Shown: piece by piece, positions 1-24,730 of the stretch
How the letters are laid out: each line of letters starts with the position of its first letter
How positions within the stretch are numbered: position 1 is the stretch's first letter
Virus record (IMG/VR): IMGVR_UViG_3300030380_001611
Coordinates: 1 to 24,730 of that record
Direction: 5' to 3' (one strand)
Origin: a virus
Length of the DNA stretch: 24,730 nt
The notes under the pieces: model-generated
The model's input: only the letters and a program-made list of their open reading frames with translations
Told to the model about the DNA's origin: nothing
Databases searched by the model: none
Position numbers and translations under genes: made by a program

Positions 1-900
1 TATGTGCATGATATTGTAAGAGGAGTAGAAAAAGCAATTAGACCAAATGTTACTACAGGTAATTATGATACTTCTATCAATTTACAATCTTTTGATAGTG
101 ATGGATTTACAGTTGGTACTCAAGATGGATTAAATAAAAGTGGTAAAGATATTGTATGTTGGAATTGGTTACTTGGTGGTAGTCAAGGTTCATCAAATAC
201 AGATGGAACTATAAACACAACATACACTTCAGCTAATACTACATCAGGAGTAAGTGTTTCAACATGGACAGGTTCAGGTAGTAATGGCACAATAGGACAT
301 GGGCTTGGGAAAGTTCCAAAAATGTTAATTATAAAAAGAACAGATGGCACACAAGCATGGATGGTTTATCATGTAGGAGCAGGTAATAATAGTGAAGGAC
401 AAATAACAACTGGTGCTTTTTCAGGTTCATCTTCAGCTTGGCAAGACACAGACCCTACAACAAGTGTATTTTATGTAAGTGGTTCAACAGGTGATAGCGT
501 AAATGCTAGTGGATATGCTTACGTTGGATATGCATTTGCTGAAGTAAAAGGATTCTCTAAAATAGGTAAATATGTTGGTAACGGAAGTGCTGATGGACCA
601 TTTGTTTTTTGCGGCTTTAAACCATCTTTTGTTATTATTAAAAATATAAGTGCTACTGAAAGTTGGTATATTTTAGACACTAAAAGACCAGGTTATAATA
701 ATAACAACTATTATATTACAGCTAATTCATCAAATTCAGAGGGAACATCTACATCTTTAGCAACTAGCTTAGTAAGTAATGGTTTTAAAATTGATAATTC
801 TGATACAAGTATGAACACTAATGGACAAAACTACATTTACATGGCATTTGCAGAAGAACCTTTAGTATCATCAAATAACATACCAGCTACGGCAAGATAA
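1..900 (+). CDS. Tail fibre/appendage-like protein, C-terminal part (5' end cut by window)
   Basis: The frame is already open at base 1, so this is the 3' end of a longer gene; the first possible start seen (GTG at 4) is probably not the real one. The 298 visible residues are rich in Gly, Ser, Thr and Asn. They contain two related beta-rich blocks, each with a pattern like G-x-V/P-x-x-[FL]-[VI]-I-I-K ... W ... ending YAFAE or YMAFAE (about residues 98-182 and 190-285), then a terminal SSNNIPATAR tail. I recognise this repeat and tail from marine phage receptor-binding or tail proteins (recalled as a DUF7483-type domain; not checked). The likely role is a virion surface protein for host attachment. 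Its stop codon overlaps the start of the next small gene (TAATG). Confidence 0.7.
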   Translation, partial: YVHDIVRGVEKAIRPNVTTGNYDTSINLQSFDSDGFTVGTQDGLNKSGKDIVCWNWLLGGSQGSSNTDGTINTTYTSANTTSGVSVSTWTGSGSNGTIGHGLGKVPKMLIIKRTDGTQAWMVYHVGAGNNSEGQITTGAFSGSSSAWQDTDPTTSVFYVSGSTGDSVNASGYAYVGYAFAEVKGFSKIGKYVGNGSADGPFVFCGFKPSFVIIKNISATESWYILDTKRPGYNNNNYYITANSSNSEGTSTSLATSLVSNGFKIDNSDTSMNTNGQNYIYMAFAEEPLVSSNNIPATAR

Positions 901-1043
901 TGGCTAGAAAATTTAAGATGGATAAGGCTGTACATGAGCCAATAAAAAAAGGAACATCCATAGGAAGAAAACCTAAATCTTTAAGTACTATGAATAAACA
1001 TAAACGTAGAACACTAAAGTTATATAAGGCACAAGGTAGATAA
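900..1043 (+). CDS. Small basic conserved phage protein (47 aa)
   Basis: ATG at 900 overlaps the preceding TAA by one base (TAATG), so translation is probably coupled to the fibre gene. The protein is strongly basic (MARKFKMDKAVHEP..., with GTSIGRKPKS and TMNKHKRRTLKLY in the middle) and has no hydrophobic segment. I recall similar tiny Lys/Arg-rich proteins in virion gene clusters of marine phages, but no function is known to me. The charge would suit binding to DNA or RNA, or a packaged virion component; that is inference. Confidence 0.65.
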   Translation: MARKFKMDKAVHEPIKKGTSIGRKPKSLSTMNKHKRRTLKLYKAQGR

Positions 1044-1044
1044 T

Positions 1045-1218
1045 ATGAGAAAAAAATCAGGAACAGAAGTAAAGATAGATTTTATTGTAAAAGAAGTAAA
1101 GGAATTAAAATCTGAAACTAAATCTTTACGAGCTGATATAAATAAAGGAAAAGGTGCAATTTGGATATTAACAATGATAGCAGCGTTAATAACAGGTGCT
1201 ACAAAATATTTTGATTAA
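1045..1218 (+). CDS. Small membrane protein with coiled coil plus C-terminal TM helix (57 aa), possible holin-like
   Basis: A 57-residue ORF starts one base after the previous stop. Residues 8-33 are a charged helix with heptad-like hydrophobics (IDFIVKEVKELKSETKSL). Residues 38-54 form one hydrophobic segment (AIWILTMIAALITGATK), followed by a very short tail. A cytoplasmic coiled coil ahead of one C-terminal transmembrane helix is the arrangement seen in XhlA-type haemolysin/holin-like phage proteins. Here it lies among virion genes, so it could equally be a minor membrane-associated virion or assembly factor. The function is not settled. Confidence 0.6.
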   Translation: MRKKSGTEVKIDFIVKEVKELKSETKSLRADINKGKGAIWILTMIAALITGATKYFD

Positions 1219-1220
1219 TT

Positions 1221-3350
1221 ATGATATACAAAGTTAAAAGAAAGAATATGAAAAAACAACCTAGAAAGAAATTTCAAACTGGGGATGAAGCTAGAAAATT
1301 TGAAAATATTCCTACAGCTTCACAACCAGCTCAACAACAAATAGGTGCTAGACAACAAAGAGCTGATACTTTTGTTGCTAAACAAGTAGAAACACCTGAA
1401 GTAGCTACAACAGCTCAACAAACTTATACACCTCAAACAGTTCAAACTAATGAAATGTTATCAGGTACAACTATGGCAGCACCTACTGCTGTTACAGATA
1501 CAAGTATTTCTGCAGCTCCAATAACTGCAGCTACACCTGGAACATCTACACAGGTTGCTACTCCAGCTTCTTTAACTGCATCTACAATGACAGCTCAAAC
1601 AGGAACTGCTTCACAAGCTACAGCACAAACAGGTTCAGTTAGTACTCCAGCACAAGTTGCTTCAGTTACTGGAACATTAAGTGGAACTGCTACAGGTGCT
1701 ACAGCTACACCAACATCTTCTGCAGTTGCTCAAGCAGCACAAGGACAATTATCTTCAGGAGCATTAGCACAAGTTATTAGTGGAACTTCAGCAACAGTTA
1801 ATGGACAAACAGCAACTTTACCTGCAGATATTCAAGCAGCAGTTGCAACTAATCCTGCTCAAGTTACTGCAACAATTATGCAACAACCTACTGCTGTACA
1901 AGCATCAGTTGCTTCTTTACCTACAGATGCATTAGTATCTACACAGATTGAAAGTTTATTAACAGGTATTGATACAGGACAAATACCTACATGGGCAAGA
2001 GGTGCTGTTGAAAATGTTGAAAAGAATTTAGCAGCTAGAGGTTTAAGTAAATCTACAATAGCAAGAGAAGCTTTAGTAAATGCAATTATACAATCAGCAT
2101 TACCAATAGCTCAATCAAATGCTACAGCTCTACAACAAAGAGCTTCACAAAATTTAACAAATGAACAACAAGCTAGTGTTTTAACTGCTCAACAAAATTT
2201 TCAAACTCAGTTAGTTAATGCTGAGAATGACATGAAAGCTAAAATGTTAACTGGGCAATATGCTCAAGAGATAACTAAGCTTAATGCAATGAATAGTCAA
2301 CAAGCTATCTTAGCTTCAGCTAATCAACAACAACAAGTAAGATTAGCAAACTTAGCAAATTTACAACAAGCTGGTTTAACTAATGCACAGTTACAACAGC
2401 AAATGTCTTTAGCAAATTTAAGTGCTAATCAACAAACTGCTTTAGCAAATGCACAGACTACAGCAGGAATGGATGTTTTAAATTTAAACAATCAACAACA
2501 AACTGCAATATCTAATTCTAATTTATTTAGAACTTTTGAATTACAAAATTTAAATAATACTCAACAAGCTACTATGCAAAATGCTGTTCAATTAGCTACT
2601 ATGGATATGGCTAATTTAACTAATGCACAACAAAGAGCTGTATTAAATGCTCAAGCATTCTTACAAATGGATATGACTAATCTAACTAATACTCAACAAA
2701 CAGAAGTATTAAATACACAGAATAGACAACAAGCAATGTTATCAGACCAAGCTGCTGCAAATGCTGCAGGTCAATTTAATGCAACAAGTACAAATCAAAC
2801 TAATCAATTTGTAAATAGTTTAGCAGCTACAATCAATCAACAAAATGCTGCACGAAATGATGCAATGACACAATATAATATTAGTGAAGGAAATAGAATA
2901 GCTGCATTAAATCAAGGTAATAATTTAGAGGCTCAAAGATTACAAAATACTTTGAATACTCAAATAGGACAATTTAATGAACAATTAAATTTTAACAGAA
3001 ATCAATTTAATACACAAAACTCTTTAGCTATTGAACAATCAAATGTAGCATGGAGAAGACAATTAAATCAAGCTAACACAGCAGGAATAAATGCTGTTAA
3101 TCAAGCTAATGCAATGAATGCATTTAATTTAAGTAATCAGGCACTATCATTTGTATGGCAAGAAATGAGAGATGCAGCTAAATGGGAATATGAGTCTGCT
3201 CAAAGTGAACAAGAAAGACAAACAAATTTAGCTATAGCAGCTTTAGGAAACGAAGCTGTATCAGATTCTAATAGAGCAAAAACTTTAGAAACATTAGGTG
3301 GTTTTGCTTTAGATATATGGGAAAGAATAAGTCCACCTACGTCTAGTTAA
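1221..3350 (+). CDS. Large Gln/Asn/Ala-rich virion structural protein with 22-residue helical repeats
   Basis: 709 residues from ATG 1221; an in-frame ATG at 1248 is an alternative start. The N-terminal 50 residues are basic. About residues 60-215 are low-complexity Thr/Ala/Ser/Gln. A more ordered segment follows (about 255-310), with IPTWARGAVE, ARGLSKSTIARE and NAIIQSALPIAQSNA, a motif I recall from structural proteins of marine phages. Residues 400-509 are five tandem 22-residue repeats of the form L-x-N-x-Q-Q-x-x-x-x-N, then more Gln/Asn-rich helix. No catalytic motif is visible. The likely role is an internal virion or tail-associated protein with a long helical rod; in T7 the corresponding gene region encodes internal core proteins. 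Composition suggests an extended flexible protein, not an enzyme. Confidence 0.6.
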   Translation: MIYKVKRKNMKKQPRKKFQTGDEARKFENIPTASQPAQQQIGARQQRADTFVAKQVETPEVATTAQQTYTPQTVQTNEMLSGTTMAAPTAVTDTSISAAPITAATPGTSTQVATPASLTASTMTAQTGTASQATAQTGSVSTPAQVASVTGTLSGTATGATATPTSSAVAQAAQGQLSSGALAQVISGTSATVNGQTATLPADIQAAVATNPAQVTATIMQQPTAVQASVASLPTDALVSTQIESLLTGIDTGQIPTWARGAVENVEKNLAARGLSKSTIAREALVNAIIQSALPIAQSNATALQQRASQNLTNEQQASVLTAQQNFQTQLVNAENDMKAKMLTGQYAQEITKLNAMNSQQAILASANQQQQVRLANLANLQQAGLTNAQLQQQMSLANLSANQQTALANAQTTAGMDVLNLNNQQQTAISNSNLFRTFELQNLNNTQQATMQNAVQLATMDMANLTNAQQRAVLNAQAFLQMDMTNLTNTQQTEVLNTQNRQQAMLSDQAAANAAGQFNATSTNQTNQFVNSLAATINQQNAARNDAMTQYNISEGNRIAALNQGNNLEAQRLQNTLNTQIGQFNEQLNFNRNQFNTQNSLAIEQSNVAWRRQLNQANTAGINAVNQANAMNAFNLSNQALSFVWQEMRDAAKWEYESAQSEQERQTNLAIAALGNEAVSDSNRAKTLETLGGFALDIWERISPPTSS
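2418..2747 (+). repeat. Five tandem 66-bp units encoding 22-residue (2 x 11) repeats
   Basis: Within the 709-aa protein, five consecutive units of exactly 22 codons begin LSANQQ, LNNQQQ, LNNTQQ, LTNAQQ and LTNTQQ. Each has Leu at position 1, Gln-Gln at 5-6 and usually Asn at 11. The period is constant with no insertions, although the DNA has diverged. A 22-residue period equals two hendecads (11-mers), typical of straight right-handed coiled-coil rods. Looser Asn/Gln-rich helix flanks the block on both sides. Confidence 0.75.
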
Positions 3351-3363
3351 TTAAGTATTGACA

Positions 3364-3822
3364 ATGGTCAATAATGATGATATAATAGAGGTAATAAGAC
3401 TCTATAGAAATTTTGATAAATACAATCATCTTTCTAATAGAGATATAGCAAAACAAATTATTCCTTCTTTGTCATTGAATCAATACAAAATTTTTAGATA
3501 CCCAACTACTAATGTTGCATATGCATTTACTAATTGGGCATTTTTAAATAAAGAAGTTCAAGAACGATTTAAACAAACAGGTGTTCTTGAAAACTTAGAT
3601 TGGGATAGTGGAGATATTTGTTGGCATATAGAAACAGTAAATACTCATCCAACTAAGTTAAAAGAAATATATAAGTGGACAGCAGAAAGATTGTCAACTG
3701 ATATAAGTAATCATAATAAATATGTTTACTGGTTAAGAATGAATAAATCAGGTAAAGGAATAAAAAGATTTAATAAAATAAAAATATCAACAGGAGTAAA
3801 TAAATTTTTAAAAGGAAAGTAA
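3364..3822 (+). CDS. HlyC-like toxin-activating lysine acyltransferase family protein
   Basis: The ORF opens at a TTG (3358), but the ATG at 3364 is preferred, giving 152 aa. The order and spacing of motifs follow RTX-toxin acyltransferases (HlyC, ApxC; PF02794). Counting from the TTG they are: H24 (the catalytic His position of ApxC), an IIPSL helix, NQYKIFR at 41-47, VAYAFTNWAFLN at 53-64, and DWDSGDICWHIE at 81-92. In ApxC the second catalytic residue is Asp93, in W-F-I-D; here that position holds Glu92. Family members transfer a fatty acyl group from acyl-ACP to internal lysines of a protein encoded next door. The neighbour two bases downstream is a very Lys-rich, membrane-active virion protein. 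No RTX toxin is visible. Family membership is fairly firm; activity and substrate are inference. Confidence 0.8.
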   Translation: MVNNDDIIEVIRLYRNFDKYNHLSNRDIAKQIIPSLSLNQYKIFRYPTTNVAYAFTNWAFLNKEVQERFKQTGVLENLDWDSGDICWHIETVNTHPTKLKEIYKWTAERLSTDISNHNKYVYWLRMNKSGKGIKRFNKIKISTGVNKFLKGK

Positions 3823-3823
3823 T

Positions 3824-5059
3824 ATGGGAAGTGTATCACGAGTAATAAAGAAAACAACAAAAGCAGTAACTAAACCTTTAAGTAAAGCGTTTAAAGGTAT
3901 TGCTAAAGGTATTAAAAAAGTTGGTAAAGCAACTATGAGAGGTATAGCTAAAGTAAATAAAAAGCTAGGACCTTTAGGTAGTATTGCTTTAGCTGTTGCT
4001 ATGCCTTATGCATTAGGTGGTTTAAGTAATATGATTGGTGTTGCAGGAGGTAAAACTGGATTAATGAACTCAACCAATGTATTTCTTAAAGCTATAGGTA
4101 ATGTTGGTAATCAAATTAGAACAGGTTATCAAGGATTTAATAGTTTTGTAAGTAAAACATTTAGTAGTATTACAAATTCAATTAAACAAGGATTTTCTAA
4201 ATTTGCACCAAAAACTGAAGGTAATATATTTTCTAGAATTTCTAAAGGTGCTAAAAATTTATTTCAATCAGCAAAAGAAACTACTCAAAAGTTTTCTCCT
4301 ATTAAAGGTAAACAAGGAACAGTTCAAGTATCAGATAGTTTAGACCAAGTTTATACTATGACAAGTAAAGAAGCTGGTACAGCTATTGGTCAAGGTAGAT
4401 TAAATGTTTCTGATATAACTAAACAAACATTAGGAAGTGATAAATGGTTTGTACAAGGTAGTAAAGAAGCTGACAAAATAATTACTAATACAATTAATAA
4501 TGCTTATGCAAAAACTACATCTCAATATTCACCTGATGCTTTAAGATATTTTAATGATTTAAAATCAAAAGCAATAGATATGAAAACATATACTAATGAT
4601 GCAGAGATAGGAAATATTATAGAGAAGTATTCTACTAATATTGAAGTAGGTACTCCTGATTTAGATATATCTAAAACTATTGATATTGATTTAGGTAAAA
4701 CTGGTGATTACAATGTTTTAAATGAACAAGGAACAGAGTATGCTTTTAATGGTAATAACACATATGGTTCAGGAGATAAAGCTACAGGATTTACACAGAA
4801 AACTAATCTTGGTAGTGCAGTAAAAGGTTCAGTAAAAAGTTTATTAAAGAAAAATAAAAGTTCATCAATTGATATAAAACCATTAGAATTTAATTTTGGT
4901 TCAGATTCAGACACAATGACAGATATAACAGGTACTTATAGTGGTACTGATATATCAGGTTCAGCAGGTGGAAACTTATTAAAAGGAGTTTACTCTGATG
5001 CTGATAGAATGAAAATAATGAACTACTATAAGAATATGAATCTTATAGGTAGTAGTTAA
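3824..5059 (+). CDS. Lys-rich, membrane-active virion structural protein (411 aa)
   Basis: It starts two bases after the acyltransferase stop. The N-terminal 48 residues are amphipathic and carry about 13 lysines in regular spacing (VIKKTTKAVTKPLSK, FKGIAKGIKKVGK). A hydrophobic segment follows at about residues 49-75 (GPLGSIALAVAMPYALGG), then a long polar region with more Lys-rich amphipathic stretches (IKQGFSKF, ISKGAKNLF). I recall proteins of this type (basic start followed by GPLG..ALA.AMPYALGGLS) as virion components in many marine phages, with no assigned function. The arrangement suits insertion into the host membrane during DNA delivery. The adjacent HlyC-like enzyme could acylate its lysines; that is a hypothesis. 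Confidence 0.6.
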   Translation: MGSVSRVIKKTTKAVTKPLSKAFKGIAKGIKKVGKATMRGIAKVNKKLGPLGSIALAVAMPYALGGLSNMIGVAGGKTGLMNSTNVFLKAIGNVGNQIRTGYQGFNSFVSKTFSSITNSIKQGFSKFAPKTEGNIFSRISKGAKNLFQSAKETTQKFSPIKGKQGTVQVSDSLDQVYTMTSKEAGTAIGQGRLNVSDITKQTLGSDKWFVQGSKEADKIITNTINNAYAKTTSQYSPDALRYFNDLKSKAIDMKTYTNDAEIGNIIEKYSTNIEVGTPDLDISKTIDIDLGKTGDYNVLNEQGTEYAFNGNNTYGSGDKATGFTQKTNLGSAVKGSVKSLLKKNKSSSIDIKPLEFNFGSDSDTMTDITGTYSGTDISGSAGGNLLKGVYSDADRMKIMNYYKNMNLIGSS

Positions 5060-5070
5060 GAAAAGGATAT

Positions 5071-5247
5071 ATGGCAAAAAGTTCAGTAAACAAAGCAGGT
5101 AATTATACTAAGCCTAGTTTAAGAAAAAGAATATTTAGTAGAATAAAAAGTCAAGCATCACATGGCACAAGAGCTGGTCAATGGTCAGCTAGAAAAGCTC
5201 AAGCTTTAGCAAAAGCTTATAAAAAAGCTGGTGGTGGTTATAAATAA
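5071..5247 (+). CDS. Small basic protein with GQWSARKAQ motif (58 aa)
   Basis: ATG 5071 is preceded by AAAGGA at a suitable distance. The protein has NKAGNYTKPSLRKRIF, then RAGQWSARKAQALAKAYKKAGGGYK to the stop. The stretch NYTKP...R.R...-GQWSARKAQ-LAK-YK-GGGY is one I recall as widely conserved in phages and some algal viruses (possibly DUF5872-like; not verified). Strong positive charge and lack of hydrophobic segments suggest nucleic acid binding. It is the first of three short basic genes in a row among virion genes. Confidence 0.75.
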   Translation: MAKSSVNKAGNYTKPSLRKRIFSRIKSQASHGTRAGQWSARKAQALAKAYKKAGGGYK

Positions 5248-5259
5248 AAAAGGAAAATA

Positions 5260-5415
5260 ATGAAAAAAGAACTAACAAAAAGACAAAAAGAAACAATGAA
5301 AAGACATTCAAAACATCATACTAAAAAACATATGGCTATGATGACAAAAGAAATGTTAAAAGGCTCTACATTTGGAGAAGCTCACAAGAAGGCTAAGAAA
5401 AAAGTAGGTAACTAA
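5260..5415 (+). CDS. Small His/Lys-rich conserved phage protein (51 aa)
   Basis: ATG 5260 follows AAAAAGGAAAATA, which supplies a ribosome binding site. The product starts MKKELTKRQKETMKRHSKHH and continues TKKHMAMMTKEMLKGSTFGEAHKKAKKKV. I recall the pattern L-T-x-R-Q-x-x-x-[ML]-x-R-H-S-K-H-H-T-x-K-H-M from other marine phages. It is nearly all helix-forming and very basic. The function is unknown. Its stop overlaps the next start (TAATG). Confidence 0.75.
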   Translation: MKKELTKRQKETMKRHSKHHTKKHMAMMTKEMLKGSTFGEAHKKAKKKVGN

Positions 5416-5657
5416 TGGCATTAGCTGATTCACAAAGAAGTTTAAAAAAATGGAGTGAACAAAAATGGCGTACAAAGTCTGGAAAAAAATCGAGCATTAC
5501 TGGAGAAAGATACTTGCCTTCTGCTGCAATAGAAAATTTGTCTGCTGCAGAGTATGCTGCGACAACGAAAGCGAAAAGAGAAGGTAAAGCAAAAGGAAAA
5601 CAGTTTGTTAAACAACCAAAAGGTATAGCAAAGAAAACAAGAAAGTATAGAACATAA
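5415..5657 (+). CDS. Small basic conserved phage protein, WRTKSGKKS...GERYLP family (80 aa)
   Basis: The sequence reads SLKKWSEQKWRTKSGKKS, then TGERYLPSAAIENLSAAEYAATTKAKR, then a Lys-rich tail ending KKTRKYRT. I recall this combination (W..QKWRTKSGK, TGERYLP.AAI..LS..EYAAT) as a conserved family in phages, including cyanophages, with no proven function. Basic charge at both ends suggests DNA binding, perhaps as a packaged protein. Both ends of the gene overlap neighbours by one base (TAATG), so translation is coupled through 5260-6235. Confidence 0.8.
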   Translation: MALADSQRSLKKWSEQKWRTKSGKKSSITGERYLPSAAIENLSAAEYAATTKAKREGKAKGKQFVKQPKGIAKKTRKYRT

Positions 5658-6235
5658 TGGCAGAAAAAATAACAAATAATCAATTTGATGATGTTGGAGT
5701 AAATCCTTTTAATGCTCCTATTCCTGGAGAATCTTTAACGGCTTCTCCTGATACACCTAATGCGTGGGAAAGACCACCTGAACTTACAGACCAAGATGAC
5801 GCTATGAGAGCTGTATATTTAGAATTAACAGAAGAAGATACATTAAGAAGATTAATTAATATAATTGATGAAGGTGTTGCATTAGATGAGATTGCACAAG
5901 TTGTATTATATAAAGGCTATACTGCAGGTAAATATAATCCTGATATGGTGTTACTATTAGCAGAACCAACAATATATTTATTAATAGCTATTGCTGATTA
6001 TGCTGATATAGATGATTATGTTTTATATGAAGGTGAAGAAGAAGATGACCCTGATACTCAAATACCAGGTGATGACGTAACTCCAATTAATATGGATGAA
6101 GATGAAGAAGTTGTTGAAGAAAGAACTAAACCAACTGAAGAAGTATTAAGTGATAGTTTATTAGCAAAAGTAAAACAAGAGCTTCCAGGTAAAGTTAAAG
6201 AAGCTGTAGAAGTTAAAGAAGAGGTAAAAGAATAA
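5657..6235 (+). CDS. Acidic conserved virion-cluster protein (192 aa), function unknown
   Basis: In contrast to the three basic genes before it, this protein is strongly acidic. It has an N-terminal AP-IPGESLT-...-P-NAWERPPELT motif (residues about 19-43), which I recall from hypothetical proteins of marine podo- and myoviruses. The centre is helical (AMRAVYLELTEEDTLRRLINIIDEG). A hydrophobic stretch TIYLLIAIADYADI follows, then an Asp/Glu-rich C-terminal third with EEEDDPD and DEDEEVVEE. It may act as a partner or chaperone for its basic neighbours or as an internal head protein; that is inference from charge and position. Confidence 0.65.
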   Translation: MAEKITNNQFDDVGVNPFNAPIPGESLTASPDTPNAWERPPELTDQDDAMRAVYLELTEEDTLRRLINIIDEGVALDEIAQVVLYKGYTAGKYNPDMVLLLAEPTIYLLIAIADYADIDDYVLYEGEEEDDPDTQIPGDDVTPINMDEDEEVVEERTKPTEEVLSDSLLAKVKQELPGKVKEAVEVKEEVKE

Positions 6236-8031
6236 TGGGATTTTGGAATGATTTATCAAAGGTTGCAAAAGGAGCTATTGATAGAGATAGAGAAAAAACT
6301 GCTTTAAATTTAGAAGATAGAAAAGATACATTAAAAGCTAATAGAGATTTTTATATTGCTCAAAAAACAAAAAAATATGAATATGAAATGAAAGAGTTTG
6401 AAGATGAGCAAAAGAAATATAAAGCTATTAAAGCTGTAAATGATAAATTTGCTAATACAGAAGGTCCAGTTGATAAATCATCTTGGGGTAGAAGTTATTT
6501 AATGGATTACAAACCTGAATTATATAACTCAATTATAAAAGAAGCTGATGGAGATACAGAATTAGCAAATAAATTGTTTGCTTCTCAAGTTTCAGAAAAT
6601 TTAGCTAAATTTACACCAAGTACTACAAGAGATGCTGTTGACGATAAAATTAGAAAAGAAGTTGAATCTATAACTGCTGATTATAATACTCAAATTAAAA
6701 ATGCTAGAGGAGATAGTTTCTTAATTGGTAAATTAATTGGAGAAAAATCTAATAAAATTAAAAATGCTGAAAAACAAATTACTGAAGGTGCAAAAGGTAT
6801 TGATGTATCTAATAGTTTAATTAAGGAAACAGAATCTGCAAGTTCAAGTGAAAGTAAATTACCATTTAAATTTGATGATGATAAAGTTTATACTTTGGGT
6901 GTTCCTAAAAAATTTATTACAGAATCTAAAATAGGAGACATTCGAGGTAAATTAACAAGTAGTGATATGACTAAATCATATAGTAAAGCAGGTGTAAATA
7001 ATATAAGAACATTTTTAGCTGAGAATGATTTAGCTGCTCCTAAAAGATTATTTGTATATAACAAAGATGGAGAAGTAACAGGATTAAAAGGACCTGGACA
7101 AACTTTAAATGAACATCTTTCTTTAATGTCAGGTGGTGCAGTAGATAGTTTTACCGATAAAGTTGTTTATGCAGCAACAAATAAAAAACCACAATTAGTT
7201 AATAATGTCTTAAATGAAGCAACAGTAAAAGCTGTTATAAAAGATAGACTTATGAATTATACTAATATTAGTCAGGAAGGAGATTGGCTAACAGATAAAG
7301 AAAATATCGTAGGTATAGTTCCTTTCTCTATTGTTGGTGTTGATAATGAATTAAATGGAACTGTGTTTAATAGTAAAGCTCAGAAAAAAGCTGTAGGTTC
7401 AGCATATGTTAATGCAATTAAAACTTACACAGCTATGACTAATGTAAATTCTAAAGGAGAAATTATTGAAGGAAATCAAAAATATATGAATGATGTTCAA
7501 ACAGAATTATTAAATTTAAAAGGTAATACAAATAATACTGCTGAAATAATTAAGCAATTAATGGTTAACGAATTAACAAAAAATGGAACTATAAAAAAAT
7601 CTGCAACAGATACATCTAGTTCTACTACAAATCCTGAAAAAACAATGACAGTTATTAATACAGAAACTAATAATACTGAAATTATTCTTGATAATGAAGA
7701 CAATAGGAATGCGATAAAAAATAATCCTAAATTTAAAATTCAATCTCAATCATCTGAATCTAAAATTGAACCTCAACCAATTGAAGGTGATTTAGATGAC
7801 CAATATACTGAAGGAACAGAGTTTGATGTAGTTCCTCAAAAACCAGTTGCTAGTATGACATTTGCAGAAAGACAAAAGTTTGAGAAAGAAAGAACTGAAA
7901 AAATAAAAGAAAGAAATAGAAAAAAGAATGAAGAATTTAATAAAAAAATAAGAGCAAGTAATGAAGAAGCTAGAAATAATTCTTTAAAATCGGCTGAAGT
8001 AAAATTACCTGAACCTGACGCAGATGTATAA
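6235..8031 (+). CDS. Internal virion-type structural protein (598 aa)
   Basis: It starts by TAATG overlap with the previous gene. The start MGFWNDLSKVAKGAIDRDREK is amphipathic. Residues about 20-70 are a long charged helix (coiled-coil-like), residues about 150-200 are again helical, and the C-terminal 80 residues are highly charged (RQKFEKERTEKIKERNRKKNEEFNKK). No enzymatic motif was recognised. It sits directly before the 1446-aa muralytic virion protein, the same relative place as T7 gp15 before gp16, so I take it as an internal core/ejection protein. Sequence similarity to gp15 is not evident by eye. Confidence 0.55.
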   Translation: MGFWNDLSKVAKGAIDRDREKTALNLEDRKDTLKANRDFYIAQKTKKYEYEMKEFEDEQKKYKAIKAVNDKFANTEGPVDKSSWGRSYLMDYKPELYNSIIKEADGDTELANKLFASQVSENLAKFTPSTTRDAVDDKIRKEVESITADYNTQIKNARGDSFLIGKLIGEKSNKIKNAEKQITEGAKGIDVSNSLIKETESASSSESKLPFKFDDDKVYTLGVPKKFITESKIGDIRGKLTSSDMTKSYSKAGVNNIRTFLAENDLAAPKRLFVYNKDGEVTGLKGPGQTLNEHLSLMSGGAVDSFTDKVVYAATNKKPQLVNNVLNEATVKAVIKDRLMNYTNISQEGDWLTDKENIVGIVPFSIVGVDNELNGTVFNSKAQKKAVGSAYVNAIKTYTAMTNVNSKGEIIEGNQKYMNDVQTELLNLKGNTNNTAEIIKQLMVNELTKNGTIKKSATDTSSSTTNPEKTMTVINTETNNTEIILDNEDNRNAIKNNPKFKIQSQSSESKIEPQPIEGDLDDQYTEGTEFDVVPQKPVASMTFAERQKFEKERTEKIKERNRKKNEEFNKKIRASNEEARNNSLKSAEVKLPEPDADV

Positions 8032-8033
8032 TC

Positions 8034-11000
8034 ATGGCAGAACAAAATCAAATAAACACTTCAGCAAGTTCTGAATTTGATATATTTCAAAAACCAACTC
8101 CTATTATTTCTGAATCTGAATCCATTGTTGTACCACAAATAGAAGAACAAAAAACTAAAGAAGTAAAACAAGAAGAAGACGAATTTAGTATTTTTCAAAA
8201 ACCTACTATTAAAGTTGACCAACAACAAGAAGATGAGTTTAGTATTTTTCAAAAACCTAATCAATCAATTGTAAGCACTCCTCAAAAAACAAAAGAATTT
8301 AGTAACGCAGCCAAAATAAGATATGGTATTGATAAACAAAATACTTTCTTTGGTAATGCATATCGTGTTGCTAAAGCTGGAGTTCAAGCTGCATTTGACG
8401 CTGAAAAAGATTTTAAAGATTATATAAAATATAATTACGAAAAAGAACAATTAAAATTAAAACAAAAATATGGAGAGTTAGCATCAGGTGCTTATGATGA
8501 TGACACTTTAGTAAAAGCTGCAGAGTTTGCAACTTTTATGACAGACCCTTTTTATATTCTTGCTTACATGACTCCATGGGGAAGAGCAGCAACAGCTTCA
8601 TTTAAAGGATTAGCAGCCGTATCAGGTACAACAGTTGGACTAGATGTTATGTTAGACCAACTTGCTACAACAGGAACTATTGATGCAAAAAATGTTGCAC
8701 TCTCAGCAGGAGCTGCTTCAGTTCTTGGACCAGCATCTGTTAAAGCTTTTAATGGTATTAGTAAATTATTACCTGGTGCAGATAAAAGACAATTATTAAA
8801 AGTAATTGGTATTGTTGAAGGAAAAAAAGCAAAAGATTTAGGTATTAGTAAAGCTGAGTTTCATAAATTACAAAAGATAGCAGGTGATAAAGAAATATTA
8901 TCTTTAAATAAATCTATTAAAAATGCTGAAATAAATTTTGTTAAACCTATTGCAGAACAAACAAAAATATTTAATGCTGCAGAAAAAAGAATTGAAAATC
9001 AAATTGCTAAATTTAAAAAAAGTAAAGCTAAAAAATCTGTAGCAAAAGTTACTGCATTAGAAACTAAAAAACAAAAAGATGCAGAAGCATTTAAATCTGC
9101 TCAAAAGGCTTTTTGGAAAACACAAAGTAAAGAAGCACAAAAAGTAAATGAACTTATTGCTAAAAGAGAATTTACTTATTTAAAAAAATTAAAAGAATCT
9201 CAAAGTTTAACTCAAAATGTTGCACAAGCTGTAGTATCAGCTACAGTTAGACCTGCTTTAGGTGGTGCTATTGGTTATGGTTTTGGTAAATTGTGGGGTG
9301 GTGATGATGCTAATTTAAATAATTGGATGTTAGCTGGAGCTACTTTAGGACAACTCCAAAAGATGATACAAAAAAGTGGTAAAGTATTTGCTAATAATGA
9401 AAAAGGATTTTTAAAAAATATTATTTATAATGAAGCAACAAGATTATCTTTTCAAAAAGCTAGAGAATTAACTGCAACTACAACTTCTACAAAATTAAAT
9501 GCCTTTGGTGGACCTACTTCTGACTTTGGTAAAAGATTATTTCAAGAATTAGATTCTCCTTTTACTAAAAATTCTTCTTCATTTATTGCTGACAATATAA
9601 AACAAACATATGGTTCAAGAATTTTTAATATGTTGCAAGGTACTACAGCTCAAGAACAACAACTTGCATTAAATATTGTTAGAGGTTCTAAGAAAAAAGC
9701 AACACCAAAAGTTAATAAATTAGTTAGAGATATAAAATCATATTTAAATGATTTTTTAGGTGAGGCAAGAGCAGTAAATATTGGATTAAGAAATGATAAA
9801 GGTCAAAGAATTGATACAATAAAAGATTATTTTCCTAGAGTATGGCAATGGGATGCTGTTAAAAAAAATCCTGAAGAGTTTAAAAAAACTCTTGCTAGTA
9901 TTTTTAAAGAAGTTGGAAAGCCAGGTCAGAAAAAAAATCCTAAAGGAGCTGCAGAAGGATTTTATGAAACATTAAATAAAAGTATTGGAGATGGTTTTTA
10001 TAACAAAATTGCTATCAATGATATTGTAAGTAATATATTAGCAGGAAAAACATCTAATAAATCTATTATAAAAAATTTACCATTAGCTGATGCATTACAA
10101 ACAAAAAGAACTTTAACAGGACCTTATGCTAAAGTTGAAAAAATTTTAGAAGATAAAGGTTACTTAGTAAATGATGTTAGTTCCATATTAAATAATTTAA
10201 TTAATTCAAGTGCTAATTCAATAGCGTTTGCTAAAAATTTTGGTAATCAAGGACAATTTTTAAATACATATTTTAAAAGAATTGTTGATAAATATAAAGG
10301 TAATCCAAATGCTGGAGAGTTAGCTTCAAAAGAAATTGGATTAATTATGAAAAGTATTGATGGATTTTTTGATAGATATGGACAAGTAAGAAGAGGAGCT
10401 GTTCAAACAGGTGCAGGTATTTTATCAACTATAGCTAATTTAAATATGTTGGATAGAGTAACTATTGCTTCATTAGGTGATTTAGTTCAACCTTTTACAA
10501 ACTCAAATAATTTTACAAGTTGGATAAGAGCATTAAAAGATACAAGTATTAAATTAAAAAATCAAACAGGTGCTGCAAGAGACTTTGCCATTGCAAGTGA
10601 TAAAGCTGTTCAACAATCATTATTAAAAACTTTATCACCACTAGATGATGTAACTAATACAGCAAAATTAATGGGAACAAAAGGCACATTAAGAAAAGCT
10701 AACGAAGCTGGTTTTAAATTTATGGGTCTTCAATGGTTAACAGGTTTTGCAAGAAGATATGCTTATAATACTGGTGCAATAGATGCATTTATTTCATCAA
10801 AAAAATTAGCAACATATGCTTCAAGAAATAATTTAACTGATAATAAAGCATTAAGATTAATAGGTGATGTATCTAAATATGGATTATCCCAAAATCAAGC
10901 ATTGCGTTTAGGTAAATTTAATAACTTTGATGAGGCTATTAAAACTAAATTTGGTAAAGATACTTTAAATAATGCAGGAATTGTTGCTTCTAATAGAGAT

Positions 11001-12374
11001 GCATTAATACCTCAAGTATCAAATAGATTATTATTTACACAATCAAGAGACCCACTTGTTAGATTAATGGGTCAGTTTATGTCATGGACTTTAGCTAAGT
11101 CAGCACAAACAAATAAACTATTACAAAGAATTGAAAATGGTGATACAAGACAATTAGTAAAATTATTAGCAGCCGTTCCTGTATATGGTAGCATACAACA
11201 ATTAAGAGAGATTGCTAAATACGGAGAAGTTAGAACTGATTTAGATACTCAATCTGATAAATGGTTTGCCGAGTCTTTAAGATTGTCAGGTATAGCAGGA
11301 ACATTACCTGAATTATTTATAGGTAGATTAACAGGACCAGGTTCAAGAGAACCTTGGTATTTGTTTGCACCAGCATTTAGTATTTTAACAGATGCAGGAG
11401 ATATAGGTAAAGATGCTGCTTTAGGAGATTTTGATAAAGCATGGAGAAGATTTAGTGAAAGAATTGCTCCTTTACCAACATGGAGAAGATGGATTGAAAA
11501 ATTATTTCCAGGAATGGATTATAAAGCACCTATTCCTGAAAGTTCTTTTAATAAAAGAATTGGATTTAATACAGGAGATGTAGTAGATATAAATATGGCA
11601 GCTCAAAAATCTGCAGAAGAAGCTATGAAAGAAGGATTTCCTACATATCGAAATGAAAAAGGTGAAGATATTTCACTTAAAGAAATGGAAGCAAATATTA
11701 AAAAACAGGAGAAAGAAAAAATGAATATAAAAGATACAGTAAAAGCTACTGTGGTTGCTGGAGCATTGGCAACAGGAGTAAATGCTGATGTATCTAAAGC
11801 ACAAGATAATTTCTTGTTACCTAAAGAGAAACCTAAAGTAGAAGTAGTTCAAAAGGAAAAACCTAAAGACTATAGTAAACTTTCTGAGTTACCTGAAGAT
11901 AAAAAGAAATTTCTTTTAGATAGTGCTTCAGTAATATATCAGAACAATCAAGGTAAAGATGTACCTTCAGATATTTTAATTGCAATTGCATTAGAAGAAA
12001 CTGGATATGGTACTAGCAGATTCTATAAAGAAGGTAATAATTACTTTAATATGGTTGCTGAAAAAGGTGATGATAGAATAAAAGCAAAAGGTGATAACAC
12101 ACAAGTTGCTAAGTTTAAATCACCATCAGAGAGCTTAGATAAATTTTACACTTGGGTAGAAAATAAACCTCACTATGAAAATGTTAGAAAAACATTAGAA
12201 AAATATAAAGAAGGTGAAGCTACTAAGGGTGATATTATTGACGCAATCTCAGATACAGGTTGGGCAGAGAACCCAAACTGGTCTAAGAATGTAAAATCAA
12301 TACTAAAATCTAGAGTAAATGGCAAACACTCAGAAGAGTTGAAGAATCTTGAAAACTCACTATTTAAAAAGTAG
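8034..12374 (+). CDS. Very large internal virion protein with C-terminal glucosaminidase-like domain
   Basis: 1446 residues, close in size to T7 gp16 (about 1318 aa). The N-terminus carries three copies of EF(D/S)IFQKP at residues 14-21, 50-57 and 68-75. A long mixed helical region with a glycine-rich hydrophobic stretch (ALGGAIGYGFGKLWGG) follows. The C-terminus, about residues 1289-1446, resembles the FlgJ/Bax-type glucosaminidase fold (PF01832): VIYQNNQG, SDILIAIALEETGYGTS with candidate catalytic Glu1321/Glu1322, NNYFNMVA and SPSESLDKFYTWV. In T7 gp16 the cell-wall lytic domain is at the N-terminus; here it is at the other end. The likely role is an ejection protein that opens peptidoglycan during DNA entry. 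An embedded start at 11721 may also give a free lysin (listed separately). Confidence 0.8.
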   Translation: MAEQNQINTSASSEFDIFQKPTPIISESESIVVPQIEEQKTKEVKQEEDEFSIFQKPTIKVDQQQEDEFSIFQKPNQSIVSTPQKTKEFSNAAKIRYGIDKQNTFFGNAYRVAKAGVQAAFDAEKDFKDYIKYNYEKEQLKLKQKYGELASGAYDDDTLVKAAEFATFMTDPFYILAYMTPWGRAATASFKGLAAVSGTTVGLDVMLDQLATTGTIDAKNVALSAGAASVLGPASVKAFNGISKLLPGADKRQLLKVIGIVEGKKAKDLGISKAEFHKLQKIAGDKEILSLNKSIKNAEINFVKPIAEQTKIFNAAEKRIENQIAKFKKSKAKKSVAKVTALETKKQKDAEAFKSAQKAFWKTQSKEAQKVNELIAKREFTYLKKLKESQSLTQNVAQAVVSATVRPALGGAIGYGFGKLWGGDDANLNNWMLAGATLGQLQKMIQKSGKVFANNEKGFLKNIIYNEATRLSFQKARELTATTTSTKLNAFGGPTSDFGKRLFQELDSPFTKNSSSFIADNIKQTYGSRIFNMLQGTTAQEQQLALNIVRGSKKKATPKVNKLVRDIKSYLNDFLGEARAVNIGLRNDKGQRIDTIKDYFPRVWQWDAVKKNPEEFKKTLASIFKEVGKPGQKKNPKGAAEGFYETLNKSIGDGFYNKIAINDIVSNILAGKTSNKSIIKNLPLADALQTKRTLTGPYAKVEKILEDKGYLVNDVSSILNNLINSSANSIAFAKNFGNQGQFLNTYFKRIVDKYKGNPNAGELASKEIGLIMKSIDGFFDRYGQVRRGAVQTGAGILSTIANLNMLDRVTIASLGDLVQPFTNSNNFTSWIRALKDTSIKLKNQTGAARDFAIASDKAVQQSLLKTLSPLDDVTNTAKLMGTKGTLRKANEAGFKFMGLQWLTGFARRYAYNTGAIDAFISSKKLATYASRNNLTDNKALRLIGDVSKYGLSQNQALRLGKFNNFDEAIKTKFGKDTLNNAGIVASNRDALIPQVSNRLLFTQSRDPLVRLMGQFMSWTLAKSAQTNKLLQRIENGDTRQLVKLLAAVPVYGSIQQLREIAKYGEVRTDLDTQSDKWFAESLRLSGIAGTLPELFIGRLTGPGSREPWYLFAPAFSILTDAGDIGKDAALGDFDKAWRRFSERIAPLPTWRRWIEKLFPGMDYKAPIPESSFNKRIGFNTGDVVDINMAAQKSAEEAMKEGFPTYRNEKGEDISLKEMEANIKKQEKEKMNIKDTVKATVVAGALATGVNADVSKAQDNFLLPKEKPKVEVVQKEKPKDYSKLSELPEDKKKFLLDSASVIYQNNQGKDVPSDILIAIALEETGYGTSRFYKEGNNYFNMVAEKGDDRIKAKGDNTQVAKFKSPSESLDKFYTWVENKPHYENVRKTLEKYKEGEATKGDIIDAISDTGWAENPNWSKNVKSILKSRVNGKHSEELKNLENSLFKK
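8073..8258 (+). repeat. Three copies of an EF(D/S)IFQKP peptide motif
   Basis: In the 1446-aa protein, residues 14-21, 50-57 and 68-75 (DNA 8073-8096, 8181-8204, 8235-8258) read EF-D/S-IFQKP. The last two share the longer form EDEFSIFQKP. The linkers are Glu/Gln/Lys-rich and look disordered. Repeated short aromatic motifs in a disordered tail often serve as docking peptides; the partner is not known. Confidence 0.8.
11721..12374 (+). CDS. Possible nested in-frame gene: exported glucosaminidase/endolysin (217 aa)
   Basis: Inside the 1446-aa virion gene, codon 1230 is an ATG preceded by AGGAG (11707-11711) with a 9-base gap, as good as or better than most gene starts in this window. The peptide that would begin there reads like a Sec signal: MNIKDTVK, then a hydrophobic core ATVVAGALATGV, then N-A-D with a plausible cut after VNA. 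A Lys/Pro/Glu-rich linker and the whole glucosaminidase-like domain follow to the shared stop. This would yield a free, periplasm-directed lysin of normal endolysin size from the same frame. No other lysin is visible in the window. The motifs are seen; use of the start is inference. Confidence 0.4.
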   Translation: MNIKDTVKATVVAGALATGVNADVSKAQDNFLLPKEKPKVEVVQKEKPKDYSKLSELPEDKKKFLLDSASVIYQNNQGKDVPSDILIAIALEETGYGTSRFYKEGNNYFNMVAEKGDDRIKAKGDNTQVAKFKSPSESLDKFYTWVENKPHYENVRKTLEKYKEGEATKGDIIDAISDTGWAENPNWSKNVKSILKSRVNGKHSEELKNLENSLFKK

Positions 12375-12403
12375 TTGACATTAAAGATATTTCTCTCTAT
12401 AAT
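12375..12403 (+). promoter_or_regulatory. Consensus sigma70 promoter for hsp20 / lysis-side module
   Basis: TTGACA at 12375-12380, a spacer of exactly 17 bases and TATAAT at 12398-12403: a perfect match to the bacterial housekeeping promoter. It begins right after the stop codon of the 1446-aa gene (TAG 12372-12374). Transcription should start near 12410, giving a leader of about 53 bases before hsp20. It would allow host polymerase to express hsp20 and the genes after it independently of upstream virion genes. Confidence 0.85.
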
Positions 12404-12411
12404 ATACTAAG

Positions 12412-12430
12412 CAACGCCCATTTGGGGTTG
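12412..12430 (+). other. Stem-loop at the very 5' end of the hsp20 transcript
   Basis: CAAC-g-CCC (12412-12419) pairs with GGG-GTTG (12424-12430) around an ATTT loop, with one bulged G: seven pairs in all. It lies within a few bases of the predicted transcription start and is not followed by a T-run, so it is not an intrinsic terminator. A hairpin at the 5' end could protect the mRNA or tune its translation. Confidence 0.5.
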
Positions 12431-12462
12431 TATATAAATATCGCTTAACGAAAGGATAACAA

Positions 12463-12882
12463 ATGACACGATATAATTTAATAAACTTTGACCCATTTAA
12501 AAACTTCTCTATCGGTTTTGATAGAATGTTTGACTCACTAAATGAGGTCTCACAAATAAACACTTCTAATTTTCCACCTTATAATATAAGAAAAATTAAG
12601 GATGGTCAATATCAAATAGAGATGGCATTAGCTGGGTTCTCTAAGAAAGACATTAAGTGTGAGTTGCAAGATGGCGTACTTACAATTAATGCTAAGAAAG
12701 AAGATAAAGATAACGATACTTTAATACATCAAGGTATTGCATCTAGAAGTGTTGTTAGAAAATTTACTCTTTCAGAGTACATTAAAGTAGAAGGTGCTGA
12801 CTTTATAGACGGAGTTCTTAAAGTTAAACTCTTTGAAGAATTACCTGAAGAGAAAAAAATAAAAACAATTAAGATTAAGTAA
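12463..12882 (+). CDS. hsp20: Small heat-shock protein, IbpA/Hsp20 family
   Basis: 139 residues, the normal length for IbpA-type proteins. The N-terminus FDPFKNFSIGFDRMFDSL matches the IbpA/B start. The alpha-crystallin domain runs from about residue 38 (PPYNIRKIKDGQYQIEMALAGFSKKDI) through GVLTINAKK, YLYQGIA-like IHQGIASRSVVRKFTL and GADFIDGVLKVKLFEELPEEKK. ATP-independent holdases of this family bind unfolding proteins in the cytoplasm. In a phage the likely role is keeping virion or replication proteins, or host proteins, soluble late in infection. Hsp20 genes are known in marine phages. It is the first gene after the promoter at 12375; AAAGGA precedes the ATG. Confidence 0.95.
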   Translation: MTRYNLINFDPFKNFSIGFDRMFDSLNEVSQINTSNFPPYNIRKIKDGQYQIEMALAGFSKKDIKCELQDGVLTINAKKEDKDNDTLIHQGIASRSVVRKFTLSEYIKVEGADFIDGVLKVKLFEELPEEKKIKTIKIK

Positions 12883-12890
12883 TCTTATAA

Positions 12891-12933
12891 CTGGGCATCA
12901 AGAGAAATCACAACGCAGCCTTGCTCTGCCCAG
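12891..12933 (+). other. Intergenic stem-loop between hsp20 and holin-like gene
   Basis: CTGGGC (12891-12896) pairs with GCCCAG (12928-12933). After a four-base bulge, AGAG (12901-12904) pairs with CTCT (12924-12927), leaving a 19-base loop. It fills most of the 66-base gap between hsp20 and the next gene, is unusually GC-rich for the window, and has no T-run after it. It could be an RNA processing, stability or translation-control element. Confidence 0.45.
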
Positions 12934-12948
12934 TACACAAAGGACAAT

Positions 12949-13320
12949 ATGATTCCATATAAACTATTATTCAATATAGGTTCAAAAGCTGTTGGCACTT
13001 ATATGAACAGACGTAAAGAAAAGAGTGAAAGAAAACACGCTATTGCTTTACAAGAGATGGCAACAGGAAACGAAAGAGCAAAAAGAAATGGTTCTTTATT
13101 CTTAGATTTAATTCTAGGTTCATTTATACTTGCACCATTAGGAATACTTGGCTATGCTACATTTTGGGGAGACCAAGATATGTTAGCTAAAGTAGAATTT
13201 TATTTTGAACAACTTAAAAATATACCTGAGACTTATCTTTGGTTAATCTTTATAGTTGTTGGAGGTAACTACGGAATATCCGTAACTAATTTATTAACAG
13301 GGAAAAAGTTTAAAAAATAA
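12949..13320 (+). CDS. Holin-like membrane protein (123 aa)
   Basis: AAAGGA lies just upstream of the ATG. The N-terminus is basic and helical (MNRRKEKSERKHAIALQEM). Two hydrophobic helices follow at about residues 49-72 (SLFLDLILGSFILAPLGILGYATFW) and 96-112 (YLWLIFIVVGGNYGIS), with a short Lys-rich tail. A cytoplasmic basic N-terminus, two or three membrane helices and a conserved-looking GxxYGI near the C-terminus resemble the '3TM holin' families in marine phages and gene transfer agents. Its place downstream of virion genes and before an i-spanin-like protein supports a lysis role. The exact family was not verified. Confidence 0.6.
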   Translation: MIPYKLLFNIGSKAVGTYMNRRKEKSERKHAIALQEMATGNERAKRNGSLFLDLILGSFILAPLGILGYATFWGDQDMLAKVEFYFEQLKNIPETYLWLIFIVVGGNYGISVTNLLTGKKFKK

Positions 13321-13332
13321 TGAGGACACATT

Positions 13333-13404
13333 ATGATAAAGCTAATAAAGAAACTTTGGAAAAAGTATGTGGAGTGGTTATTCAAAGATTTTTATAAGGA
13401 TTAA
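13333..13404 (+). CDS. Possible tiny basic amphipathic peptide (23 aa)
   Basis: The reading frame ATG 13333 to TAA 13404 encodes MIKLIKKLWKKYVEWLFKDF plus YKD. It is preceded by GAGGAC nine bases before the ATG and fits exactly between two genes. The sequence is amphipathic, with hydrophobics (I, L, W, V) and lysines in helical spacing, like membrane-active peptides. It is short enough to be chance, but the ribosome site and the fit in the gap support it weakly. Confidence 0.4.
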   Translation: MIKLIKKLWKKYVEWLFKDFYKD

Positions 13405-13407
13405 TTA

Positions 13408-13770
13408 ATGAAAGTATCTGAGAACACAGCAGTATCAATGCCAATAAAAAATATGATTGGTATTGTTGTAGCTGTATCTATGGGTATCTTTGCATATACA
13501 GAATTGACTAGCCGATTAACAAGTCTTGAAACATCAAGAGAATTATTTCAAGCTGATTTACTTAAGAAGTCTGAGCAGTTACCTGTTGACCAAGAACAGC
13601 TAATGTTGTTGGAGGACCTTTATAAGACTACCGAGAAGATAGAAAAAAGAATTGAAGATATGATGCACAATAAAGTCAACATACAATTCTTACAAAAACA
13701 AATGGAAAAAGCTTTAGCAGATATAGAAGTATTAAAAGATAAGGTAAGAGCAAATGGGAAGAATCACTAG
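13408..13770 (+). CDS. Membrane-anchored coiled-coil protein, i-spanin-like (120 aa)
   Basis: The start MKVSENTAVSMPIKNMIGI runs into one transmembrane segment (about residues 14-31, NMIGIVVAVSMGIFAYTEL). The rest is charged helix with heptad hydrophobics, first around LTSRLTSLETSRELF, then VNIQFLQKQMEKALADIEVLKDKV. An N-terminal anchor with a long coiled-coil outside is the topology of inner-membrane spanins. I also recall the S-E-x-T-x-[VI]-S-M-P-[IL] start from a conserved marine phage protein. It lies among holin-like and small exported proteins, which fits lysis. A virion role cannot be excluded. Confidence 0.55.
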   Translation: MKVSENTAVSMPIKNMIGIVVAVSMGIFAYTELTSRLTSLETSRELFQADLLKKSEQLPVDQEQLMLLEDLYKTTEKIEKRIEDMMHNKVNIQFLQKQMEKALADIEVLKDKVRANGKNH

Positions 13771-13918
13771 AAAACTTTTAAATTACATAGATGAAATGAA
13801 AAGAAATCTAAAACAATTAGATTATTCTAAGCATCTTAAAAAGGAAGTAGAAATAAATGGAACAGGTACACATAAATATAGAATTAAATATGGACCAAAC
13901 AAAGGGAAGGTTTTATGA
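13754..13918 (+). CDS. Small basic protein (54 aa), unknown
   Basis: ATG 13754 lies inside the end of the previous gene (17-base overlap), and the TGA overlaps the next ATG (ATGA at 13915-13918). These two tight overlaps argue for a real translated gene. The product is basic (MGRITRKLLNYIDEMKRNLKQL... ending YRIKYGPNKGKVL) with a helix then a short beta-like tail. No family recognised. Confidence 0.6.
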   Translation: MGRITRKLLNYIDEMKRNLKQLDYSKHLKKEVEINGTGTHKYRIKYGPNKGKVL

Positions 13919-14127
13919 TAGCTGAAGTAGTCGCCCTTCTAATGTTTATTGGACCTGAAATTAAGGAGCATAGAATACAACCATCTATGTCCGTTTGTTT
14001 AAAACATAAACGTGAAGCAAGTAGAACAATTCAAAACGATATATCTTATAAATGTATAAAGTCTAAAGCAGAATTAGATGAAAATATTGATGGGTCTAAA
14101 TCTATTAGAGCATTAATATTACAATGA
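13915..14127 (+). CDS. Small probably exported protein with two cysteines (70 aa)
   Basis: It starts by ATGA overlap. The first 13 residues are hydrophobic (MIAEVVALLMFIG), a possible anchor or uncleaved signal. The remainder is charged, with two cysteines about 20 residues apart (SVCLKH and SYKCIKS) that could form a disulfide outside the cytoplasm. It overlaps the next gene by four bases. It pairs with the following protein, which has the same layout. I recall similar small Cys proteins at the ends of late modules in marine phages; a spanin or exclusion role is speculative. Confidence 0.6.
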   Translation: MIAEVVALLMFIGPEIKEHRIQPSMSVCLKHKREASRTIQNDISYKCIKSKAELDENIDGSKSIRALILQ

Positions 14128-14339
14128 TGAAATTTGAATTGGTTCTTATATTATGCTCTGCATTGTATGGAGATTGTAAAGAACCACAAATATATCCTAA
14201 AATATTTGATAGTCATTATGATTGTGCAACATCAGGTTATTTAAATTCTATAACATCATTACAACAACTTGGTCCTGAAACTGTAGATAGATTTAGATTA
14301 CAGGTAAGTTTTAATTGTAATCAAGTAACAGAATCTTAA
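14124..14339 (+). CDS. Small probably exported Cys-containing protein (71 aa)
   Basis: Starts at ATG 14124 or the adjacent ATG 14127. The N-terminus FELVLILCSALYGDCKEP is a short hydrophobic signal followed by cysteines. Further cysteines are at SHYDCATSGY and at VSFNCNQ near the C-terminus. I recall the pattern [LI]C-x-x-x-x-G-x-C ... D-C-x-x-x-G-Y ... F-x-C from a conserved family of small marine phage proteins. The residue before the first Cys is Leu, so it is a poor lipobox. Function unknown. Its TAA shares the CTTAAG palindrome with the stop of the opposing gene. Confidence 0.65.
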   Translation: MMKFELVLILCSALYGDCKEPQIYPKIFDSHYDCATSGYLNSITSLQQLGPETVDRFRLQVSFNCNQVTES

Positions 14340-14590
14340 GCTAAATACTTAGCAATTTTTTCCAAAACATCATGCATATTGTCAAATTTTGTTTCAGCTT
14401 CTCTAAGCATAGCTGAGATAATACCTGAGTTTTGTTTTTTAAAATGTAAATGTATTTTATCTCTAGGATATAAAGACTTTTCAATAATAAATTGACCTTG
14501 ATTATTTATAATCAATTTAAAGATAGCTAAGTCAGCTTCTTTTCTTTTAACTCTTTTGCTAGTCTTTTTTATTTTTCGAGGTACTATCAT
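14336..14590 (-). CDS. Hypothetical basic protein (84 aa)
   Basis: Last gene of the leftward arm. The N-terminus is very basic (MIVPRKIKKTSKRVKRKEADL). A beta-alpha stretch follows (LAIFKLIINNQGQFIIEKSLYP) and a C-terminal helix ends EKIAKYLA. The basic head suggests nucleic acid contact. No family recognised. It overlaps the upstream gene by 32 bases. Confidence 0.55.
   Translation of the reverse strand: MIVPRKIKKTSKRVKRKEADLAIFKLIINNQGQFIIEKSLYPRDKIHLHFKKQNSGIISAMLREAETKFDNMHDVLEKIAKYLA
14340..14361 (+). terminator. Weak candidate intrinsic terminator for the + strand
   Basis: GCTAA (14340-14344) and TTAGC (14349-14353) form a five-pair stem with an ATAC loop, followed by AA and six Ts (14356-14361). 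It is placed right where rightward transcription should end. It lies inside the 3' end of the opposing gene, and the stem is short with only two G-C pairs, so its strength is doubtful. Confidence 0.35.
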
Positions 14591-14894
14591 GTTGTTTTCT
14601 AAGTAAGTCCATCAAAAAATCATCATCAGATTTTTCTTCACCTAACTTTGTTAATGGTTTTTCATTATTAGTATATACCTCTATTGTCTTGATACGCATG
14701 GGGTTCGTCATAAATATAGGAAATTTAGGATTGGATTTTGATTTAACCATAAAGAAGCCATCTTCAGCAACACCAAATGTTTCTATATTTTTAATATCTA
14801 AATCATTTGAGCCGATTAAACAAATTCTTAAATTGTAAACTGGTGGTGTTCCGTTAACACGATTACCACTCATATCATATATTTTATTTACCAT
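14559..14894 (-). CDS. Hypothetical protein (111 aa)
   Basis: Beta-rich first two thirds (NLRICLIGSNDLDI, EDGFFMVKSKSN, PIFMTNPMRIKTIEVY), then a charged helical tail (KSDDDFLMDLLRKQHDSTSKNKKD). It has no transmembrane segment, no cysteine motif and no known catalytic signature. It overlaps genes on both sides, consistent with a compact leftward operon downstream of the replication genes. Not recognised. Confidence 0.6.
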   Translation of the reverse strand: MVNKIYDMSGNRVNGTPPVYNLRICLIGSNDLDIKNIETFGVAEDGFFMVKSKSNPKFPIFMTNPMRIKTIEVYTNNEKPLTKLGEEKSDDDFLMDLLRKQHDSTSKNKKD

Positions 14895-15150
14895 TTTCTT
14901 TTACAGATTGTACAGAGCCATCATCATCAATCAAGCTATCTACACTTTCAGTATATATCTCGTTTAGTCTTTCATTGTTTCTTTGTATTTTCTTTTTTAG
15001 ATGGTCTTTTAAATCGTGAATCTTAACGTATAACATTTTATCTATTGTAGGATTTATTCCATACATAGGTAAATCATTTAACGAAGATATAATTCTTCTA
15101 AACCCTCTTGCTCTTTTTTCTAATTGTGTTATTTTTTGTTCTTCAATCAT
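14884..15150 (-). CDS. Hypothetical helical protein (88 aa)
   Basis: Mostly helical and charged, with heptad-like runs at IEEQKITQLEKRARGFRRIISSL and VKIHDLKDHLKKKIQRNNERL, and an acidic Ser/Asp tail. It may form a small helical bundle or coiled coil. It overlaps the DUF3310 gene upstream by eight bases and the next gene downstream by eleven bases. No family recognised. Confidence 0.6.
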   Translation of the reverse strand: MIEEQKITQLEKRARGFRRIISSLNDLPMYGINPTIDKMLYVKIHDLKDHLKKKIQRNNERLNEIYTESVDSLIDDDGSVQSVKENGK

Positions 15151-15382
15151 AGTCTCTCTCCAATATCATTTCAAGATAATGAATAGCCTTTTCAATATCT
15201 TTTCGTTTACCTTTAGCTGAGTGTCTGCATATATATTTTATTGCATTACCCTCTGCAAACTGCAAATTATTTTCATTAATAAATTGTGCAGGTTGTATTT
15301 TCATTTTAGAATAATGAGTACCACCCACTTGTTTCTCAAGTGAATCATATGTCATTCCTTTAAACATATCTTTACTTGTCAT
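15143..15382 (-). CDS. DUF3310 domain protein
   Basis: The 79 residues match the DUF3310 (PF11753) pattern: V-G-G-T-H-Y at 19-24, I-Q-P-A-Q-F-I, F-A-E-G-N-A-I-K-Y-I-C-R-H, K-G-K-R-K-D-I-E-K-A-I-H-Y-L-E-M. The family is common in phages and often sits near nucleotide metabolism or replication genes; its biochemical role is not established. The start overlaps the stop of the upstream gene by one base (TAATG on this strand). Confidence 0.9.
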   Translation of the reverse strand: MTSKDMFKGMTYDSLEKQVGGTHYSKMKIQPAQFINENNLQFAEGNAIKYICRHSAKGKRKDIEKAIHYLEMILERDYD

Positions 15383-15687
15383 TATAATGGTCCTTGTTCA
15401 ATCATTTTTTGTCTTCTTAAATCTTTTTCTGTCGGCTGTAGTGTAGCATTTAGTTGGTCGTATGTCAACAACGGATTTCGTTTTAACTTCTTTACTATCC
15501 ATTTGTATGACCAAGGTTGTAGTCTTAATGTTGTACCTTGCCAATAATGAGTTTGATTTGGTAATAAACTAAATACATTTTTTACATTTACTTTAGCTTG
15601 TTCTTCTTTATTTAATAATCCTCTTAACCATACAACAAGAAATCCTTCTGCTTTTCTTCTTATCTTACTCATCTTCTTTGTATTCAT
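15382..15687 (-). CDS. Hypothetical basic protein next to speD (101 aa)
   Basis: A basic helical N-terminus (MNTKKMSKIRRKAEGFLVVWLRGLLNKEEQ) precedes a central NQTHYWQGTTLRLQPWSYKWIVKKL segment with several Trp, and the tail is LTYDQLNATLQPTEKDLRRQKM. Both ends show one-base overlaps with neighbours, so it is co-translated with the decarboxylase. I do not recognise a family. Compact size and charge could suit a regulator or a partner of another protein. Confidence 0.6.
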   Translation of the reverse strand: MNTKKMSKIRRKAEGFLVVWLRGLLNKEEQAKVNVKNVFSLLPNQTHYWQGTTLRLQPWSYKWIVKKLKRNPLLTYDQLNATLQPTEKDLRRQKMIEQGPL

Positions 15688-16052
15688 TATTTAATTTCCA
15701 CAAAGTTTGTTTCTCTATCAAAGTATTTATAATCTATTGTAACAGGTTGTAAGTCTTCTAAACAATCTACTACATCAGATTTCTTAAAATGTTTACAAGA
15801 ATAAACGTCTAATTGTATTAAAGCAGGGTCTGTCTCATCCCATGTATGGATAGCAATATGAGATGTATCTATAATAACAACACCACTCAATCCTTTGTTA
15901 CCCTTCTTAGAAACTGTAGATGCATATGGTCCTGCCAATATATTCATATCAATCTTATTAACTAATTTACTTAACCAGTTTATTGTATCTTGTTCATTAG
16001 ATAAAGGTTTTTTTACTTCTGCCCTTATAAGAAGATGTTTATGTTCAAGCAT
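15687..16052 (-). CDS. speD: SpeD-family pyruvoyl-dependent decarboxylase (S-adenosylmethionine decarboxylase-like)
   Basis: 121 residues, the usual length of bacterial class 1B AdoMetDC. The self-cleavage segment TSHIAIHTW places Ser64 as the pyruvoyl-forming residue, with His69 and Cys86 matching Ser63, His68 and Cys83 of the Thermotoga maritima enzyme. The spacing from His to Cys is two residues longer here, and the residue before the Ser is Thr, not Glu. The proenzyme would cut itself into beta and alpha chains and decarboxylate AdoMet for spermidine synthesis. Relatives in this family have changed to arginine or ornithine decarboxylases, so the substrate is open. SpeD is a known auxiliary gene in marine phages. 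No spermidine synthase gene is in the window. Confidence 0.85.
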   Translation of the reverse strand: MLEHKHLLIRAEVKKPLSNEQDTINWLSKLVNKIDMNILAGPYASTVSKKGNKGLSGVVIIDTSHIAIHTWDETDPALIQLDVYSCKHFKKSDVVDCLEDLQPVTIDYKYFDRETNFVEIK

Positions 16053-16983
16053 ATTTTTTGTTAAAAGTTTTTAACTCCTCTTTAAATTTATGTGTTATTT
16101 CTTCTACATTAGGTTCTTTATTTACTTCAGCTAAATAAACATTCTTATTAGCATATTTAAATATTCTTAAACCTTTACCATTATTACTATCTTTATAGCA
16201 TTCATATTTATGTTGACACCATTGACAACCAATAGGCAATTCTTTATTACCTGCTTTAGTATTAGATAACGGAAAACATTTATCTTCAGGTGGTTCTTTT
16301 TTTTCTAATGTTTCTTTTAATGTTTTAATTAAATGACTTGCATTAGGTTTTGCTAAATCATCAGGTTGGTATAAACATACATCACCTGAAACTTTATCAA
16401 TAACAAGAAAGCCACCTTTGTTTGTTCCTTCAGCTTGTTCATATCCTGCTATCTGTGCATGATAACCAAATGGGTCATCACCTAATAATTCACCTGACTT
16501 AAATTTTTTAAAACTAAATGATGATGCTGACTTAACATCACACACTTCACCATCTATCTTACTATCTATATGTCCTGTAATACCATCTATCTCAACTTTC
16601 TTTTGTTGGTCTTCAATTTTATGTCCTGCTAATTCAGCTAAAAATAAAATTAAATGCTCAAGCAAATGTCCATATAAAAATTTTAAGTTAAGACTATCAT
16701 CCCCTGCTAAGTATTTCTTTGGACTAAATCTATCAAACCATAATTGTCTAGGTGGTTTACCTAGTACAGACATTCTTAACATCCCTTGTTTTTTTCTATC
16801 AGGATTATTCCAAGCTAAGAAAGCATCTTTAATATTAGTAAGAAATCTATTTAATTGTTCTTCACTAACTTTAGCAGGTTTACCTTTAGAAATATTTGCA
16901 ATTAACTTTTTAATATCAACAGCTAAAGTATCTAAAGTCTTAGTGTGTTTCTGACCAGTTGTTTCCAATTTTATATTCTCCAT
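16045..16983 (-). CDS. RecB/Cas4-like PD-(D/E)XK exonuclease with Cys cluster
   Basis: 312 residues. The nuclease core is readable: GHLLEH at 105-110 (Glu109), GHIDSKIDG with Asp140, CDVKS with Asp149 and Lys151, and the Q-x3-Y motif of RecB-type nucleases at Gln177-Tyr181. A later Cys set, C236, C253, C256 and C262, has the C-x16-C-x2-C-x5-C layout expected for an iron-sulfur cluster as in Cas4/AddB. The gene follows the polymerase, overlapping it by 44 bases, which is the place of the T7 gene 6 exonuclease in the replication set. The role would be host DNA degradation, primer removal or recombination. The Fe-S cluster is inferred from cysteines only. Confidence 0.85.
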   Translation of the reverse strand: MENIKLETTGQKHTKTLDTLAVDIKKLIANISKGKPAKVSEEQLNRFLTNIKDAFLAWNNPDRKKQGMLRMSVLGKPPRQLWFDRFSPKKYLAGDDSLNLKFLYGHLLEHLILFLAELAGHKIEDQQKKVEIDGITGHIDSKIDGEVCDVKSASSFSFKKFKSGELLGDDPFGYHAQIAGYEQAEGTNKGGFLVIDKVSGDVCLYQPDDLAKPNASHLIKTLKETLEKKEPPEDKCFPLSNTKAGNKELPIGCQWCQHKYECYKDSNNGKGLRIFKYANKNVYLAEVNKEPNVEEITHKFKEELKTFNKKYA

Positions 16984-18628
16984 TTAATTGACACCTAACA
17001 TTTAATTGTTGTCCTGCATCAATTATTGATTGTACTGCAAGTCTTCCAAATTCATCTGCTCTATCTTCTTGAACTTCATACTGAAATTCATCATGCACAT
17101 TCACAACTGGGAAGGCTTTGATTTGTTTATTTATAACATATTCTTGTAGGATTGTCAACGCTTTTTTCATAACACAAGCACCTGCACCCTGTAATAATGT
17201 ATTTAATGCAGCGTGAGGATGCCTGATTATTATTTTTCTTTGGTCGAGTCCTCTGACCCATCTACGTTGAGCCACTCGTTCCACTTTTTCTCGTAAGCGT
17301 CTAAGACTTGGCGTTGCTCTAAGAAATTTTTCTTTAACTCTTTCGCCATCTCTTTCCGAGCCTCCAATGATAGTTCCGATTTTTTTATTCCCTGCTCCAT
17401 AGATAAAAGCATAGATGAAAGTCTTTGCCTCATCTCTCGACCCCAAACCAGCAGCAACTTGATTTGAAGTATGTATATCTCCATTAATGACTTCATTTGT
17501 ATAATCCTTATCGTTCATGTAGTGTGCTAACATCCTTAGCTCTAGCCCTGATGCATCCACACCTACTAATTTATAGCCCTTTTCTACTATCCATAGTCCT
17601 CTACATTCTTTACCATATGGAGAGTACACAGCAGGAACTTGAGCCATATTGGGCGATTGATGACTCATCCTTCCTGTAATTGTACCATTGGTTATTACTT
17701 TGCCATGTACTCTTCCATCTTCTCTAACTGCTTCAATCCAGGAGGAAACTTGGGCTATTCTTTTTTGAAGCATTAGAAACTTGTTAATTAGTTTTGCTTC
17801 AGGTATGTTTTTTATTTCTGATAAAACTTTTTCATCAACAATTATATGTCCTTTTTCTGTTTTCTTTTTAGGCTTCCATCCAAGCATAACCAATCTCTCA
17901 GCTATCTGTTGTCTAGAACCTAGATTAAATTCTTTATATTTAACCTTTGTAAAAGGAACACCTTTAACATATCCTCTAGCTTTATTATTTGCTTTAGGAA
18001 TAAACTCTTCTTCTATCTTTAAAGGAGGGAAAGACTTTCTAACTTCATTAGTTAAATCATTCATGTCCTCTTGAAACTTAGCTTGTAATCCATAAGCATT
18101 TATTATATCTAATTTAAAACCTTTTTCGTGTTGGTCCTGTATGATGGTAGAAACTTTATGTTCTAAATCAACGGACTCCCCAAAATCTTTTACCTTTAGT
18201 ATTAAAAATTTATAGAGTCTTTCAGTTAGTTCAACATCATTTCTACAATACTTTAACATATCATCAGAAAGAAAATCAAATTGTTCAAACTCTATTTTAT
18301 TATGTCCTAACTTTGTACCCCAGTTTTTTAATGAATGTCCTCCATCTATAACTGGGTTTAACAATCTTGATAATACTAATGTATCTGTAATCTTACAATC
18401 TTTAAACAAGTCTTTACCAAAAGATTTATTAACTACTGGAATATCAAATCCAATAATATTGTGTCCTATAAATTCTTTTGTCTTACTTGCAAACTCTTCA
18501 AACCTGTGTAAGTTTTTACCTTCTGTAAATTGATAATAAGTTTTATCATGTTTACAAACAATACACCATATCTTATCTGCATTAATAGTAGTCTCTATAT
18601 CAAAAACTACTTTATTAAATGTCGTCAA
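16940..18628 (-). CDS. Family A DNA polymerase with 3'-5' exonuclease (T7-like, short)
   Basis: 562 residues, shorter than T7 gp5 (704). The start is TTG at 18628: a TGA stop lies two codons upstream, no ATG precedes the first exonuclease motif, and GAGG sits six bases before the TTG. Exonuclease motifs: DIE 10-12, NIIGFD 57-62, YCRND 127-131. Polymerase motifs: A, VDASGLELR 357-365; B, R398-x3-K402 then FIYAFIYGAG; C, HDEF 512-515. All metal-binding acids are present. The residue matching T7 Tyr526 is also Tyr (406). The gene overlaps the primase-helicase end by 14 bases, so it is probably translated by coupling. Confidence 0.97.
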   Translation of the reverse strand: MTTFNKVVFDIETTINADKIWCIVCKHDKTYYQFTEGKNLHRFEEFASKTKEFIGHNIIGFDIPVVNKSFGKDLFKDCKITDTLVLSRLLNPVIDGGHSLKNWGTKLGHNKIEFEQFDFLSDDMLKYCRNDVELTERLYKFLILKVKDFGESVDLEHKVSTIIQDQHEKGFKLDIINAYGLQAKFQEDMNDLTNEVRKSFPPLKIEEEFIPKANNKARGYVKGVPFTKVKYKEFNLGSRQQIAERLVMLGWKPKKKTEKGHIIVDEKVLSEIKNIPEAKLINKFLMLQKRIAQVSSWIEAVREDGRVHGKVITNGTITGRMSHQSPNMAQVPAVYSPYGKECRGLWIVEKGYKLVGVDASGLELRMLAHYMNDKDYTNEVINGDIHTSNQVAAGLGSRDEAKTFIYAFIYGAGNKKIGTIIGGSERDGERVKEKFLRATPSLRRLREKVERVAQRRWVRGLDQRKIIIRHPHAALNTLLQGAGACVMKKALTILQEYVINKQIKAFPVVNVHDEFQYEVQEDRADEFGRLAVQSIIDAGQQLNVRCQLNGEYKIGNNWSETH

Positions 18629-20117
18629 GGTTCACCTCTTTTAATCTACCAGTATCAACATCATATTGTAAATTACAACATGGACCAGTTAATCCTGCAA
18701 ATCTATTCTTTAATACTCTTACTCTTGTTGTATTTCTAATCTCAGGGTCATCATTCTGAGCATCTCTCTCTAAACCTATTACCATATCACTAAGCTGACC
18801 AATACTAGCTGACCCTCTTAATTGAGATAAACTTGTCGCTGCACCCTCTTCATGTCCTTTGCCGTCAGGTCTTCTTAAATGAGAAACAACAATCATTGAA
18901 ACGCCTGTCTCTTGTACTAGCGTTCTAAGTCTAGTCATAATCTCATCTAATGCTCTTCGTTCATCTCCATGACTTTGGTCTGATACTATAATACTAACGT
19001 GGTCGATAATAATATATTTACAATCTAAACCTTTAGCTAAGTATCTAACTCTTGAAACAATATTATCTATTGAATTAGAGCCGAAATGGTCAAACATAAA
19101 TACTCTACCTGTACCTACTGTTGCATCAAAGTAAGTCTTCATCTCTTCTTTACTTACATGAACATCAGGTAAATGTAATCTTTGATTTGCCTCTACACTC
19201 ATTAAACCTTTTGAAGTTATTACTGGTGTTTCTTCTAACATTAACAAACCAATATTATCTTTTGTTGATTTAATCATATGATGAACAATCTCTCTCATTA
19301 CTTGAGTTTTACCTAAGCCACTTCCTGCTGTAAATGTAATTAATTCTGCAGGTCTAATACCATAAGTCAATTTGTTTATACCCTCAAAAGGATATTGAAC
19401 AAACGATTTTAATGTTGGTTTAGTTATCTCATCAAATAATATATTAGCATTGATGATACCATCAGGAGCATATAACTTAGCATCCCAAAATGCTTTTGTA
19501 TATACTTGAATTTTATTTTTACTTAAACAATCTGAAGCATCTTTATATTCATTTGGTAAATGTAATATCTTACATTTTCCTGGACTAAATAACTCTGCAA
19601 CTTTTAATGCACCTTCTCTTCCTTGCTCATCATTGTCAAAATTTATTATGACATTATCAAATTGTTCTAACCAATCTAAACTACCTTTAATATCTTTTAC
19701 TGCTGAGGTAATTCCATTCTTAATACTTACTACTGGTGTTTCATATCTATCAGTTTTAAACATTTGATAAGCTGATAAACAATCTAACTCACCTTCAGTA
19801 ATAATAATATATTTATTTTTATTAAATAAATGTTCACCAAACAAGCCTGATAGTTTAGTATTACCTTGCAAACTAAACTCTTTTAGTTTTGTATATCTAG
19901 TTTTAGTTGCTATCTTTGCACCTTGTTTATCGTGATACGGATAATAATGGTTCGTTATATTACCAACGCTATCCATTTTTACTGTAACACCATAACGCTT
20001 ACAAGTTTGTTCTCTTATATTTCTATCTATAATTTCTGCATAGTTAGATTGTTTAAGGTAGTCTGATACCTCATATTCGTTCTTTGAATTTGTTGATTGT
20101 ATTTCTGTTGTTTCCAT
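18615..20117 (-). CDS. Possible short form of the helicase lacking the zinc motif (500 aa, gp4B-like)
   Basis: Codon 50 of the primase-helicase (ATG at 20117) is preceded by AAGGA (20129-20125) with a seven-base gap, a good ribosome binding site within the coding sequence. Starting there removes exactly the four-cysteine zinc motif (C19-C41) and keeps the TOPRIM and helicase domains. T7 does the same with gp4A and gp4B (internal start at Met64). The site is seen in the sequence; its use is inferred by analogy. Confidence 0.4.
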   Translation of the reverse strand: METTEIQSTNSKNEYEVSDYLKQSNYAEIIDRNIREQTCKRYGVTVKMDSVGNITNHYYPYHDKQGAKIATKTRYTKLKEFSLQGNTKLSGLFGEHLFNKNKYIIITEGELDCLSAYQMFKTDRYETPVVSIKNGITSAVKDIKGSLDWLEQFDNVIINFDNDEQGREGALKVAELFSPGKCKILHLPNEYKDASDCLSKNKIQVYTKAFWDAKLYAPDGIINANILFDEITKPTLKSFVQYPFEGINKLTYGIRPAELITFTAGSGLGKTQVMREIVHHMIKSTKDNIGLLMLEETPVITSKGLMSVEANQRLHLPDVHVSKEEMKTYFDATVGTGRVFMFDHFGSNSIDNIVSRVRYLAKGLDCKYIIIDHVSIIVSDQSHGDERRALDEIMTRLRTLVQETGVSMIVVSHLRRPDGKGHEEGAATSLSQLRGSASIGQLSDMVIGLERDAQNDDPEIRNTTRVRVLKNRFAGLTGPCCNLQYDVDTGRLKEVNLDDI

Positions 20118-20252
20118 ATTATATTCCTTGATAAATTCTTGACAAGAAAAACAATATGCTGACCCATCTTTGTTTACTGATACTGCATCACTACTTGAAC
20201 ATAGTGGACAGGGTAGGTGATATTTAACAAACCCATTCTTTTCTGTTTCCAT
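18615..20252 (-). CDS. T7 gp4-like bifunctional DNA primase-helicase
   Basis: The frame opens at ATG 20264, but the ATG at 20252 has GAGG six bases upstream and is preferred (545 aa). Numbered from 20264: zinc-binding C19/C22/C38/C41; TOPRIM TEGELDCLSAY with E157 and NFDNDEQG at 208-215; helicase Walker A AGSGLGKT 313-320; Walker B YIIIDH with Asp421; VVSHLRRP at 459-466 (H462); and LKNRFAGLTG near the end (arginine-finger region). It unwinds DNA with NTP and makes primers for the polymerase, whose gene follows with a 14-base overlap. A terminator stands between ssb and this gene. An internal start is listed separately. Confidence 0.96.
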   Translation of the reverse strand: METEKNGFVKYHLPCPLCSSSDAVSVNKDGSAYCFSCQEFIKEYNMETTEIQSTNSKNEYEVSDYLKQSNYAEIIDRNIREQTCKRYGVTVKMDSVGNITNHYYPYHDKQGAKIATKTRYTKLKEFSLQGNTKLSGLFGEHLFNKNKYIIITEGELDCLSAYQMFKTDRYETPVVSIKNGITSAVKDIKGSLDWLEQFDNVIINFDNDEQGREGALKVAELFSPGKCKILHLPNEYKDASDCLSKNKIQVYTKAFWDAKLYAPDGIINANILFDEITKPTLKSFVQYPFEGINKLTYGIRPAELITFTAGSGLGKTQVMREIVHHMIKSTKDNIGLLMLEETPVITSKGLMSVEANQRLHLPDVHVSKEEMKTYFDATVGTGRVFMFDHFGSNSIDNIVSRVRYLAKGLDCKYIIIDHVSIIVSDQSHGDERRALDEIMTRLRTLVQETGVSMIVVSHLRRPDGKGHEEGAATSLSQLRGSASIGQLSDMVIGLERDAQNDDPEIRNTTRVRVLKNRFAGLTGPCCNLQYDVDTGRLKEVNLDDI

Positions 20253-20281
20253 TGTCGCCCTCATTGTTAATTATTCTAAAT

Positions 20282-20322
20282 AAAAAAAAGGAAGAGGAGA
20301 CTCACTACAAGCCACCTCTTCC
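20282..20322 (-). terminator. Strong intrinsic terminator between ssb and primase-helicase
   Basis: On the - strand, the eight-base arms GGAAGAGG (+ strand 20315-20322) and CCTCTTCC (+ strand 20290-20297) form a perfect stem around a 17-base loop, followed at once by eight Ts (20289-20282). It follows the ssb stop (20375) and precedes the helicase start (20252). It would end or reduce leftward transcription after ssb, so helicase, polymerase and exonuclease would depend on read-through or antitermination. It could also be an mRNA 3' end stabiliser. Confidence 0.85.
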
Positions 20323-20374
20323 AACGGAGTAGATAAATGAATAAATCTAAACTTCATTTAACAAACTGATACTA

Positions 20375-20824
20375 CTAAAAATCTTCCTTGATGTCAACAC
20401 CATTTGAAGATTTCTCTACTGCAAAATCTTCTTTAGGTTGATACTCTATCAAGTCAACGACCTGTACTGCTTGGAGGTCTAAGCCTGTACCTTTCTTTCC
20501 TTTGTAGTTCCAATCATAAGATTTATACATAACCTTTACTTTACTGCCATTACCAACTATTTTTTCTAGTGGTTTTTTCTCTGCATCTACGAGTGTAGGT
20601 TGAGAATTTCTGTCTCCATTTGCTTTTGAAACTTTACGTTTAAAAGTTATCATGTTTTTTATAGTCTTGTCATCTATAACAGACTCTTTAACATTGACAC
20701 CTTTGCTTTTAAATTCCTCAGCATCTTTATCTGATACTGATAAATCAACTCTCCACATTGGTTCAAACTTTTCGTTTGGTCTTGTTATTGATGCCCAGTA
20801 CGCTGTACCTTCTACTATTGCCAT
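20375..20824 (-). CDS. Single-stranded DNA-binding protein, T7 gp2.5-like
   Basis: 149 residues; one beta-rich domain (GTAYWASITRPNEKFEPMWRVDLSV, MITFKRKVSK, GSKVKVMYKSYDWNYKGKKGTGLDLQAVQV). The C-terminus is acidic and ends in Phe (VDIKEDF), as in T7 gp2.5, where the acidic, Phe-terminated tail contacts polymerase and helicase. It lies just upstream of the primase-helicase. GAGGT lies about ten bases before the ATG. It would coat ssDNA and coordinate the replisome. Overall similarity to gp2.5 is in layout and tail; the family call is fairly confident. Confidence 0.85.
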   Translation of the reverse strand: MAIVEGTAYWASITRPNEKFEPMWRVDLSVSDKDAEEFKSKGVNVKESVIDDKTIKNMITFKRKVSKANGDRNSQPTLVDAEKKPLEKIVGNGSKVKVMYKSYDWNYKGKKGTGLDLQAVQVVDLIEYQPKEDFAVEKSSNGVDIKEDF

Positions 20825-20877
20825 TTTATTTTTTACCTCTATTTATATTTTTATTTTTCATTGTTGGTGAAACAATA

Positions 20878-21165
20878 TCATACTTCATCATCATTGTCAA
20901 CAACAATCTCATCTTTTTTTTCTAGTACTTCATCAATCTTTTGATTGATAATCTTCTTTATTTTATCTTTCTTTTTTGCCTTTGCCTCTACTTCAGCTAT
21001 TCTTTTACCTAAGTTTTCAACATCTGCATTAGCTTGTTCTAATTGAATTAATAACTTTTTAATTCTAGCATCCTTCTCATCTGCTAATTTTATTAGGTCT
21101 TGCTTCTCTTCTGTTAAATCTTTAAGTTGTTCTTTATACGCTGATAATAAATCTCTATTACTCAT
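20878..21165 (-). CDS. Coiled-coil protein (95 aa), unknown
   Basis: Almost the whole protein is a charged alpha helix with leucine heptads (LLSAYKEQLKDLTEEKQDLI, IKKLLIQLEQANADVENLGKRI), then a Lys-rich stretch and an acidic end (VDNDDEV). It probably forms a dimeric coiled coil. It sits between a nuclease and SSB, so a replication or DNA-handling helper is possible, but there is no direct evidence. The gap to ssb (20825-20877) holds only the ssb ribosome site and a small ATTGTT/AACAAT hairpin. Confidence 0.7.
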   Translation of the reverse strand: MSNRDLLSAYKEQLKDLTEEKQDLIKLADEKDARIKKLLIQLEQANADVENLGKRIAEVEAKAKKKDKIKKIINQKIDEVLEKKDEIVVDNDDEV

Positions 21166-21167
21166 AA

Positions 21168-21566
21168 TTATAAACTATAACATCTCTCATGGAACAATTC
21201 TTTTATAGGTATAACTACACATTTACTAGCCCTGTAATCACCTATATTTTTTGTATGTGTCTTCTTATATTTCTTCACTATTTTTCTTAATGTTGATACT
21301 CTGAATACTAACATACAATATTCTTTATTTGTTTGTTCAAGTATATGAAACCACCATTTAGCATCTGTCTTATCAATACCACTAGGTTTACCTCTATACT
21401 CATACTCAATTGCTACGTTCCCTGTTTTTCTCCACCAACTCCTTTCCGTTTTAACTTCAATCTTATCTGAAGATAACAGTTCAGCAACTCTCTTCTCTCT
21501 AACCTGACCATACTTTAAGTCTATATCAAACTTAGCATTGTCATTTAATTTAATTTTACTTTTCAT
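21168..21566 (-). CDS. PD-(D/E)XK-type nuclease, small (132 aa)
   Basis: The frame opens with TTG at 21572; the in-frame ATG at 21566, with AGG eight bases before it, is preferred. The core reads GQVREKRVAELL, then IEVKTE (Glu37-x-Lys39), SWWRKTGNVAIEYEYRGKPSGI and TDAKWWFHI. Helix with RE, then strand with E-x-K, then a T-G-N-x-x-I-E motif is the layout of a small restriction-fold nuclease family I recall from cyanophages and pelagiphages. Its place just upstream of ssb suggests a role like T7 endonuclease I or a junction resolvase. Which of these is not determined. Confidence 0.65.
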   Translation of the reverse strand: MKSKIKLNDNAKFDIDLKYGQVREKRVAELLSSDKIEVKTERSWWRKTGNVAIEYEYRGKPSGIDKTDAKWWFHILEQTNKEYCMLVFRVSTLRKIVKKYKKTHTKNIGDYRASKCVVIPIKELFHERCYSL

Positions 21567-21915
21567 TTTCAAACCTACAAATATACTCTGTTAAAAATTT
21601 ATTTAAGTTTTTAGATTTAAATACTTTTTTTACATTTCCATTTTTTAATTTTTTAAATATTCTACACACCCAATATGCTGACATATTTCCATTCTCACAA
21701 ACCTCAACAAAGTATGGGTCTTTAGTATCAAACCAAGCGTTAGCCTCTTCAACTATTCTTCTTCTACTCAAACCCCAAGCGTGAATATCTATATCCAACG
21801 CATCCATAATTGCTCTTACTATAACACTTCTCCATAGTAAAACTTCAGGTGTAATATAATATCCTTCACCCTTACCTTCTTGGAAAGCATTTATAACATT
21901 AGTATTAATAATCAT
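21556..21915 (-). CDS. Conserved phage hypothetical protein (119 aa)
   Basis: A helical N-terminal half has EVLLWRSVIVRAIMDAL, then RRRIVEEANAWFDTKDPYFVEVCENGNMSAYWVCRIFKKL and a Lys-rich tail. The pattern L-W-R-x-V-I-x-x-A-I-x-D-A-L ... E-A-x-x-W-F ... [DY]-F-x-x-[VI]-C is one I recall from short phage and prophage proteins of unknown function. The C-terminus overlaps the nuclease gene by 11 bases. A DNA-binding or regulatory role is possible but unproven. Confidence 0.65.
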   Translation of the reverse strand: MIINTNVINAFQEGKGEGYYITPEVLLWRSVIVRAIMDALDIDIHAWGLSRRRIVEEANAWFDTKDPYFVEVCENGNMSAYWVCRIFKKLKNGNVKKVFKSKNLNKFLTEYICRFENEK

Positions 21916-22154
21916 TTAACATCTGCCAATTTAACAATAGTATTTTTCTTACCTTTAATCTTTTTTTCATATTCTTTTTCTTCAATTTCTTCTATTGTAC
22001 TTCTAGTTTCTTTTACATCTTTGTTTATAATTGTAGCATTATCAGTAAACTTAACTTTTAATTTTAATTTCTCTTCGTGTTTTATGTTTGGATGATAGTC
22101 TTCAACACAAACATTCATATTAATGTATGACTTCTTTAAATAAAACTTACTCAC
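21912..22154 (-). CDS. Hypothetical charged protein (80 aa)
   Basis: The start is GTG at 22154, overlapping the upstream TAG by one base (TAGTG). The first half is beta-like (FYLKKSYINMNVCVEDYHP, KLKLKVKFTDNATII); the second half is a charged helix (RSTIEEIEEKEYEKKIKGKK). No family recognised. Overlaps on both sides show it belongs to the leftward operon. Confidence 0.55.
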   Translation of the reverse strand: MSKFYLKKSYINMNVCVEDYHPNIKHEEKLKLKVKFTDNATIINKDVKETRSTIEEIEEKEYEKKIKGKKNTIVKLADVK

Positions 22155-22483
22155 TATCTCGTTCCCTTCTTAAACATTTGCCGTTTATACTCTTGATACT
22201 TCTTATCATCTTTTAATTTCTTAGCTTCATTCTTAACTTCCCATACCTTTTTAACGTGGTCAAGTCCACTCGGAACATTACATTCAAATCCCATAGCATC
22301 AAACCATCTACCATCTTCAGTAAGATAATAGTCCATTCGATAACCTTTTAATTTATAATGTTTTATATAACCAGTATAAGTAGTTCCATCCTTCTCAATT
22401 AACTGAGTAGGTGTATAACTACCTCCGTATATTCTTGCAATATAGTTTCCATTAACGTCTTTATTAGTCTCAGGTATTATCAT
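22154..22483 (-). CDS. Hypothetical protein (109 aa)
   Basis: The frame has ATG at 22489 and at 22483. AAGGAG lies one base before the first and seven before the second, so 22483 is preferred (MIIPETNKDVNG). The product is Tyr- and Gly-rich with beta-like segments (YIARIYGGSY, TTYTGYIKHYKLKGYRMDYYL, EDGRWFDAMGFEC) and a basic helical tail. No known motif recognised. It starts inside the end of the LexA-like gene, so it is probably co-translated with it. Confidence 0.6.
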   Translation of the reverse strand: MIIPETNKDVNGNYIARIYGGSYTPTQLIEKDGTTYTGYIKHYKLKGYRMDYYLTEDGRWFDAMGFECNVPSGLDHVKKVWEVKNEAKKLKDDKKYQEYKRQMFKKGTR

Positions 22484-22697
22484 TTTCATACTCCTTTATT
22501 ATTTGTATTGCTCGTTTGTGGGCAGGATGACGTTTGATATATCCCTTCCATTCCATATAAAACAACATATTAAATATACCACTCTTTGATTTTACATTCA
22601 TATGTGTTTTCATTTCTTCAAATGTAGGCATAACATTATTTTCTTTTGCATACACTTTTAGAAACTTATAAAGTTTATATTGTTTCTCTGTTAGCAT
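22470..22697 (-). CDS. LexA-type winged-helix DNA-binding protein without peptidase domain (75 aa)
   Basis: The whole protein aligns by eye with the N-terminal DNA-binding domain of LexA. LT-KQ at the start is followed by a first helix KLYKFLKVYAKENN, the short M-P-T-F-E-E-M turn (LexA: MPPTRAEI), the recognition region MNVKSKSGIFNMLFYMEWKGYI (LexA: FRSPNAAEEHLKALARKGVI), and a wing KRAIQII (LexA: SRGIRLL). The Ser-Lys autopeptidase domain is absent, so it cannot self-cleave. It could repress its own operon or compete at host SOS sites. It is the first gene after a promoter that leaves almost no leader. Confidence 0.75.
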   Translation of the reverse strand: MLTEKQYKLYKFLKVYAKENNVMPTFEEMKTHMNVKSKSGIFNMLFYMEWKGYIKRHPAHKRAIQIIKEYENDNT

Positions 22698-22702
22698 TAC
22701 CT

Positions 22703-22711
22703 ATTATACCA
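22703..22711 (-). promoter_or_regulatory. Extended -10 promoter for the LexA-like operon, apparently leaderless
   Basis: On the - strand TGG-TATAAT (22711-22703) is a perfect -10 with the TGn extension. The ATG at 22697 begins only five bases after the TATAAT, so the predicted transcription start falls at or next to the A of the ATG. No good -35 is found at 16-18 bases, as is common for extended -10 promoters. Confidence 0.7.
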
Positions 22712-22719
22712 CAACAATG

Positions 22720-22735
22720 TGTCAGAATTATGTCA
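22720..22735. promoter_or_regulatory. TGTCA-N6-TGTCA direct repeat, candidate operator
   Basis: TGTCA at 22720-22724 and 22731-22735 (TGACA on the - strand), 11 bases apart start to start, just upstream of the extended -10. LexA sites in alphaproteobacteria are also direct repeats with an 11-base step (GTTC-N7-GTTC), so this could be the site for the LexA-like protein encoded next to it. The second copy overlaps the stop codon of the preceding gene. Confidence 0.45.
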
Positions 22736-22975
22736 AGTAATATCACTTGCAACCCAACCCCCATCATCTATTCTTTTATCTTCAATTTGTTTTTCAAGTT
22801 CTTTTATTCTTACTTGTAGCTGACCATTTTGTTTTTGATGCACCTTACTAATTGCTTCAAGATTTTTTATTTTCAATTCTTGTTCTGCAATTATTCTTTC
22901 TAAATCATTTATGCCTTTAGTTTCTTTAGCATCTTTTACTTTATCTACTAAAGATTTTAAATAAGTATCAACCAT
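22733..22975 (-). CDS. Coiled-coil protein (80 aa), unknown
   Basis: Helical throughout, with heptads DLERIIAEQELKIKNLEAIS and LQVRIKELEKQIEDK, ending DDGGWVASDIT. It resembles other small phage coiled-coil proteins only in general character. Its start overlaps the upstream gene by eight bases; its end runs into the promoter region of the LexA-like gene. Confidence 0.6.
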   Translation of the reverse strand: MVDTYLKSLVDKVKDAKETKGINDLERIIAEQELKIKNLEAISKVHQKQNGQLQVRIKELEKQIEDKRIDDGGWVASDIT

Positions 22976-23216
22976 TAGTACTAAAACTTTCCTCAGTTCT
23001 AACTACATTCTTTTCACTTAAAGAATAAGCCTGTGATTGCTCGAATAAAAAGTATTTATTCTTCTCATAGTCTTCTGTTTTCATCATCAACTTAGCATAA
23101 GCATCTGCATCTTCTCTTGTTGCAAATCCTTTTTGTTGATAGTAGTTAGCTGTACCATCTATCTTTGACATTATTATATATTTATTAGCTTTTACTTTTT
23201 CTTTTGTACCAAACAT
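22968..23216 (-). CDS. Hypothetical small protein (82 aa)
   Basis: The ATG at 23216 has a perfect ribosome site, AGGAGG, seven bases upstream. The protein has a beta strand followed by helix (ANKYIIMSKIDGTANYYQQKGFATREDADAYAKLMMK), a layout like small antirestriction-type or SPOR-like alpha/beta folds, then a second strand-like part (NKYFLFEQSQAYSL). No definite family. The strong ribosome site suggests high early expression. Confidence 0.65.
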   Translation of the reverse strand: MFGTKEKVKANKYIIMSKIDGTANYYQQKGFATREDADAYAKLMMKTEDYEKNKYFLFEQSQAYSLSEKNVVRTEESFSTNG

Positions 23217-23217
23217 A

Positions 23218-23361
23218 TTATATCCTCCTAGTTTCTTTTACTAACTCTTCATTAGTAAATTTTGATTGTTTGTTTTTCTTTTTCTTTATTAAGTTTTTAT
23301 TAAATAGTTTCATCCATTTCGCATAAGCGTTTGCAGGATGATACTTACCATTTTGTTTCGT
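23218..23361 (-). CDS. Short basic ORF with unclear start (up to 47 aa)
   Basis: Between the second lipoprotein and the 82-aa gene, one frame reads HTKQNGKYHPANAYAKWMKLFNK and then a Lys-rich tail ending KETRRI before a TAA at 23218. It looks like genuine protein and fills the gap. It has no ATG, GTG or TTG before the Met of WMKLF (ATG at 23313, no ribosome site). A TAA closes the frame upstream. AAGAGG is followed six bases later by ACG at 23361, so a rare ACG start, a sequence error or a decayed start is possible. The 3' AGGAGG is also the ribosome site for the next gene. Confidence 0.35.
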   Translation of the reverse strand, partial: TKQNGKYHPANAYAKWMKLFNKNLIKKKKNKQSKFTNEELVKETRRI

Positions 23362-23497
23362 ATGACACCTCTTTTATTTTTTTATTATATTGATGCTTGA
23401 ATATCTCTTTAACTATTGTTAAAGAAGGATTGCCATTAAACTTATTAGATGAACACCCTATCAGCATAATAAAACTTATCAATAATATTAGTCGCAT
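23345..23497 (-). CDS. Small lipoprotein (50 aa)
   Basis: ATG 23497 lies inside the end of the first lipoprotein gene (10-base overlap). The sequence MRLILLISFIMLIGC is a classic lipoprotein signal with lipobox LIGC (Cys15), followed by SSNKFNGNPSL and a short charged chain. After processing it would be about 36 residues anchored to a membrane. Candidate roles are an outer-membrane spanin-like or superinfection-exclusion lipoprotein; its early-region location favours exclusion or host modification over lysis. Confidence 0.65.
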   Translation of the reverse strand: MRLILLISFIMLIGCSSNKFNGNPSLTIVKEIFKHQYNKKIKEVSYETKW

Positions 23498-23667
23498 TGT
23501 CTTTTTGTTGCGTGTAGTCCTACGTTTTTATCGTATAACCAAACATAAGAATAGGCAACATCCCCATCTCTATCTAAACATTTCTTTCCAAAACTTACTC
23601 TTGGATTTTTAATATTACTACATCCTATTAATGTAATAGATATTAAAAGTATTAATATTGTTCTCAT
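23488..23667 (-). CDS. Small lipoprotein (59 aa)
   Basis: A strong ribosome site (AAGGAG, five bases from the ATG) and a promoter just upstream. MRTILILLISITLIGC gives a lipobox LIGC (Cys16). The mature part has KNPRVSFGKKCLDRDG, YSYVWLYDKNVGLHATKRQCD, with two more cysteines that could pair outside the cytoplasm. I recall a similar small Y-[SV]-Y-V-W-[FL]-Y-D-K protein in other marine phages. First gene of a two-lipoprotein unit; the signal peptides of the two are alike (MR-ILLIS-LIGCS), suggesting duplication of that part. Confidence 0.75.
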   Translation of the reverse strand: MRTILILLISITLIGCSNIKNPRVSFGKKCLDRDGDVAYSYVWLYDKNVGLHATKRQCD

Positions 23668-23689
23668 TTTTTCTCCTTGTTAAACAAGT

Positions 23690-23718
23690 ATCTTACCATA
23701 ATTAATCAGGTAAGTCAA
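23690..23718 (-). promoter_or_regulatory. Sigma70-type promoter for the lipoprotein genes, with internal dyad
   Basis: On the - strand TTGACT (23718-23713), a 17-base spacer and TAAGAT (23695-23690), with TGG just before the -10 as an extended element. The start would be near 23683, about 16 bases before the first lipoprotein ATG. The spacer holds the partial palindrome TACC-N11-GGTA (23694-23712), a possible repressor site. Confidence 0.6.
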
Positions 23719-23721
23719 GTC

Positions 23722-24024
23722 TTAATTTATTGTTTTTTCTTTACAGATACCACCTTCAATCAGAGATTGTGCTGTTCTACCAAACCAACCCTGTAAACGC
23801 CAACAAACTCCAGTATCTATCAAGTGTTGCCACGCCTCTATCTCTTCGTGAGCATCTTTCGCAGGTATATAACCCTCTACTATTCCAACTGCTGTATGAG
23901 TATCATATACCAATCTTCTATCTAACTTCATTTTTTTATACCTCCTATAAAATTCTACCTCATTCTTATCTAAGAAGTTTCTTCTGCCAAGAATAGGTTT
24001 TTTTAATTTAATTTTTCTAGCCAC
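23722..24024 (-). CDS. Conserved phage protein with AWQHLIDTG..WRLQGWFGRTA motif (100 aa)
   Basis: The start is GTG at 24024, overlapping the upstream TAG by one base (TAGTG). The N-terminus is very basic (MARKIKLKKPILGRRNF); the C-terminal half has EEIEAWQHLIDTGVCWRLQGWFGRTAQSLIEGG. I recall the second motif as strongly conserved in small proteins of cyanophages and other marine phages (possibly a DUF7417-type family; not verified). Function unknown. Confidence 0.75.
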   Translation of the reverse strand: MARKIKLKKPILGRRNFLDKNEVEFYRRYKKMKLDRRLVYDTHTAVGIVEGYIPAKDAHEEIEAWQHLIDTGVCWRLQGWFGRTAQSLIEGGICKEKTIN

Positions 24025-24266
24025 TAATCCTCCAATATCTTTTTTATTTCTGCAAGTTTATCATCCTTATCAGACATATCATCCCATACTTTTTTACTAT
24101 CTTTAAGATGACTTCTAATATAATGGTATAAATCCATATCTCCTATCTTTATAAACGCATCTTTACTTTTAGAATAATGTTCTTCGTTTAAGTGTTTATG
24201 TATATCTATTGGTATTTTACTATCACCTATCAAAGAAATTAATTGTATTACTTTACTTACTTTCAT
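24024..24266 (-). CDS. Hypothetical protein (80 aa)
   Basis: Helical protein with VSKVIQLISLIGDSKIPIDIHKHL, DAFIKIGDMDLYHYIRSHLKDSKKVW and an acidic helical tail ending KKILED. No family recognised. It overlaps the upstream gene by 14 bases and the downstream gene by one base. Confidence 0.55.
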   Translation of the reverse strand: MKVSKVIQLISLIGDSKIPIDIHKHLNEEHYSKSKDAFIKIGDMDLYHYIRSHLKDSKKVWDDMSDKDDKLAEIKKILED

Positions 24267-24456
24267 TTTTTATTACCTCCGTTAAATCTTTTCTAACATA
24301 ACTATCTTTCCAACTATCATATCTATCACACTCACCTACCAACCAAGCATCAAAGTCTAACTCTAACGCCCTCTCATATGCATCAGTTTTATTCTTTGCC
24401 TCAACTTCATTGTGATACATAACTACTTCTTGTCTCCACACTCTATATCTTTTCAT
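24253..24456 (-). CDS. Hypothetical small alpha/beta protein (67 aa)
   Basis: The frame opens with GTG at 24462, but ATG 24456 overlaps the upstream TGA as ATGA and is preferred. Start MKRYRVWRQEVVMYHNEVEAKNKTDAYERAL is a strand-strand-helix layout. It resembles the next gene upstream (MNRYRITLSQVSIAEGNDKTEA) in the first 20 residues, so the two may be distant paralogues. Function unknown. Confidence 0.6.
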   Translation of the reverse strand: MKRYRVWRQEVVMYHNEVEAKNKTDAYERALELDFDAWLVGECDRYDSWKDSYVRKDLTEVIKNESK

Positions 24457-24638
24457 TTCCACCCCATTAGTTTTAACAATACTCTCTCTATTTTATTAAC
24501 GATTGTATCATCTAATTGTTTTACTTTTACTTCTAGATTTTTAATAGAAGAAGTTGCTAACACTTTATCTATTGCCTCTGTCTTGTCATTTCCCTCAGCA
24601 ATACTTACTTGTGATAATGTTATTCTATATCTATTCAT
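24453..24638 (-). CDS. Hypothetical small alpha/beta protein (61 aa)
   Basis: The frame extends to 24677, but that part overlaps the end of another gene; ATG 24638 (MNRYRITLSQ) overlaps the upstream TAG by eight bases and is preferred. A first strand MNRYRITLSQVSI is followed by NDKTEAIDKVLATSSI and a helical tail ending LLKLMGWK. It is similar in its start to the gene downstream. Function unknown. Confidence 0.55.
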   Translation of the reverse strand: MNRYRITLSQVSIAEGNDKTEAIDKVLATSSIKNLEVKVKQLDDTIVNKIERVLLKLMGWK

Positions 24639-24730
24639 CTTTAGCCCAATCTCCTCCATATTCTGTTTGAACATCATCTCCTATCTCTGTTCCAGTAAAC
24701 TTAACAACAACCCCATCCTCTTCGTATGTT
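24631..24730 (-). CDS. C-terminal end of a gene entering from the right (partial)
   Basis: On the - strand the frame is open from the window edge to TAG at 24631, giving 32 residues ending TGTEIGDDVQTEYGGDWAKDE. The acidic end and the coupled overlap with the next ATG support a real gene whose 5' part lies beyond base 24730. Too little is visible to name it. Confidence 0.55.
   Translation of the reverse strand, partial: TYEEDGVVVKFTGTEIGDDVQTEYGGDWAKDE

What the first reader, a model, noticed from the sequence alone, without database searches (positions are those of the whole stretch)
3364..5059. HlyC-like lysine acyltransferase paired with a Lys-rich membrane-active virion protein
A protein with the motif order of RTX-toxin acyltransferases lies two bases upstream of a virion protein whose first 48 residues hold about 13 lysines on an amphipathic helix, followed by a hydrophobic segment. 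In toxin systems the acyltransferase gene lies next to its target and fatty-acylates internal lysines so the target can enter membranes. By analogy this phage may lipidate a DNA-ejection protein to help it penetrate the cell envelope. Motifs and gene order are seen; the enzyme-substrate link is inference.
Basis: partly seen in the sequence, partly recalled or inferred. Interest (0 to 1): 0.8.

Follow-up and report, generated by a model that had tools for sequence, protein, structure and literature searches.

The report
Phage enzyme may lipidate virion N-termini
Marine SAR11-type phages carry a relative of the enzyme that attaches fatty acids to bacterial toxins, and where that gene is present the neighbouring virion protein usually begins Met-Gly-small residue, which suggests that the phage attaches a fatty acid to the front end of its own entry protein.

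Summary
In detail: the 152-aa protein is a real HlyC-fold acyltransferase relative, one base upstream of a Lys-rich, probably virion, protein. The pairing is real, but the evidence points to a different target. In three unrelated protein families, what tracks the enzyme is the extreme N-terminus. With the enzyme directly upstream, proteins mostly begin Met-Gly-[Ser/Gly/Ala/Asn]; relatives without it mostly begin Met-Gly-[Phe/Trp/Leu/Ile] or Met-Phe/Tyr/Pro. Among 71 readable tail-tip J loci found by J sequence alone: 30 of 30 with the enzyme, 0 of 41 without. No J lysine present in 90% of enzyme-positive proteins behaves this way; enzyme-positive J proteins have fewer N-terminal lysines. The catalytic His of toxin acyltransferases is Tyr, Trp or Phe in 64 of 65 aligned sequences; the catalytic Asp stays Asp/Glu in 64 of 65. 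Best reading: a phage N-terminal-glycine acyltransferase, like eukaryotic N-myristoyltransferase in logic, lipidating entry proteins. This is inference; no modification has been seen. Exceptions: one J subclade plus two J proteins, two Met-Gly-Lys proteins, two outlier loci, and one contig with the motif but no enzyme. Nine of 30 Lys-rich proteins without an adjacent enzyme also have the motif; for most the relevant site is off the contig.

The parts
3364..3822 (+). HlyC-fold acyltransferase gene, 152 aa (putative N-terminal-glycine acyltransferase)
   Evidence: PF02794 55.4 bits; AF2 model pLDDT 91.5, ApxC Z 16.0
3421..3423 (+). Tyr20 codon, in the column aligned with the catalytic His of ApxC; Y43 W18 F3 H1 of 65 aligned sequences
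   Evidence: HMM alignment and column counts
3631..3633 (+). Glu90 codon, in the column aligned with the catalytic Asp of ApxC; D46 E18 Q1 of 65
3824..5059 (+). Lys-rich, probably membrane-active (perhaps ejected) protein, 411 aa, putative substrate
   Evidence: 13 Lys in residues 1-48, hydrophobic 51-67; relatives
3827..3832 (+). Gly2-Ser3 codons, the enzyme-linked N-terminal signature MG[GSAN]
3974..4024 (+). hydrophobic segment, residues 51-67 of the 411-aa protein
1221..3350 (+). 709-aa Gln/Ala/Thr-rich protein; in many relatives a gene of about 700 aa lies upstream of the enzyme gene, or directly upstream of the Lys-rich gene where no enzyme gene is adjacent

Best explanation
The 152-aa protein is a phage branch of the HlyC/ApxC GNAT-fold acyltransferases that has changed its target. 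After the host removes Met1, it transfers an acyl chain (probably a fatty acid from acyl-ACP) to the N-terminal glycine of one phage protein: here the Lys-rich 411-aa protein, in other phages the tail-tip hub J or a third entry protein. The lipid would anchor the protein's N-terminal membrane-active segment in the host envelope during DNA entry. Phages without the enzyme use a bulky hydrophobic residue at position 2 or 3 of the same protein instead. Shown here: fold, homology, gene pairing, and the switch of residue 3 with enzyme presence in three protein families. Inferred: that the enzyme is active, that the acceptor is the Gly2 amine, that the acyl chain is long, and the role in entry.
For: Three downstream families that did not link to each other by BLAST at E 1e-5 have Gly2 when the enzyme gene is directly upstream: Lys-rich 18 of 18, third family 17 of 17, J 25 of 28 90%-identity representatives (residue 3 is G/S/A/N in all but two of these, both J). 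J loci found by J sequence alone, not dereplicated: MG[GSAN] in 30 of 30 with the enzyme, 0 of 41 without (71 of 80 loci usable). Larger dereplicated J set: 35 of 41 versus 0 of 40. Lys-rich family: 22 of 24 with adjacent enzyme versus 9 of 30 without adjacent enzyme; leaving out 7 of unknown status and adding HTVC103P and HTVC104P, 25 of 27 versus 1 of 22. Third family: HlyC-positive query, all 19 newly fetched loci have the enzyme and MGS; HlyC-negative query, 0 of 73 loci have the enzyme in the fetched stretch and all 72 whose start was read begin MG[FLIP] or MP. Trees: enzyme state needs 6 changes in J (3 forced by starred branches) and 6 in Lys-rich (4 forced), and in no starred pair did the residue go the other way. 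Residue 3 is the most discriminating of residues 2-16 in J and the top residue class of the J and Lys-rich alignments; no lysine present in at least 90% of enzyme-positive J falls below 78% in enzyme-negative J. Base rate of MG[GSAN]: 2 of 401 other ORFs versus 30 of 39 downstream ORFs. Where the enzyme gene is elsewhere in the genome, the Lys-rich protein keeps MGS (HTVC103P, HTVC104P, L339); a relative whose early site lacks the enzyme gene has MGW (L348).
Against: No modification has been observed. The catalytic His is replaced by Tyr/Trp/Phe in 64 of 65, so activity is not assured. Enzyme-positive exceptions: J clade L121/L123/L125/L132 begin MI or MT, L140 MGL, L149 MGF; L330 and L341 begin MGK; L058/L059 are followed by an MFDW protein. 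Enzyme-negative exception: L383 begins MGS although its early site has no enzyme gene and none was found on the 42-kb contig (its Lys-rich gene is frame-broken). Nine of 30 Lys-rich proteins without adjacent enzyme are MG[GSAN]. Some lysines partly track the enzyme: in the Lys-rich family two N-terminal columns (0.92 versus 0.48; 0.88 versus 0.33), in J one column (0.51 versus 0.03). In the third family many columns differ between the two groups, so it does not single out residue 3. Enzyme and N-terminal codons are adjacent, so joint recombination could help link them. Starred pairs are too few within one family for a sign test to reach 0.05. 'Without enzyme' mostly means none in a fetched stretch or contig fragment.
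Confidence: 0.5

Rival explanations
1. One reading: the enzyme acylates internal lysines of its neighbour, as HlyC does with HlyA, and the Lys-rich helix is the target.
For: The characterised relatives described in the passages read (HlyC, CyaC, CdiC) acylate internal Lys (PMC8339906, PMC8510554). Lysines K21, K32, K35 and K47 are invariant in the nine Lys-rich proteins. Two N-terminal Lys columns of that family are commoner with the enzyme (0.92 versus 0.48; 0.88 versus 0.33).
Against: Of six Lys columns present in at least 90% of enzyme-positive Lys-rich proteins, four are at least 90% in enzyme-negative ones too and the others 48% and 76%; Lys-rich homologues without adjacent enzyme are as Lys-rich. 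Enzyme-positive J proteins L003, L207 and L226, all MGG, have no Lys in residues 1-40. No highly conserved Lys column tracks the enzyme in J, unlike CdiA, whose target Lys is substituted in the three cdiC-less clusters named in PMC8510554.
Confidence: 0.2
2. The enzyme modifies the N-terminal Gly but with a short acyl group (for example acetyl), protecting or capping the N-terminus rather than anchoring it.
For: The model also resembles N-terminal acetyltransferases such as RimI, Ard1, Naa80 and NatD (Z 8.9-9.4, among many GNATs). In phage DSL-LC06 the same gene slot holds a GNAT acetyltransferase and J begins MS.
Against: The closest structure by far is ApxC (Z 16.0 versus 10.8 and below), a fatty-acyl enzyme; the swap between small residue plus enzyme and bulky hydrophobic residue without enzyme fits a lipid better.
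Confidence: 0.12
3. The protein has lost catalysis and serves as a chaperone or structural partner that binds the MG-small N-terminus of the virion protein.
For: Catalytic His not conserved.
Against: The catalytic acid is Asp/Glu in 64 of 65 and Q40, W58 and G83 are invariant. His-to-Ala variants of ApxC and CdiC keep some activity (PMC8510554). The enzyme gene can sit far from its presumed target.
Confidence: 0.12
4. Hitch-hiking: the enzyme gene and the adjacent first codons of the virion gene move together by recombination, without a functional link.
For: In the listed representatives the two genes lie between a 17-base overlap and a 12-base gap.
Against: The same signature occurs in three unrelated proteins, and is kept where the enzyme gene is about 17 kb away.
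Confidence: 0.06

Closest known systems
Toxin-activating lysine acyltransferases (HlyC, CyaC, ApxC; Pfam PF02794)
   Same: Fold (ApxC Z 16.0), family profile, gene often beside the presumed substrate, conserved catalytic Asp/Glu
   Different: Catalytic His replaced by Tyr/Trp/Phe in 64 of 65; neighbour has no RTX match; the covarying feature is the substrate N-terminus
CdiC of class IV contact-dependent inhibition (PMC8510554)
   Same: HlyC relative lipidating a bacterium-targeting delivery protein; substrate site covaries with enzyme presence
   Different: CdiC acylates Lys1467 with 3-hydroxydecanoate and has the His/Asp dyad; the phage system covaries with residue 3 after Gly2
Eukaryotic N-myristoyltransferase and its viral substrates (for example picornavirus VP4; recalled, not from a call)
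   Same: Substrate begins Met-Gly with a small residue 3; a membrane-active N-terminus follows; GNAT-type fold (recalled)
   Different: No homology to NMT shown here (no NMT row in the 50 shown, which is inconclusive); enzyme is phage-encoded and HlyC-related; residue 6 is mostly Lys or Arg, not the small residue of the recalled NMT preference
T7 gp7.3/gp14 ejection proteins (PMC11784390)
   Same: Small podophage proteins ejected early; gp7.3 has a positively charged N-terminus; third-family protein L025 matches PF11653 weakly (18.1 bits, below the cut-off of 25)
   Different: No lipidation in the passages read; the window protein has no such Pfam match

Membership tests
HlyC/TAAT (PF02794) | Sequence profile over curated cut-off | tested here: met
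   55.4 bits against 25; 6 of 6 other phage members tested are over the cut-off (56.9-88.2 bits)
HlyC/TAAT (PF02794) | ApxC fold | tested here: met
   pLDDT 91.5; Foldseek E 1e-7; Z 16.0, 2.4 A, 132 residues
HlyC/TAAT (PF02794) | Catalytic His of the His/Asp dyad | tested here: not met
   Aligned column Y43 W18 F3 H1 of 65; the one His is Nostoc L228, beside RTX-like repeats
HlyC/TAAT (PF02794) | Catalytic Asp of the dyad | tested here: met
   D46 E18 Q1 of 65; Glu in the window protein
HlyC/TAAT (PF02794) | Adjacent RTX protoxin substrate | tested here: not met
   Neighbour has no RTX match
HlyC/TAAT (PF02794) | Acyl-ACP donor and acyl-lysine product | not testable with these tools
   Needs biochemistry or mass spectrometry
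N-myristoyltransferase | Substrate begins Met-Gly with small residue 3 | tested here: met
   as a covarying signature with exceptions, not a shown modification
N-myristoyltransferase | Homology to NMT | tested here: inconclusive
   No NMT in the 50 rows shown
N-myristoyltransferase | Acyl transfer to the Gly2 amine | not testable with these tools
   Needs mass spectrometry

The most novel reading that the evidence does not exclude
Marine phages encode their own N-terminal-glycine fatty-acyltransferase, evolved from the toxin-activating lysine acyltransferase family, and build virions whose entry proteins carry an N-terminal lipid. This would be a bacterial-virus counterpart of the myristoylated penetration proteins of animal viruses, with a phage-encoded enzyme. 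It would serve at least three unrelated entry proteins in podovirus-like and siphovirus-like phages.
Probability: 0.45. Interest if true: 0.93.

Novelty: new variant of a known kind. Interest (0 to 1): 0.82.

Why it matters
If true, it gives phages a lipid-anchored entry mechanism comparable to that of animal viruses, an N-terminal-glycine fatty-acyltransferase outside eukaryotes (I know of none; recalled), and a concrete hypothesis for how phages of the abundant SAR11 bacteria cross the envelope. It also shows how an enzyme's target can be sought by covariation of enzyme presence with substrate residues.

Tried and rejected
Lysine as the covarying site: not supported for J; partly tracking Lys columns exist (J one at 0.51 versus 0.03; Lys-rich two N-terminal ones), and an ancestral, always-present lysine is not excluded. 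Obligate adjacency: rejected (early-type loci). MG start alone as the signal: rejected, because many enzyme-negative homologues also start MG; the signal is residue 3. Coding overlap between the two genes forcing the MGS codons: rejected, because MG-small occurs with gaps up to +12 bases, with a 1-base overlap, and with the genes about 17 kb apart. An enzyme remnant at the empty early site of L348: tblastn gave only two chance-like matches of 7 and 13 residues.

Prediction test that mostly could not be read (prediction noted): MGS/MGG proteins without adjacent enzyme (10 contigs) should have it elsewhere on the contig. Found in 1 of 10 (L339). Of the other nine, only L349 and L383 reach the primase and SSB genes; L349 ends inside the neighbouring gene, before the enzyme's site; L383 includes the site and lacks the enzyme. 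The other seven do not show these genes. The enzyme-negative prediction (18 contigs with MG[FLWIK] or MF): 0 of 18 have it, but of the three tested for the early genes (L344, L345, L348) only L348 includes the site.

Weak points of my own counts. One search used a start-finding rule with a bug (in-frame stops) and is replaced. In one search some third-family enzyme-positive rows were picked with a pattern that includes MGS, so its 28 of 28 (against 0 of 51) is biased; searches do not have that bias, but some loci lie on contigs already held. One of six seed patterns of the scan was MGFFKKIF, which favours MGF proteins. The alignment misplaces part of the J and third-family N-termini, so J position 3 is better read. 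In one search, L356 (5' end cut) counts as 'not adjacent'. One search's 71 loci and one search's 161 loci are not dereplicated. Rows dropped: 6 of 167; 12 of 125; 6 of 74 loci; 8 more rows in the second J tree. The hydrophobic segment is not peculiar to enzyme-positive proteins and in J is no stronger than the strongest stretch elsewhere in the protein. The AF2 model of the 411-aa protein is poor (mean pLDDT 51.8) and was not searched.

Literature: in the listings (open-access library only) I saw no paper on a phage HlyC-like enzyme or on N-terminal fatty acylation of a phage protein; 'acyltransferase' occurs zero times in the main texts of PMC8528129 and PMC10504331 (HTVC103P is named there). 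The GenBank records of six pelagiphages already name the gene 'toxin-activating lysine-acyltransferase' or, in one, a putative RTX toxin acyltransferase family protein. The ApxC structure paper is not held. Papers seen: PMC8510554 passages and its Discussion; PMC8339906, PMC11784390, PMC8528129, PMC10504331 and PMC7029224 passages only; others in listings only. NMT rules, methionine aminopeptidase specificity and animal-virus examples are recalled.

Full report
The observation. The window is one IMG/VR record of 24,730 bases. ORF 3364-3822 gives 152 aa; one base later ORF 3824-5059 gives 411 aa. The first is a clear member of the PF02794 superfamily (55.4 bits, cut-off 25). Its model (pLDDT 91.5) matches ApxC at Z 16.0 with 2.4 A over 132 residues, and the next structures are at Z 10.8 and below, mostly GNATs. 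The second has 13 Lys in its first 48 residues, a strong helical moment and a hydrophobic stretch at 51-67. Other window genes fit a virion module: a structural or tail-fibre protein at 4-900 and a 1446-aa protein with a C-terminal glucosaminidase domain. HTVC103P-type pelagiphages, which carry close relatives of both genes, have an HMO-2011-type morphogenesis module (PMC8528129, passages).

Where the enzyme occurs. In 50,697 phage records tblastn with two of its members finds it in the same 6, all pelagiphages. In GTDB genomes one scan confirmed two hits: a contig whose genes look like one of these phages, and a Nostoc gene beside RTX-like repeats.

Neighbours. Of 167 loci with the enzyme (some from the same contig), 161 had a readable downstream ORF of at least 60 aa; residue 2 is Gly in 122. 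The other 39 are 30 early-type loci followed by a 93-107-aa protein (82 aa in one cut locus), 7 J proteins of one clade, and 2 outliers. The downstream proteins fall into families that do not link by BLAST at E 1e-5: a Lys-rich family (window), a J family (phrog_31 central tail fibre J, E 1e-87), and a third family (weak tape-measure and T7 gp7.3-like matches). Among 90%-identity representatives, MG followed by G, S, A or N is found in 18 of 18 Lys-rich, 17 of 17 third-family and 23 of 28 J proteins. Elsewhere in these loci MG[GSAN] is rare: 2 of 401 ORFs.

The natural experiment. J homologues without the enzyme, with the same L gene upstream, begin MGF, MGW, MFK, MFN, MYN, MPF and the like. 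In the 80 loci found by J sequence alone, whose seed patterns avoid the first residues, 71 could be read: 30 with the enzyme, all MG[GSAN]; 41 without, none. In the larger dereplicated set it is 35 of 41 against 0 of 40 (Fisher 5e-17, which ignores kinship). On the J tree the enzyme state changes at least 6 times on the best tree, 3 forced by starred branches; residue class goes the same way in 2.7 of 3 starred pairs on average and never the other way. A careful tree without eight long or distant rows gave 4 changes and 2 starred pairs, the same way in nearly every pairing. In the Lys-rich family the enzyme state changes 6 times, 4 forced, with 3 of 4 pairs the same way and none opposite. The third family shows the same switch: MGS or MGA with the enzyme, MGF, MGL, MGI, MGP or MP without, including the complete phage psg01 (MGF), in which none of three tblastn queries found the enzyme. 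HTVC027P, likewise without a hit, begins MA.

Lysine or N-terminus. In the CdiC study, clusters that lack cdiC have substitutions at the target lysine (PMC8510554, Discussion). The same test here picks residue 3: it discriminates best among residues 2-16 of J and heads the whole-alignment ranking in J and the Lys-rich family; the third family, split into two deep groups, is uninformative. In J, lysines present in at least 90% of enzyme-positive proteins are present in 78% or more of enzyme-negative ones; one less conserved lysine is 51% against 3%. In the Lys-rich family two N-terminal lysine columns are commoner with the enzyme (0.92 versus 0.48 and 0.88 versus 0.33), weaker than residue 3 (0.92 versus 0). 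Three MGG-type enzyme-positive J proteins have no Lys in their first 40 residues.

The enzyme itself. Toxin acyltransferases use a His/Asp dyad (PMC8510554). The aligned proteins keep the acid (D46 E18 Q1 of 65) but have Tyr, Trp or Phe at the His position in 64 of 65. His-to-Ala variants of ApxC and CdiC keep some activity, so loss of His does not mean loss of function, but it sets the phage branch apart. I therefore do not file it as a toxin-activating lysine acyltransferase; it works, I think, like an N-terminal acyltransferase built on that fold.

Early-type loci. In HTVC103P and HTVC104P the enzyme lies just before a small gene and the single-strand-binding protein gene, about 17 kb from the Lys-rich protein, which still begins MGS. 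Contig L339 repeats this. Contig L348, with the same early genes but no enzyme between them, has MGW. Contig L383 has MGS with no enzyme at that site or elsewhere on 42 kb; its Lys-rich gene is frame-broken, so this stands as one result against. Other MGS contigs without adjacent enzyme do not reach the site.

How it may work. I infer that Met1 is removed because residue 2 is Gly (specificity of methionine aminopeptidase, recalled), and the enzyme acylates the exposed amine. The enzyme-positive proteins have a hydrophobic segment in the first 100 residues (medians start at residues 18 to 51), as the enzyme-negative ones do, so a lipid would add an anchor where enzyme-negative relatives place Phe or Trp. 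The stage (outer-membrane attachment, channel formation) is unknown.

Verdict. Observation confirmed; the pairing is real and the lipidation idea is plausible, but the target is more likely the N-terminal glycine than the lysines. The modification itself needs mass spectrometry.

Noticed in passing
L067:2974-3459 (phage DSL-LC06): A GNAT acetyltransferase (PF00583, 38.1 bits) sits in the same slot between the L-like and J-like tail genes, and J begins MSKV; Roseobacter phages have DUF6950 there. The slot may host different N-terminal-modifying enzymes.
   Followed up: partly
L121, L123, L125, L132 (HlyC-positive J clade): J begins MIDLF or MTNYF although the enzyme is directly upstream; the sister protein L140 begins MGLDPVTA where these have SG[AF]DP internally.
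   Followed up: partly
window 5071-5657: Three small very basic proteins (58, 51 and 80 aa) follow the Lys-rich gene; role unknown.
   Followed up: no
window 8034-12374: 1446-aa protein with a C-terminal glucosaminidase domain (PF01832, 53.5 bits), probably an ejected muralytic protein.
   Followed up: no
L058/L059 7887-8402: The strongest PF02794 match among the 7 phage members scanned (L058, 88.2 bits) has a His next to the catalytic column and a different neighbourhood (MFDW protein, then an MGIF protein).
   Followed up: partly
L383 / G010:C1:22963-24216: Lys-rich gene split over several frames on this contig; may be sequencing error or a decayed gene.
   Followed up: no

Follow-up and report, generated by a model that had tools for sequence, protein, structure and literature searches.

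A conserved internal start and export-type leader before a predicted lysin at the end of a long, inferred virion-protein gene of ocean phages infecting SAR11-type bacteria

Can a single phage gene supply both a particle-bound wall-cutting enzyme and a free one for bursting the host? This question is raised by a 24,730-nucleotide virus record (IMG/VR IMGVR_UViG_3300030380_001611, positions 1 to 24,730; hereafter the window), which resembles part of the 54-kb Pelagibacter phages HTVC103P, HTVC104P, and HTVC115P. An earlier note, made from the letters alone, had pointed out a ribosome site, a start codon, and a Sec-like leader in front of a glucosaminidase domain within a long virion gene, and had proposed that one reading frame may yield both an ejection protein and a free exported endolysin, no other lysin being present in the window. 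The relevant features, all on the plus strand, are the following:

8034..12374 (+), long ORF of 1446 residues, inferred internal virion/ejection protein with a C-terminal muralytic domain, 48% identical over 78% to a hypothetical protein of Pelagibacter phage HTVC104P
11707..11711 (+), AGGAG, Shine-Dalgarno (SD)-like site of the nested start
11721..12374 (+), nested in-frame ORF of 217 residues, proposed free lysin, with the same stop as the long ORF
11721..11786 (+), signal-like leader MNIKDTVKATVVAGALATGVNA, with a possible V-N-A cleavage site, or a SAR-type anchor
11937..12308 (+), FlgJ-type glucosaminidase domain PF01832
11997..11999 (+), codon of the putative catalytic Glu (residue 93 of the nested and 1322 of the full-length product) in LEETGYG
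12375..12403 (+), perfect sigma-70 consensus TTGACA-N17-TATAAT directly after the shared stop
12463..12882 (+), Hsp20 gene (PF00011), the next gene downstream
12949..13320 (+), small membrane protein with one TM-like segment over the threshold (phrog_2524, unknown function), a holin candidate by inference only
13408..13770 (+), small protein with an N-terminal TM-like segment and a charged tail, i-spanin-like by inference only

The observation in the earlier note proved exact: AGGAG, a 9-base gap, and the ATG at 11721-11723 are present, the ATG being codon 1230 of the 1446-codon ORF. The glucosaminidase profile matches with 60.2 bits against a curated cut-off of 30.2 and is the only match of that family in the window. 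The assignment is further supported by the putative catalytic Glu, which occupies an invariant alignment column and aligns with the ALETGWG motif of FlgJ, by sequence matches in the PDB to FlgJ (3vwo, 2zyc), and by a Foldseek search with the predicted structure (3fi7, 2zyc), FlgJ and Auto structures being at the top of the sequence and fold searches. The model leaves residues 1-46 of the nested product below a pLDDT of 50 and gives a confident domain from about residue 50 onward. The nested start has the strongest SD of the 18 in-frame Mets of the ORF (-7.4 kcal/mol, whereas the listed gene starts of this phage average -3.75 kcal/mol), and its 45-nt start region is unstructured (0.0 kcal/mol against an ORF mean of -4.1), as it is in most related lineages. 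A search of the window for RNA families gave no match.

Is the start conserved among relatives? Ten viral contigs encode the C-terminus, and their proteins agree from the internal Met onward (82-99% identity) but hardly before it. A scan with the conserved core of the long protein gave 80 loci (single homologues are numbered L, and searched contigs or records G), whose C-termini form a zone of lysin swapping comprising glucosaminidase, three GH24 subtypes, a pesticin-type lysozyme (PF16754), a phage tail lysozyme (PF18013), and others. A methyltransferase-like domain is often inserted in the long ORF, sometimes before and sometimes after the lysin domain (L012, L014, L021, L024, L038, L059, L063, and others), and in most homologues a recurrent [IL]P-x-K-x-P / PKKKP motif lies between the variable linker and the lysin domain, with or without the leader (e.g., window 11814-11835). 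Many of the C-termini carry M-[NK]-x-K-[DKN], followed by an uncharged Ala/Thr/Val-rich stretch just before the lysin domain. In 28 aligned leader-bearing homologues, Met and Lys4 never vary, and ungapped identity is 13% over the 30 residues before the Met but 62% over the first 8 residues. The leader precedes glucosaminidase in 23 of 27 complete non-redundant tails and GH24 lysozymes in 5 of 22; further members found later also begin with Met.

An SD match of at least 4 nt at a spacing of 4-12 occurs in 24 of 29 leader starts but in only 212 of 1505 other in-frame Mets (Fisher p = 6e-16; as the sequences are related, this value is only indicative). To remove the protein constraint, the six codons before the Met were recoded synonymously at the observed codon usage with one sequence for each of 14 divergent lineages: the summed SD length is 51, compared to 6.7+-5.1 and a maximum of 30 in 5,000 trials, and the duplex energy is -84.3, compared to -23.3+-5.4 and a minimum of -48.3. 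A chance SD is thus rejected, and since spacing and codons differ between lineages, the SD looks selected and not merely inherited. The start unit is, however, not universal among lysin-tailed homologues: in 32 homologues with a lysin but without the leader, no ATG with a good SD lies near the domain, the few weak matches being located far upstream or in sequence where any synonymous coding would give them, with the exception of one TTG in L062. A "KKKPM" subtype of leader keeps the Met and the leader without an SD, although listed genes of the window's phage likewise lack an SD in 14 of 27 cases.

Does the leader resemble an export signal? It has an n-region with the invariant K4 and, in the window's lineage, small residues in GVNA|D, but its best 11-mer has a Kyte-Doolittle value of 1.78, compared to 1.92-2.65 for nine E. 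coli Sec signals used for comparison, and on hydrophobicity alone it ranks only third in the ORF. By a crude rule, 20 of 29 leaders but only 10 of 1498 other Mets look signal-like, one of the 10 being a second Met inside a leader. With 45-73% A/G/S/T in the best 11-mer, the leaders are richer in these residues than the Sec signals, which would also suit a weakly hydrophobic signal-arrest-release anchor.

In 30 searched records, PF01832 or PF00959 matches sit in the long ORF, except in HTVC115P and G013, whose long ORF has no lysin and which possess separate glucosaminidase and GH24 genes in open frames of 184 and 165 codons. In HTVC115P (L013, 36832-38210), adjacent GH24, small hypothetical, and glucosaminidase genes are located in the early region, the glucosaminidase having a hydrophobic N-terminus; a protein similar to the product of the middle gene is encoded in the window at 21168-21572 without the lysins. 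The best proxies for the part of this phage's genome beyond the window are two leader-bearing contigs, and Pfam scans of most ORFs of G028 (49.9 kb) and of the non-structural ORFs of G002 (41 kb) revealed no second lysin. On the other hand, the complete genome of HTVC103P has a GH24 without leader and SD in this ORF as its only recognised lysin, and this group can therefore apparently do without the nested start.

Our preferred explanation, to which we assign a probability of roughly 0.64, is that one reading frame yields two proteins. The full product of 1446 residues would be an internal virion protein whose C-terminal FlgJ-type glucosaminidase opens the wall at entry, while ribosomes would also initiate at ATG 11721 using the AGGAG and make a 217-residue protein with a weak Sec-type or signal-anchor-release leader, which would be exported and act as endolysin at the end of infection. 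The coordinates, the domain, and the evolutionary maintenance of the start signals are established by the sequences, whereas use of the start, export by the leader, presence of the long product in the virion (deduced from gene position and size), and the roles at entry and exit are inferences. The interpretation given in the earlier note is thus supported, strongly so by comparison for the nested start, a second, nested translation product being likely, but only indirectly for the exported endolysin, which is probable but unproven. The loss of leader or ribosome site in relatives keeping the domain, which had been named beforehand as a refuting condition, was partly encountered: four glucosaminidase-bearing homologues (L018, L022, L050, L065) and 17 GH24-bearing ones lack the leader, and the KKKPM subtype lacks the SD. 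Also against the preferred explanation, no free-standing copy of the leader-lysin gene was found in phage records, viral contigs, or genome contigs; L116 is ambiguous, as it has an in-frame stop upstream but within 20 nt of a contig edge, and L039 and L054 carry frame breaks that may be sequence errors (in L039, around 3090-3115, a run of 8 instead of 9 A just after the nested ATG puts the lysin out of frame and might alternatively be a slippery site).

Other explanations are less likely. The nested start may be real while the leader is not an export signal, the short product remaining cytoplasmic and requiring a holin, or serving as virion subunit or partner of the long protein; the weak hydrophobicity, the TM-protein gene two genes downstream, and the complexes of long and short forms in two-product endolysins of Gram-positive phages (PMC9430671) are in line with this view, which we nevertheless regard as unlikely, since an n-region with invariant K4 and a mostly uncharged Ala/Gly/Ser/Thr/Val-rich segment of 13-19 residues recur before different lysin families, which a cytoplasmic form would not need. 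Still less likely is a relic of gene fusion, in which a free lysin gene with SD and leader was joined to the virion gene by loss of the intervening stop and the start signals are vestigial. The onset of conservation at the Met, the lysin swapping at the C-terminus, and the KKKPM leaders, which have lost or never had an SD, agree with it, but a relic would decay, whereas the SD persists across lineages at different registers through rare G-ending codons, beyond all synonymous recodings. About equally unlikely is that the hydrophobic segment is a membrane-inserting helix of the long ejected protein, with Met and SD coincidental: other stretches of similar hydrophobicity occur in the ORF, and ejected proteins of podoviruses such as T7 cross the envelope, but this predicts neither an invariant Met, nor a selected SD, nor the coupling of SD and leader.

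How does this arrangement relate to described systems? Endolysin genes giving two polypeptides by an in-frame internal start (Lys170, CTP1L, CD27L, LysIME-EF1, Ms6 LysA; PMC9430671, PMC4777826, PMC7098653) share with the locus, as far as sequence features go, an internal start with its own RBS, a shared stop codon, and a C-terminal product. There, the long product is itself an endolysin and in five of seven cases the short one is only its cell-wall-binding part, in Gram-positive or mycobacterial phages; here, the long product is an inferred virion protein whose only Pfam domain over cut-off is the C-terminal glucosaminidase, so that it does not correspond to an endolysin with a C-terminal cell-wall-binding domain, and the short one holds the catalytic domain and its own leader, in a Gram-negative host. 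In the papers searched, no two-product endolysin gene joined to a virion protein was found. Exported endolysins of the Sec or signal-arrest-release type likewise have N-terminal charged residues and an uncharged Ala/Gly-rich segment before a muralytic domain, but those described are encoded by separate genes, whereas the putative leader here is nested. Internal virion proteins of the T7 gp16 type are also very long, encoded late in the morphogenesis cluster, and equipped with a wall-degrading domain; no PHROG or PDB sequence match was obtained for the long protein, and the model of its core, made without the two rows from annotated phage records, had a pLDDT of 53.7, too uncertain for a fold search. 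In the present ORF, the domain is C-terminal and exchanged among at least four Pfam families, and T7 has a separate endolysin gene. HTVC103P, HTVC104P, and HTVC115P show the same gene order around a homologous long ORF (48% identity for 103P and 104P, 27% for 115P), but 103P and 104P end in a leaderless GH24 and 115P has no lysin in the ORF and two separate lysin genes.

In its broadest form, which we consider only slightly more likely than not, this reading implies that one gene supplies the entry enzyme as the C-terminus of an internal virion protein and the exit enzyme as a nested exported product, with the leader-plus-start cassette combined with different lysin families across an abundant ocean phage group. 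If true, entry and exit wall enzymes, which are usually encoded separately, would be one coding sequence read from two starts. Gene callers would hide the second product, so that HTVC103P-type phages look as if they had no endolysin. It would offer a testable answer to how these phages may lyse SAR11 cells, with the leaderless relatives as a natural contrast. The perfect sigma-70 consensus promoter that begins right after the shared stop codon, before the Hsp20 gene, recurs as a 12/12 match in 16 of 58 distinct homologous intergenic regions and in none of 174 control windows.
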